Shown: piece by piece, positions 1-41,289 of the stretch
How positions within the stretch are numbered: position 1 is the stretch's first letter
Layout of the letters: every line of letters starts with the position of its first letter
IMG/VR virus record: IMGVR_UViG_3300037262_000047
Location: 1-41,289 of that record
Reading direction: 5' to 3' (one strand)
Length of the DNA: 41,289 bases
Origin: a virus
Made by a program: the position numbers and the translations under genes
The notes under the pieces: generated by a model
Database searches by the model: none
What the model was told of the DNA's origin: nothing
Seen by the model: only the letters and a program-made list of their open reading frames with translations

Positions 1-92
1 CGCATTCTGCGCCGCGGTGCCCAGCGAGAAGCTCAGCGCCGGCGTGGTGGTTGGGGTGGCCACGGAGGTGGTGAAAAGCGGCGAAAGCCCCC
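1..92. repeat. Terminal overlap, copy 1 (circular contig)
   Basis: Bases 1-92 are identical to 41198-41289. A coding frame (1-357 continuing at 41197-41060) passes through the join without interruption. The simplest reading is a circular assembly written out with a 92-base overlap, not a biological terminal repeat, because the repeat lies inside a gene. Confidence 0.93.
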
Positions 93-357
93 CGGCAGAG
101 AAGCTGGTCACAGTGCCGGCCGAGAGGTTCCCGTTCGCGTCGCAGGCCAGGCCGAACCAGTTCGTGCCGTTGATTCCATAGAGGTCCGACGCCGGCGGCG
201 AATTTGGCAACTGGCTCGCGGTCTGGCTCGTGGCGATGGGTACCCAGACACCTGAGGGATTGAGACAGTAAGCAGCCTTCGCCGGTGCGTGGGGCACGAA
301 CTGCGCAGCCGCGCCGAGAGGCGTGAGCATGAATGCGAGCAAGATCAACTTTTTCAT
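1..357 (-). CDS. Exported tail-fibre-like protein, N-terminal part (continues at 41060-41289)
   Basis: Start ATG at 357-355. The frame runs off the left edge and continues at 41197 to a stop at 41060, giving 164 residues for the joined gene. The N-terminus MKKLILLAFMLTPLGAAAQ is a clear Sec signal peptide with an AAAQ cleavage region. The middle (about residues 80-125) has the GTVTS...NPTTTPAL-like repeat grammar common in phage tail-fibre and virion beta-repeat proteins (here SVATPTTTPALSF). It follows two other tail-end genes and precedes the lysis cassette. A cleavable signal peptide is odd for a virion protein; a secreted accessory or host-surface protein is an alternative. Function is inferred from repeat grammar and position only. 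Confidence 0.85.
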   Translation of the reverse strand, partial: MKKLILLAFMLTPLGAAAQFVPHAPAKAAYCLNPSGVWVPIATSQTASQLPNSPPASDLYGINGTNWFGLACDANGNLSAGTVTSFSAGGLSPLFTTSVATPTTTPALSFSLGTAAQNA

Positions 358-370
358 GGGATCTCCCGGA

Positions 371-1645
371 TTACTGAAGATGGTTGCAGTTGGTGCCGTC
401 CCAGACGCAGGCGGTCGCGACGGCGGGGCTGGAAGACAAAAGAGAAATGATCGGCATGCCGACGAAGCCGGATGGCCACGTGAACGTGTACGGACCGCCG
501 GATGCGGGCGGCTCGATGGTCCAATATTCCACGTGTCCTGGGTTCTCGCAGGTCGGCGAATAAGTCGTCGTGTTGCCAGCGAGTGTCCAGATGAAATTGC
601 CGCCGGTGTTGCCGACGCAAAGCTGTCCAGAGATCCCGACAGCGACTGTTCCGGAGACTGATCCGCGCACGTCTGGCTGGTTCATCGTCGAGCCTTTGAA
701 CTGAAGCATCGCCGTGGGCGGCAAGCCGTAGCCGTTCGTGAGCAGATCGAAAATCAGATCGTGCCCCGACGTTCCCAGCCCCGGCTCGTAGCCGAAGGCG
801 GCATAGTCGCCACTGCCCTCGTTGATGTAAAAGCCATTACCGCCCAGCGCATAAGCGATCGCTGAACTAGACGGGTTCTGGTACCACTGCGAGTAGCTGT
901 CGTATGGAGAGCCGGACCCGATACTCATCAAGAGAGCGTTCTGCCCGGCGCCATTGATGCTCACGTAGTACGGAAACGGGTAGAGGTTCACCGTCGCCGC
1001 AGTCCCAGAGCCGGAATTGCCGGTATCAGGAAAGCCGATAATCGTGTTCCCGTTCGCATTCTCATTGGGTGACGGCGGATAGCTGCCGGTCGGCTGATGG
1101 CACTCGCCTGAGGTCGATGTCGAAGGCTGGACCCAATAGCCGCCGCCGGAGATCGAGGTCACCGTCCCGTCGCAAATCCAACTGACCTCGCCGGCGTACT
1201 GGATCTTGGCATAGCCGGAGGTGCCGCAACCGGAGACGCACACGCCCAGGAAAGGAACGTTGTTGTCAGTGCCGTTGCTGGCCGAGCTCGGGCACTTCAC
1301 CACGAGCTGCTGAGCAAACGTGGTCTGCGACCAGCAAACCGAGTAGTTGAGCGCGGTGCCACCGCTCGAATCGTTCTGCTCGTAGATGAAAAGATTGGAA
1401 GCGCCGCCGCCGCCGCCGCCCGGCGCTTCGCATTGCGAATCCGCAGGCACCCAAGGATAGGTCGCCGTTCCGCATCCGGTCTGCGCGGCCCAGTTGATCT
1501 GGCTCGTGTTGAAGAGAGTCGCGGCCTCCTGAACATACGACCAGGTGATCTGCGCGGGATTGGCGACAAATGCGATCGTGATCGCTGCAGCCACGAATGC
1601 CGCTGCGACGAGGCCCAGCGCCTTAGTAGAAGTAAACCGCTTCAT
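371..1645 (-). CDS. Membrane-anchored or exported tail-end protein of unknown function
   Basis: Start chosen at ATG 1645-1643 because GGAGGGG ends six bases upstream of it; the upstream in-frame ATG at 1651 touches that ribosome site with no spacer. About 424 residues. The N-terminus (MKRFTSTKALGLVAAAFVAA) has two basic residues followed by a hydrophobic helix of about 20 residues, so it is a signal peptide or signal anchor. A Gly-rich linker lies near residues 75-85, followed by Cys-rich beta-type sequence (CVSGCG, WICDG) and a C-terminal part rich in Gly, Ser, Thr and aromatic residues. Its start overlaps the end of the preceding gene by 23 bases. It sits between tail-fibre-like genes, so a virion or host-surface role is plausible, but no catalytic motif is visible. 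Confidence 0.8.
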   Translation of the reverse strand: MKRFTSTKALGLVAAAFVAAAITIAFVANPAQITWSYVQEAATLFNTSQINWAAQTGCGTATYPWVPADSQCEAPGGGGGGASNLFIYEQNDSSGGTALNYSVCWSQTTFAQQLVVKCPSSASNGTDNNVPFLGVCVSGCGTSGYAKIQYAGEVSWICDGTVTSISGGGYWVQPSTSTSGECHQPTGSYPPSPNENANGNTIIGFPDTGNSGSGTAATVNLYPFPYYVSINGAGQNALLMSIGSGSPYDSYSQWYQNPSSSAIAYALGGNGFYINEGSGDYAAFGYEPGLGTSGHDLIFDLLTNGYGLPPTAMLQFKGSTMNQPDVRGSVSGTVAVGISGQLCVGNTGGNFIWTLAGNTTTYSPTCENPGHVEYWTIEPPASGGPYTFTWPSGFVGMPIISLLSSSPAVATACVWDGTNCNHLQ

Positions 1646-2081
1646 AGACATCCCCTCCGCCCGCGCCAGTCGAGAGCGTGATTGCTGTGCCCGTGTAGGA
1701 AAAGTCCGGCGAGCCGCCCAGAGAACTGAGGCGCTGGCCGTTCTTGAAGAGGCCGATGAGCGAAGCCGGCGAGTGGGCGAAGGATCCCGACGTGCCCGAA
1801 AAGGTGATGATCTCGTCCTCGAAAGTTCCGGCGCCGCTGCCAGGCGGAACCGCCCAGGTGCCGTCCGCCTTTAGGAACTTCCCGGCGGCCGCGTCGCCAG
1901 AAGCGGGCGCCGGCACATTGCCAGCCGTCCCGCCTGAGCCCGTGTCTCCGACCAGGAGCGGATCGATCGCGGAGACATTCACCGTCGGCGAGCCACTGTC
2001 GTCGGCGAAGACGATATTCTGCCTCGTCGACGCCGGACCGGGCGTCGTCGCGTTCAAATTGACTGTGCTGGCGAGTGTCAT
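1623..2081 (-). CDS. Short tail-fibre-like protein
   Basis: A 152-residue protein. Residues about 55-82 carry the motif APASGDAAAGKFLKADGTW, typical of phage tail-fibre shafts and collars. The C-terminus (about 115-152) has the module GLFKNGQRL...PDFSYTGTAITL...VYEAVYFY, a small beta domain often found at the ends of phage receptor-binding proteins. It begins 9 bases after the J-like gene ends, consistent with a co-transcribed fibre or baseplate accessory protein. The family assignment rests on motif grammar; receptor binding is inferred. Confidence 0.8.
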   Translation of the reverse strand: MTLASTVNLNATTPGPASTRQNIVFADDSGSPTVNVSAIDPLLVGDTGSGGTAGNVPAPASGDAAAGKFLKADGTWAVPPGSGAGTFEDEIITFSGTSGSFAHSPASLIGLFKNGQRLSSLGGSPDFSYTGTAITLSTGAGGGDVYEAVYFY

Positions 2082-2090
2082 CCCACTCCT

Positions 2091-5000
2091 TTATACCGTA
2101 CCGGGAATTCCGGTCGGGGTGTAACTGTAGGCCGGCACATCCGAGAGAGACTGGAGCGCCGCGCCGAACTGATTGAAGCTGACAATCTTGAAAAACAGCT
2201 CCTGCCCGATATACTGCAGCGGCATGGCCATCTTCAAAATTCCGGTTCCAGCCGGCGAGAGAAACGCGAAGCGAGAGCCGATCGCGTGATCCACTCCGTT
2301 GCCGACCGCCGGCGCATCGTAGACCGCGCGGCGCAGGAAGTTTCCAGCGCCCGTCGCCATCAGCGTGTATTTGTGGGTTGAGGTGAGCGTTGCCACGGCG
2401 TAGGTCATGAGCTCGTAATCGAAGGCTGCGGATCCGGACTCAGCCACGGCCGTGGTGTTGACCTCGACGGTGCCGAGCGCGGCTTCAGGCGTGCCATTTA
2501 CATTCACGCCCAACGGAACCGCGTTCGCGACATCGATCGCATTGACCTGCAGGCCGAAGGTCTCGGCTTCGACGTAGCACGGGTACTCGAAATTGTTCTC
2601 GGCCGTCGTCGGATAGCTCAGCAGGGCGCCGTTCGATTCAGTAAGGTCGACGTCGAGATCGTTGGTCGAGTCCGGATCGGAAGCGGCCGGCCAGTCGTTC
2701 GTGGTCGCGCCGGTGATGGCCGAGCCCGTCACGATGTTCGAAGGCGGGCTCGAAAGGCCAGGCGCGGGATTGTACGTGGATCCGCCGTCGGTCGAAACAT
2801 AGATCTGTGCGCCGCCGTAGTTTTCAGACTGGCTCGAAACCACGACCCAGATCTGGTCGCCTACCTGGTTCGGATAGAGACCAGGCACGGGTTCGAAGAT
2901 GATCGGCGGATTTACATCGCCGGCGCTTGCGCCGAAGGTGTTTGGATTCACCGTCGGCGAGGTCGTCGAGAGCGCGGTCGGCGCGCACATGCCGTAAACG
3001 AAAGGCTCCGCCGTACCCACGAAGCTGCCGTCCTTTTGCTCGTTGTAGGACTTGATGCGCACCGGCGGGCCATAAAGCCCCTGCAGCGTGTCTGTGAGCG
3101 TGATCAGGTCCATCGGCGAGAGCAGCGACCAGCGCGCGCTCAGCGTGAATTCCCACTGGTCGCCGCCGTACTGATTGCGCCGCGTCTGGATGCCGAGTAA
3201 CGCTCGCGCAACCGAAGGATCCTGCACCGCGTTGTTGACAACAGGGTCGGCCTTGCGTTCGCCGTAGAGTGCGATGGAAGCGGCTTCAGGCTGCTGAATA
3301 GTGACCTGGTTGTAATTCGTGTCCCGGTCAATGCACTGCATCTGAAGCACGTTCGGCAGGTTGATCCGGTCGACGGTGGTGAGCATCGGGCAGCCGTCGT
3401 TCCCGACGAAGTCGCCATTCAAGTCGCTGAGCTCCGCGATCGGACCCGGCGCCGTTGGCGAAGTGTACGTGCAGCCGTTCCCGACGGCCGACACCTCGCT
3501 GTACGGGTAGAGAAAGAGTTCGGAGCCCAAGAACACCGGCGCTGCATTCGCAGCCGCGCAGAGAGTCTTTAGCCAGTCGGAAGCCGAACTCTGCGAGTTC
3601 ATGCTCAGCGAACCCCAAAGGCCATATGCGCGGCATTGAGCGCGGACCAGATCGAGTGCTGGCAGGTTGATGAAGTCGCCCAGCGGCCGCGGGTTGGTGA
3701 CTGGCTGCGAGGCCTTGAAGCTGAGGATGCAGAACCCGGCCGGGAGATCGCCGGGCATGGTGTAGCCGTAGGTTCCAGGCGTGCGCACGATCCTCTCCTC
3801 GATCGCGATTGCGGCGTTCCCATCGGGCGAGCCGCCGCCGGCCTGGTAGCCGTAAAAGTTCTGCTGAGCAAGGTTGTCCCACTGCGGAACGATGGGAGCG
3901 GTCGGAGCGCGGAAGCCGCCCGTGTAGAGCGTGATGCCCAGGAGATACGCCGGGAAGTTCGGCTCGACCGTCGAAGCCACCGCTTCAGTCGCCCGATTCA
4001 GATTGAAGGCGATCTGATCGATTGTGTCAACGCCGGCGATCTCGAGCAGCGTGATCTGCCAGCCGAAGCCCAGGCCTGGGATCGAGACGACGTTGTCGCC
4101 GCCCACGGCCGTGGCCGTCCACACCTGAAAACCCAAGCTGGATCCGAACACGGGCGTCCAGGTATTGCCTGCCGTGTCTGAGATCGTCGACGCGCTGCCG
4201 GCCGCGATCGCGACTAGAAGATTCCCCGCCGTGTTGGGAAGGTTGTATGGGATCCCAGGATCGAAGAACTCCTCGTTCGAATTCGATTTATATTGGACGC
4301 AGCCCGGCAGATTGTAAGAGCTCAGGCCCGTTTCGAGCTGCGTATACATCGGCTCGAGGCCGGCCGCCGCCTGCGCCAGCCCGGACTTGAAGATGTCCTC
4401 GATCATGTCGACGAAGTCGGTATCCATCGACGGATACACGCCCCACTTGCCGCGCACCTCTGGAAGCAGCTGAGGCAGAGCTCCGCTCGCGCCCAGGTCG
4501 ATCTCCGAACTGCCGAGGCCCGCAAACATGGGATAGATGATCTGCTGCGCGTCGAAGGGACTGCCGGCGTCGGAGTACTCAGATCCGGACCCGAGCTGCT
4601 GCTCGAAGGCAAGCTTCAGCTTCGCGATCGGAACCTGGAAGCTGGTCGCATCCTTCAGCTGGGCGTAATAGATCTTGATCGTCCCAGGCACGATGGTCTG
4701 GGTATCGATGTAGATCGTGGCGCCGTAGCCGGGCAGCCAGCGATAGAGGTAGGGATAGAACCGCGCGCTCGCCGGGTGAGTCGGATCCGGGCCCGTCTCT
4801 AATTCGTTCCAGAGCGGAATCTCAAAAGTGCCAGTGAACGTCTGCGAACCCTGACCGCCGTAGTCGTCGACCGTGAACGAATAGCTGGCCTGCATGGTGA
4901 CGGCGGTCACAAAGTAGAACTCGGGATCTGTCACCGTGTAGGAGCTCGGGCCGCCGGCGAACGATTGAGAAGTGAAATTCAGCGGGAAGTTGCCGCCGTT

Positions 5001-5279
5001 CACCATGACCTGCAGCACGCCCATGATCGGGTTGTGCCCGAGCAGAAAGTCGATGTTCTCGACGTAGCTGGTGATCCCCTTTTTGAACTGCTTGAACTTT
5101 TTGATCGAGCCGCCCTGGCGGAGGTTCGCCGCCCAGATGGCAAGCAGCGGAGACTGCGTCGTCCCGTAAATCTTCGGGATGGTCTGGCCGTAGGCCGACT
5201 GCTGGAGCAGCGAGCCCGCCGCGGTGGGCTTCTGGGCAGCTTGCGATTTGAAACTGAACCCGCTCACGAATTCCCCCAC
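2091..5279 (-). CDS. Tail tip / central fibre protein (J-like, Phage-tail_3 type)
   Basis: A GTG-started protein of 1062 residues, the longest in the genome. The N-terminus (about 1-110: SAYGQTIPKIYGTTQ, then LLGHNPIMGVLQVMVNG) is the hallmark start of GTA gp15-type and J-like tail tip proteins. The region near 640-720 (DRDTNYNQVTIQQPEA...QTRRNQYGGDQWEFTLSARW) matches the Phage-tail_3 beta domain. The C-terminal third is fibronectin-like and ends in a hydrophobic beta segment. Known homologues form the tail tip hub, contact the host surface and trigger DNA release. It overlaps the NlpC/P60 gene by 16 bases, the same order as in Rhodobacter GTA (DUF2460, DUF2163, NlpC/P60, J). Confidence 0.88.
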   Translation of the reverse strand: MGEFVSGFSFKSQAAQKPTAAGSLLQQSAYGQTIPKIYGTTQSPLLAIWAANLRQGGSIKKFKQFKKGITSYVENIDFLLGHNPIMGVLQVMVNGGNFPLNFTSQSFAGGPSSYTVTDPEFYFVTAVTMQASYSFTVDDYGGQGSQTFTGTFEIPLWNELETGPDPTHPASARFYPYLYRWLPGYGATIYIDTQTIVPGTIKIYYAQLKDATSFQVPIAKLKLAFEQQLGSGSEYSDAGSPFDAQQIIYPMFAGLGSSEIDLGASGALPQLLPEVRGKWGVYPSMDTDFVDMIEDIFKSGLAQAAAGLEPMYTQLETGLSSYNLPGCVQYKSNSNEEFFDPGIPYNLPNTAGNLLVAIAAGSASTISDTAGNTWTPVFGSSLGFQVWTATAVGGDNVVSIPGLGFGWQITLLEIAGVDTIDQIAFNLNRATEAVASTVEPNFPAYLLGITLYTGGFRAPTAPIVPQWDNLAQQNFYGYQAGGGSPDGNAAIAIEERIVRTPGTYGYTMPGDLPAGFCILSFKASQPVTNPRPLGDFINLPALDLVRAQCRAYGLWGSLSMNSQSSASDWLKTLCAAANAAPVFLGSELFLYPYSEVSAVGNGCTYTSPTAPGPIAELSDLNGDFVGNDGCPMLTTVDRINLPNVLQMQCIDRDTNYNQVTIQQPEAASIALYGERKADPVVNNAVQDPSVARALLGIQTRRNQYGGDQWEFTLSARWSLLSPMDLITLTDTLQGLYGPPVRIKSYNEQKDGSFVGTAEPFVYGMCAPTALSTTSPTVNPNTFGASAGDVNPPIIFEPVPGLYPNQVGDQIWVVVSSQSENYGGAQIYVSTDGGSTYNPAPGLSSPPSNIVTGSAITGATTNDWPAASDPDSTNDLDVDLTESNGALLSYPTTAENNFEYPCYVEAETFGLQVNAIDVANAVPLGVNVNGTPEAALGTVEVNTTAVAESGSAAFDYELMTYAVATLTSTHKYTLMATGAGNFLRRAVYDAPAVGNGVDHAIGSRFAFLSPAGTGILKMAMPLQYIGQELFFKIVSFNQFGAALQSLSDVPAYSYTPTGIPGTV

Positions 5280-5740
5280 GGATCAAACAGTTCCATCTTA
5301 CGGAAGGCCGTCAAAGGGCAGGCGACCAGGTCGACCTCGCGCACCCCGCTCGCGCCGGCGTGGACGCCCCACGGCCAGTGGGTGACCACCGCGCCGTGAT
5401 TGAAGAGCCGGCTACCTGCAACCTTGAAAAGCGCAATGTCGCCCGGTTGGGCCCGTTCGCCGGACCGGCAGATCCGCCCCGAGACCATCGTCCCGAACCG
5501 CATCAAGCCCTTGAGGTAGCGCTCCGAGCCGGCATGCAGGAACCAATCCGGGCCATAGTAGGGCAGGTCGGCGAGCTCGGCGGCCGGAATTCGGCCGATT
5601 TCTATCAGGTATTCGCAGAGAAGCGTGCAGCAATCAACGCCTGCGCCGCGCACTCGACCGCCCAGCGCGTATGGCGTACCAACCCAGCCCAAAATTACCT
5701 CGACGGCAGCAGGGCGGCTCAGAAGCGCAGGAACGGCCAT
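5264..5740 (-). CDS. NlpC/P60 family tail-tip peptidase
   Basis: A 158-residue protein. The catalytic Cys is in VDCCTLL (residues 35-41, Cys37 most likely) and a His follows in FNHGAV (His115), the expected Cys...His order of NlpC/P60 papain-like hydrolases. The N-terminal YALGGRVRGAGVDCCTL matches the family consensus of a small-residue loop before the cysteine. In lambda K and GTA gp14 relatives, the enzyme sits in the tail tip and cleaves peptidoglycan cross-links during entry. The gene lies directly upstream of the J-like gene with a 16-base overlap. It starts one base after the stop of the inserted GIY-YIG gene, so the insertion has not damaged its start codon, although the upstream ribosome site is weak. 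Confidence 0.9.
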   Translation of the reverse strand: MAVPALLSRPAAVEVILGWVGTPYALGGRVRGAGVDCCTLLCEYLIEIGRIPAAELADLPYYGPDWFLHAGSERYLKGLMRFGTMVSGRICRSGERAQPGDIALFKVAGSRLFNHGAVVTHWPWGVHAGASGVREVDLVACPLTAFRKMELFDPWGNS

Positions 5741-5741
5741 T

Positions 5742-6341
5742 TTAGACGGCCTGTTGATTGCTGCGACGGGTTAGCCAGCCCCTGCGCATGGCTGCGGTGC
5801 GTTCTGTCGGCGTGAAAGCTGCGAAACCGCCGCGCCCTTTCATCCGAGCGCGCTTGTCTGGATCTTCCCAGTTTCGACGAGCGGCGGCGCGATGAGCTTC
5901 CTGCTGCTCTGGCGTCATCGAATCCCAGGTCGATTGCCCCTTCCTGAACTGCGTAGAGCGGACGCGTTCTTTGCCGCCAGGCGTCCAATTTTTCTTTACT
6001 CCCTTCTGAGTCGCGCTGATTTTGTTGCCCCAGGTAACTGGGCGTCCGGTGTTGATCTCGCGGAGCTTCTGACGAGTCGACTCAGCCGCGAAGTGAGGTC
6101 CCTGTCCAAAGCTGATGTTGCGCAGCGTAACGCCTTGCTCGCGATAGTGCGCAATCCAGCGTCGCTCGACTTCGCGGCAATCGACTGAACAGCGGTCGAC
6201 GATCTCATGCTGAGGCGTGAAACCGAGCTTCCGCTTGTGCTCGTAGAGCCGCTTACGGATGTCGCGCGCCGTCCGCCCGACGTAGTCGACCTCGCCATCG
6301 AGATTGAATAGAACGTAAATCTGGCAAACGTGATCGCTCAT
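5742..6341 (-). CDS. Free-standing GIY-YIG homing endonuclease with NUMOD3-like DNA-binding motifs
   Basis: A 199-residue protein. GIY-YIG motifs: IYVL at 8-11 and YVGRT at 20-24, then an Arg-rich helix (DIRKRLYEH, 27-35) holding the catalytic Arg, and a Glu in REVERRW (about 57-62). Residues about 85-120 (STRQKLREINTGRPV, then NKISATQKGVKKNW) look like NUMOD3 minor-groove-binding repeats of phage homing endonucleases. The gene is wedged exactly between the DUF2163 and NlpC/P60 genes, which are adjacent in related tail modules, with 9 and 1 intervening bases. Such genes spread by cutting and converting intron- or intein-less alleles nearby. An AAGGG ribosome site precedes ATG 6341. Activity is inferred. 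Confidence 0.88.
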   Translation of the reverse strand: MSDHVCQIYVLFNLDGEVDYVGRTARDIRKRLYEHKRKLGFTPQHEIVDRCSVDCREVERRWIAHYREQGVTLRNISFGQGPHFAAESTRQKLREINTGRPVTWGNKISATQKGVKKNWTPGGKERVRSTQFRKGQSTWDSMTPEQQEAHRAAARRNWEDPDKRARMKGRGGFAAFTPTERTAAMRRGWLTRRSNQQAV

Positions 6342-6350
6342 AAACCCTTA

Positions 6351-7286
6351 CTATACTGCCATTTGCGGAGCCGGTACATATGGGAAACCAAAATACTCCT
6401 CGTCGCCCAGGTTGATGGGGGGAGTGGTCGAAACATAGAACTTGTCGACAGTCGGCGTCGGCGGCCAGGGCAGGGGCGTGTAGAGCGTGAAAATCGAGTG
6501 ATCGTTCCCATTGCCATCGGTGTACTTGCCGTTCCCGCTGATGGCCGACCAGGCACCGGCCAGGGTCGCGCCGGCGCCGGACAGAAAAACCATGTAGCCG
6601 CCGGCGAACAGGTTCCCCGAGTAGATCTTGTTCGCGGTGGGAGAAAGGCAATCGGCAATGATCGCGTCCTCGCTCGAGCCGGTGAAGCATTCAAAGGTCG
6701 GGATCGACGCGTCGCCAGCCGGAAGATTGACCGCCGTCGTTCCCGCAAGCGTATTGGTCACCTCTACCACCGTCGAGGGCACCTTCTGGGTAACCACGTC
6801 GAGGTAACTCTTGGTGTTGAAGGTGATCTTGTTCCGGGCGCGTTTGCAGTTCTGGACCCGGCCGCCGTACCAGACCGCGCAGCCAAGAGTGTTCGCATCG
6901 CCAGGCGTGGGCATGAAGCAGCGAAGGATGAGCACGTCCCAGTTGTCGTAGAAGTGCTGCGCGGCGAGCTGATAGGGTGATGCCGTTCCGGTGTTGGCCG
7001 TGGCAGAGCTGGCGGCCGGCGCGCCGGGTGACCAGCTAATCGAGAGCGCCTGCGCGTCCAGACCGATCTTCGCCTCGACCATGTCCCGGCTCACCACGGC
7101 CGGGTAAAACTTTCCATAGGGCGAATAGAGCACCGGGCCATCGTGGTTCGTGAGCCAGATCGACTTCGGATCTTCGGGAGCGCCGATGATGATCAGATCG
7201 CGGATGATAGGCTCGTCGGTGCCTTGCAAATAGGCCTGCGTCGCCGCGGTGGAATCCGAGCCGTTACCATCGATCACCTGACGCAT
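6351..7286 (-). CDS. Tail tip hub protein (DUF2163 / phage BR0599 type)
   Basis: About 311 residues from ATG 7286; a TTG two codons upstream is an alternative, and neither has a strong ribosome site. The N-terminal third (LIIIGAPEDPKSIWLTNHDG, with KFYPAVVSRDMVEAKIG) fits the DUF2163/BR0599 pattern, and the middle has a Cys-containing segment (CAVWYGGRVQNCKRARNKITFNTKSYLD) typical of that family. GTA gp13 relatives form the hub below the distal tail ring and bind the NlpC/P60 peptidase. Its position between DUF2460 and (after the inserted endonuclease) NlpC/P60 supports the call better than any single motif. The upstream neighbour on the same strand is separated by a plus-strand mini-gene. 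Confidence 0.78.
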   Translation of the reverse strand: MRQVIDGNGSDSTAATQAYLQGTDEPIIRDLIIIGAPEDPKSIWLTNHDGPVLYSPYGKFYPAVVSRDMVEAKIGLDAQALSISWSPGAPAASSATANTGTASPYQLAAQHFYDNWDVLILRCFMPTPGDANTLGCAVWYGGRVQNCKRARNKITFNTKSYLDVVTQKVPSTVVEVTNTLAGTTAVNLPAGDASIPTFECFTGSSEDAIIADCLSPTANKIYSGNLFAGGYMVFLSGAGATLAGAWSAISGNGKYTDGNGNDHSIFTLYTPLPWPPTPTVDKFYVSTTPPINLGDEEYFGFPYVPAPQMAV

Positions 7287-7322
7287 GGGCAAAGTCTAGC
7301 ATCTGAGTTTGTGAGGTGCCCC

Positions 7323-7472
7323 ATGATCACACTGATTCTGCTTGTCTTCGCTTTCGTGTGTCTCGCGCTCGCAGCTTTCTGGAATCCCAACCCGCCAAAG
7401 ATCAACCTGATCGCTGCAGGCCTGGCGTTCTGGGTGCTCAGCGAATTGCTCATCCGCGTGCCCGCGCGTTAA
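7323..7472 (+). CDS. Small membrane protein encoded against the tail operon
   Basis: A 49-residue protein, MITLILLVFAFVCLALAAFW followed by NPNPPKINLIAAGLAFWVLSELL. Two hydrophobic helices are joined by a short Pro/Asn turn, so a hairpin membrane protein is likely. A ribosome site (GAGG, seven bases before ATG 7323) is present. It is the only plus-strand gene inside the minus-strand structural block. Its TAA and the TAA of the convergent DUF2460 gene share the palindrome TTAA at 7469-7472. Similar short proteins occur in many phages, but I know of no established function. A holin-like or superinfection role is a guess. No convincing promoter was found upstream. Confidence 0.72.
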   Translation: MITLILLVFAFVCLALAAFWNPNPPKINLIAAGLAFWVLSELLIRVPAR

Positions 7473-8428
7473 GCCGGCGTCGGCCGAGCCGTGCGCAGCT
7501 TGAGAGTACCCGCACCGTTTTGAGACTCCGATCCGCCGATTGTCCAGTACCCGCCGCCCTGCCCTGCGACCCACGCGCCCGTCGTGCCTACGTTCAAGAA
7601 TTTCTCAAAGTCCTGGTTGTCGGCGGAGAAGCGCACGCGGAAGTAAAAGTGGAACTGCGCGGTGATCGGCGCGGCCGGGCCTGCGTAGTAACCCTGGTCG
7701 GTCCAAACCAGCGAGCCGGTTCCATCCGGCGTCGTCCCGCCCGTTTCATTGAAGACAGGAATGGTCGTTCCCGAAGTGCCGGCCGTCGTCACCTTCTGGA
7801 TATGGCCGGCCGGGTCGAGGATCTCGGAGGCCAGCGTATAGGAGTTGCTCGGCACCCAGGCCGCGGCGGCCGCGCCCCATTGGAGATACATCCCCATGCA
7901 ACTAAAGCCGGGGATGGCGAGCCCTGGGCCTAGAACCTCGTATTCGCCGGGACTGGTCCCTGCAGTGGCCAGCGTGCCGTTTGCATACACGGCGATCGCG
8001 CCATTGAGGTCGGTGATGTCTTCATAGGCCACGCCGTCGAGCGTCCGCTGAATCGGCGAATAGTAGTTGCCAGCGCCATCGGAAACAAGCTGCAACTGCG
8101 CCAGCGGAGCGTTCGGCGCAGGCGCCGAGGTGAGCGCGGGCCCGACGTAATTGTCATCCGGATCCGTGAACAGAAAGCTGCCGGCCTTGCCCAGGTTCTG
8201 CTGGAAGAAACCCATCAGCGTGCGCAACTCGCTTACCGTGGTGAAGTCGCCCCAAAAGAAGTCGTGCAGAAAATCGTAAATCAGGGTCCAGGTCCAGATC
8301 GGGTTGGTCGTTTCGGAGAGCCGCGACTCGTAGCCGTTCGGCGCGCTTTCGACCTCGGTCGAGTACGCCGGATTCTTCAAAACGGTTAAAGTTAAACCCG
8401 GTAGGCTCGGGAACACGGGCAGCGTCAT
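7469..8428 (-). CDS. Distal tail protein, DUF2460 type
   Basis: A 319-residue protein. The N-terminus (FPSLPGLTLTVLKNPAYSTE, then GYESRLSETTNPIWTWTLIYDFL) and the following ELRTLMGFFQQNLGKAGSFLFTDPDDN are characteristic of DUF2460 (GTA gp12, distal tail ring). An extra loop near residues 190-240 (YTLASEILDPAGHIQKVTTAGTSG) is the short beta-insert common in phage structural proteins. The start overlaps the tape measure stop by ATGA (8425-8428), so the two are translationally coupled. The protein should form the ring joining tube and tip. Confidence 0.87.
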   Translation of the reverse strand: MTLPVFPSLPGLTLTVLKNPAYSTEVESAPNGYESRLSETTNPIWTWTLIYDFLHDFFWGDFTTVSELRTLMGFFQQNLGKAGSFLFTDPDDNYVGPALTSAPAPNAPLAQLQLVSDGAGNYYSPIQRTLDGVAYEDITDLNGAIAVYANGTLATAGTSPGEYEVLGPGLAIPGFSCMGMYLQWGAAAAAWVPSNSYTLASEILDPAGHIQKVTTAGTSGTTIPVFNETGGTTPDGTGSLVWTDQGYYAGPAAPITAQFHFYFRVRFSADNQDFEKFLNVGTTGAWVAGQGGGYWTIGGSESQNGAGTLKLRTARPTPA

Positions 8429-10686
8429 CGGAAGGCCTCTGGCCGTAGCATACCGCGCAGCTGGCTCATCGTTTGCTGGGTGTGCGCGGCCAGCATGTCC
8501 TCAGTCACTCCGCCGCCGAAGTGGTTCTCCTGATTCAGCGTGGCCGAACGGTTGCCGCCATTGTTGACCAGGCTCTCGAAGTTCGAGGTTTGCCCGGCAG
8601 AGAGCACGCGCTCGCCGGCATGCGCGATGATTGGCACCGGCGAACCGCCTGGGCCCATCACCATGCCGCCGTGCTCGAAGGCAGCGAAAGCCATCGTCTC
8701 AGCGAAGGCCAGCGAAGCCATCGCCGGCGCGATCGGAGGATTGATGGCCGAGTAGTAGGCCATTGTGCCCGCGGCCGCAACGCCGGCGTCGCCGGTCACC
8801 GTGGCCGTGTTCGCTGCGGTCTGCTTGCCCTGCTGAGTCGCGAGGCCGCTCGCCTGCAGGATCTCGTTCATGAGCCAGAGCTCGCCCTGCTTCAAGAGCC
8901 ACTGAGCGACGAAGTCGACCAGCTGCAACTCGATCTGCCCGAACATGTGGCCGAAGGCCTTCTCGGCCGACTCTTGCTTGGTGAGTAGTGAATTGAAGGC
9001 CGTCGTGAAGTCGCGGTTGAATTCGTTCGCCGCCTGCTTCCACTGCTGCATGAACTTCTGGGTTTCCTGCTGAGTAAGTTTTTCTCGTTCCGCCTGGGCC
9101 TTCCTAGCCACGGCCGTGATTTCGTCCTCGACCTTGGTGAACTCCTGCAACTCGCGGCCGCCCTCGATCGGGTTGAATACCTCAGACTCTTTGCCGAGCG
9201 CACCGGTCGTCGCCTGCTCTTTAAGCTTCTCGGCGTCCAGCAACCGTTGCAGAGCCACGCGGTGCGAGATCTCGCCGAGCTGCTCCTGTTCACGGATCTC
9301 ACGCGAGGTCGCCTCATAGTCTGTATTCGCGGCTTCGATCGCAACACGAGCTGCTTCCTGGGCCGCGCGGACATCCTGCTCATGGTCGCGCTGGCGCTCT
9401 TCCATCGCCTTTTTCGCTTGCTCGTCGGCCTGCTTCTGGGCTTCGATGTCGGCTTTGTTGCTCTCCTCCCAGGCGTTCGTGATCGCCTCGGTGATTTGCT
9501 TCGATTCGGCCTCGAGCCGCTTGTAATCCGCGATCGACTCAGAGACGAATTCAGCCACGGCCTTTTTGTTGAGTTCGACGCGCGCGGCATAGGCTTCGCC
9601 GCCGGCGGCCGATTCTTTCAAGGCCAGCTCCTGGGATCCACCGCTGGCGGGCGTGGCGTTGCCGAACAGCCGATCGCGCTGCTCGTTGTACCGCTGCTCC
9701 TCGCGCGCGAGAGCGACGCGCTTCTCGTACTCGGCCGTGATCTTTTGCTCAGGAGTCAGAGCCGCATCAGCCGCATGCGCCGCATCGATCTTGAGCACGT
9801 TCAATTCGTGCTGGTCGCTAATGACCTTAGCCTGCAGCTCGATCGACTGTTTCGTCCGTTCAGCCGAGGCCTCTGCGGCACCGTGCGCACCCGAGAGTTC
9901 GCCGGCGGCCGCTGCGAGTGCTCCAATGTTCCCGCTCAGTAGGCCAGAGACCAGGTCACCGATGCCGGTCTTGTGGATCTGCTCAGCCGTGTCGCGCAAG
10001 GCGCTCGCAGCGTCGTTGGCTTTGTCGAGTCGCTCAGTGGCCGTCTCGATCGAGTGCACATTGATGAAGTCCCGGTCCTGCATTTTGCGGACGTCGTCGT
10101 CAAGCTTTTCCCAGACCGAGTCAATCGAAACGAACTTTTCGTAAGCCTCGTATGCGTTCTTGGCGATGTCGACCAGAACCTCACCCAGAGCCAACGCGCC
10201 GATGACTGGGAAGGCGGCCTGCAACACCGGACCCAGTCCGAGCGTCGTCGACAGGAAAGCGCCGGCGGCGCGGTTGGCAGACATGAAACGGCCCTCGAGG
10301 CCGCCGATCACCGCCGTGCCGACCTGACGCCCCGAGATTCCAAACGCGTTGGTTGCTGCGGTCGCCGCAGTCGTGACAGCCGCATTCTCCGCCATCACCG
10401 GATTCTGCGCAGCGGTCGCCGCCGTCAACTCAGCAACGGCCGCTGCAGCTGCCGTCGAAGCCGTGGTGTATTCAGCGATGACAGCGACGGCCTGCGCGCT
10501 GCCGGCAGCCGCTGCAGCACCAAGCTGGGACTGAGCCTCGGCGAGATTTTTCGTCGCTTGAGTGAGGGTGCGCTGAGCGTCGGCCATCGAAGCCGTGCTC
10601 GCCTTGACCTGCGCTTCAGCGGAGCTGAGCCCAGGCGAGACCCCAGACGCGTCCGCTACGATTCCGACCCTTAGCTCGCCTGCCAT
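8425..10686 (-). CDS. Tail tape measure protein
   Basis: A 753-residue protein dominated by Ala/Gln/Glu-rich coiled coil. Long helices at about 20-120 and 270-560 flank a hydrophobic segment near 150-175 (FPVIGALALGEVLVDIAKNAYE). The C-terminus (HGGMVMGPGGSPVPIIAHAGERVLS, about 670-695) is the standard ending of siphovirus tape measures. It lies between the tail chaperones and DUF2460, as expected. At the usual 0.15 nm per residue it predicts a tail near 110 nm. The start overlaps the chaperone extension by 16 bases. In the family, it sets tail length and exits first into the host envelope. Confidence 0.93.
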   Translation of the reverse strand: MAGELRVGIVADASGVSPGLSSAEAQVKASTASMADAQRTLTQATKNLAEAQSQLGAAAAAGSAQAVAVIAEYTTASTAAAAAVAELTAATAAQNPVMAENAAVTTAATAATNAFGISGRQVGTAVIGGLEGRFMSANRAAGAFLSTTLGLGPVLQAAFPVIGALALGEVLVDIAKNAYEAYEKFVSIDSVWEKLDDDVRKMQDRDFINVHSIETATERLDKANDAASALRDTAEQIHKTGIGDLVSGLLSGNIGALAAAAGELSGAHGAAEASAERTKQSIELQAKVISDQHELNVLKIDAAHAADAALTPEQKITAEYEKRVALAREEQRYNEQRDRLFGNATPASGGSQELALKESAAGGEAYAARVELNKKAVAEFVSESIADYKRLEAESKQITEAITNAWEESNKADIEAQKQADEQAKKAMEERQRDHEQDVRAAQEAARVAIEAANTDYEATSREIREQEQLGEISHRVALQRLLDAEKLKEQATTGALGKESEVFNPIEGGRELQEFTKVEDEITAVARKAQAEREKLTQQETQKFMQQWKQAANEFNRDFTTAFNSLLTKQESAEKAFGHMFGQIELQLVDFVAQWLLKQGELWLMNEILQASGLATQQGKQTAANTATVTGDAGVAAAGTMAYYSAINPPIAPAMASLAFAETMAFAAFEHGGMVMGPGGSPVPIIAHAGERVLSAGQTSNFESLVNNGGNRSATLNQENHFGGGVTEDMLAAHTQQTMSQLRGMLRPEAFR

Positions 10687-11042
10687 TCTCTTTTCATCCC
10701 CTCGATCATTTCGAGCTGCTGAGGTGTCCGGAGGAACGCCGGCATCTGAGCCAGGGTCTTGGTCTTTTCGTTCCTGCGCGGCGGCAGTGCCGCAAGGGCC
10801 TCGGTGTTAGCTCTATTTGCCTGCCGCCTCGTCATCGTGGGCGTCGCTGCCGGCGCGTTGTAGCCCATCCAGCCGGCGGCCAGCATGTCGACAGGTGGAT
10901 GCTTGGCGAGAAACCCGTCGAGCATCCACGCATCGGTGAGCAGCATTTGATCGACCTCGGCTATCCGGTAACCGAACCAGCGTCCGAGGGCGCCGTAGAG
11001 CCAGTCAAAATCGATCCCGCCGGTCCCGCCGGCTGCTCTTCC
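10671..11042 (-). CDS. Tail assembly chaperone, T-like part reached by -1 frameshift
   Basis: This frame is offset by -1 from the upstream chaperone gene. Although an ATG exists at 10946, convincing protein sequence begins further upstream (IDFDWLYGALGRWFGYRIAE, then VDQMLLTDAWMLDGFLAKH), so it is read as the downstream part of a G-GT type fusion. A slip near 11047-11039 would give a fusion of about 205 residues from the preferred GTG 11293 (218 from GTG 11326). Lambda-type GT proteins bind the tape measure and recruit tail tube subunits but are absent from virions. The gene overlaps the tape measure start by 16 bases. Independent translation from ATG 10946 (91 residues) is possible but would lose the conserved-looking part. 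Confidence 0.75.
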   Translation of the reverse strand, partial: GRAAGGTGGIDFDWLYGALGRWFGYRIAEVDQMLLTDAWMLDGFLAKHPPVDMLAAGWMGYNAPAATPTMTRRQANRANTEALAALPPRRNEKTKTLAQMPAFLRTPQQLEMIEGMKREWQAS

Positions 11043-11293
11043 CCCTTCGCCGATACCCTGAGGCCGTTCACGCGCATCGCTGCGTGGTGAACATCGGGAT
11101 AGTCGGTGAGAAAGCCGAGCTTTTCAATCGTGGCCTCTGGCTCCGAGTCGCCGCCGGCGCGGAGGGCTTCGACGGTGAAAGCATCGTTGAAAGCGTCGCC
11201 GGTCTTCTGACGGAGCTGCGCATCTTTGGCGGCCTTGACGGTGATCGTTGCGACGGTCACCGGACCCAGGCTGGTAGCAACGGTTTCTTGCAC
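10961..11293 (-). CDS. Tail assembly chaperone, G-like
   Basis: About 110 residues from GTG 11293, preceded by AAAGGA at seven-base spacing. An upstream GTG at 11326 would add eleven codons that merely translate the parS palindrome and lack a ribosome site. The protein has a compact alpha/beta start (VTVATITVKAAKDAQLRQKTGDAF) and ends in the low-complexity stretch GSILTGSTAPSDAG, where the -1 frame becomes the better coding frame. It lies between the major tail protein and tape measure, the invariant place for this chaperone pair in siphoviruses. Confidence 0.78.
   Translation of the reverse strand: MQETVATSLGPVTVATITVKAAKDAQLRQKTGDAFNDAFTVEALRAGGDSEPEATIEKLGFLTDYPDVHHAAMRVNGLRVSAKGEEQPAGPAGSILTGSTAPSDAGSVTG
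11039..11047 (-). promoter_or_regulatory. Probable -1 ribosomal frameshift site
   Basis: On the minus strand the zero-frame codons are AAG-GGG-GAA. The run of five G lets a Gly tRNA re-pair with GGG after slipping back one base. It is not a perfect X-XXY-YYZ heptamer. The -1 frame is open from here to 10671, and its protein quality rises immediately downstream. Confidence 0.5.
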
Positions 11294-11309
11294 GGCGGAT
11301 CCTTTCGAT

Positions 11310-11325
11310 GGTTCCACGTGGAACA
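11310..11325. promoter_or_regulatory. parS: parS-like centromere site
   Basis: The core GTTCCACGTGGAAC (11311-11324) is a perfect 14-base palindrome. On the minus strand, the 16-mer TGTTCCACGTGGAACC agrees with the conserved chromosomal parS consensus bound by ParB and corresponds to the form described for Pseudomonas. It lies in the 53-base gap between the major tail protein gene (starts 12123, ends 11347) and the chaperone start at 11293. Other CACGTG hexamers in the window lack the flanking bases. No ParA or ParB gene was recognised in the phage. Confidence 0.8.
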
Positions 11326-11346
11326 CTGCCCAACAAAACGCTGGGA

Positions 11347-12123
11347 TTAGAACAACTGATAGCTGGTGAACGGCGTCCCGGCCGAGCCCGCGAAGGATTC
11401 AAAGTCGGTCGTAAACATCGTGTAGTCGTCGATCTTTGTCGCCAGATCGATCTTGCCCAGGCGGGTATTTGGCAGCCAGAATCCGATGCCGCCGCCCTCG
11501 TAAGTGAAGGCCAGGAACAACCCGACGATCGGACCCCAGCCCATCGGATGGCTTTCCGCGACCAGCGTCGTGCCCGAACCCGAGACCGTCCACTGGTAGT
11601 TGATGAACACCACGGCCGCGGCGTCGCCAGAGTAGAACGTGTACACGCCGGTCGAGAGATTCACCTTGTACTGGCCGACGGCGGTGAGCGAGGCGGCTCC
11701 GACGTTCTCGAGGGCGATGCCGGTCGCGGCATACGTCACGCCGAAGTCCTGAAGGAACGTCCCACCGTTCGTCACCGTCACCTGGTAAGGCGTCGTCGGC
11801 ACGGTGTGCTGCTCGCCGGGCGAGAAGGTAGTATCGACGGTTCCGGCCGTCACCGGATCTGCGAGGAAATTCTGACTCAAGAGAGCATTGGAAATCGATG
11901 CGAACTCGATCGAACCCTTGATGCTGCGCTTGCCGATGGCCGAATCGACGGGCCACTGCAGGTTACCGAAAAGCGATTTAATGTCGGCTCCGAAAGTCAG
12001 CTTGGCGTTCTGGACGACGCCAACCTGCAGCGCCGTCGGATTCGCCGGCGGATTTCCGGAGGTTGTCTGCGGGGAAGTGAAAACGCCGCCTGCGCCGAAC
12101 TGAAGACCAGGAACCTGAGACAT
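11347..12123 (-). CDS. Major tail (tube) protein
   Basis: A 258-residue protein, preceded by a strong AAGGAG ribosome site. The body (KLTFGADIKSLFGNLQWPVD, SIKGSIEFASI, and a C-terminal FWLPNTRLGKIDLATKIDDYTMFTTDFESF) fits tube proteins of the HK97/lambda-like class. Residues about 112-178 form an inserted beta domain (TFLQDFGVTY...QYKV...GVYTFYSGDAAAVVFINYQW) that also occurs in the head-tail connector of this phage. It sits between the tail terminator and the tail chaperones, as expected. The 59-base leader contains a short GTGGG/CCCAC hairpin downstream of the terminator gene's start direction. Confidence 0.87.
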   Translation of the reverse strand: MSQVPGLQFGAGGVFTSPQTTSGNPPANPTALQVGVVQNAKLTFGADIKSLFGNLQWPVDSAIGKRSIKGSIEFASISNALLSQNFLADPVTAGTVDTTFSPGEQHTVPTTPYQVTVTNGGTFLQDFGVTYAATGIALENVGAASLTAVGQYKVNLSTGVYTFYSGDAAAVVFINYQWTVSGSGTTLVAESHPMGWGPIVGLFLAFTYEGGGIGFWLPNTRLGKIDLATKIDDYTMFTTDFESFAGSAGTPFTSYQLF

Positions 12124-12182
12124 CGCAATGCTCCTTGAAGCGAATTCGGCGGATTGAAGGCGGTGGGTTTCAGAGGCCCACT

Positions 12183-12683
12183 TTACATCGGAGAGAGGAT
12201 CGAGATCCCGAAAACGATCGCGCCCTGGTTGTTTTGCAGGCCCTCGTTTTTGAGCATCCTGCCTTTCACCCTTGCATGATAAACCACGCCTCCGAGCGTC
12301 TGACGATTGCCTGCGAGCAGTGGAATCACCGTAACACCGTCGGCTTCAAGAGTGCGCTGCTGGAGTTGGAAAACGAGAGCGTCGCGGAGATCATTCATCT
12401 GCGTCGACGGGACACCGTCGTCGCCCTGGGTGTTGCGAAAGAAGACAACGGCCGCGGCGTGCTTCTCATACTTCGCGAGGGCGATCGCCTTTTCGAGTAC
12501 GTCCTCTTCGCCCTCCAGGATGTAGCACGCCGGCTGTAAAACGTTGCCCACGTCGGAGACCTGCGGCAATTTGCGCCCGGTGGTTACAAACGCCGGCGTG
12601 CTCGTCGGCGCGCCGTTGGCCAGGGTCATCGTTCCCGCAATGAGCGTCAACAGATTCGCGAAGATTTTCTCGGTGGGATTCAT
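12183..12683 (-). CDS. Tail terminator / tail completion protein (gpU-like position)
   Basis: A 166-residue alpha/beta protein (LPQVSDVGNVLQPACYILE, LEKAIALAKYEKHAAAVVFF, LRDALVFQLQQ, then LGGVVYHARVKG). Size, fold pattern and place between the gp10-like protein and the major tail protein match the tail terminator that caps the tube and joins the head connector. No diagnostic motif is visible, so the call is mainly from gene order. The start overlaps the stop of the gp10-like gene by ATGA (12680-12683). Confidence 0.7.
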   Translation of the reverse strand: MNPTEKIFANLLTLIAGTMTLANGAPTSTPAFVTTGRKLPQVSDVGNVLQPACYILEGEEDVLEKAIALAKYEKHAAAVVFFRNTQGDDGVPSTQMNDLRDALVFQLQQRTLEADGVTVIPLLAGNRQTLGGVVYHARVKGRMLKNEGLQNNQGAIVFGISILSPM

Positions 12684-13213
12684 GCGGCCAGCACCTCGGT
12701 CAGAGCCTCGGTGAGCTCAGAGTAAAGCAGCTCTTCCATTTCAGCCAGGCTGGAGCGCAGGTAACTCCGCTCGGGCAGCGGCGGGTGGTGAACGTGGGGC
12801 GTGAACACCATCGCGCTCACGCTCGAAGCGTGGCCGAGCGTTTCGGGATTGTAGACGCCGCCCATGAAGGCCAGCACCTTTGCGTTGACCGGGTAAATGT
12901 CGTACCACTTCTCGCCGCCATATTCCTGAACCAGGCCGACCAGAAAGCTTGGATGGCCGTCGTCAATCCCGACGCTGGCCGCGCACACCGCCCCGACGAA
13001 GCGAGCCGCCTGCATGTCGACGGCGCCGGCGAGCGTCCCGGTCCGGCGCTGCAGGACCTCGCCTGACAGCTTTTCCTCGACGCGTTCATAGAGCCGCAGA
13101 TTCACAGTATCGACGGCCTCGGCGATCGCGGTCATGAGCATGCCCTGCTTGCGCTCGAGCTCCGCGCCCACGTCCGAATCGTCGATGACCAGGCGAAGCG
13201 AGAGAGTCGTCAT
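12680..13213 (-). CDS. HK97 gp10-like head-tail joining protein
   Basis: 177 residues from ATG 13213, which overlaps the connector stop by ATGA. The longer frame up to 13663 is only a shadow of the connector gene. Residues about 1-60 (LRLVIDDSDVGAELERKQGM, then VNLRLYERVEEKLSGEVLQRRTGTLAGAV) match the HK97 gp10 pattern of an N-terminal helix pair followed by the RTGTLAG loop. The middle VQEYGGEKWYDIYP and the C-terminal LPERSYLRSSLAEM are also typical. Family members join the connector to the tail terminator. Confidence 0.83.
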   Translation of the reverse strand: MTTLSLRLVIDDSDVGAELERKQGMLMTAIAEAVDTVNLRLYERVEEKLSGEVLQRRTGTLAGAVDMQAARFVGAVCAASVGIDDGHPSFLVGLVQEYGGEKWYDIYPVNAKVLAFMGGVYNPETLGHASSVSAMVFTPHVHHPPLPERSYLRSSLAEMEELLYSELTEALTEVLAA

Positions 13214-14340
13214 GAGGGCATGAACCTCGCCTTGTAGCGTTCGATAGTTGCCTTGGTGTCGAGCTCGGTTTCCAGGCGGCTGTACGCCGTCGTGCCGATG
13301 CCCGGCTGCACCTGTGAAGTCTGGCCGAGCCAGCCGCGCCGGCGATATTGCACAGCGACCAGGCGGCCCGCGGCCTCGGCCAGATCGTACGGTGTTCCGC
13401 CGTACTGATAGCTCAGGTTGAGCTGAGCGCCCGCCTGAGCCGCGTTGAACGTGTAGACGCCCAGGGGAGCGACGCCGAAGGCCGGCGCGTTGTACTGGCC
13501 GGATCCGGGTGTGCCGCTTACCGCCTCGAGCGGAGTCCCGTCCGAGAGCGTCACGCCCAGATCCTGCCAGAAGTCGGCGGCCTCGTCGACAACAACAGTG
13601 TAAGGCCCGGCGGTGGGCGAACCCGTCGGCGTAAACACCGCGCCGCTCGTCGAGCCGGTCCACGCATGGGAGCCGTCGGGCGAGCCTGTAACAGTTCCGA
13701 TCGACAGCAAACTGTTTGTGCTCTCAAGTAACGTCGCGGTCGCGCTCGTCGTGCCCTGCGTGATCGTCTCGCCGTCGACGAAGGATCCGGAGGTGACCGC
13801 GCCGGGGATCGAGTCGACGGGCACGGTCTGCGACTCGGCGAGCTGATCGAGGGCATAGCCGGCCGTGTACGCGACCTGGACGTTCATGCGGCCCTCAACG
13901 AAGCGATAGAGCGACTGGCCCAACGGCGGAGCGTTGCCGCCGCCCCAACCGCCGCCGCGCCACGGAGTCTCGCCGGCCGACCAGTTCCCGATCGGACCGC
14001 CGCCGATGATGGCGAGCGCGCTCTGAGAGCCGCTCTGGTCGATCACGTAGCCGGCCTGGGTGGGCCCAGGCGACGCCGGGACGGGCTGCGTGCCGACGAT
14101 GAGGGATGAGACGGCCAGGATTGGGTAGTTGCGCAGCTGCTGGACGTCAGAGCCCGTGCCCGAGTAGGTCTCGTTGAAGCTGAGGATCTTCGACAGGTTG
14201 CGCCGGCCGGTGCGCGTGAGGATGTTCTGCGAGTACGCGGTGATCATCCCCTGGATCTTGGCGGAGTCGATGGTCGCGCCCTGCATCAGGATGTCGTTCA
14301 CGCTGGCCACATCCGTGAGATCGATGGCGTTCGCGCCCAT
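13210..14340 (-). CDS. Head-tail connector protein (gp6-like) with two inserted beta modules
   Basis: A 376-residue protein. Residues 1-80 (IDSAKIQGMITAYSQNILTR, TGRRNLS...ETYSGTGSDVQQLRNYPILAVSSL) are a textbook gp6-like connector start, and the C-terminus (DLAEAAGRLVAVQYRRRGWLGQ) closes that domain. Inserted between them are a GETITQGTTSATAT-type beta repeat (about 185-242) and a second domain (246-313) that resembles residues 112-178 of the major tail protein (FWQDLGVT...LEAV...GQY...GVYTFNAAQAGA). Ordinary gp6 proteins are 100-200 residues long, so the insertions nearly double the size. They are probably surface decorations. Confidence 0.82.
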   Translation of the reverse strand: MGANAIDLTDVASVNDILMQGATIDSAKIQGMITAYSQNILTRTGRRNLSKILSFNETYSGTGSDVQQLRNYPILAVSSLIVGTQPVPASPGPTQAGYVIDQSGSQSALAIIGGGPIGNWSAGETPWRGGGWGGGNAPPLGQSLYRFVEGRMNVQVAYTAGYALDQLAESQTVPVDSIPGAVTSGSFVDGETITQGTTSATATLLESTNSLLSIGTVTGSPDGSHAWTGSTSGAVFTPTGSPTAGPYTVVVDEAADFWQDLGVTLSDGTPLEAVSGTPGSGQYNAPAFGVAPLGVYTFNAAQAGAQLNLSYQYGGTPYDLAEAAGRLVAVQYRRRGWLGQTSQVQPGIGTTAYSRLETELDTKATIERYKARFMPS

Positions 14341-14344
14341 TTAA

Positions 14345-14390
14345 CCCCCAAACAAACGGCGGGAAACCGGCTCTGAACCGATTCCCCGCC
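14345..14390 (-). terminator. Intrinsic-type terminator or attenuator after the capsid gene
   Basis: On the minus strand, 14390-14378 pairs with 14370-14358 through a 13-base stem with two G-T wobbles and a 7-base loop. It is followed by GTTTGTTTG. The imperfect U-tract suggests partial termination, which would let capsid message exceed downstream connector message. Confidence 0.55.
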
Positions 14391-14434
14391 TGGACCGGCT
14401 GCTCCGCCGTGGGACATCCGGCCGTCTCGCTTGT

Positions 14435-14483
14435 TGCATAAAAAGCAGCCCTTGTTGCATAAATCAGGGCTCTACTGCATAAA
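14435..14483. repeat. Three phased TGCATAAA repeats
   Basis: TGCATAAA occurs at 14435, 14456 and 14476, spaced 21 and 20 bases apart, about two helical turns each. The first two have identical flanks (TTGTTGCATAAA). They lie in the 215-base gap between the capsid and connector genes, between two hairpins. Role unknown; a protein-binding array or remnant of a mobile segment is possible. Confidence 0.6.
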
Positions 14484-14487
14484 GGTC

Positions 14488-14515
14488 GGCCGTGAACCCT
14501 GCAAGGCTCACGGCC
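14488..14515 (-). promoter_or_regulatory. Hairpin downstream of the capsid gene
   Basis: GGCCGTGA (14488-14495) and TCACGGCC (14508-14515) form a perfect 8-base stem with a 12-base loop, about 40 bases after the capsid stop. There is no U-tract, so mRNA stabilisation or pausing is more likely than simple termination. Confidence 0.45.
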
Positions 14516-14555
14516 AGGGACCGCACCGCGCCGGATGCTGCGCGGCCCCATTTCG

Positions 14556-16307
14556 TTAGAACAGGTTCGCCGCGCCGAACTTGCCCAGGCCCTTGAGGAA
14601 GGCGAGGATGTTCGGGGTTTTGCAAGCCAGTACCTCTTCAGAGAACACGCCGAAGGGGTACTTGCGCGAGGTCTGCGCGAACTCGATTCCGTAGGTGTCG
14701 CGGCGGACAAAGACGCCGCGAGTCTCACCCATGCGCGAGTTCTCGTAGGCCGCGCCCAGCGTGTCGACGTCGAACAGGATCGTCCCGGTGGGCAGCGATG
14801 GATGCTGGATGACGGGGATGAAGCCGTTCTCGCCAGCCAGAGCAAACACGTTCTGGTAATCGGCGATCTTGGTCTGCACGCTCAGCCCGTCCTCGTCGCC
14901 CTTCGGCCCACCGTTCTGGAAAAAGAAGTTCGCGGCGGTCGACCCGGTTGCCCCGACAAGGAAGGCTTTCCGGAATCCGTCGACCTGGTCCGTCGAGACG
15001 TAGATTCGCGTGGGCGAAGTCAACGCCGCCGACTGGATGGCGAAGAGAATCGAGTCGATCTCGGTGATCGATCCGACCATGCCGCCGTTGGTCAACCCAG
15101 CGCCGTGATTGTCCCAACCGCCGGCGAGAGCCGTTCCAAAGCTGTTGACGTTGAATACCGGAGTCGGCAACCCGGTGGTGTAGGTCGAGTTCGAGGCGAT
15201 GGTGAGCAGGCCGTCCATGTCGAGCGAGTTTGTCGACAGGTCGGTCGCGAAGCCAGCGTAGCCACCGGATCCTGCGTAAGCTGCGGTCTGCGTGCCCTGG
15301 GTCTGTCCGTAGATGTTCACGGTCGAAGCGGAGGTGATCGCAGTGAGCTTGGCGAGCGCCGGGTTGGGTGTGAACGTCGAGCTGGTGTTGATCTCGACGA
15401 ACCAGGCGTAGCCCCACGCACCGGGCTGCGGGGTGCAATTGAACTGGATGGTCTTCGTCCCGGTGACCGTCGGACCGACCACGTTCGAGACCGCTGAGAC
15501 GATGGCGGAGCCGCCGTTGATCACATCGGTGGATCCGTCGGCGTTCGAGCGTAGGTACTGGGTGGTGATGCCCAGGGGAACCGTGTTCGTCGGCGAGGTC
15601 GCTGCGCGGTAGTTGAGCGCCACAGCGTAGGCCGCGGCATAGCTTCCGACCGGCAGTACGCCGGTGACGAATGTCGCGTTGTTGAGCGCGGACAGGACGC
15701 CCACAGGCGTATTCGTGGTCCCGATCTGCAGCGAGGTGACGTCGCCGTTCGATCCCGAACTCGCGCCGCCGATGTAAGTGGCCTCCTGCAGGATCATGAA
15801 CCGGAGCAGCTGCCACATCTTGCCGTCGCCCAGGGTGTCTTCGTAACCCTCGGCAGCCGAGATGCCTTCATAAGTGACGAAGTCGTCGGTGCCGAGCGTC
15901 ACGTAGGGCCGGGAATAGTCCTTCTCGGTGAAGGAGCCATACTGGTTGGTGTTGCCTTCCGAGACGCCGGGGAACATGCCGTTCGCGTTCAAGGCGGTGA
16001 CGGCCTTCCACTGAGGCTGGACGCCATAACCGGCATTGACCTTGTCCCAGCGAGGCGTGGTGTTACGGATGGGCGTCCAGACCGGATTGAGCATGTAGGC
16101 TGGCGCGCGCAGATCGATGAAGTTCAAGCCCAGGCCGGTGGTGATGCCCTGGCTCGTGGCATCCTTAGCGAGCTTCGAGAAGTGCTCCCTGACGTATTCG
16201 CGGGCCGCCTTCTTCCCATGCTCCTTGACCAGCGCGGCCACCTTACGCATATCGGTTTTGGCAATCAGCTGGGCGAATAGTTCCTGCCGAATCACGGAAG
16301 AGTTCAT
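14556..16307 (-). CDS. Major capsid protein with inserted domain
   Basis: 583 residues from ATG 16307, preceded by AGGAG at seven-base spacing; five extra codons to a TTG at 16322 are unlikely. The N-terminal helices (IRQELFAQLIAK, KEHGKKAAREYVREHFSKLAK) are followed by the linker-strand region (NPVWTPIRNTTPRWDKVNAG). The C-terminus (MGETRGVFVRRDTYGIEFAQTSRKYPFGV) is typical of a large HK97-fold coat protein family of dsDNA phages. Residues about 230-350 (VVGPTVTGTKTIQF, then PQPGAWGYAWFVEIN) look like an inserted Ig/fibronectin-type domain, which explains the large size. Tandem hairpins on both sides isolate this gene transcriptionally, consistent with high expression. Confidence 0.85.
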   Translation of the reverse strand: MNSSVIRQELFAQLIAKTDMRKVAALVKEHGKKAAREYVREHFSKLAKDATSQGITTGLGLNFIDLRAPAYMLNPVWTPIRNTTPRWDKVNAGYGVQPQWKAVTALNANGMFPGVSEGNTNQYGSFTEKDYSRPYVTLGTDDFVTYEGISAAEGYEDTLGDGKMWQLLRFMILQEATYIGGASSGSNGDVTSLQIGTTNTPVGVLSALNNATFVTGVLPVGSYAAAYAVALNYRAATSPTNTVPLGITTQYLRSNADGSTDVINGGSAIVSAVSNVVGPTVTGTKTIQFNCTPQPGAWGYAWFVEINTSSTFTPNPALAKLTAITSASTVNIYGQTQGTQTAAYAGSGGYAGFATDLSTNSLDMDGLLTIASNSTYTTGLPTPVFNVNSFGTALAGGWDNHGAGLTNGGMVGSITEIDSILFAIQSAALTSPTRIYVSTDQVDGFRKAFLVGATGSTAANFFFQNGGPKGDEDGLSVQTKIADYQNVFALAGENGFIPVIQHPSLPTGTILFDVDTLGAAYENSRMGETRGVFVRRDTYGIEFAQTSRKYPFGVFSEEVLACKTPNILAFLKGLGKFGAANLF

Positions 16308-16366
16308 GGCACCGCTCCTCAAATCCGGCAGGGTTCGAATTGTCGGGTTGCAGCCCGTGAATCAAC

Positions 16367-16394
16367 GGGGCTCTGTCAGGTTCGGCAGAGCCCC
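16367..16394 (-). terminator. Hairpin between protease/scaffold and capsid genes
   Basis: GGGGCTCTG (16367-16375) pairs perfectly with CAGAGCCCC (16386-16394), loop 10 bases. A second short hairpin, CGGG-TTGCAG-CCCG, lies at 16344-16357. On the minus strand no real U-tract follows, so a processing or pause site is as likely as a terminator. Confidence 0.5.
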
Positions 16395-16408
16395 CCATTG
16401 GGTTAGCT

Positions 16409-17791
16409 CTAGTGCATGACCGTTGGGGCGTCGAGCAACGGGTCGAACGGGGAAGGCGCGGCGCTCTTCGCAATCTGAGGCTGGACACCCGCGCCCGTGT
16501 GAGGCGCGCCGCCGGCTGGAGTCGCGGCCAGCTTCGTGAGCAGATCGTCGAACTTCTTCGAAAGGGCAGCGTTCGATTCCGTGAGCGCATTGATCGCCGG
16601 ATCCGTGTTCGCAGCGGCGGCAAGTTTGGCGGCCTTCTCGGCCTCGCTCTCGCCCTCAGGCTCTTCGCCAGCGCCGGCATCCTTCGCGGCCTTCTGGCAC
16701 TTCGCGCAGTGCTCCATCATGGCGTCGTGCGCTTTCATGATGGGGTGGTCTTTGGCGAGCACGCCCTCAAGCTTTTCGTGGAGCGCTTTATGCATCTCCA
16801 TGTGCTTATCGAGATGCTCGGCGATGGTCTTCGCGGCCTTGGTGAGTCCGGCCTGATCGGTGATTTTCATGCCCTTTTCTCCTTTGCCGCTGCCGGCGAG
16901 TTCGTCTGCTTCTTCCGCTGCCATGACCTTGAAAGTCTCAATCAGCGCTTTCCATGATTCACGCAGTTCCTCGGGAACCTTAGAATCGTCCTCCTCGAAA
17001 TCGCGTTCCCATTCGCTCTGAAGGCAGAGCCAGGTCAGTGATTCGAGTAGGCTGCCGAGCGCCCCAACTTCATAAAGGCCTTTACGAAGAGAGATGGTAG
17101 CACAGGTGCGAGCAATGGCAGTTTGATCGCGCTCGCTGAGCTTTTCCAATTGTGCCGCCAGCCTGGACTTCTGGAGAGCCGCGCGTAATTCCGCGTTCTC
17201 GCGTTCGGCTTTGATCAGTCGAGCCTCGTCAACCGGCAAAATCTGTAAATGAACCTCTTCAGTAACTCCTGCCGACTTAGTCAACGTCACCGTGCGGCCC
17301 TTCATGGACTCAGCGAGCGCCGAAGGCAGGCAGGGAGAATCGACGCTTGATACCTCGAATGGATCGGCAGTGTACCGCACGCAGCCCTTATAAACCGGGT
17401 CTTCCCACCGGGCCACGTAGTCGCCACCCTGCGAGAAGCCGACATAGACGCCGGCCTTCCACTTTTTGATGGCCTCCGAGTCCACGATGTCGAAGCCCAT
17501 CTTGATGGCCTTGAGCGCGTCGTCGAACTCGATCATCCGGCCGGCGCCGATCGCCTGCTTGGGATCGTGCTGGCCACGCGCCGCCATCAGCGACGGAGTC
17601 ATGCCGGCGATCTTCGACGTGAGCTCCCACCGCTCCTTGGTGCGCTTCTCGTACATCGGCTTAGTGGTCGCGTAGTCGCAGACCTCATCCGACAAATCAG
17701 GCTTCTCCTCGGTGACCAGGCCGAAGACTTTGAGCGAGCCGTCGGCCTGCTCTTCCATTTTGAGCAGCGGGATGAACTTTTCAAACTTCAT
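16409..17791 (-). CDS. Prohead protease (XkdF-like) fused to scaffold-like C-terminus
   Basis: 460 residues from ATG 17791, which overlaps the preceding stop by ATGA; the 12 codons upstream are a shadow. Residues about 20-160 resemble phage prohead serine proteases: a His in AARGQHDP (His75) and the Ser-Val-Asp segment ADPFEVSSVDSPCLPSA (about 143-157) are candidate catalytic residues. The C-terminal half is charged, helical and low in aromatics (KMEMHKALHEKLEGVLAKDH, HCAKCQKAAKDAG), as expected of an internal scaffold removed by the protease. It sits immediately before the capsid gene. The exact protease family is an inference. Confidence 0.75.
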   Translation of the reverse strand: MKFEKFIPLLKMEEQADGSLKVFGLVTEEKPDLSDEVCDYATTKPMYEKRTKERWELTSKIAGMTPSLMAARGQHDPKQAIGAGRMIEFDDALKAIKMGFDIVDSEAIKKWKAGVYVGFSQGGDYVARWEDPVYKGCVRYTADPFEVSSVDSPCLPSALAESMKGRTVTLTKSAGVTEEVHLQILPVDEARLIKAERENAELRAALQKSRLAAQLEKLSERDQTAIARTCATISLRKGLYEVGALGSLLESLTWLCLQSEWERDFEEDDSKVPEELRESWKALIETFKVMAAEEADELAGSGKGEKGMKITDQAGLTKAAKTIAEHLDKHMEMHKALHEKLEGVLAKDHPIMKAHDAMMEHCAKCQKAAKDAGAGEEPEGESEAEKAAKLAAAANTDPAINALTESNAALSKKFDDLLTKLAATPAGGAPHTGAGVQPQIAKSAAPSPFDPLLDAPTVMH

Positions 17792-18255
17792 GCGATGGTC
17801 ACTCCGTTGGCGAGCAGAGCCAACCACACTCCGCCGGAAGAGAGCAGGATCAAAGAGTCGCCGATCGCGCCGCCGAACGTGCCGACGGTTCCTCCATTCA
17901 GCTTCCCCGAAGTTCCGCAGGTGACCAGGTAGGCCTCAGCGTCGGCTGCCACGATGATGAGCAGAATGTTATCGCTGGCAGGCGCGACCAGCGTCATGTG
18001 ACCAGCAGTTCCCGTCTTCAACACGGCACGGCCTGCAGGAGCGATCGCGCCAGCGACCGTGTAGAGCGCATACGCAGCCGCTCCCTGCAGAGCCGTGATT
18101 TCGTTTCCCTGGGTGGTAACCGTCGAAGCGAGCGCAGTCACCGAGGCCGAGGTCGCTGCGTTGGCAAGCAGCACCTCGTCCTCGAGGATGGCTGTCACGA
18201 TCGCCTTGAGGGTCTCAGGCGGCTCGCTCGGGTTTGTCAGATTCAGGTTGCCCAC
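17788..18255 (-). CDS. Structural or decoration protein, paralogue of the next gene
   Basis: 155 residues from GTG 18255, chosen because GAGG precedes it at eight-base spacing and the overlap with the upstream gene disappears. TTG 18273 is the alternative. An N-terminal helix (TLKAIVTAILEDEVLLANAA) is followed by a beta domain ending FGGAIGDSLILLSSGGVWLALLANGVTIA. The same domain ending (FGGAIGDSIELIAFNGLIYPVGTALGVTW) occurs in the adjacent upstream gene, so the two are tandem paralogues. The domain is common in phage virion proteins. Head decoration is plausible because the pair lies just before the protease and capsid genes. Confidence 0.72.
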   Translation of the reverse strand: MGNLNLTNPSEPPETLKAIVTAILEDEVLLANAATSASVTALASTVTTQGNEITALQGAAAYALYTVAGAIAPAGRAVLKTGTAGHMTLVAPASDNILLIIVAADAEAYLVTCGTSGKLNGGTVGTFGGAIGDSLILLSSGGVWLALLANGVTIA

Positions 18256-18257
18256 AG

Positions 18258-18680
18258 TTACGCCTCGCTCCAAGTCACTCCCAGCGCCGTGCCGACCGGA
18301 TAGATCAAGCCGTTGAACGCGATGAGCTCGATGCTATCGCCGATCGCGCCGCCGAAAGTTGCAGTGTCATCCGAGCCGATGTAGGTGTCGGCTGGGAAGG
18401 TGATCACATAGGCGTGCGCATCGAGCGCGACGATCTTCATGATCGAAAAATCCTGTCCGCTGTTGAGCTGCGAGCCAGGGATCGGCGCTGGGCAGCTAAT
18501 CGCGGAGGCCGCTCCTGTCTGAAGCAGCACAAGGCCGCCCCATGCGATTGCGCCGGCTGCGGTGACGTGTTGCCGCTGGATGTTGTTGAGCTCGTCGAGC
18601 GTGACGGCCTGCTGTAGCTCACTGACGCGATCGATGAGCTGGGCGGGGTTAGTCGTCGAGAAATTGACCACCGGTGCCAT
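18258..18680 (-). CDS. Structural or decoration protein, paralogue of the previous gene
   Basis: A 140-residue protein with a very strong ribosome site (AGGAGG) before ATG 18680, the first gene of the capsid transcription block. The N-terminal helical part (LIDRVSELQQAVTLDELNNIQRQ) suggests oligomerisation. The C-terminal beta domain shares TFGGAIGDS and surrounding hydrophobic pattern with the downstream gene. The 225-base gap upstream contains a terminator and presumably a promoter, although no clear -35/-10 pair was identified. Confidence 0.75.
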   Translation of the reverse strand: MAPVVNFSTTNPAQLIDRVSELQQAVTLDELNNIQRQHVTAAGAIAWGGLVLLQTGAASAISCPAPIPGSQLNSGQDFSIMKIVALDAHAYVITFPADTYIGSDDTATFGGAIGDSIELIAFNGLIYPVGTALGVTWSEA

Positions 18681-18719
18681 GGCTATCCTCCTGGGACTTC
18701 AACGGAAGTGTACATCAAA

Positions 18720-18740
18720 GGCCGGGAACGCTCGCCGGCC
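18720..18740 (-). promoter_or_regulatory. Leader hairpin upstream of the decoration genes
   Basis: GGCCGG (18720-18725) pairs with CCGGCC (18735-18740). On the minus strand it is followed by TTTGATG. It lies 40 bases upstream of ATG 18680 and may protect the 5' end of the capsid-operon message. Weak evidence. Confidence 0.35.
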
Positions 18741-18815
18741 CATGATGGCTCTGGCGATTCTCCGCGACCTCCCTTCCTCTCCAACCAGACCGTAGCACCG
18801 ATTCAGTCGGCGCGC

Positions 18816-18849
18816 ACAGAAACAGAAAGGCCGCCCCGAAGAGCGGCCT
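18816..18849 (-). terminator. Rho-independent terminator
   Basis: On the minus strand AGGCCGC (18849-18843) and GCGGCCT (18834-18828) form a 7-base GC-rich stem closed by an 8-base loop, followed by TTCTGTTTCTG. It lies about 60 bases beyond the end of the upstream small structural gene (stop at 18906) and separates the terminase-portal transcript from the capsid transcript. Confidence 0.78.
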
Positions 18850-18905
18850 CGCTATTGAGCACCCAAGTTCACCAATCAACCCACACGGATGCCTCGATCA
18901 TAGCA

Positions 18906-19184
18906 TCAGCCGCGGAGCGCCGCCTGCATGGCTCGGCGCGCCTTCCGATTCGGCCGGTTGCCGAACGAATGGATCCCGATCGGCGGGATCCGCGACTCGC
19001 GCCGGCCGGTTTTGTGGACGCCGCGGTCGGCCTGCATGGCTTTATGAATCGCTGCCCTGGCCTGCGCGATGAAGTCGGGAGAAGTAACTCGCGCGCGCAG
19101 GTCGGCTGGCAGCGTTTCGAGAACGTCGGCTGGCAACGTGCCGTCGCGCTCGAATACCAGGTTCGTGATGGGCAACTCATCCAT
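18906..19184 (-). CDS. Small basic protein of unknown function
   Basis: A 92-residue protein. The start overlaps the previous stop in TGATG. The N-terminal half is mixed (MDELPITNLVFERDGTLPAD) and the C-terminal half very basic (GIHSFGNRPNRKARRAMQAA), suggesting RNA, DNA or scaffold contact. No family was recognised. It is the last gene before the 18816-18849 terminator. Confidence 0.7.
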   Translation of the reverse strand: MDELPITNLVFERDGTLPADVLETLPADLRARVTSPDFIAQARAAIHKAMQADRGVHKTGRRESRIPPIGIHSFGNRPNRKARRAMQAALRG

Positions 19185-19687
19185 CAGGCGACTTGTGCGA
19201 ACGTTCCGCCAGTGACGTCGTCGACGATGCCCTCTTCAGTCACCGTGCCGGTCACCGTAGCAACCACGCCGTCGGGTTCGTTCGTATAAGTCCAGGTAAC
19301 GGTCAGAGCCTCGCCGCCAGCAGCGATCTGAGCGCCTGGAGTCAGGTTGAGAACGAACGTCGCGCCTGTTGGATCGTCGGTAAGATCGAGGCTCGCCGGC
19401 GCATTGGTGGGATCGCTGGTGGAGACTGCGGCTTGTGCACCGACCAGCGCGAAGGGCTCGCCGCTGAAGGTGGGAGTTACCTGAAACTTTGGACTTTGAC
19501 CCGGCTGAATGGGAACCATGGTGGGACTCGCTATCTGGCGGAATGATCCGCCGGTTACGGTGGATGGTCGACGTTCGCGCAGTTCGCGCAGGATTTCGTG
19601 CCCGATGCAGACGAGCTCGAAAAGCAGTTCCTTTACGCTGTAGCGATTCTCCGCGCCACGTTCAGGCTTGAAGTGTTCATGCTTCAT
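19184..19687 (-). CDS. Protein with an Ig-like domain, unknown function
   Basis: A 167-residue protein. An N-terminal helix (YSVKELLFELVCIGHEILRELRER) is followed by a linker and a beta domain of about 100 residues (SPKFQVTPTFSGEPFALVGA, LTVTWTYTNEPDGVVATVTGTVTE) with an Ig-like strand pattern. Such modules commonly decorate phage heads or tails. It overlaps its neighbours by 11 and 1 bases and is expressed with the portal. Confidence 0.72.
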   Translation of the reverse strand: MKHEHFKPERGAENRYSVKELLFELVCIGHEILRELRERRPSTVTGGSFRQIASPTMVPIQPGQSPKFQVTPTFSGEPFALVGAQAAVSTSDPTNAPASLDLTDDPTGATFVLNLTPGAQIAAGGEALTVTWTYTNEPDGVVATVTGTVTEEGIVDDVTGGTFAQVA

Positions 19688-19970
19688 CGGAGGGCCTCAG
19701 CTTGAAAATCATCATGGCTTCGATGTAAGAACCGAAGCCCGAGCCCACTTGGTGTGTGGAAAAACCAGCCAATTCATAGCCGTCCGTCCACGCGTCATTG
19801 GCCGCGCCCTCGGCGTCGGCTAAGAGACATTTGACGACGATGTAGGGCTTCGCCGGCGGGAGCGGTTCGGTCGGCGTGTTGGAGCCTAGCATCAGATCCA
19901 CCGAGGACCGCGCCAGATCGGCAGAGGCCGCTTTCGCTGCGAATTTGCCGTTATGTCTAGGCTGGCTCAT
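19677..19970 (-). CDS. Small hypothetical protein
   Basis: 97 residues from ATG 19970. The 15 codons upstream belong to the shadow of the adjacent mini-gene. The N-terminus is basic (SQPRHNGKFAAKAASADLAR); the rest is compact alpha/beta (KPYIVVKCLLADAEGAANDA, GFGSYIEAMMIFKL). No family was recognised. It overlaps both neighbours, as do all genes in this portal-linked cluster. Confidence 0.68.
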   Translation of the reverse strand: MSQPRHNGKFAAKAASADLARSSVDLMLGSNTPTEPLPPAKPYIVVKCLLADAEGAANDAWTDGYELAGFSTHQVGSGFGSYIEAMMIFKLRPSDEA

Positions 19971-20130
19971 CGGCGGCTTTCTGGATCGCAGCGTCCTTCG
20001 TTTCGACCCGCGCAAATTTTTCAGCGAGCGCCGAATAATCAGCCCAGGTTACAAAATCGCCGGCCTTGTCGGGAACGCAGGTGGGCGTGCCGTTCGGCGC
20101 CGTCGACGGTTTGAAGCGAATGGGATCCAT
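19957..20130 (-). CDS. Mini-protein between portal and structural genes
   Basis: 57 residues (MDPIRFKPSTAPNG..., then DFVTWADYSALAEKFARVET). ATG 20130 overlaps the portal stop in TGATG, and its own stop at 19957 overlaps the next gene by 14 bases. The double coupling and coherent protein sequence make it convincing in spite of its length. The helix DYSALAEKFARVETKDAAIQKAA suggests a small scaffold- or portal-associated protein. Function unknown. Confidence 0.7.
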   Translation of the reverse strand: MDPIRFKPSTAPNGTPTCVPDKAGDFVTWADYSALAEKFARVETKDAAIQKAADEPA

Positions 20131-22442
20131 CAGTCTTCCCCCTTGAACTTAGTCGCCTCGAGCCAGCAACGGCACTCGGGGTGTGCGCCAGGCGCGAAGA
20201 TCATCGGCGCGAACTCGTGGCCGACCGGAACAGAGCCGAGCTCGGCGAAGCCCTCGCACACCGGGCAGCAACCGGGCAGCGCGTGCCAGGCGTACTCGAG
20301 GACCATGCCCGACGCGCGCCAGCTGAGCAAGTGACCACCGGCCTGCTGGCGGCTGATTTCATTATCAGCCGTCATTTCGGCGTGGTCTGCGGAAAACACG
20401 GTCGAGGCCTGAATCACGGACTCGAGCTGGTCCGGCGTCCAGTTTTCCTTGATCGCCTGCTTGATGGCATTCAGCACGTCGTCGTTGGCCGTCGTCGAGA
20501 TGGCCCAGTGAGCGCCCGTCGCCTCAGCGATCGTTCCGTCGTCTTGCACGCCCAGGCCGACCATTTCCAGCGCGCGATCGCCGGCGGCCTTCTTCGCCTG
20601 GTCGACAGCAGTCTCAAGCGTCGCGCTCAGATCCGCGCCCAGGTTGGCCGCGGCCTGATACGCGCCGGCTTTGGCGCCCTCTTCGGCCGCGATTTCGAGG
20701 TAAGGCTGCAGGCCCTTGTAGAGCGTCGGGTAATCGAACTGCAGCATCGCCAGGATGGCGAGAGCCCGATCGGTGTCGGTCTCGGTGTCCTTGCGCACCT
20801 TCTGGCTTTTCACGAAGGCCTGGCGCGCCTGTTTGGCCACCCGCAGCGACTGGTCCTTGAGGAACCGCGTCAACAGCCGCGTGGCCTCGTTGCGAGCCTG
20901 CCGGGATTTCGGTGTCAGATCGCCAGCGACTAGCTTGAGCGCAGCCCGCTTGCGGAACTTGGTCTGCTTCGGATTGCTGCCCGGCTTCGGCTCTGGATCG
21001 TCCTGCGGCTGGCTCGCGTTCGCGCCGGCGGTGACCGCGTCGTCGAGCTGCACGCAGCCCGTCGCCGTTGTCACAGTGAGTTCATCTGCGCCTTTCTCTG
21101 GACGCGGATCGTCGCCCCGTGCAGCCCTCACCTCGTTGCGCGTGTACGTCCCGGTGTTGATGTAGATCTGGTCGACGGAAGCCTGTTTCACCGGATCCAT
21201 CTCGCGTTCGTCCTGGTACGCAAACTCGCATTCGGTGCCCGGCCTGGCGATCTGGCAGAGCTCATTGGCCACGTTCTCGATGTGCTTCAACACCGGCTCA
21301 ATGCCCTCCAGCGCAGCGACATCAGTCGATTCCTTCGCAGTGCCGCGGTTGACCTGTTTGATCAGGTTCTGAGGCGACACAGAGAAAGCGAAGGCCACTA
21401 CGCGGGTCAAGTAATCGTCGGTCGCGTCGGTGAGCAGCTTGTCTTTCGAGAACTGCGCGCCCTTTTCCGTGGCCGGGATCATGATCATTCGGCGCTTGCG
21501 GGCCAGGTTGCCGGCGAGCATCGAATCGAACCAGGTCTGGAAGTCCTTGATCTGCTGCATCGTCCAGGATTCAGGCATGGGCAGCAGACCCTCGGGTACG
21601 TTGCCCGAGACGTAGTAGTCGCGCAGAAAGGCCTGACGGTTGGCGGCGATCGAGAGCGTCACGATGATCTGCTCGACCGGGCTAAAGCCCCAACGGGAGT
21701 CCACACGCGGGTTGCGCGGCGAGTAGACCAGTTGGTCGGCCATGAAATCCTTCGGCTTTTTGAGTGCGGCGGTCTGCGCGGCCGTGAGATTCCCGGTTGG
21801 GATCCCGAGGATGATCTGCTGAAAGGCTGGATTCGGCGGCATCGGGCGGAAGCCCTGCTCATCGACCAGCGGCGTGATCGTCGCGCCAGAGATCACGCGG
21901 AAGCCGCCAGGCACGCCGTTCATCGTCGGCATCACCTCGCCCAGAATGTTCTTCACCGGGTAGAGACACGGCGCGTCGAATACGAGCAGCTGCTCCATCC
22001 ACATCCGAATCCAGATGTCGAATGTGTGAACGCCGTCGGGCTTGAGGAAGAGCTGTGTGAGCCAAGCAACGTCTGGGTTGGCCACCTCGCGCTTGAGGCG
22101 ATCGGCCTTTTTCTCGCCCTCCTTGGCCTTGACGCGGATGACCCACGGGCGATTGACCACCTGGTCTTTGCGTGTTTCGATCATCAGGCGGCACATGTCG
22201 AAGCTGTTCGAGACGCGATAGAGCTGGCCGAAGCTGATCGGCACGTCGCCGCGCGGAGTGAACTGCAGGTTGATGCCCGGCGTGAAGTCCCAGGACCGCA
22301 CTCCGACCGCCAGCTGCTGGCTCACGCGAATGGGCTGCTGAGGGCTGGCCCAATCGCCGGGCGTGATGCCGTCGATGAGGTTCCCGGCCGGCTTGAAGAT
22401 CGGCGAGAGCGCCGCAGCGGCTTCTTTCCAGATGGATGGCAT
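20130..22442 (-). CDS. Portal protein fused to MuF/SPP1-gp7-like head morphogenesis domain
   Basis: 770 residues from ATG 22442, which overlaps the upstream stop in TGATG. Residues about 60-490 are a portal protein: VNRPWVIRVKAKEG, VYSPRNPRVDSRWGFSPVEQ, FLRDYYVSGNVPEGLLPMPE, AFSVSPQNLIKQVNRGTA are signature stretches. After a charged linker (about 490-530) comes a helical region and a C-terminal Cys/His module (HALPGCCPVCEGF, then HPECRCW, about 715-760) typical of MuF/gp7-type minor head proteins. These two functions are usually separate genes; here they are one chain. It would form the dodecameric DNA gate with the minor head protein tethered to it. Confidence 0.88.
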   Translation of the reverse strand: MPSIWKEAAAALSPIFKPAGNLIDGITPGDWASPQQPIRVSQQLAVGVRSWDFTPGINLQFTPRGDVPISFGQLYRVSNSFDMCRLMIETRKDQVVNRPWVIRVKAKEGEKKADRLKREVANPDVAWLTQLFLKPDGVHTFDIWIRMWMEQLLVFDAPCLYPVKNILGEVMPTMNGVPGGFRVISGATITPLVDEQGFRPMPPNPAFQQIILGIPTGNLTAAQTAALKKPKDFMADQLVYSPRNPRVDSRWGFSPVEQIIVTLSIAANRQAFLRDYYVSGNVPEGLLPMPESWTMQQIKDFQTWFDSMLAGNLARKRRMIMIPATEKGAQFSKDKLLTDATDDYLTRVVAFAFSVSPQNLIKQVNRGTAKESTDVAALEGIEPVLKHIENVANELCQIARPGTECEFAYQDEREMDPVKQASVDQIYINTGTYTRNEVRAARGDDPRPEKGADELTVTTATGCVQLDDAVTAGANASQPQDDPEPKPGSNPKQTKFRKRAALKLVAGDLTPKSRQARNEATRLLTRFLKDQSLRVAKQARQAFVKSQKVRKDTETDTDRALAILAMLQFDYPTLYKGLQPYLEIAAEEGAKAGAYQAAANLGADLSATLETAVDQAKKAAGDRALEMVGLGVQDDGTIAEATGAHWAISTTANDDVLNAIKQAIKENWTPDQLESVIQASTVFSADHAEMTADNEISRQQAGGHLLSWRASGMVLEYAWHALPGCCPVCEGFAELGSVPVGHEFAPMIFAPGAHPECRCWLEATKFKGED

Positions 22443-22684
22443 CAGTCCTCCGTGATCGGCTTGGCCCATTTGCCCACCATCACAGCCGGATTATAGCCCC
22501 ACGCTGCAAGGCACAGAGGGCACTGGCAAACGATCACCTTCTCGCGCGGATCAAAGCGAATATCGACCTTCACCTTGTTCGCGCACGCTGGGCAGATCTG
22601 CCGGCGTTTGATGCGGCGGTGGCGATAGTCCCAACTGAGCCAGGGGAATACACGGATGAGGAACAGCACGACGGCGGCGAGCAT
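22442..22684 (-). CDS. Membrane-anchored zinc-ribbon mini-protein
   Basis: An 80-residue protein. A hydrophobic N-terminal helix (MLAAVVLFLIRVFPWLSW) is followed by a basic stretch (YRHRRIKRRQ) and a four-Cys zinc ribbon (CPAC...CQCPLC). The anchor plus ribbon suggests nucleic-acid or protein binding at the inner membrane. Its stop overlaps the portal start in TGATG. No named family. Confidence 0.68.
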   Translation of the reverse strand: MLAAVVLFLIRVFPWLSWDYRHRRIKRRQICPACANKVKVDIRFDPREKVIVCQCPLCLAAWGYNPAVMVGKWAKPITED

Positions 22685-22696
22685 GCGGTCAGGCTA

Positions 22697-22966
22697 TCAC
22701 TTTTCAAACGTGCGAGGCCCTGGCGGAAGAGCGATACCCTGATTCTCAGCGTAGTGCGATGGACCATCGTCGCCTTTGGGTGCGGGAGCGCTTGTCGATG
22801 TTGGCGCTGGCTTGCGGAGATTACCGGCTTTTACCGGCTTGGTCAGTTCGGGCTCTTTGCGCATGAATTCCTCCAGGCGACGCTTGTCTTCCCAATCGAC
22901 GAAGACCACGCGAGCGATGCACGCAGCCACGATTGCAGCGGGAAGGAGCCAGTTCAGCATCACCAT
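22697..22966 (-). CDS. Small single-pass membrane protein
   Basis: An 89-residue protein. Residues 4-23 (LNWLLPAAIVAACIARVVFV) form one membrane helix, followed by a charged region (DWEDKRRLEEFMRKEPELTK) and a Pro/Ser-rich tail. It overlaps the zinc-ribbon gene upstream by seven bases. Function is unknown. A GC-rich message with no special control sites. Confidence 0.6.
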   Translation of the reverse strand: MVMLNWLLPAAIVAACIARVVFVDWEDKRRLEEFMRKEPELTKPVKAGNLRKPAPTSTSAPAPKGDDGPSHYAENQGIALPPGPRTFEK

Positions 22967-23163
22967 CGGTGCGGCACCTTCCCGATCTTACGCGCCGCGC
23001 CCTTGTTTTCGCTGAACTCACGGGACCGGACCTCATGGTCGGCCTTTGCGTCGAGTTCATCGCGTTCGGTGACCACCGTCCAGGTCAGTCCGCAGCCGCA
23101 GCACACGCGGTCCTGCCGGCCGAGCTTCTTCACCATCGCGCCGCACACCGGGCAGCTCGGCAT
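22960..23163 (-). CDS. Zinc-ribbon mini-protein
   Basis: 67 residues from ATG 23163. The open frame continues upstream into the terminase end, so a start near 23202 is possible. CPVC and CCGCGLTW form a four-Cys ribbon (residues about 4-32), then a charged helix (ERDELDAKADHEVRSREF). It is the third zinc-ribbon sequence in this 2.4 kb stretch, after the terminase tail and before the membrane-anchored ribbon. Function unknown. Confidence 0.6.
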   Translation of the reverse strand: MPSCPVCGAMVKKLGRQDRVCCGCGLTWTVVTERDELDAKADHEVRSREFSENKGAARKIGKVPHRW

Positions 23164-23177
23164 GTCTAGAGTCGTCG

Positions 23178-25550
23178 TTACGCGGGCCTGGGCGTCTGGC
23201 ATTTGATGCAGTACTCCTTGCCCGCAATCGTAACCCAGAACGTGCAGCCGCACACGCAGACATCGTGCGAGACGCCGGCAACGTCGATCCGCTCACCCGG
23301 CTGGCTCATTCCTGGCACAAGCCCGGCCGTTTGAGCCGCTTTGCCCTGATCCTTCACGAAGCCCGCCCAGCCATCGGTCCCGCTCGCCAACTCCGTCACC
23401 GCCCAGACCATCGCGTCCATCCGGTCGGGCGAGTCCTCGTCCGTCTTTGGATTCCAGCTCGTGGCCTGGTCTTCGAGCGTAGCAAACATGCCGTGGTGAT
23501 GCACCCGGCCCTGCTCGTAGAGCGCGGAAACGGGCTCGGCGCGGATCACCTTGCCGCGGCTCGCGGTCACCTTTTTGTAAGCTACGTTCGCATCCACAGC
23601 CCGGATGAGCGCCTCGATCATGTCGCCGCCGTTGTTGGTCTCAGCGACCAGGCGATCGGCCTGCAGGCGGAAGTAGAGCCGCACCGCGGCCATCGCTGCC
23701 TCTTGCGGCGTGTAGATAGCCGACTCGTCGGCCAGGATGTAGAAGTGCGCCGGGTCGCGGCCGTCCTGCCCAGCAGCGACGATGCCCCACTCATCCGATT
23801 CCTCGTTCGACGTCGTCGCCGGATCCACAGCGATCACGATCCGGACCAGCGGCGGAAGCTTCATCACCCTGGCGCCCTCGATGTCGCCCAGGTGGAAGAG
23901 CGCGCCCGGATTGTCGTCGAGGATCTCGGCGAGCAGCTCCTGCCGGCCGAGCCGGGTGTTTTCGTACTTCGCGATGATCTTCCGATAGAAGCCGACGGCA
24001 AGATTCGAGCGGTTCTCGTAGGTCGTTCCGCGCGTGATGGCGGTGGTCTCTTCCTTGACCAGCGTGCGAATCAGCTTCGTCGGCCGCGGCGTCGTCGTGG
24101 CCACCGTCTGCGGGTTCTTGCCCAGGCGGAGGCCGAATTGAGCCTGATCCCAGGCGTCGGTGTCGTAGCGCCATGAATTATGCACGAGTATGCCGTTCGC
24201 GAAGTACTCCTCTTCACCCTCAACCGAGAGATTGAAGACCGCTCTGCGCATCGGCAATGTGCAGACGCCCTTTACGATATTCGACGCCGCATTTTCTAGA
24301 GCAACAGATCGTGCGCGGGTCGGACGCCTTGAAAGATTCACAGCAAATCGCGCACTTCCTTGGAGGCTTTGGCGACCGGTCTTTCTTTGGCCGATTCCGT
24401 TGGCGACCTCTACTTTCCTCGGGGAACCGCTTCCGACGATCAGCGGCCCTGCATTTCGGTGAGCAGAACTTTGCGCGCGTTCCTGTCGAGGAGAAAGACT
24501 TGCCGCAGTGCGGGCACTTGCAAACATGCGGCTCTTTCTTTCGCCACTCTTCGCGCCTTCGCGATGCCTGTTTTTCCCTTGTTCCAAAGGAACGGTGCGC
24601 CTGATGTTTGCGCAGATGCTCGCTCCTGGTAAGCGCCTCGAGATTCGAGGGATCGTTGTTCGTTTTGCAGAAGTCGATGTGATGAACGTCATAGCCGCGC
24701 GGGATCGGCCCATGGACGGAGCGGTACACTGCCCGGTGAAGTTGCTCGCCACGCCTGTTGCAGAAATATCCCCCGTTGAGCCACCAGCGACGTCCGCCCC
24801 ATACGATGCTCTGCTTTGATCCCATTGTTTTATCGTATCGCCAGAGCGCACCGACGACAAGGGAATAAAACCCTTACCTTCAATAAAAACTGGGTGGTTA
24901 CCAGTGCCTACTAAACGCCTTCCATTCAGGAGAGAAAGTTCCAAGACCTCAGCCTCGGGGGCGCTCATCCACGCATCCGTCACGCGTCGCAGGCCGACGC
25001 GTGTCCACACCAGATCACCAGCTTCAACGCGGTCGATGCGCTGCTGCCCGTTCTCGGTTTCCACTAGCGATTCACCAACTACGCATGCCGGCTCGTCGCA
25101 CCAAAGCTTTTCACTTTGTTTCCCGCGGAGACGGTTGGGCTCCTCGGCCGAGAACAGCAGCGAGCGCGCACCGTTGGGCCACTCCAGGCGACGCTTCGAC
25201 ACGCGATACACCGGGCGCTCGTCGTTCGGGCAAACGGCCAGGATGCCCGATTCGCCTTCGACCATCACGTCGCGCAAGTCGTCGACGGTGGGCGCGATGA
25301 AGTTGACGCGGTTGAATCCCTGCTTGATCCACTGCCGGCACATCTCGGCTCCGACGCGCGTCTTGCCGTAGCCGCGGCCGGCGAGAATCAGCCAGGTGGC
25401 CCAATCCCAGATTGGCGGCGTTTGATTGGGCCGGGCCCAGCTCGACCAGTCGTAAACGAGCGCGTGGAGCTCAGCGTCGGTGAGCGTCGACAGCTGCTCA
25501 CTGAACCGTGGGCTTGACCTCAGCTGTTCCAGAACCGAGCAGTTTTCCAA
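23178..25550 (-). CDS. Large terminase subunit interrupted by an intein
   Basis: A 790-codon frame started by TTG 25550, preceded by AGGAG (25559-25555). Walker A is LILAGRGYGKTRVG (54-67). Walker B (KLWCDEPA, 148-155) is split from the rest by the intein at 156-458. The mature terminase would be 487 residues. The nuclease domain follows (IVIAVDPATTSNEESDEWG; RLVAETNNGGDM; DSPDRMDAMVWA), giving the acidic residues of the RNase H-like fold. The extreme C-terminus adds a four-Cys ribbon (CVCGC...CIKC). The enzyme cuts and pumps DNA through the portal. Splicing must occur for ATPase function because the intein separates Walker B from the rest of the motor domain. Confidence 0.93.
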   Translation of the reverse strand: MENCSVLEQLRSSPRFSEQLSTLTDAELHALVYDWSSWARPNQTPPIWDWATWLILAGRGYGKTRVGAEMCRQWIKQGFNRVNFIAPTVDDLRDVMVEGESGILAVCPNDERPVYRVSKRRLEWPNGARSLLFSAEEPNRLRGKQSEKLWCDEPACVVGESLVETENGQQRIDRVEAGDLVWTRVGLRRVTDAWMSAPEAEVLELSLLNGRRLVGTGNHPVFIEGKGFIPLSSVRSGDTIKQWDQSRASYGADVAGGSTGDISATGVASNFTGQCTAPSMGRSRAAMTFITSTSAKRTTIPRISRRLPGASICANIRRTVPLEQGKNRHREGAKSGERKSRMFASARTAASLSPRQERAQSSAHRNAGPLIVGSGSPRKVEVANGIGQRKTGRQSLQGSARFAVNLSRRPTRARSVALENAASNIVKGVCTLPMRRAVFNLSVEGEEEYFANGILVHNSWRYDTDAWDQAQFGLRLGKNPQTVATTTPRPTKLIRTLVKEETTAITRGTTYENRSNLAVGFYRKIIAKYENTRLGRQELLAEILDDNPGALFHLGDIEGARVMKLPPLVRIVIAVDPATTSNEESDEWGIVAAGQDGRDPAHFYILADESAIYTPQEAAMAAVRLYFRLQADRLVAETNNGGDMIEALIRAVDANVAYKKVTASRGKVIRAEPVSALYEQGRVHHHGMFATLEDQATSWNPKTDEDSPDRMDAMVWAVTELASGTDGWAGFVKDQGKAAQTAGLVPGMSQPGERIDVAGVSHDVCVCGCTFWVTIAGKEYCIKCQTPRPA
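24177..25085 (-). mobile_element. Intein in the large terminase
   Basis: 303 residues (terminase codons 156-458). The first residue is Cys (CVVGESLVETENG, block A), block B contains GTGNHPVFIEGKGFIPL with His219, and the end is EEEYFANGILVHN (blocks F and G) followed by Ser as the +1 nucleophile, so all class 1 splicing residues are present. Insertion is right after the Walker B acidic pair, a conserved site favoured by inteins. The roughly 200 codons between the splicing halves have no endonuclease in this frame. They read as Arg/Ser-rich sequence because the DNA encodes an HNH protein in the -1 frame. Confidence 0.9.
24220..24825 (-). CDS. HNH homing endonuclease nested out of frame inside the intein
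   Basis: 201 residues from ATG 24825, in the -1 frame relative to the terminase/intein frame. The N-terminus WGGRRWWLNGGYFCNRRGEQ is the usual lead-in of phage HNH proteins. The nuclease core is GPIPRGYDVHHIDFCKTNND with His48-His49, Asn61 and His70. Two four-Cys zinc fingers follow (CPHC...CSPKC; CAIC...CSRKC, about 104-125 and 158-179). It fills exactly the space between the N- and C-terminal splicing halves. No clear ribosome site precedes ATG (upstream GATAAAACA), so translation could depend on coupling or slippage. Presumably it mobilises the intein. Confidence 0.85.
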   Translation of the reverse strand: MGSKQSIVWGGRRWWLNGGYFCNRRGEQLHRAVYRSVHGPIPRGYDVHHIDFCKTNNDPSNLEALTRSEHLRKHQAHRSFGTREKQASRRREEWRKKEPHVCKCPHCGKSFSSTGTRAKFCSPKCRAADRRKRFPEESRGRQRNRPKKDRSPKPPRKCAICCESFKASDPRTICCSRKCGVEYRKGRLHIADAQSGLQSLG

Positions 25551-25866
25551 TGAGCTCCTCGCGGTCGACCGGCGCGAACAAAGGCTCGCCGCCCTTGCCG
25601 GTCAGTTCCTGCTTATCGCTTTGTCCGAGCAGGTTTTTACCGAGCCAGATTAGCATCGTCACGTTGCCGGCGACGGCGAGCTCAAATTGCTTGCGGCGAA
25701 GACTGCTTTTGGCGTTCTCAAGGCCGTCGAAGTACGCCTCAGCATAGCGGCGCTGAATGGTGTCGGGCGAGCAGCCGAGGATGACAGCGCACTCGGCTTG
25801 GGTCAGACCGAACGAGGCCAGTTTCGTCAGTTCTGCTTCGTCGATTTCGACTTTGTGCGCGGGCAT
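25498..25866 (-). CDS. Small terminase subunit
   Basis: A 122-residue protein. Residues 13-42 (LTKLASFGLTQAECAVILGC, SPDTIQRRYA) form a helix-turn-helix that should bind the packaging site. The C-terminal half (RRKQFELAVAGNVTMLIWLGKNLLGQSDK) is the usual oligomerisation segment of TerS proteins. It overlaps the large terminase start by 53 bases; the TerL ribosome site lies inside its coding region, implying coupling. It recognises phage DNA and stimulates TerL. Confidence 0.87.
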   Translation of the reverse strand: MPAHKVEIDEAELTKLASFGLTQAECAVILGCSPDTIQRRYAEAYFDGLENAKSSLRRKQFELAVAGNVTMLIWLGKNLLGQSDKQELTGKGGEPLFAPVDREELIGKLLGSGTAEVKPTVQ

Positions 25867-25870
25867 GTGG

Positions 25871-26446
25871 CTATTCTATGGGAACTTCAGCCAGCCGTTT
25901 CATGTCCTCAAGAGCAACGGCGTTGGAATCGTAGAACCGCACTGGGTTGATCTTGAAGCCGGGCGCGCTGGCATCGTAAATCTTCATCGCTGCCAGTTCC
26001 CAATTGAAGAATTCCTCCAGACGGCGCCCTTCTTCGCCTGCCAGCGCAATCACCCATCCAGCACGGCAGTGTGTATTAGCGCAAGTGTGGACGTTTTCCA
26101 TGGCCAGCGAACCAGGACGCGATGCGGCGGCATATACGGCCTTGTGGATGTCGGGAATGATCGGAACCGTCGGCGGTCCAAACTCGCCCTTTTTAACACT
26201 CTCGATGGGACTGGCGTTCTCTAAGCCCGAGCAGCGCGAACAGTCCGAACAGTCCGAACAGCCCGAACAGTCCGAACAGTCCCAGCAGCGCGAACAGCCC
26301 GAACAGTCCGAACAGCCCGAACAGTCCCAGCAGTTCAAGCAGCCTTGGCAGTTTTTGAGGCTGTCGAGCGCGGTCTGCGCTGCTGAGCGCGTGCCGAAGT
26401 ATTCCACCGAGCAGCGATTACGGTCGGCGTCTTCAATCCAGGTCAT
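25871..26446 (-). CDS. Cysteine-triplet-repeat protein with phage-type C-terminal domain
   Basis: A 191-residue protein with a good ribosome site (AAGGAG, seven bases before ATG 26446). After an N-terminal segment come 14 consecutive C-x-x triplets (about residues 34-75: CWDCSGCSDCSGCSRCWDC and so on), a cysteine every third residue. The C-terminal domain (about 97-190: IPDIHKAVYAAASRPGSLAM, HTCANTHCRAGWVIALAG, PVRFYDSNAVALEDMKRLAE) is one I recognise from other phages, function unknown. The dense cysteines suggest metal or Fe-S binding, or a disulfide-free rod. It lies just upstream of the terminase genes. Confidence 0.75.
   Translation of the reverse strand: MTWIEDADRNRCSVEYFGTRSAAQTALDSLKNCQGCLNCWDCSGCSDCSGCSRCWDCSDCSGCSDCSDCSRCSGLENASPIESVKKGEFGPPTVPIIPDIHKAVYAAASRPGSLAMENVHTCANTHCRAGWVIALAGEEGRRLEEFFNWELAAMKIYDASAPGFKINPVRFYDSNAVALEDMKRLAEVPIE
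26232..26357. repeat. Tandem 9-bp repeats encoding C-x-x triplets
   Basis: Fourteen consecutive 9-base units of the form CAGTCCGAA or CAGCCCGAA (plus strand), with drifted units at the right end. On the minus strand each encodes Cys plus two residues. In-frame expansion and contraction would change the number of cysteine triplets without breaking the frame. There are no spacers, so it is not a CRISPR array. Confidence 0.9.
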
Positions 26447-26610
26447 GATCCGGCTCCTTTTTTAGCTCTGCCGCAGATTGGTTTCACAACGGCAGGTGAA
26501 TTTGGCGCATTAGCGATGCGCGTAAGTCGTTTAGATTTGCGGGGGGATGATGCTCGGTAGGCGTTGCGTCCTCGCCCCTTCACTCGCGAGCGGCTCGGTG
26601 CGCCTAGCAT
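26443..26610 (-). CDS. Possible small basic protein
   Basis: 55 residues from ATG 26610 (MLGAPSRSRVKGRGRNAYRA...), ending in ATGA overlap with the cysteine-repeat gene (26443-26446). AGGTGG precedes the ATG by four bases. The sequence is very basic and low in hydrophobics, so chance coding is possible; the ATGA coupling is the main support. Another short frame (ATG 26711, MIVSRFQIYCDGDHGIP...) overlaps this stretch and could be a decayed gene. Confidence 0.35.
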   Translation of the reverse strand: MLGAPSRSRVKGRGRNAYRASSPRKSKRLTRIANAPNSPAVVKPICGRAKKGAGS

Positions 26611-26707
26611 ACGCCCACCTGTCAAGGCGAAATTGTGGATTTCGCGATTGGCCTTCTCATCGGGATTCCATGGTCGCCGTCGCAGTAAATCTGGAATCGA
26701 GAGACGA

Positions 26708-26878
26708 TCATGCGGCTTGCTCCGATTCTTCGAGGCCTTTCGCAAGGGCGCGAATGGCTTTCCGGATGACGGCCACGTTCGTGAGCGGCCCGTCGATTGG
26801 CTCCAGCTTCGCCTTGATCTTCTGGAGCAGGGCGACTTCGTCAAGGGAGAGATTGAAGGTGATGCGGCTCAGTTGCAT
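26708..26878 (-). CDS. Small ribbon-helix-helix-like regulator candidate
   Basis: 56 residues: MQLSRITFNLSLDEVALLQK, then LTNVAVIRKAIRALAKGL. A short N-terminal strand, a first helix and a second helix entered by a turn match the Arc/CopG/MetJ size and pattern. It is the first leftward gene, facing the AT-rich divergent control region, where an early repressor would be expected. No strong ribosome site is visible upstream of ATG 26878. The fold is inferred from pattern only. Confidence 0.6.
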   Translation of the reverse strand: MQLSRITFNLSLDEVALLQKIKAKLEPIDGPLTNVAVIRKAIRALAKGLEESEQAA

Positions 26879-26880
26879 GA

Positions 26881-26945
26881 CACTAAAGTAGCATAGAATC
26901 CATTAGTGCAATTACATTTTTTACTTGCGTTCGCACATACTATGC
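26881..26945. promoter_or_regulatory. Inverted-repeat elements in the divergent control region
   Basis: Two nested inverted pairs lie in this AT-rich stretch: CACTAA (26881-26886) with TTAGTG (26903-26908), and GCATAG (26891-26896) with CTATGC (26940-26945). They flank the start of the leftward regulator gene and the predicted rightward promoter, so they are operator candidates for the ribbon-helix-helix-like protein. Short pairs can arise by chance. Confidence 0.35.
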
Positions 26946-26953
26946 ACCATAAT
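26925..26953 (+). promoter_or_regulatory. Predicted early rightward promoter
   Basis: TTGCGT (26925-26930) and CATAAT (26948-26953) are separated by 17 bases, a good sigma-70-type match in the only strongly AT-rich intergenic region. The first rightward gene starts at 26996 behind AAGGGAG. The promoter would drive the whole plus-strand block. Confidence 0.6.
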
Positions 26954-26995
26954 CATTACAGATCAAACGGCCTGACACGCCGGAAAGGGAGCAAA

Positions 26996-27184
26996 ATGAC
27001 AACTCTGACAACGCTTGAGATCGTAGCTGGAATTGACGCTGCGGTCGCCATCCTTGCCCAAAAACGCGCCGAAACGGTTCGCGGGAACGTGGTTGTTTAC
27101 CTGAAGGTTGCACACGCCGAAGCGCATCTCGCGAAAGAGGTCGAGCAGTTGCTTGCGCCTGAGCCTGAACCGGAGGTGCTCTAA
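26996..27184 (+). CDS. Small early protein, first gene of the rightward operon
   Basis: 62 residues from ATG 26996 behind AAGGGAG. The upstream in-frame ATG at 26906 lies inside the predicted promoter and is rejected. The protein is one long amphipathic helix pair (LEIVAGIDAAVAILAQKRAE, LKVAHAEAHLAKEVEQLL). It ends in TAATG overlap with the next gene. A regulatory or host-takeover role fits the position, but no family was recognised. Confidence 0.72.
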   Translation: MTTLTTLEIVAGIDAAVAILAQKRAETVRGNVVVYLKVAHAEAHLAKEVEQLLAPEPEPEVL

Positions 27185-27456
27185 TGTACGAGCGCGACCC
27201 GAATCATGATCGAGCCCTTCAGGCCTACCTCGAACTGAATGAGAGCCGCGCACGCGCTCAGGCTGCTGCGGACCGGCTTTACGACCGCGGTTTCTACGGC
27301 CTGCAGCGCGCACTGGCCACAGTCAGCCCCAACTTCAAGCCCTGCGGTGACGCGCAGGGCAAACCTCTGGCCAGTCCCTCCCTTGGACAGCCTGAGCCCG
27401 CTGGCGTCACCAGTCGGTCCGGTGGGCAAGCCGGATCCGCCAAGGGGCAGCAATGA
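27184..27456 (+). CDS. Small early protein of unknown function
   Basis: A 90-residue protein starting in TAATG overlap with the previous gene and ending in ATGA overlap with the PAP2 gene. The N-terminal half is helical and charged (HDRALQAYLELNESRARAQA, ADRLYDRGFYGLQRAL). The C-terminal half is Gly/Pro/Ser-rich, probably disordered. Its coupling to the PAP2 gene suggests joint use. Function unknown. Confidence 0.68.
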   Translation: MYERDPNHDRALQAYLELNESRARAQAAADRLYDRGFYGLQRALATVSPNFKPCGDAQGKPLASPSLGQPEPAGVTSRSGGQAGSAKGQQ

Positions 27457-28193
27457 GCACCGCGATCCTCACGCTGCCCCGTCGGCGCTTCTCAGACTCC
27501 GATCTGCTCCTGATCTTGATTTGGGGCGCAATGCTCACCCTGAGCGTGGCCATGCCCAACCTGCACGGCCTGCTGCCGATCCTCGGCGCGGGCGGCGTCC
27601 TGATCCTGCGCAGCGCGATTGGCGAGCCGGATTCGAGCGGGTTGGTGCTCGCTGTCCTGATGCCGGTGTTCGGCGTGGCTTCCGGGTTCGCGTTCAACGC
27701 GGTGACCAAACTTACGCCCTTAACGTATGACGTTCAACTGGCTCGGCTAGACATGGGAGTCGCGCCGTGGGTCCGGTCGTTCGCCCTCTCCCAGGGCTGG
27801 ATCATGGCGCTTCTGGTGACAGCGTATAAGGCGCTGCCCGAGACCATCCTGATCGCCGTTGCCTTCACCGCGGCCAGGACGCGACGCAAGCTGATCGGCG
27901 CGATGTACCTGGGAAGCTTCCTCTGCCTGGTTTGGTACCTGATCCTGCCGGCGGTCGGACCAGCGCACGTGGGCGACCCGAGCGCGCCGCGCAACTGTAT
28001 GCCGTCGATGCACCTGACCTGGGCGCTGCTGATGTACACGAACTCGCGCGGCTGGATGCGCTGGCCGACGGGAGCGTTTGTGGGATTGACAGCACTGGCC
28101 ACGCTGGCCACGGGCGAGCATTACCTGCCCGACCTGATCGCGGCGTTGCCGTGGGCCTGGACGCTGAACCGGCTGGCTGCGAGGTTCGCATGA
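27453..28193 (+). CDS. PAP2-superfamily membrane phosphatase/phosphotransferase
   Basis: A 246-residue integral membrane protein with about six hydrophobic helices. The PAP2 (PAP2_3 type) signatures are present: MPSMH (183-187, the PSxH-type motif with His187) and GEHYLPD (221-227, the second His at 223 and Asp227). Enzymes of this superfamily remove or exchange phosphate on lipids such as phosphatidic acid, undecaprenyl pyrophosphate or inositol lipids. Such enzymes are rarely seen in phages. It is coupled by ATGA on both sides to small proteins, one with a membrane helix. Early expression suggests envelope remodelling, superinfection exclusion or interference with cell-wall lipid carriers (inference). 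Substrate unknown. Confidence 0.8.
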   Translation: MSTAILTLPRRRFSDSDLLLILIWGAMLTLSVAMPNLHGLLPILGAGGVLILRSAIGEPDSSGLVLAVLMPVFGVASGFAFNAVTKLTPLTYDVQLARLDMGVAPWVRSFALSQGWIMALLVTAYKALPETILIAVAFTAARTRRKLIGAMYLGSFLCLVWYLILPAVGPAHVGDPSAPRNCMPSMHLTWALLMYTNSRGWMRWPTGAFVGLTALATLATGEHYLPDLIAALPWAWTLNRLAARFA

Positions 28194-28375
28194 ATCACGA
28201 AGATCTGGATCGCTTCGGCGAGGAATTACAGGTGCGCTGGGAAATCGAGGAGGCAGAGCGCAAGCGATTCGCGCAAGCTGCAGGCCGGCTGCACCCGGTG
28301 TGGAGTTGGGCAGTGATCGGGATGCTGGTGGCCACCGCCATCGTCTACTTTTTGAAGTCGAAAGGACTCTTATGA
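28190..28375 (+). CDS. Small single-pass membrane protein coupled to the PAP2 gene
   Basis: 61 residues from ATG 28190 in ATGA overlap with the PAP2 stop. A charged N-terminal helix (MNHEDLDRFGEELQVRWEIE) is followed by one membrane helix near the C-terminus (SWAVIGMLVATAIVYFLKSK), so it is a C-tail-anchored protein with a cytoplasmic coiled segment. It could partner the PAP2 enzyme. It ends in ATGA with the next mini-frame. Confidence 0.7.
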   Translation: MNHEDLDRFGEELQVRWEIEEAERKRFAQAAGRLHPVWSWAVIGMLVATAIVYFLKSKGLL

Positions 28376-28446
28376 TCGACAATCTCGAAATCGCGGTGCG
28401 CGTGGTTTGCGGGCTCGCGCGGTGGATTTGGGACGGTGCCCGATGA
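28372..28446 (+). CDS. Possible 24-residue micro-protein
   Basis: MIDNLEIAVRVVCGLARWIW plus DGAR. It begins in ATGA overlap with the preceding stop and ends in ATGA overlap with the next start, so a terminating ribosome would pass it. The sequence is an amphipathic, Trp-containing helix. It could be a real membrane-active peptide or only a relay for translation. Confidence 0.45.
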   Translation: MIDNLEIAVRVVCGLARWIWDGAR

Positions 28447-28637
28447 CTGACCAGACGATCACAAACCCGGCCCCGACTGACTCTGAGCCTTCGGCAGCGC
28501 TGCTTTGGGCCAAGGCCCGCGTCGCCGGCATGGAGATCGCAGCCGCCCAGGGCGACATGCTGGTGTACCTGCTGGCCGATGCGTACATCGAGGGCGCGCT
28601 CGTCGTCGCCAAACAACTGAGGCAGCCCCATGACTGA
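28443..28637 (+). CDS. Small helical early protein
   Basis: 64 residues from ATG 28443 (ATGA overlap upstream); the longer frame from 28407 starts inside the micro-frame and is rejected. A disordered Thr/Pro-rich N-terminus is followed by a helical region (LLWAKARVAGMEIAAAQGDM, LVYLLADAYIEGALVVAKQL). It overlaps the ERF gene by eight bases. Function unknown. Confidence 0.65.
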   Translation: MTDQTITNPAPTDSEPSAALLWAKARVAGMEIAAAQGDMLVYLLADAYIEGALVVAKQLRQPHD

Positions 28638-29397
28638 CACCTCGATCGAGACCACGAAACCAGCGGCCTTGCAGCCGATGGGCCCGATGGAGATGATTCA
28701 GACGGCCTTTCGCAAGGCAATCGAGGACGGCGGCGCTGCTGCCCTGGCCGTTGCCAAAGAAATCCTCGAGCAGATGGAGAAACAGCGCGATTACGAGAGC
28801 AGGGAGCGGTTCAACGCGTCGCTGCTGCGCATCCAGCGTTCGATCAAACCCATCCTCAAGAGCGGCCAGGGCGAGAAGCCAGGGCAGCGATACGCGCTGA
28901 TCGAAGACATCGACGCCGCGCTCAATCCGCTACTTGAGAAAGAGGCCATGACCCTCAGCTTCGAGCCAAGCATCAGCGAGAAACCGAACTTCATCGTAGT
29001 CACGGCTGTGCTGGCCCAGGGAGCCTACGAGCGCCGCTATCCGCTGGAGATGCCAGCCGACGGATCGGGGCCAAAGGGCGGCCAGGTCATGACGCGCACG
29101 CACGCCACTGGAAGCGCGATGACCTATGCCAAGCGATACCTCAAAAATTTCATCTTCGACCTGCAGTTCAAGCAGCGAGACGATGACGGCAACAAGGCCG
29201 GCGGCAAGCAGGTCGGCTCGCTCGATGAGAGGGAATTCATCAGGCACCGGGACAACATCGATAACGCCAAGGACCAGGCGGAATTGAAAACTCTCTATTT
29301 CGCCGCAACCGATGCCGCCACCGAGGTCGGCGACGTGGCCTCGGGCAACGCCTTTCTGACCGCCAAAAACAAGCGCTTCAAGGAGCTGAGCAAATGA
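28630..29397 (+). CDS. ERF-family single-strand annealing protein
   Basis: A 255-residue protein. The ERF core is visible at about 45-190: DYESRERFNASLLRIQRSIK, GQRYALIEDIDAALNPLLEK, then a Gly-rich strand region and TGSAMTYAKRYLKNFIFDL, the conserved YAKRY signature. The C-terminus is charged and helical. ERF proteins coat and anneal single-stranded DNA in phage recombination and circularisation. It works with the YqaJ-type exonuclease two genes downstream, a standard exonuclease/annealing pair. The intervening coiled-coil gene overlaps its stop by ATGA. Confidence 0.9.
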   Translation: MTDTSIETTKPAALQPMGPMEMIQTAFRKAIEDGGAAALAVAKEILEQMEKQRDYESRERFNASLLRIQRSIKPILKSGQGEKPGQRYALIEDIDAALNPLLEKEAMTLSFEPSISEKPNFIVVTAVLAQGAYERRYPLEMPADGSGPKGGQVMTRTHATGSAMTYAKRYLKNFIFDLQFKQRDDDGNKAGGKQVGSLDEREFIRHRDNIDNAKDQAELKTLYFAATDAATEVGDVASGNAFLTAKNKRFKELSK

Positions 29398-30671
29398 GAA
29401 TCGGAACAAACGCGTTTACACCTCCGCCCGTCGGCTCGCCTCCACAGCCTGACAACAATCCACCACCGCCGTCGACATCGACCGCGCTGGCGCTCAGCAT
29501 CGATTCGCTGGCCATCGTGGCGGCGGAGTTCTTCAAGCCGAGCGGCTCTGATGCGATCCTGGCCACGCTCGAAGCCGAAGTGCGAAAGCAAGCGGCGGAG
29601 CTCGACATTTCGACGGATGCTGGACGAAAGGCGATCGCATCGCTTGCATACAAGGTGGCAAAGACGAAGACCGGGCTCGACAGTGCGCGCAAAGACCTGG
29701 TCGCCGATAAGAAAGCGGAGGTCAAGGCGATCGACGAAGAAGGGGCGCGAATCTTGGAGCGGATCGAGGCCCTCCAGGCGGAGGTTCGCCAGCCGCTGAC
29801 CGATTGGGAGAATGGCAACAAAGTGCGCGTCGCCGGCCATGAGGGGACCATCGTCACGCTGCAGGCATACGTGGCCTGGGCGTCCGACAATTGGCAAACC
29901 GCGCCCATCGCGGATATCGAAGCCAACCTGAAAGAAGTTCGGGAGTTTGAGCGCGATTGGCAGGAATTCGTGAAGCGCGGAAAGCAGGCTCGCGACCTCG
30001 CCGAGATTGCCCTGGCCGAAGCGCTCGACCGCCGGAGGACGCGCGACGCCGAGCAAGAGGAGCTGAAGCGCCTGCGTGCCGAGAAAGCCCAGCGTGAGGA
30101 GCGGGAGCGCATCGAAGCGGCCGCCGAAGAGGCCCGCGCGGCCGAGCGCCGCAAAGCCGAAGCGCAGATGGAAGAGCAGCGCCAGGCGGCGGAGGCCGAG
30201 CGGATCCGCGTGGAGAATGAGCGCAACGAAGCCGCGGCCAGGGCTCAGCAAGCTGAAGCCGAGCGCATCCAGGCTGAAGAGCGGGCAGCCAGCGAGCTGC
30301 AGGAATCAGAGCGGCGCGCCCAGGCCGAACGTGAGCGCGCGGAGCGGCAAGCCAGGGAGACAGCCGAGCGCGTCGAGCGAGAGCGTGTGGAGGCCGCTGA
30401 GCGAGCCCAGAGGGACCAGGACGCCGCGGTCGCCGCAGAGCGCGGGCGTTTGGAAGCTGAACAGCGCGATCGCGATCGCCTGGCCGAAGAGGATGCTGAG
30501 CGGATCCGCGTCGAGACAGCGAAGCGGGAACGGAACAAAGCCCACCGGCGAAGCATCGAAGCGGCCGCGGTCCAAGGTCTGATTCTCTGCTGCGGAGACG
30601 AGGTGACGGCGCTGGCCGTCGTTGAAGCGATTTCGGCTGGCAAAATCCCCAACGTGAAAATCGAGTACTGA
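29394..30671 (+). CDS. Long coiled-coil protein of the recombination module
   Basis: A 425-residue protein. A Pro-rich N-terminus (about 1-30) is followed by a folded helical part (about 34-165: SLAYKVAKTKTGLDSARKDL, EALQAEVRQPLTDWEN), then an Ala/Glu/Arg coiled coil of about 180 residues (210-390), and a short globular end (GLILCCGDEVTALAVVEAIS). Database entries of this kind are often mislabelled TolA because of the coiled coil. Similar proteins accompany ERF or RecT and YqaJ exonucleases in other phages, so an accessory recombination role is likely. ATGA overlap with the ERF gene; the exonuclease starts two bases after its stop. Confidence 0.72.
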   Translation: MRIGTNAFTPPPVGSPPQPDNNPPPPSTSTALALSIDSLAIVAAEFFKPSGSDAILATLEAEVRKQAAELDISTDAGRKAIASLAYKVAKTKTGLDSARKDLVADKKAEVKAIDEEGARILERIEALQAEVRQPLTDWENGNKVRVAGHEGTIVTLQAYVAWASDNWQTAPIADIEANLKEVREFERDWQEFVKRGKQARDLAEIALAEALDRRRTRDAEQEELKRLRAEKAQREERERIEAAAEEARAAERRKAEAQMEEQRQAAEAERIRVENERNEAAARAQQAEAERIQAEERAASELQESERRAQAERERAERQARETAERVERERVEAAERAQRDQDAAVAAERGRLEAEQRDRDRLAEEDAERIRVETAKRERNKAHRRSIEAAAVQGLILCCGDEVTALAVVEAISAGKIPNVKIEY

Positions 30672-30673
30672 CG

Positions 30674-31495
30674 ATGAAGATCCTCGAAGCCGAGCAACTG
30701 AGCAGCGAATGGTTCCAGGCGCACTGCGGCATCGTCTCGGGTTCGCACATGGGCAACGTGCTCGACTTCTCGAAGCTGCGCACGCTGAAGAGCGGCGAGC
30801 AGCGCGGCGGCCTGCCGGGCAAAAAGCGCATCACGTACCAGCGAACCAAGCTGGCTGAGCTACTCACCGGCATCGCCATTCAGGAAAATTACGTGAGCCG
30901 CGAGATGCTCGACGGGATCGAGCGCGAACCAGCCGGGCGACAGGCCTACGAGCGCGAAGAGGACGTCATGGTGCAAGAGGTAGGGTTCTGCCTCAGCGAG
31001 CGCATTCTGCGCCTGGGAGTGAGTCCTGACGGATTGATCGACCATCCGAAAGATGGGCGCGGTGGCGTCGAGTTGAAATGTCCCAAGGCTGGCACGCACC
31101 TCGCGTGGATCCTCGCCGGCGAGATCCCCGAAGAGCACCTGCCGCAGGTTGACACCTGCATCGCCGTCGCAGAGGTTGAATGGTGGGACTTTTCGAGTTT
31201 CTGCCCGCTGATCGCGGAGAAAAAGCTGCAGCTCGCGACCTGGCGCCGATACCGTGACACAGCCGCGGTCACGCGGATAGAAGCCGAGACCAGCCTCTTC
31301 AATGAGCAGCTGGACGCGTTGGTTGATAGGCTCCGCGCGATTGTGGGCCCGTTCGATCTGCCGGCCGCTCAGGGCGTGAAGTTTGAGCGACCAGGCCCGG
31401 ATCCAGATCTCAGCGAAGAGCAAGAGAGCGAGCTCGGCCTGAGCGACGAAGACATCCAGTGGGCTATGGACGGATTTCCATCGGAGGAAAATTGA
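30674..31495 (+). CDS. YqaJ-type (lambda exonuclease family) recombinase nuclease
   Basis: A 273-residue protein. The PD-(D/E)xK core is LGVSPDGLIDHPKDGRGGVELKCPK (about 114-138, described by its key residues Asp119, Glu133 and Lys135), preceded by the helix TKLAELLTGIAIQENYVSRE and followed by LPQVDTCIAVAEVEWWDFSSFCP, the QxD-type helix of YqaJ proteins. It should resect double-stranded ends 5' to 3' and load the ERF annealing protein. The acidic C-terminal tail (DLSEEQESELGLSDED) may contact partners. It ends in TGATG with the next gene. Confidence 0.88.
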   Translation: MKILEAEQLSSEWFQAHCGIVSGSHMGNVLDFSKLRTLKSGEQRGGLPGKKRITYQRTKLAELLTGIAIQENYVSREMLDGIEREPAGRQAYEREEDVMVQEVGFCLSERILRLGVSPDGLIDHPKDGRGGVELKCPKAGTHLAWILAGEIPEEHLPQVDTCIAVAEVEWWDFSSFCPLIAEKKLQLATWRRYRDTAAVTRIEAETSLFNEQLDALVDRLRAIVGPFDLPAAQGVKFERPGPDPDLSEEQESELGLSDEDIQWAMDGFPSEEN

Positions 31496-31674
31496 TGGGA
31501 CAAGTGGTGCGCGATAGGGAGCGGTCAGAACGCGATGTCGTCCCGCCGTTGACTAGGCGTGAACTGCTGCTCGAGCTATTCTGCCCGGCAGGTTGGCACG
31601 CCTGGGAGCCGACCATGCCTGTCGAGCGGTTGCCTCCTGAGCTGATCCGGCAATTTTGCGAGTGGGTGCCATGA
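31495..31674 (+). CDS. Small hypothetical protein
   Basis: 59 residues from ATG 31495 (TGATG overlap with the exonuclease stop). Basic N-terminus (GQVVRDRERSERD), then LTRRELLLELFCPAGWHAWE and a C-terminal helix. It overlaps the next gene by ATGA. No family recognised. Confidence 0.65.
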   Translation: MGQVVRDRERSERDVVPPLTRRELLLELFCPAGWHAWEPTMPVERLPPELIRQFCEWVP

Positions 31675-31853
31675 GCCAACACTATCCAACTTCGTGTGTC
31701 GAGGTCTCAGCCTGGTGTAACGTCTGCGCAAAGATGACACCGCACCGCGTGGCCGCGAAGCACCTGCAGTACTGCCTGACCTGCTACGACAAACCGAAGC
31801 CGCCCGCGCCGGATCCACGGCCGGCGCCGGCCGAACAGATCAAGCTGTTTTGA
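31671..31853 (+). CDS. Small zinc-ribbon protein
   Basis: 60 residues from ATG 31671 (ATGA overlap). Cysteines in WCNVCAKMTPHRVAAKHLQY, then CLTC form a four-Cys ribbon at about 16-38; a Pro-rich tail follows and ends AEQIKLF. Such ribbons are common in phage early regions. Function unknown. Confidence 0.68.
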   Translation: MSQHYPTSCVEVSAWCNVCAKMTPHRVAAKHLQYCLTCYDKPKPPAPDPRPAPAEQIKLF

Positions 31854-31863
31854 AGGGGAACTG

Positions 31864-32046
31864 ATGAATCAGCCGCTCGCCGATTTGCCGCAATTTGAGG
31901 TCTACAGCCTGCCAGGTAACCAAGTTGTCGCGCTGCAGAAAGGCGTGCCGCCACCGCCCTTTCTGCGGGATCACATGGCGGACGCGATCTTAACGTGGAA
32001 GGGCCACGCAACCGATGTCTTCGCCGCGCTAGAGGCGGCGTTCTGA
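31864..32046 (+). CDS. Small hypothetical protein
   Basis: 60 residues from ATG 31864 behind AAGGGG. The sequence LPQFEVYSLPGNQVVALQKG followed by a helix (DHMADAILTWKGHATDVFAA) looks like a small alpha/beta protein. No family recognised. It is followed by a 171-base leader before the replication gene. Confidence 0.65.
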   Translation: MNQPLADLPQFEVYSLPGNQVVALQKGVPPPPFLRDHMADAILTWKGHATDVFAALEAAF

Positions 32047-32217
32047 CCCATGATTTCCCAATTTTCCACACCTTGCACGCTTGCCCCGTTCGCCAGGCGG
32101 AGTATGGTGGTGGAGTTCAGGCGAAGCTTGGACTTCTGGCACCTGGCGGGTCGCTCCCGACAGCATGAACGTGGAGGAGTCCTCTCGCTCCTCCCGTTCG
32201 CCTACGAGAGAGGGTAC
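32047..32217 (+). promoter_or_regulatory. Leader with possible promoter and competing hairpins before the replication gene
   Basis: TTGCCC...TATGGT with a 16-base spacer (near 32080-32110) is a weak promoter candidate. Near the start codon, GGAGGAG (32173-32179) can pair with CTCCTCC (32188-32194), while CCTCTC (32181-32186) can pair with GAGAGG (32208-32213), the ribosome site before GTG 32218. The two pairings are mutually exclusive, which could tune translation. Otherwise no gene is evident here. Confidence 0.35.
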
Positions 32218-33237
32218 GTGTCGAAACTTCCTGCCATACAGTTTTATCCCGGCGATTGGCGCAAAGATCTCGGCGTCCAAAGCCTCTCCTACCAGGACCG
32301 CGGCATCTGGTTTGAGATGCTCCTGCTGATGCATGAGAGCGAGGTCAGGGGAAAGCTGCTGCTCGGCGGCAAACCAATGAGCGAGGATACGCTCGCCGGC
32401 ATCCTCCACCTGCCAAAAAGCACCCTCAGTCAGACCGTCGAAACACTGATCGAAAGGGGCGTAACGGAGCGCGAAAAACGCACGGGCGCGCTCATCAATC
32501 GGCGCATGTTGCGGGACGAAATTTTACACGCGGAAAATCGGGCTCGGCTTCATAAATGGCGTAAGACTAAGAAAACACAGGAAAATGGAAACGTAGATGA
32601 TACTGCCGATGAAACGCAAATGAAACGTCTCCCTTCATCTTCATCTTCATCTTCATCTTCAACTTCGGTTAGTAGAGTAAAGCAAAAGCCTTCCCGCGCA
32701 AAAACCGCGCGGGCCGCGAAAGCGCCAGCGCCCTCAGAAAAAAAGGCTACCAAAACCGCCGACGCCGACAAGCGCCATGCTGATTTCAAGGCCGCCACCC
32801 AACGCTACTGGGATTCGAAAAACCCAGGCGTTCAAATGCCCTGGGACGGGCGCGAAGGGAAGGCGCTGGGGATGTTCCTGCGGGCCGCTCCGGATATCAC
32901 GCTTGAGCAATTTACGGGCTTTCTGCGCAGCCGGTTTAAGTCGGAAGTGAACCACGGTGAGCGGGCCTCGCAGTGGATCGCCTATGTCACAAGCTACGCA
33001 GCCGGCCCGATGGACAGGTTTGGAAAGACGATTGGAGAAAGCAATGGAGCGAGTCACGAAGGACGATCTGGAGGGCGTATTAGCCCGGCGAGAGAGCGAG
33101 TCGACGGAAACCGAAGGGCGCTTGCAGAGGCGCTTGCCGCGCGGGGAGTTGACGGCCCTTGGAATACTCCTCGAACAGACGGCGCGGAGGTACCCGAACC
33201 AAGACGTGAGAGACGCGCTGAGCGAATACCTGACTGA
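32218..33237 (+). CDS. Replication initiation / replisome organiser candidate
   Basis: 339 residues from GTG 32218, behind GAGAGGG. Upstream codons to 32050 are rejected because they lie in a structured leader. Residues about 5-115 (PAIQFYPGDWRKDLGVQSLS, WFEMLLLMHES, LAGILHLPKSTLSQTVETLI) resemble the DUF1376-like winged-helix domain of phage replication proteins. A Ser-rich, then Lys/Ala-rich linker follows (about 138-185), then a DnaD-like helical domain ending WIAYVTSYAAGPMDRFGK. The last 65 codons overlap the next gene in another frame and may not be functionally important. No phage DNA polymerase is present, so host replisome recruitment is the likely job. Confidence 0.7.
   Translation: MSKLPAIQFYPGDWRKDLGVQSLSYQDRGIWFEMLLLMHESEVRGKLLLGGKPMSEDTLAGILHLPKSTLSQTVETLIERGVTEREKRTGALINRRMLRDEILHAENRARLHKWRKTKKTQENGNVDDTADETQMKRLPSSSSSSSSSTSVSRVKQKPSRAKTARAAKAPAPSEKKATKTADADKRHADFKAATQRYWDSKNPGVQMPWDGREGKALGMFLRAAPDITLEQFTGFLRSRFKSEVNHGERASQWIAYVTSYAAGPMDRFGKTIGESNGASHEGRSGGRISPARERVDGNRRALAEALAARGVDGPWNTPRTDGAEVPEPRRERRAERIPD
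32634..32663. repeat. TTCATC hexamer microsatellite
   Basis: Four perfect TTCATC units plus one TTCAAC unit, coding a Ser tract in the linker of the replication protein. Copy-number slippage would keep the frame and change linker length. Confidence 0.75.
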
Positions 33238-33406
33238 CTTCGAACAGCTCGCGGTGAAACACTCTCTGGCAGCGGTCGAGGACGCGATTTGCAAATTGCG
33301 CGTCGATCCTGACTTCGATTTCTTCCCGACGCCCAACGAGGTCGCGCGGCAGATTCAGTCTGTGAAGTTGCGCAAACTGCCAAGCCACCTGTACGCGAGA
33401 GGCTAA
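33044..33406 (+). CDS. Replication-associated helical protein overlapping the initiator
   Basis: 120 residues from ATG 33044 behind GGAG. The sequence LPRGELTALGILLEQTARRY, VRDALSEYLTDFEQLAVKHS and FFPTPNEVARQI is well-formed and helical, whereas the overlapping end of the upstream gene reads as Arg/Gly/Glu-rich shadow. The overlap is 194 bases, very long for this genome. A helicase loader or similar replication partner is a reasonable guess from position only. Confidence 0.72.
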   Translation: MERVTKDDLEGVLARRESESTETEGRLQRRLPRGELTALGILLEQTARRYPNQDVRDALSEYLTDFEQLAVKHSLAAVEDAICKLRVDPDFDFFPTPNEVARQIQSVKLRKLPSHLYARG

Positions 33407-33408
33407 CC

Positions 33409-33675
33409 ATGAGACGCCAGAGAACCCCCGACGAGCATCACCAGCCGGCAAAGAGCGATACGCCTTCCGAACCAAAACCGCGCACTTGGCTGGTCCGCTG
33501 GAGATGCCCAGACTGCGGCGTGACCGCCTGCGGCTGGATCGAGATTTTCGATTACACTCCGCGCATTTGTAAAGGCATCCCTCGCGGTGCGCCGATTCGA
33601 GATGAGCGCGGCAAGCCAGAGATATGCGGCGCGGTGATGAGCATCGTTCACGATGAGCGCAGTGGTGCAGCATGA
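33409..33675 (+). CDS. Small zinc-binding protein
   Basis: An 88-residue protein. Cysteines in RCPDCGVTACGW and later PRICKGIPRGAP and PEICGAVM suggest one metal site with an extended loop. Basic N-terminus. It ends in ATGA with the next mini-gene. Function unknown. Confidence 0.68.
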   Translation: MRRQRTPDEHHQPAKSDTPSEPKPRTWLVRWRCPDCGVTACGWIEIFDYTPRICKGIPRGAPIRDERGKPEICGAVMSIVHDERSGAA

Positions 33676-33833
33676 GCGAAGAGCGCGTGACGAAGGTTTG
33701 CTGCGATTGCCTCATGGACCCTGCGACCAGCGTCCAGGGCCGCTGTGAGGGCTGCCAGAGAGACTGGAACATTCGCCTGGCGCGGAAGTTGGCCCGCACG
33801 CCGAAGCAGGGGAAGGCGGTGAGCGCGAAATGA
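33672..33833 (+). CDS. Zinc-ribbon mini-protein
   Basis: 53 residues from ATG 33672 (ATGA overlap): VCCDCLMDPATSVQGRCEGC gives a four-Cys ribbon, followed by a basic helix (WNIRLARKLARTPKQGK). It ends in ATGA with the HNH gene. The ribbon plus basic helix suggests nucleic-acid binding. Too short for many gene finders. Confidence 0.68.
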   Translation: MSEERVTKVCCDCLMDPATSVQGRCEGCQRDWNIRLARKLARTPKQGKAVSAK

Positions 33834-34378
33834 CTCAGCGCATCAAGGCGAGCATCAAGGGCGGTGCGCTCTTCAAGGCCGAGACGCGCGTCGACTTTTT
33901 GACGGTGACAGCCTCACGCTACGGCTCGATGCGGGATCGGCTCAAGCGCAAGAAGCTGCCGCCGCCGCCATTCACGCTTGAGCAGTTCCGCGCGGACGTG
34001 CTGGGCGTCATGGGCGGCAAGAAAGACGGCGCGGTTCAATGCCGCTACTGCCTCGGCTGGTTCACCATTGGGCAGCTCGCGGTGGATCATGCGACGCCTC
34101 TCAGCAGGGGTGGCAGTTTGGCGCTGGAGAACCTGGATTACCCATGCCAACCCTGCAATGATCGCAAGGGAAGCCTCACGCTGGATGAATACAAGGCGCT
34201 GCTGGCGTTCCTCGGCACACTGCACCCGACCGCGCGCCAGGACGTGCTCAAGCGCCTGGAGGGCCACAACAAGCTCGCCGCGGGCCTGCGCAGATCGATC
34301 GTGCTGGCGAAGGCGAGCGAGCGCAAGGTACCGGCGCTGAAGCAGCCGGCGCTCGATTACGAACTGAGGAAATTTTGA
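33830..34378 (+). CDS. HNH endonuclease
   Basis: A 182-residue protein. CRYC (71-74) and CQPC (106-109) hold the structural zinc; the catalytic part is VDHATPLSRGGSLALENLDY with Asp86-His87 and Asn101, then Asn110. The C-terminal half is helical. The domain is of the HNH type seen in phage and restriction endonucleases. Unlike the two homing-type enzymes it is woven into the operon by ATGA upstream and TTGA overlap with the methyltransferase downstream, so it may be a resident recombination or host-DNA nuclease. Confidence 0.8.
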   Translation: MTQRIKASIKGGALFKAETRVDFLTVTASRYGSMRDRLKRKKLPPPPFTLEQFRADVLGVMGGKKDGAVQCRYCLGWFTIGQLAVDHATPLSRGGSLALENLDYPCQPCNDRKGSLTLDEYKALLAFLGTLHPTARQDVLKRLEGHNKLAAGLRRSIVLAKASERKVPALKQPALDYELRKF

Positions 34379-35949
34379 GCGCCTGGTACAACGAGATCGA
34401 TCCTTACAAGGCCGAGGTCATCCGCCAGGCCATCGCAGATGGCGCCATCGCGCCGGGGGTAGTGGATGAGCGCAGCATCGCAGACATCGACGCAGCCGAG
34501 CTTGTGGGATTCACCCAGTGCCACTTCTTCGCCGGCGGCGGCTTTTGGTCTCTCGCCCTCAGAAACGCCGGGTGGCCTGACTCCCGGCCCTGCTGGACCG
34601 GAAGCTGCCCGTGCCCTTCCTTTAGCGCAGCGGGCAAAGGGGAAGGGTTTGCAGACCCTCGTCACCTCTGGGCTTTCTGGGATTCCCTCATCGGCAAGTG
34701 CAAACCTCCAGTCGTCTTTGGAGAACAAGTTAGCGCAGCGATTGGACACGGCTGGCTCGACCTTGTTTGTTCAGACATGGAAGCGAAAGGCTACGCCATT
34801 GCGGCGGCGGTACTGGGAGCACACAGCGTCGGGGCGCCGCACATCCGGCAGCGCCTTTACTTCGTGGCGCACACCCACTGCGCTCACGGAGAACTCGCAG
34901 CGTGGCAGAGGGCAGGATCCAGCGGTCCGCAAAGCTGGCGGGCACACGATCAACTTGCAAGACGAAGTCACGCTGGCGACCTGGGCGACGCCCAAGGCGG
35001 AGGACGGAGAGTCGGCAGGGATGAGGCACTCGCGTGGGACGGCGGACACGCTGACGGCGCAGACAAGCCTGGCGGGTTGGGCATCTCCGAAGACGCGCGA
35101 CTTCAAGAGCGCCAGCGCGAGCCCGGAATTCCTGGCAGAGCAGATGGCACACCCGCGCGGGAAGGATCTGAGCGTGGAAGTGACCCTGGCGGGTTGGGCC
35201 ACGCCGAATTGCCCGGCGCCGCACGACTCGGACGAAACGGCGGGGAGGGCGAGACCGAGAGAGGGCTACGGCCTGGATCTGCCGATTCAGGCGAACCTCG
35301 CCGGCTGGCCCAGCCCCTGCACCCCGAACGGAGGCCGCTCGATGTCAACGGAAGCGATGGATGCGACGGGAAAGACAGCCGACGGCAAGAAGCACACGGC
35401 GAGCTTGGAACATGCGGTGAAGTTCGCCGGCTGGCCGACGCCGATGGCCGGGACGCCAGCGCAGAAGGGCTACAACGAAGCGGGCAACACGGACAGCAGC
35501 CGGAAGACGGTGGACCTCGTATCGTTCCCTGCCCCGACGAGCCTGGACGCTGGCATGTCCTCGACGGATGGGATTGCTGCACAACCAGTGACGGAGTGCG
35601 TGACATTCTCGGCATGGCCCACTCCGAGTACGGAGGATTACAAGCGGGACGAGTGGTCGGAGATAGCACTCAGGGAAGCGGTGGACCTCAAGACGGCGGC
35701 GCCGGCGACGAGCCAGAGGCTCAGGAGTTTCGCCCAATTGTCCGGCCCAGTCCGCTTAACGGCTTCTGGCGAGATGCTGACTGGATCGGATGCCGCGATG
35801 GAAAGTTCCGGCCAGTTAAACCCGGAGCATTCCCTCTGGCTGCAGGCTATCCCGGCCGTGTGGGCCTCCTACGGCTTGCGGGCGACGCAATCAATGTCGC
35901 AACGGCGGTCGCGTTCGTCGAAGCCTACCTCGAAACGGAGCGTGGCTGA
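34375..35949 (+). CDS. DNA cytosine-5 methyltransferase
   Basis: A 524-residue protein starting at TTG 34375 (GAGGA upstream; start overlaps the HNH stop). Motif I is HFFAGGGFWSLALRNAGW (50-67), motif IV SCPCPSFSAAGKGEG with nucleophile Cys80, motif VI FGEQV (Glu117) in place of ENV, motif VIII IRQRLYFVAH (157-166), and the C-terminal motif X region GDAINVATAVAFVEAYL. Between about 170 and 440 is a Gly/Asp/Arg-rich target-recognition/insert region with repeated GLGxA or RLADA-like units. These units are what the overlapping frame's W-P-T-P repeats look like in this frame. Likely role: protect phage DNA from host restriction. Confidence 0.87.
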   Translation: MSAWYNEIDPYKAEVIRQAIADGAIAPGVVDERSIADIDAAELVGFTQCHFFAGGGFWSLALRNAGWPDSRPCWTGSCPCPSFSAAGKGEGFADPRHLWAFWDSLIGKCKPPVVFGEQVSAAIGHGWLDLVCSDMEAKGYAIAAAVLGAHSVGAPHIRQRLYFVAHTHCAHGELAAWQRAGSSGPQSWRAHDQLARRSHAGDLGDAQGGGRRVGRDEALAWDGGHADGADKPGGLGISEDARLQERQREPGIPGRADGTPAREGSERGSDPGGLGHAELPGAARLGRNGGEGETERGLRPGSADSGEPRRLAQPLHPERRPLDVNGSDGCDGKDSRRQEAHGELGTCGEVRRLADADGRDASAEGLQRSGQHGQQPEDGGPRIVPCPDEPGRWHVLDGWDCCTTSDGVRDILGMAHSEYGGLQAGRVVGDSTQGSGGPQDGGAGDEPEAQEFRPIVRPSPLNGFWRDADWIGCRDGKFRPVKPGAFPLAAGYPGRVGLLRLAGDAINVATAVAFVEAYLETERG

Positions 35950-35953
35950 ATGA
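34466..35953 (+). CDS. W-[APR]-[ST]-P repeat protein overlapping the methyltransferase gene (+1 frame)
   Basis: A 495-codon frame inside the methyltransferase gene. It has a coherent N-terminal domain (about 60-135: TSGLSGIPSSASANLQSSLE, LDTAGSTLFVQTWKRKATPL, ASGRRTSGSA) and then SWRTP, TWATP, GWASP, GWATP, GWPSP, GWPTP and AWPTP units at residues 134, 173, 205, 244, 281, 323 and 384. The C-terminus (PVRLTASGEMLTGSDAAMES, SGQLNPEHSLWLQAIPAVW) resembles the end of a protein I recognise as recurring next to or over phage cytosine methyltransferases. Its stop forms ATGA with the next gene's start. Function unknown. Confidence 0.72.
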   Translation: MSAASQTSTQPSLWDSPSATSSPAAAFGLSPSETPGGLTPGPAGPEAARALPLAQRAKGKGLQTLVTSGLSGIPSSASANLQSSLENKLAQRLDTAGSTLFVQTWKRKATPLRRRYWEHTASGRRTSGSAFTSWRTPTALTENSQRGRGQDPAVRKAGGHTINLQDEVTLATWATPKAEDGESAGMRHSRGTADTLTAQTSLAGWASPKTRDFKSASASPEFLAEQMAHPRGKDLSVEVTLAGWATPNCPAPHDSDETAGRARPREGYGLDLPIQANLAGWPSPCTPNGGRSMSTEAMDATGKTADGKKHTASLEHAVKFAGWPTPMAGTPAQKGYNEAGNTDSSRKTVDLVSFPAPTSLDAGMSSTDGIAAQPVTECVTFSAWPTPSTEDYKRDEWSEIALREAVDLKTAAPATSQRLRSFAQLSGPVRLTASGEMLTGSDAAMESSGQLNPEHSLWLQAIPAVWASYGLRATQSMSQRRSRSSKPTSKRSVAE

Positions 35954-36126
35954 CGCTGGTCGAGCTCCTCGCCGAAGCCAACACCCACACCGGGCTCCCC
36001 ATGCCGGACATCGCCGCCTTGATCCGGATCAACTGGCCAGGGCATTTTCAATACACCCCAACGCAGGCCGCGCTTCTGGTCGACCTGATCAACCGCAAAA
36101 AGGAGAACTCGCATGCAAACGATTAA
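35950..36126 (+). CDS. Small helical protein
   Basis: 58 residues from ATG 35950, in ATGA overlap with the repeat-protein stop. The N-terminal half LVELLAEANTHTGLPMPDIA, ALIRINWPGHFQ and a C-terminal helix PTQAALLVDLINRKKE look like a compact folded protein. It contains the AAAAGGAG ribosome site of the next gene near its end and overlaps it by 14 bases. Function unknown. Confidence 0.65.
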   Translation: MTLVELLAEANTHTGLPMPDIAALIRINWPGHFQYTPTQAALLVDLINRKKENSHAND

Positions 36127-36802
36127 AGTTCCAGCGGCCGGCCCGTGGAAAACACACATCCCATCGGACGGAAGCAATATCGGGGGAACGGACCCTCTCA
36201 CGTACGCCTTCCAAGTCGTCCCCGGCAAAAAGCAATCAGTCACGATGACGCAGAGCGGCAACAGCGACAAAACTGGCAAAGGCTATCCGGCCTGGATGCT
36301 CTACCCGGCCGCGCCGATTGTCCTGCCGCCGATCACTCCAACGATGCAGTTCGAACTCGACTTCGACTTTTGGTGCGATGCGCTCACGCAGGCGGCGTCG
36401 AACGTGCGCGAAACCGATTCGATCTTCATCGTCAAGGGCACGGACGGCCAAACGATGCACTACAACGGCTCCGCGCAGATCGTGATCGGGACCGGCGAGC
36501 TTGAGGTCGGCCAGGGCACGGGCGGCTGGCAAAAGACAGGCGTCCTGCTGCCGCCGCTGCCACCGAACCAGAAGGCGAAGATCAAAATCGCCTACACGCT
36601 CGACACCGTGAAGCACACGATCTCGGTGACAAGCTACAGCGTCGGCGGAGTCGCGTACCAGGTGCCGACCGCAAACCAGGACGTGCCCGCGTCGCCGATC
36701 ACCTGGAGCCCAGGCATCTTCCTTCAATTCCAGCAAGGCGGTCTGCCGGCCGGGAATCCATTCACATGGCGGCTGGCTGGGATTAAGTATCGCAGCTGCT
36801 GA
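36113..36802 (+). CDS. Beta-rich protein of unknown function
   Basis: A 229-residue protein with a strong AAGGAG ribosome site. Sequence alternates hydrophobic and polar residues over most of its length (TMQFELDFDFWCDALTQAAS, IFIVKGTDGQTMHYNGSAQI, KIKIAYTLDTVKHTISVTSY, LQFQQGGLPAGNPFTWRLAG), suggesting a jelly-roll or lectin-like fold. No signal peptide. The rest of the operon is DNA-related, so its presence here is unexpected; a decoy, carbohydrate-binding or virion protein are all possible. Confidence 0.68.
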   Translation: MQTIKVPAAGPWKTHIPSDGSNIGGTDPLTYAFQVVPGKKQSVTMTQSGNSDKTGKGYPAWMLYPAAPIVLPPITPTMQFELDFDFWCDALTQAASNVRETDSIFIVKGTDGQTMHYNGSAQIVIGTGELEVGQGTGGWQKTGVLLPPLPPNQKAKIKIAYTLDTVKHTISVTSYSVGGVAYQVPTANQDVPASPITWSPGIFLQFQQGGLPAGNPFTWRLAGIKYRSC

Positions 36803-36834
36803 GGAAACCACGTCGACACCCCCGGCGACGCGAG

Positions 36835-36848
36835 GTAAAGGCCTTTAC
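36835..36848. promoter_or_regulatory. Perfect 14-base palindrome, operator candidate
   Basis: GTAAAGGCCTTTAC lies in the 109-base gap between two early genes. A 13-base match (TAAAGGCCTTTAC, 17073-17085) is found inside the prohead protease gene; that may be chance. Confidence 0.45.
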
Positions 36849-36911
36849 TGGGGTCGCAATAGGCAATTTAAACCGCTCCGCCAACCGCCGAAAGGCAGAA
36901 AGACACCGAAC

Positions 36912-37493
36912 ATGGCAACCGTGACCGAATTCCAAGGCGCCCCACACCGGGTCACCATTGGCAGCATAACGAAACAGTCATCGAACGGCCGGATCACGTT
37001 CCCGCTCTCGATGGCCCTGACCGGCGAAACGCTCGGCGATCTGCCAGACTGGGTCAGCGAAGGCTATGAGGCCGTCTCTAAAACCTTCACAAGCCTAGAT
37101 CCAGAGGTCCAAGAGGTCGCAGACATCCTGCTCGCGTTCTCGAATGGCAAGCCGAAGGGCCTGTTCAAAAATCCGGATGCGAAGGTGCCGAGCGCGACCC
37201 TGCGCGGCTTCACGATTACCCGTGTGGGCGATCCAGACGATCCGGAGGTCGAGCTACACTTCAAGGCGTTCTGCCCGTTCTCGCGCGACTTTTGGGCGTG
37301 GGCCGGCGAGATGTGCGGCGAAGAGGTTTACATGAACTTCCCCACAGCCCTGGCGACGGGCGCTGTGCCCGCGGTGGCTGAGTCGGGCACCCTTCCCCTG
37401 AGCGAAGGCGCCGGCGAGCAGGACAGCGGCGACGCGGCTGGCGACGGCGCAGGGAAGAAGAGCGGACCAAAGAAGCTGAAATCCGCCGAATGA
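36912..37493 (+). CDS. Hypothetical protein with acidic/Gly tail
   Basis: A 193-residue protein. The N-terminal domain (about 1-150) is alpha/beta (VTIGSITKQSSNGRITFPLS, VSEGYEAVSKTFTSLDPEVQ, TITRVGDPDDPEVELHFKAF, FWAWAGEMCGEEVYMNF). The C-terminal 45 residues are disordered, Gly/Asp/Glu-rich with a basic end, reminiscent of single-strand-binding or nucleotide-modifying accessory proteins, but no motif settles it. A weak ribosome site precedes ATG 36912. Confidence 0.62.
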   Translation: MATVTEFQGAPHRVTIGSITKQSSNGRITFPLSMALTGETLGDLPDWVSEGYEAVSKTFTSLDPEVQEVADILLAFSNGKPKGLFKNPDAKVPSATLRGFTITRVGDPDDPEVELHFKAFCPFSRDFWAWAGEMCGEEVYMNFPTALATGAVPAVAESGTLPLSEGAGEQDSGDAAGDGAGKKSGPKKLKSAE

Positions 37494-37521
37494 GCTTGGG
37501 CGCCTCTTGCCCAGGAGAAAG

Positions 37522-37579
37522 CAGGTTTGACTTGCCTGAACAGGGCACCGTCGCTGGGACGCTGCGGTGCCCAAACCTG
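37522..37579 (+). ncRNA. Strongly paired RNA element upstream of the beta-class methyltransferase
   Basis: CGGTGCCCAAACCTG (37565-37579) pairs continuously with CAGGTTT (37522-37528) plus GGGCACCG (37543-37550). The result is a 7 + 8 base-pair helix with a 14-base one-sided bulge (37529-37542) and a 14-base loop. A smaller hairpin (TTGGGC/GCCCAG region, 37495-37514) precedes it. No U-tract follows, so this is not a simple terminator. A cis-regulatory or stable small RNA is possible. Confidence 0.5.
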
Positions 37580-37594
37580 AAAGGAAAAGCCGAA

Positions 37595-37636
37595 ATGAAG
37601 GGGAATTATGTACATGACTACCCCGAAAGGTACTAG
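37595..37636 (+). CDS. Possible 13-residue leader peptide
   Basis: MKGNYVHDYPERY, starting at ATG 37595 with AAAGGA eight bases upstream and ending 15 bases before the methyltransferase ATG. It sits between the paired RNA element and the gene, so it could couple translation to that structure. Short frames of this type can occur by chance. Confidence 0.35.
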   Translation: MKGNYVHDYPERY

Positions 37637-37651
37637 GAGTTTAGGGAATTG

Positions 37652-38389
37652 ATGAAGCCGTACTATAACCACGAAGGCATCACGATCTATCACGGCGACT
37701 GCCGGGATGTGCTCCCACAACTCGAGGTTGTGGATCTAATCCTCACCGATCCGCAGTATGGGATCTCGCAGGCTGGCGTCGTGAACGATAGAAGCGCGCA
37801 GGGCCATGGTACGCGAAACTTCGATTTCTTTGCTAACGACACCCCAGGAGAAGCCAACGCGCTCGCTATGGAGGCATGGCAAGCGATTCTTCCGCTGTGC
37901 TCCGAAGCCGCGAGCGCCTATTGGTGGGTCGGGCATTACACGTTCGGGAAGTTGGTGGATGCCTATGAAGAGAATGGCTGGAAAACGCGCTTCCTGGTAT
38001 GGTCTAAACTCTGCCCGGCCCCTACACTCCCAGGGTCCGGCTGGCCTTCGGCGGCAGAACTCTGTGTTTACGCCTTTAGGCCGGGGCGAACATGGAACCA
38101 TGACGGCACCAATTGCCCGCGCTCCAACGTGTTCATTGCCGACTCCTATAGGCACGGTATCCCAGGCAAAAACGGGCACCCCACGCAGAAGCCATTTGCG
38201 GTGGTCAATCCGCTGATCCTCGCGTCGTGCCCAACTCGAGGGACGGTACTTGACCCGTTCATGGGCTCTGGTACTACGCTAGAATCCGCCAAAAAACTGG
38301 GGCGCAACGCAATCGGCATCGAAATTGAGGAAAAGTACTGTGAGATAGCGGCCAAGAGATTGAGCCAGGAGGTATTGTGTTTTGAATGA
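37652..38389 (+). CDS. Beta-class DNA methyltransferase (N4-cytosine or N6-adenine)
   Basis: 245 residues from ATG 37652 (AGGG upstream; a TTG one codon earlier is an alternative). Motif IV, LILTDPQYGISQ (29-40), precedes motif I, VLDPFMGSGTTLESAKKLGR (199-218), the order that defines the beta class; HPTQKP (176-181) is also present. Motif IV reads DPQY instead of the usual DPPY, so activity should be tested. Likely function is protection from host restriction. Local base composition is somewhat richer in AT than the neighbouring genes, suggesting separate acquisition. The stop overlaps the next mini-frame as ATGA. Confidence 0.87.
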   Translation: MKPYYNHEGITIYHGDCRDVLPQLEVVDLILTDPQYGISQAGVVNDRSAQGHGTRNFDFFANDTPGEANALAMEAWQAILPLCSEAASAYWWVGHYTFGKLVDAYEENGWKTRFLVWSKLCPAPTLPGSGWPSAAELCVYAFRPGRTWNHDGTNCPRSNVFIADSYRHGIPGKNGHPTQKPFAVVNPLILASCPTRGTVLDPFMGSGTTLESAKKLGRNAIGIEIEEKYCEIAAKRLSQEVLCFE

Positions 38390-38430
38390 GTTACAACGAA
38401 AAGGTAGTCAAGTATATAAGTCCCAAATGA
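38386..38430 (+). CDS. Possible 14-residue micro-protein
   Basis: MSYNEKVVKYISPK, ATGA-coupled to the methyltransferase stop and to the start of the next gene. May serve only as a translational relay. Confidence 0.3.
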   Translation: MSYNEKVVKYISPK

Positions 38431-38660
38431 AGATCACCATCGAAAGCACAAGCCAGATCGTCGACCTCGTCGTCAACGGCAATACGGTCCCAGCGCGCGT
38501 CTGGGAAGGCGAGACGAGCTCAGGCATTCGAGTCCAGTGTCTCGTGACGCGCATCGCCGCCAGCAAGACTGACAACCTCGAGCAGTTCGACCGCGAACTG
38601 AAAGAGCAGCGCCCGCCATCGAGCGACCTGAACATCTTCCCGCTGAGGATGATCCTATGA
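38427..38660 (+). CDS. Small phage protein of a recurring type
   Basis: 77 residues from ATG 38427 (MKITIESTSQIVDLVVNGNT, PARVWEGETSSGIRVQCLVT, LEQFDRELKEQRPPS). I recognise this pattern (KITIEST...VPARVWEG...QRPPS) from many phage and prophage genomes, where it is a hypothetical protein. A mixed alpha/beta fold is likely. The longer TTG start at 38382 is less likely because of the ATGA relay. Function unknown. Confidence 0.75.
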   Translation: MKITIESTSQIVDLVVNGNTVPARVWEGETSSGIRVQCLVTRIAASKTDNLEQFDRELKEQRPPSSDLNIFPLRMIL

Positions 38661-38695
38661 GCCCGTTCGCTGGCATGAAGCCGAGGTTCGGATGA
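38657..38695 (+). CDS. Possible 12-residue micro-protein
   Basis: MSPFAGMKPRFG, starting in ATGA with the previous stop and ending in ATGA with the D12 methyltransferase start. Same relay arrangement as the frames at 28372 and 38386. Confidence 0.3.
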   Translation: MSPFAGMKPRFG

Positions 38696-39495
38696 CCGTC
38701 AAGCGCCCGGTCCTGCGCTACCACGGCGGCAAGTGGAGACTCGCTCCTTGGCTCATCAAACAGATGCCAGAGCACCTGACCTACGTCGAGCCATTCGGTG
38801 GAGCTGCCTCGGTCCTCATGCGCAAAGAGCGGTCGAAGGGCGAAGTGTATAACGATCTCGATGGGAACATAGTGAATCTGTTTAGGATTTTGCGCGAGCC
38901 GGAATCGGCCGCCGAGTTGGAGAGGCTCCTGCGCCTTACGCCTTTCAGCAGAGAGGAATTCCGAGCTAGCTATGAACCACCCGTGAGCGACATCGATGCC
39001 GCGTGGAAAGCGATCGTCAGATCTTTTATGGGATTCTCGACAGACGCTGTGACCCGAGGAGTGAAGTGCGGATTTAGATCGCGCCGAACCAAGGGAATCT
39101 TGCCTTCGTTAGAGTGGTCGACATTCGCGGACGCATTGCCTAGCTTCACTCAGCGCCTCCAGGGAGTCGTGATCGAATGCCGCAATGCCTTCCAGATCAT
39201 CGCCCATTACGATTCTGAAGATACCTTCTTTCTTGTTGATCCCCCCTACGTCGAGAGCACTCGCGGATCTGGCATGGGAAGCGGCAAACATGGGTATCAG
39301 CACGAGCTCAGCGACAATGACCATCGGATGCTCGGTCTCCTCTTGAGGGGGATCAAAGGCAAGGTGATGATCTGCGGATACTGGTCGAGGCTCTATGAAG
39401 AGCTTTATAGGGACTGGCGATACGCCGATGCGAAGTGCTACGCGAACGGAGCTCACGAACGCCATGAGCGCATCTGGATGAATTACCCAGCCTGA
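38692..39495 (+). CDS. D12-class DNA adenine methyltransferase (Dam-like)
   Basis: A 267-residue protein. Motif X/I are RYHGGKWRLAPWL (9-21) and YVEPFGGAASVLM (31-43); motif IV is FFLVDPPYVEST (179-190). This order (I before IV, with an N-terminal YxGGK) is the alpha-class D12 pattern. It methylates adenine N6, target unknown. It is the last rightward gene and overlaps the convergent lysozyme gene by 13 bases. Together with the other two methyltransferases it gives the phage three modification activities. Confidence 0.92.
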   Translation: MTVKRPVLRYHGGKWRLAPWLIKQMPEHLTYVEPFGGAASVLMRKERSKGEVYNDLDGNIVNLFRILREPESAAELERLLRLTPFSREEFRASYEPPVSDIDAAWKAIVRSFMGFSTDAVTRGVKCGFRSRRTKGILPSLEWSTFADALPSFTQRLQGVVIECRNAFQIIAHYDSEDTFFLVDPPYVESTRGSGMGSGKHGYQHELSDNDHRMLGLLLRGIKGKVMICGYWSRLYEELYRDWRYADAKCYANGAHERHERIWMNYPA

Positions 39496-39914
39496 TTGAA
39501 GAGAGCGACCTCGGCTGCCCGCCGCGCCCGCAGGTCCTTGTCGATCGTCTCGACGCCGTCCTTCATCGCGTAACACCATTTAGGCATGTTCGCAGGCACC
39601 TGGTCCCAGCCGTGCGCGATCATCGTCGCGAAGTTGCGCGGGCCCTCGTTGTAGCAGAAATCGGCGCATGCGTCGTACTGATTCTGGGTCGCCGTCGCCG
39701 GCAGCAAGCGATTGAGCGTGGGTTCGAAACGGCTGGCGAGATCCTGCTCTAAGAGTTGCTCAGCCTCGGCACGCGTGACGCCTTCGGCGAAGGACTCGCC
39801 GGGCTGTAGATCGTGCCCGAAGCCGATGCAGGGCTTCCCCTCATCCAGATAGACCGCAGCAGAAAACCCCTCGTTTGATTCGATGAGGGCAACGCCGTTG
39901 GGTGAGGTCTGCAT
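39483..39914 (-). CDS. Lysozyme-type endolysin (GH24)
   Basis: A 143-residue protein without signal peptide, so it needs a holin. ESNEGFSAAVYLDEGKPCIG (12-31) followed by FGH is the T4-lysozyme-like active-site stretch: Glu15, then Asp24 after eight residues. The usual Thr of the triad is replaced by Cys29 and the loop is one residue shorter. The body (LLEQDLASRFEPTLNRLL, NQYDACADFCYNEGP) matches GH24. It cleaves peptidoglycan glycan chains at the end of infection. It is the last gene of the leftward transcript and begins one base after the lipoprotein stop. Confidence 0.9.
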   Translation of the reverse strand: MQTSPNGVALIESNEGFSAAVYLDEGKPCIGFGHDLQPGESFAEGVTRAEAEQLLEQDLASRFEPTLNRLLPATATQNQYDACADFCYNEGPRNFATMIAHGWDQVPANMPKWCYAMKDGVETIDKDLRARRAAEVALFNQAG

Positions 39915-40535
39915 TTAGAAGCCAGCGGTCCAGATCAAGGCCTCGCCGCCGTTGACGCGGATCGAAGCCTCGTCGCGAGTGATGTGATAGTGCTCAGCGA
40001 CGATGGTCACTGCCTGCTCCTGGTCGCTGTATGGCAGATCGCGGAGCCGGATGACCTTCGCCGTCTTGGCCGCCGTCGCGAGCGTGTTGCCCTTGATCGA
40101 CAGGATGAGCGCGAATATCGAATTGATCACAGTGGCCACCGCGTTAAGAGCCGCGGTGACGGCCTGCTGGCTCTTCGGGTTCACGATCTTCGCGGCCTGC
40201 AGCAAGGCGGAGTTGACCTGCTGCTGAAGAGTCGTGACGCCGGTCTGCAAGGCCTGCAGCGTGGTCTGCCCAGGGTTCGCGAGATAGGCCTTCGCCTCTG
40301 CGACGGCCAGGTTCGTGGCGGCGTCGAAACCGACCAGTGCGGCCTTGATGATTACAGCATCCTCGGGCACAAGTAGCTCGACGGTTGCGGCGACGGTCGC
40401 GGCGGTCGACTGAAGCGATGGCGTCCAATCGACGACCTGCTGCGCGATAGAAGATGGGGAACACCCTTCCAACAAGAGACCTGTGGGCGTTGCAAGAATT
40501 GCTGCGGAGCCGAGAACGAAGCGGCGGCGGTTCAT
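39915..40535 (-). CDS. Tat-type lipoprotein in the lysis cassette
   Basis: A 206-residue protein. MNRRRFVLGSAAILATPTGL followed by LLEGC is a twin-arginine signal (RRRF) ending in a lipobox with Cys25. The mature protein is Ala/Val/Thr-rich helical (about 40-150) with a hydrophobic stretch (VATVINSIFALILSIKG) and a small C-terminal domain. Lipoproteins of this kind occur next to phage holins and endolysins. Superinfection exclusion or a spanin-like role is possible, though no Rz/Rz1 pattern is seen. Tat export of a folded phage lipoprotein would be unusual. Confidence 0.75.
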   Translation of the reverse strand: MNRRRFVLGSAAILATPTGLLLEGCSPSSIAQQVVDWTPSLQSTAATVAATVELLVPEDAVIIKAALVGFDAATNLAVAEAKAYLANPGQTTLQALQTGVTTLQQQVNSALLQAAKIVNPKSQQAVTAALNAVATVINSIFALILSIKGNTLATAAKTAKVIRLRDLPYSDQEQAVTIVAEHYHITRDEASIRVNGGEALIWTAGF

Positions 40536-40546
40536 TAGGAACTCCC

Positions 40547-40759
40547 TTACTTGGCGTCCTTCTTCAGAACGTCCACGTACAGTTTGGCCAGCCCCACGGC
40601 GACGGTCGCCCAGAAGATTTCCTTCTGAGTGATTCCGTTCTGCTGCAGCGCGGCGGTGGGGATGGCGGCGAAATAGCCACCGGTGATCGTGACGAGGGTC
40701 AGCAGTCCAGACACGGTTGTCTTCCAGTTGGCTGCGAAATAGGTCAAGGCCCGGTTCAT
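40547..40759 (-). CDS. Holin-like protein
   Basis: A 70-residue protein. NWKTTVSGLLTLVTITGGYF (11-30) starts the first membrane helix and EIFWATVAVGLAKLYVDVLK (47-66) the second, with a charged end KKDAK. The NWKTTVSG start is typical of phage holins of this size. It precedes the lipoprotein and lysozyme. In the family it makes holes that free the endolysin. Confidence 0.82.
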   Translation of the reverse strand: MNRALTYFAANWKTTVSGLLTLVTITGGYFAAIPTAALQQNGITQKEIFWATVAVGLAKLYVDVLKKDAK

Positions 40760-40790
40760 TTCGCTGTCAGAGTATCACGATGCTGCGATC

Positions 40791-41027
40791 TCAGATGTGG
40801 TGAACGGCCCTGACGATCTCAAGCACCACCTGGATGAGCGTCACCAGGCTGAGCAGTATCCCGACGCCTTGCAAGAGCTTGACGGCTCCGCGGCGTTCTG
40901 CCCGGTCTTCTCTGAATTGTCGAATCATGCCATTCTCTCCGTCCAAGTCATCGCTCCAATTTTCCGCCTTTCGCTGCAGCTTCCACAGTTCCTTTTCGAC
41001 CGTCTCGTCGCCTGCTCTGTATGCCAC
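40791..41027 (-). CDS. XhlA-like coiled-coil membrane protein of the lysis cassette
   Basis: 78 residues from GTG 41027, behind AAGG; the longer frame up to 41132 overlaps the preceding gene and lacks a ribosome site. A charged coiled coil (VEKELWKLQRKAENWSDDLD, REDRAERRGAVK) is followed by one C-terminal membrane helix (LLQGVGILLSLVTLIQVVLE). This layout matches XhlA/haemolysin-type phage proteins that work with a holin. Confidence 0.72.
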   Translation of the reverse strand: MAYRAGDETVEKELWKLQRKAENWSDDLDGENGMIRQFREDRAERRGAVKLLQGVGILLSLVTLIQVVLEIVRAVHHI

Positions 41028-41059
41028 GTGGCCACCTTCTTTGGGTTCGAAGCCAATCT

Positions 41060-41289
41060 CTAAAATGCGGTGCAGGCAAAATCGATCACATCCGTCGCGC
41101 CTGCCGTCTGATTTCCTGCCACGTCTAAGCATGTCATAAAGGCGAAATTAGTGGTTGAGGCAGCTACCGTCCCGCCGCTGCCAGGCCCCGCGAACACCGC
41201 ATTCTGCGCCGCGGTGCCCAGCGAGAAGCTCAGCGCCGGCGTGGTGGTTGGGGTGGCCACGGAGGTGGTGAAAAGCGGCGAAAGCCCCC
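41060..41289 (-). CDS. Exported tail-fibre-like protein, C-terminal part (gene starts at 357)
   Basis: The remainder of the gene that begins at 357-355 and crosses the circular junction. Bases 41198-41289 duplicate 1-92. The C-terminal sequence (NFAFMTCLDVAGNQTAGATD, VIDFACTAF) holds two Cys residues that could form a disulfide after export. Stop at 41062-41060. The XhlA-like gene starts 32 bases further on. Confidence 0.85.
   Translation of the reverse strand, partial: GLSPLFTTSVATPTTTPALSFSLGTAAQNAVFAGPGSGGTVAASTTNFAFMTCLDVAGNQTAGATDVIDFACTAF
41198..41289. repeat. Terminal overlap, copy 2
   Basis: Exact copy of bases 1-92; see the first copy. One of the two should be removed to obtain the circular unit genome. 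Confidence 0.93.

Follow-up and report, generated by a model that had tools for sequence, protein, structure and literature searches.

The characterized enzymes closest to the phage protein described here are members of the PAP2 superfamily. Aur1, an inositol phosphorylceramide (IPC) synthase (9vj4, 9ivc), shares the His/His/Asp arrangement of the superfamily with the phage protein at 13% identity, whereas it is eukaryotic, binds Kei1, and uses ceramide and PI as substrates. LpxE, a lipid A 1-phosphatase (6ebu), shares the PAP2 core, but its classical C1 motif has no counterpart in the phage family. PgpB from E. coli (8bm3, 4px7) also has the PAP2 fold; however, its C1 sequence KX6RP and the SR of C3 are absent from the phage protein, and it is a lower match than Aur1 and LpxE. 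To our knowledge, direct action of phage enzymes on membrane lipid phosphates has been little described, and no report of a phage-encoded PAP2 or PF14378 enzyme was found in the openly available literature. The PAP2 phosphatases of undecaprenyl pyrophosphate (C55-PP) regenerate C55-P (PMC4641660). Sphingomyelin synthases (SMS) are active without C1 and possess a family-specific motif instead (PMC5798408).

The window, that is, the whole stretch of DNA analyzed, is one IMG/VR virus record of 41,289 bases from a soil-type phage. Structural genes (terminase, portal, tape measure, and tail) run leftward from about 26.4 kb, and an operon carrying recombination, replication, and methyltransferase genes runs rightward from 26996. 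The operon is called early from its gene order, because no sigma-70-like promoter was found by a simple scan. It opens with a 62-aa ORF (26996–27184, +; ATG start, AAGGGAG upstream), followed by a 90-aa ORF (27184–27456, +), the stop codon of which overlaps the start of the PAP2 gene by ATGA. Neither ORF matches a family above the cut-off, and the latter shows a single weak similarity, in sister phage L124 (E 5e-4). The PAP2_3 ORF (27453–28193, +; 246 aa), with the ribosome-binding site AAGGGG, is the third gene. The next recognizable gene in the operon encodes an ERF-like single-strand annealing protein (28630–29397, +; Pfam ERF, E 2.5e-15; phrog_155, E 2.2e-24), and this position just ahead of the ERF recombinase agrees with the early placement proposed in an earlier note on this DNA. 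Between the two lie a 61-aa ORF, a 24-codon frame, and a 64-aa ORF (28443–28637, +) whose start overlaps by ATGA.

Other features of the window should be noted. The early operon closes with three DNA methyltransferase genes (34375–35949, 37649–38389, and 38692–39495, +), preceded by an HNH endonuclease (33830–34378). The terminase large subunit (23178–25550, −) contains an intein at about residues 155–457, whose last residues are ILVHN and after which the extein continues with SWRYD; its match to Pfam Intein_splicing (E 4.9e-8, 33.4 bits) is below the cut-off of 35.8. A 191-aa ORF at the start of the late operon (25871–26446, −) has a Cys-rich CSx tripeptide repeat, encoded by about 12 units of a 9-bp direct repeat (26224–26358). 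A tRNA-Gly (GCC) called by ARAGORN (9737–9819, +), oriented opposite to the tape-measure gene, is probably spurious.

The multi-helix product of the third gene contains the motifs RNCMPSMH (H187) and GEHYLPD (H223 and D227); the earlier note had read PSMH and GEHYLPD from the ORF. Its PAP2 membership is borne out and can be stated more exactly as PAP2_3 (PF14378), with 51.7 bits (cut-off 27, E 1.2e-13), together with the fold and the triad. Single-sequence searches with the enzyme in viral contigs, phages, and the PDB found nothing, and profile searches were therefore used; no match to the enzyme was obtained in PADLOC, PHROGs, or NCBIfam. All 52 aligned members match the PAP2_3 family. H187, H223, and D227, corresponding to C2 (PSxH) and C3 (HxxxD), are invariant in all of them, as are D93, Y125, P166, G169, N181, P184, S185, T213, and G221. 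Loss of the catalytic His residues in relatives, which had been named as evidence against the enzyme, was looked for and not seen (triad intact in 52 of 52). We thus regard the protein as very probably a PAP2_3 lipid phosphate phosphatase/phosphotransferase.

The positions of C1 and of the Arg residue in C3 are of note. Neither the classical C1 sequence KX6RP nor the C3 pattern with Arg, [SA]RX5HX3D, is found in any of the 52 aligned members, and the position expected for the C3 Arg is occupied by Thr (T217) in 50 of them. Phosphate binding must therefore differ from that in the model PAP2 phosphatases. The invariant, family-specific D93/Y125 motif may take the place of C1 in the phage family. 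No neighbor conserved across the relatives names the substrate.

The AlphaFold2 model built from the 52-row alignment has a pLDDT of 88.2 (95–98 in the core) and a pTM of 0.84; it supersedes a first model from 10 sequences (pLDDT 71.5), which gave meaningless matches. With VIA-align, the best matches are Aur1 (9vj4, Z 16.3 over 181 residues; 9ivc, Z 16.0) and LpxE (6ebu, Z 15.8, rmsd 2.8, 150 residues), followed by G6PC1 (Z 12.9) and PgpB (Z 12.7), while unrelated rows score 5.5 or less. The Aur1 alignment, in which the structure contains ceramide, takes in a helix outside the PAP2 core. Foldseek alone gives E-values of 0.02 or worse, which may be expectable at 13% identity. The earlier note had looked to PAP2_3 and UppP/PgpB enzymes for structural comparison; the PAP2 fold is confirmed, PgpB included, but the nearest match is not of the UppP/PgpB type, since Aur1 and LpxE fit better. 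Lys and Arg residues number 12 in the inside segments versus 4 in the outside segments. This charge pattern suggests that the active-site loops lie outside, in the periplasm, as is general for PAP2 enzymes.

Transfer of a phospho-head group from one lipid to another, as by Aur1 or SMS, is one conceivable activity. The best and longest structural match (181 residues) is the Aur1 IPC synthase, the SMS enzymes likewise lack C1 (PMC5798408), and the D93/Y125 motif would stand in for it. However, LpxE is tied with Aur1 in Z score (15.8), so the fold favors neither a transferase nor a phosphatase. We consider a transferase of this kind somewhat unlikely.

An LpxE-like lipid A phosphatase, which would alter the LPS met by competing phages, draws on the same tie with a crystal structure and on the moron-like positions of some phage copies next to tail genes, but the identity is only 13% and C1 is absent; we regard it as unlikely. 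A phosphatase of the PgpB kind, acting on undecaprenyl pyrophosphate or PGP, is also improbable. It would supply more C55-P and thereby allow the envelope to last until lysis, or would unbalance the carrier lipid. The PAP2 fold (Z 12.7 to PgpB) and the periplasmic side on which PAP2 C55-PP phosphatases act (PMC4641660) are in its favor. An UppP/PgpB-type enzyme is nevertheless not the best match, because all 52 members lack C1 and the C3 Arg, and Aur1 and LpxE are structurally closer. Moreover, such an enzyme promotes carrier recycling, which is contrary to the block of cell-wall precursor recycling suggested in the earlier note (PMC4641660).

The closest proteins are encoded by chromosomal genes in Acidobacteriaceae MAGs from bogs, with identities of 50% (L003) and 47% (L002) in the best segments. 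Read by eye, the surroundings of both genes consist of ordinary chromosomal genes with no recognizable phage genes. The MAG proteins (L003, L002, and L004) resemble the phage protein in length (263–287 aa), identity (34–50%), and motifs; they differ in that their genes are stand-alone and chromosomal, with unrelated neighbors and no small ORF partner. In the tree, the protein of the window clusters with L003 and L002 (supports 99/96 and 100/99). The family is patchy across Acidobacteriia (27 of 299 genomes, mostly distant copies). These relationships suggest that the gene was apparently captured from an Acidobacteriota-type chromosome. The host phylum is read from the PAP2 phylogeny alone, since a relative of the ERF protein was found in only 1 of the 299 Acidobacteriia genomes, and that one is weak.

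Besides that of the window, the ERF protein is found in ten contigs of sister phages, at 54–73% identity. Eleven sister loci are listed, and the profile search covered all but L087, which lies on the same contig as L120. The PAP2 gene was not detected in any of the 10 ERF loci searched, of which L083, L085, and L086 have less than 800 bases upstream of ERF, too little for the PAP2 slot. Where the sequence reaches far enough upstream, the slot is occupied by different small membrane proteins and is therefore regarded as an accessory region. In sister phages L084 and L086, a protein with short-unit repeats lies just before ERF; such proteins (ASIGARASIGE, SSGDSAKIG) occur near recombination genes at L084:6307–6885, L086:27–593, and L140:5172–6083.

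By profile search, PAP2_3 was also detected in 13 other viral contigs, namely L082, L137, L138, L139, L128, L140, and seven of one sample (L129–L136). All five of the other viral proteins scanned pass the Pfam PAP2_3 cut-off, and the catalytic motif is intact in 13 of the 14 other viral loci. The exception is L140 (7797–8893), in which C2 and C3 fall in different frames and the gene is split, either through decay of the copy or through a sequencing error. The genes represent at least six other lineages of uncultivated phages, at least seven with that of the window. On the tree, the virus label requires five changes, and at least four of them are forced by well-supported branches, though the long branches leave individual placements uncertain. 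The other copies (L082, L137, L138/L139, L128, and L129–L136) belong to the same Pfam family and have the same motif as the window's, whereas they are mostly single genes on the opposite strand beside tail or lysis-like genes, or close an early operon, and do not take the third place in one as the window's copy does. Several are oriented opposite to the tail or lysis-like genes, and moron genes likewise sit on the opposite strand. PHROGs has no family for the viral PAP2_3 proteins, and five of them (the window's, L082, L137, L128, and L136) gave no hit in a search of 50,697 phage records. Routine annotation would therefore overlook phage PAP2_3.

This distribution bears on whether the gene is a passenger from a host that brings no benefit to the phage. 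Its absence from the profile hits in the ten sister-phage loci and the broken copy in L140 would fit a passenger. On the other hand, the catalytic triad is intact after about 50% divergence, and acquisition is recurrent, making a passenger quite unlikely. Since several unrelated uncultivated phages acquired similar genes, seemingly from Acidobacteriota, the PAP2_3 gene is probably useful. That it recurs with its active site preserved points to a benefit for the phages.

The small ORFs following the PAP2_3 gene are as the earlier note described. The 61-aa ORF (28190–28375, +) shares four nucleotides (ATGA) with the PAP2_3 ORF and encodes a tail-anchored membrane protein with one C-terminal hydrophobic helix (residues 37–55; Kyte–Doolittle mean 2.03). 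It overlaps, again by ATGA, a putatively coding amphipathic frame of 24 codons (28372–28446, +; AAAGGA upstream), which has an ATGA overlap at both ends and a helical moment exceeding 99.3% of its own shuffles. The proposal that these proteins form a unit with PAP2 is a different matter. Four-nucleotide ATGA overlaps are the usual junction in the operon (27453, 28190, 28372, 28443, and 29394) and thus single out no PAP2 unit; purine-rich sequence precedes most ORFs between 26996 and 28446 at a distance suited to ribosome binding. Searches of viral contigs, isolated phages, and sister phages yielded nothing related to the 61-aa protein, and unrelated genes follow PAP2_3 in each of the three chromosomal neighborhoods read (L002–L004). 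The two ORFs are orphans and should not be taken as parts of a conserved unit. A complex in which the 61-aa (and 24-aa) proteins are subunits of PAP2, as Kei1 is for Aur1, could be argued from the overlaps and the good ribosome-binding sites, but with ATGA joins general in the operon and no such partner in the chromosomal neighborhoods, it is very improbable.

A role in lysis was rejected as the first choice, since the endolysin (39483–39914, −) and a holin-like ORF are located elsewhere, on the opposite strand at the right end. The right-end lysis module (39483–41132, −) comprises the endolysin, an ORF that is lipoprotein-like and has a twin-Arg start, the holin-like ORF of 70 aa, and one more membrane ORF.

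Taken as a whole, the reading that we favor, and hold to be fairly likely, is that of a phage-captured, Acidobacteriota-type PAP2_3 enzyme of the inner membrane, made early, that alters lipid phosphates of the outer leaflet. The active site would face the periplasm, in agreement with the positive-inside count. H223 would attack a lipid (pyro)phosphate or phosphodiester at phosphorus, giving a phospho-histidine, with H187 and D227 serving as the acid and the orienting residue; water, or an acceptor lipid or sugar, would then take up the phospho group. Early expression would thus alter the phosphates of outer-leaflet phospholipid, lipid A, or carrier lipid. The changed surface of the infected cell would most plausibly disadvantage competing phages, or the envelope would be sustained until lysis. 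Surface change, exclusion of competitors, and envelope support are possible benefits, and superinfection exclusion or receptor change are possible roles of the enzyme. Surface change or exclusion as its purpose is suggested only tentatively.

Acidobacteriota are a dominant but poorly studied phylum in soil. It is conceivable, though we rather doubt it, that their phages have repeatedly recruited an Aur1/LpxE-like PAP2_3 enzyme, absent from the phage family library, that remodels head groups or lipid A and shuts out competitors. The phage PAP2_3 genes provide a concrete set for asking whether phages rewrite host lipids, with respect to both surface receptors and envelope supply.

Follow-up and report, generated by a model that had tools for sequence, protein, structure and literature searches.

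A single stretch of viral DNA very probably encodes both subunits of a heterodimeric C5-cytosine methyltransferase, in which a polypeptide read in the +1 frame (termed beta) would provide target recognition and motif IX to a catalytic polypeptide (termed alpha). This assignment is drawn from sequence comparisons and predicted structures. The window refers to the whole stretch of DNA analysed, the 41,289-base IMG/VR virus record IMGVR_UViG_3300037262_000047 (positions 1–41,289). The frame of alpha is termed the methyltransferase (MT) frame, and the locus displays the following features:

34375–35949, + strand: alpha, predicted C5-cytosine methyltransferase catalytic polypeptide (MT frame, TTG start, 524 amino acids)
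34466–35953, + strand: beta, nested +1-frame protein, putative target-recognition and motif IX subunit (ATG start, 495 amino acids)
34929–35750, + strand: variable insert, under selection in the +1 frame; a disordered open linker in the alpha reading
35950–36126, + strand: next open reading frame (58 amino acids, no family), with an ATGA overlap with the beta stop codon

A sequence-only reading of the window had described the two open frames of 524 and 495 codons and the ATGA formed by the +1 stop codon with the next gene, starting at 35950; both are confirmed, and the conserved-looking C-terminal end that it saw in the +1 protein (LNPEHSLWL) is supported. The beta ATG at 34466 is preceded in the window sequence by GGGGG at a plausible spacing. 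Alpha is directly preceded by an HNH endonuclease gene (33830–34378, + strand), and the stop codon of that gene overlaps the alpha TTG start.

Dual coding in the alpha/beta overlap

The overlap in the window is genuine dual coding and not a shadow open reading frame. When codons were permuted with the MT protein preserved, 4.8 stop codons were expected in the +1 frame, with a probability of ~7e-4 of finding none. The reciprocal permutation, which preserves the +1 protein, gave ~12 expected stops in the MT frame and a probability below 3e-4 of finding none. The third frame of the window has 15 stop codons.

The alternative is that base composition keeps the +1 frame open and that its conservation is a by-product of the methyltransferase. 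Long +1 open reading frames form more easily in GC-rich DNA, the +1 conservation lies partly over conserved MT motifs, and the 4.8 stops expected at the single locus are not a very large number. Stop codon counts over homologous loci argue strongly against this. Two separate collections of homologues were made, one queried with the MT protein or its profile and the other with the +1 protein or its profile; for the bacterial loci, one genome per species was searched. For the viral count, 104 distinct loci were chosen by the MT frame alone and were read between fixed anchors, motif I to motif X; this count replaces an earlier per-locus test of the longest open stretch, which was biased. Over 28,515 body codons, 9 stops were counted in the +1 frame, as opposed to 1,255 in the third. 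Four of the nine are found in one locus with an endonuclease insertion (L027), and most of the others are near the 3′ end. In 73 loci from bacterial genomes, 5 stops in the +1 frame compare with 906 in the third. Homologues with frequent +1 stops and an intact MT frame, which the sequence-only reading had named as evidence that would speak against it, were thus not encountered. Its proposals that two genes share one stretch of DNA, and that similar proteins recur over phage cytosine methyltransferases, are both borne out by these homologues.

Stop codons return outside the gene: over the 104 loci, their density in the +1 frame is 6.2 per 100 codons immediately ahead of the +1 start and 3.5 per 100 codons past motif X. 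Ordinary methyltransferases are at the null expectation, as seven C5-methyltransferases with motif IX in frame, taken from some of the same genomes, have 103 +1 stops where 98 were expected. The +1 frame is also open at 46–50% GC in phages NINP13076, Bas77, SBP and Rani (Paenibacillus) and in a Vibrio phage. In a first survey, the MT profile was detected in every locus and the +1 profile in all but one, a distant mycobacteriophage.

The MT frame is kept open as well. Unfiltered, it has 16 stops in 28,515 codons, 12 of which are in the insertion-bearing L027. Across the insert, +1-synonymous shuffles predict 389 MT-frame stops in 168 loci that had been pre-filtered for zero MT stops.

Codon-position conservation across homologous loci, a check that the sequence-only reading had proposed, was computed on pairs of loci 90–99.5% identical. 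Divergence at MT third positions is 0.278 in the first 27 codons, which are MT-only, versus 0.114 in the DNA common to both genes, over the shared N-domain, and is roughly halved there. In the variable insert, MT codon positions 1, 2 and 3 diverge by 0.337, 0.112 and 0.074, with non-overlapping bootstrap intervals. In the insert, all 115 pairs diverge more at position 1 than at position 3; in the N-domain, none of 164 pairs does so. GC3 in the window insert likewise follows the +1 frame (0.80 vs 0.585). As MT position 1 is position 3 of the +1 frame, the insert evolves as a +1-frame gene in which MT third positions are the slowest. What the insert encodes is the +1 protein; of the MT frame, only its openness is maintained there. 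A shadow frame cannot shift the wobble to MT position 1, which refutes an origin of the +1 frame by composition; its probability is negligible. The stop avoidance and the halved third-position divergence uphold the earlier claim that both frames are constrained. The co-evolution proposed with it stands in part: there is constraint on both frames, but it is asymmetric, with the insert selected in the +1 frame and the MT frame a permissive open linker.

The beta start codon is also under selection. The usual beta ATG is built on an MT-frame Asp codon and requires its GAT form; at the commoner start position the GAT:GAC ratio is 109:29, compared with 1188:2067 at other Asp codons (odds ratio 6.5, P 3e-23). 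The window beta ATG uses the other start position (VDERS).

Several loci have damaged or interrupted copies. Nonsense codons in the alpha frame with beta intact are found in L161, L185, L196 and L204 (also in L088 and L089), that of L161 being inside motif IV; the first four weigh against the two-subunit assignment, and such copies would represent inactive or degraded enzymes, or sequence errors. The copy in Pseudomonas phage PACT201 (L082:1486-2540) displays several frameshifts, and both frames are broken. HNH-endonuclease-like open reading frames are inserted within the alpha/beta overlap in L027, at motif VIII, and in L044, in the motif IX coding region. These insertions suggest that homing elements target the dual-coding locus.

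Distribution of the methyltransferase motifs between two reading frames

The sequence-only reading had assigned all main methyltransferase motifs to the MT frame. This has to be corrected, as the MT frame carries motifs I, IV, VI, VIII and X, and motif IX is in the +1 frame. The positions are as follows, with invariance taken from an alignment of 38 alpha sequences:

34525–34542, + strand: alpha motif I (FFAGGG); F52 and G54 invariant
34609–34635, + strand: alpha motif IV (PCPSFSAAG, with the catalytic Cys); P79 and C80 invariant
34720–34731, + strand: alpha motif VI (GEQV, at the ENV position); G116, E117 and Q118 invariant
34849–34866, + strand: alpha motif VIII (QRLYFV); R158 and R160 invariant
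35878–35916, + strand: alpha motif X (AGDAINVATAVAF), a confident C-terminal helix
34466–34864, + strand: beta N-terminal domain, a helix and a beta-hairpin (GSTLFVQTWKRKATP), overlapping alpha motifs I–VIII
35816–35863, + strand: beta motif IX (LNPEHSLWLQAIPAVW), located with hhalign and phrog_1008

Alpha matches phrog_363 (E 4e-61) and the Pfam family PF00145 (E 8e-14), the latter only over positions 66–163 of the 324-position profile. With this match, the catalytic PC, an ENV-type motif VI and the arginines of motif VIII, alpha is recognisable as a C5-methyltransferase. The Pfam match ends at profile position 163, and a canonical motif IX is absent from the MT frame. In the predicted structure of alpha, the core (residues 1–170) has a pLDDT of ~92 and the motif X helix ~93, and the insert has ~30–40. 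A Foldseek search with this model matches HhaI and HaeIII. The N-terminus of alpha (34393–34500) displays a motif II/III-like stretch (EIDPY...VDERSI) ahead of motif I, which suggests a permuted motif order in this subfamily.

Beta matches two PHROGs that bear the label 'DNA methyltransferase', phrog_31772 (E 3e-39) and phrog_1008 (E 8e-20), and matched no Pfam or NCBIfam model; an HNH domain was not detected. Its C-terminus, with the consensus GQLNPAHSRWLMGLPPEW across homologues, aligns with the in-frame motif IX (PRVSAEFYEWLMGLPRGWVT) of a single-chain enzyme, the methyltransferase of Mycobacterium phage Graduation (hhalign E 1.3e-5), and with gp53 of Gordonia phage Upyo (hhalign E 6e-8), in short alignments of 17–20 columns. 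PHROG 1008 forms a bridge between these proteins, as it matches the +1 protein of K1ind3 (E 1e-64), the 'internal gene' of Paenibacillus phage Rani (E 2e-74), Upyo gp53 (E 6e-57) and residues 187–273 of the Graduation enzyme, which span motifs IX–X (E 5e-30).

The Gordonia phages Upyo and GordTnk2 display a related arrangement. The catalytic open reading frame extends no further than motif VIII; LPTP units and motifs IX and X are in the +1 frame. The second half is thus in the +1 frame as in the window; motif X, however, is in alpha in the window. The Gordonia loci are annotated as two methylases or are partly unannotated (Upyo, L328:1291-2560; GordTnk2, L330:1288-2161). In Lactococcus phage 4268 (L329:985-1542), the methyltransferase also ends after motif VIII, at 38% GC, and the +1 frame is largely open. 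W-P-T-P units were not seen in that +1 frame, which could be another out-of-frame second half.

The motif IX alignment, the PHROG 1008 bridge and the split Gordonia genes point to beta as the recognition and motif IX half of a C5-methyltransferase. It was previously proposed that the +1 product regulates or imitates the methyltransferase, or is an anti-defence protein. A separate factor of this kind would fit a beta model that matches no known fold, as well as an N-terminal domain with no identified homologue outside the beta family. In the AlphaFold model of a compact beta homologue (overall pLDDT 60, pTM 0.29), a helix (76–95) and a hairpin (101–123) are confident; Foldseek of this model against the PDB gave no meaningful match, and profile searches of the PDB, run for beta and for the motif IX region, returned no chain up to E 10. 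The sequence relationships speak for a subunit instead. Beta contains the motif IX that is missing from the MT frame and is homologous to the C-terminal half of single-chain methyltransferases, and among 160 loci detected with the beta profile it is never found without alpha (80 of 80 viral and 80 of 80 genome loci carry alpha). A separate regulator, mimic or anti-defence factor is therefore improbable, and the evidence favours a motif IX and recognition subunit of the same enzyme.

A frameshift product was also considered, in which a +1 shift of the ribosome after motif VIII forms one chain with motifs I–VIII, the array of repeat units described below and motif IX. The frame relation is constant, and single-chain relatives of the Graduation type carry motif IX in the alpha frame, such that fusion and split forms interconvert. 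This is nevertheless highly improbable, since the beta N-terminal domain over motifs I–VIII is stop-free and constrained and its start codon is selected, and since alpha keeps motif X, for which its frame has to be open across the insert.

In the heterodimer, alpha would supply the AdoMet-binding and catalytic domain (motifs I–VIII) and motif X, with no folded small domain. Beta would be translated from its own start and would supply motif IX and target recognition, and the two chains would assemble into one enzyme. The overlap would persist because the alpha frame has to continue to motif X across DNA that beta requires for its array.

The W-x-[ST]-P array

Beta has an array of repeat units, placed after the methyltransferase core and ahead of the C-terminal motif:

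34865–35737, + strand: beta W-x-[ST]-P array, seven units, candidate target-recognition modules

The seven units noticed in the sequence-only reading are found at beta amino acids 134, 173, 205, 244, 281, 323 and 384, with a spacing of 32–61 amino acids; the first bases of their W codons are 34865, 34982, 35078, 35195, 35306, 35432 and 35615. One further W-x-[ST]-P is near the N-terminus (W14), and a degenerate FPAP is present at amino acid 354.

In 237 beta proteins there are 697 units, with 0–8 per protein, a median length of 36 residues and a consensus of approximately WPTPTAxDxxGG...LPxA. At a 70% identity threshold they form 301 types. A common type can be found at many positions and beside many different neighbours; the commonest has 22 different next units and 17 different preceding units. 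Two of the window units, 2 and 5, are of types with ten members, which other loci also carry. Similar units are absent within a protein: no pair with at least 50% identity was found, versus 11.3 expected (2,000 shuffles, minimum 2).

These patterns suggest that the W-P-T-P units are target-recognition modules that can be exchanged. Such non-redundant cassettes would be expected of tandem recognition domains, for which the multispecific methyltransferases of Bacillus phages (PMC8936443) are a precedent. A considerable minority share of the probability falls to another possibility, that the subunit assignment is right but the units are spacers or structural repeats and not separate recognition modules. 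Arrays do vary from no units to eight, and the lack of redundancy might also be explained by recombination between similar units, which alone could delete duplicates. The strong differences within a single array, the presence of the same types in different phages and contexts, and the Bacillus phage precedent are evidence against spacers.

If the units are recognition modules, the seven in the window would enable one enzyme to methylate several sequences, and methylation set by the array would probably protect phage DNA from host restriction. We lean slightly towards a broader hypothesis, whereby phages widely use a two-subunit cytosine methyltransferase with its reader in the +1 frame and with cassettes of ~36 residues, one target each, that are reshuffled but not duplicated, the catalytic frame simply being held open across them. 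Recognition cassettes of this type would constitute a natural library of 301 types (at 70% identity) for reading or re-targeting cytosine methylation, and could help predict the restriction systems that a phage evades.

Related enzymes, annotation and genomic context

The closest parallel among known systems is M.EcoHK31I (YGGCCR), whose small gene, reportedly described by Lee, Kam and Shaw in 1995, is said to lie inside the large gene in another frame. M.EcoHK31I has been described as naturally split (PMC3439449), with motifs I–VIII and X in one polypeptide and motif IX in the other (PMC3404938). The window locus resembles it, as far as published descriptions go, in that the large polypeptide has motifs I–VIII and X and lacks IX, which is in the nested beta. 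The two also differ. The recognition domain of M.EcoHK31I is predicted in the larger subunit (PMC3404938), whereas the variable region in the window is selected in beta and disordered in alpha. Unlike M.EcoHK31I, beta has an array of up to eight exchangeable units, and hundreds of loci in phages and prophages carry it. A search of E. coli genomes for EcoHK31I returned only chromosomal 'DNA cytosine methyltransferase' annotations.

M.AquI (CYCGRG) also has its catalytic half in one polypeptide and recognition and motif IX in another, but its second polypeptide carries motif X as well (PMC3404938); in the window, motif X is in alpha (35878–35916) and beta is almost fully nested. The SPR, phi3T and H2 enzymes of Bacillus phages have several recognition domains in tandem, by which one enzyme reads several target sequences (PMC8936443). 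The W-x-[ST]-P units are modular, reshuffled and non-redundant, and are candidates for such domains. However, the Bacillus phage enzymes are single chains in a single frame, and the array here is in a separate protein and in another frame.

Another type of second protein encoded in a different frame of a phage methylase gene is the out-of-frame HNH endonuclease of the ShiLan type (PMC11855218). In contrast to this homing insertion, the window beta spans most of the methyltransferase, lacks HNH and is widely conserved. An HNH insertion as an explanation of beta was rejected, as the +1 protein has neither an HNH domain nor any other Pfam domain.

One or both frames have already been annotated in several phages: K1ind3 (ORF30 and ORF29, with ORF29 'Mte8-like'), PhiXhv-18 (both frames), PMG1 (YP_005098260), the Komagataeibacter phage phiKX1 and the Paenibacillus phage Rani (gp50/gp51, 'g50 Internal gene'). 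Database labels for the beta family are 'DNA methyltransferase' or hypothetical, and the subunit relation was in no record examined. Among the papers searched on overlapping genes in phage methyltransferases, none describes the pair as two subunits. The enzyme would be of the known EcoHK31I type; its array-bearing phage form is new and widespread. The present analysis suggests that a family annotated as 'DNA methyltransferase' or 'hypothetical' represents one heterodimer with a nested subunit, in which case gene callers that keep one frame lose half of the enzyme.

Long same-strand overlaps are usually doubted. The window case is unusually clear because the wobble position switches frame within one gene. 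The locus also makes testable a situation in which two unrelated sequences share one DNA, one of them informative and the other merely open.

Plasmid loci were checked for a restriction-modification context; their neighbourhoods are phage- or prophage-like or are remnants, and no restriction gene is annotated in them. In the window, two further DNA methyltransferases are encoded downstream on the + strand, one of PF01555 (N6/N4 type; 37649–38389) and one of PF02086 (D12 class; 38692–39495). The phage thus has three methyltransferases within ~5 kb, a cluster that fits a modification island.
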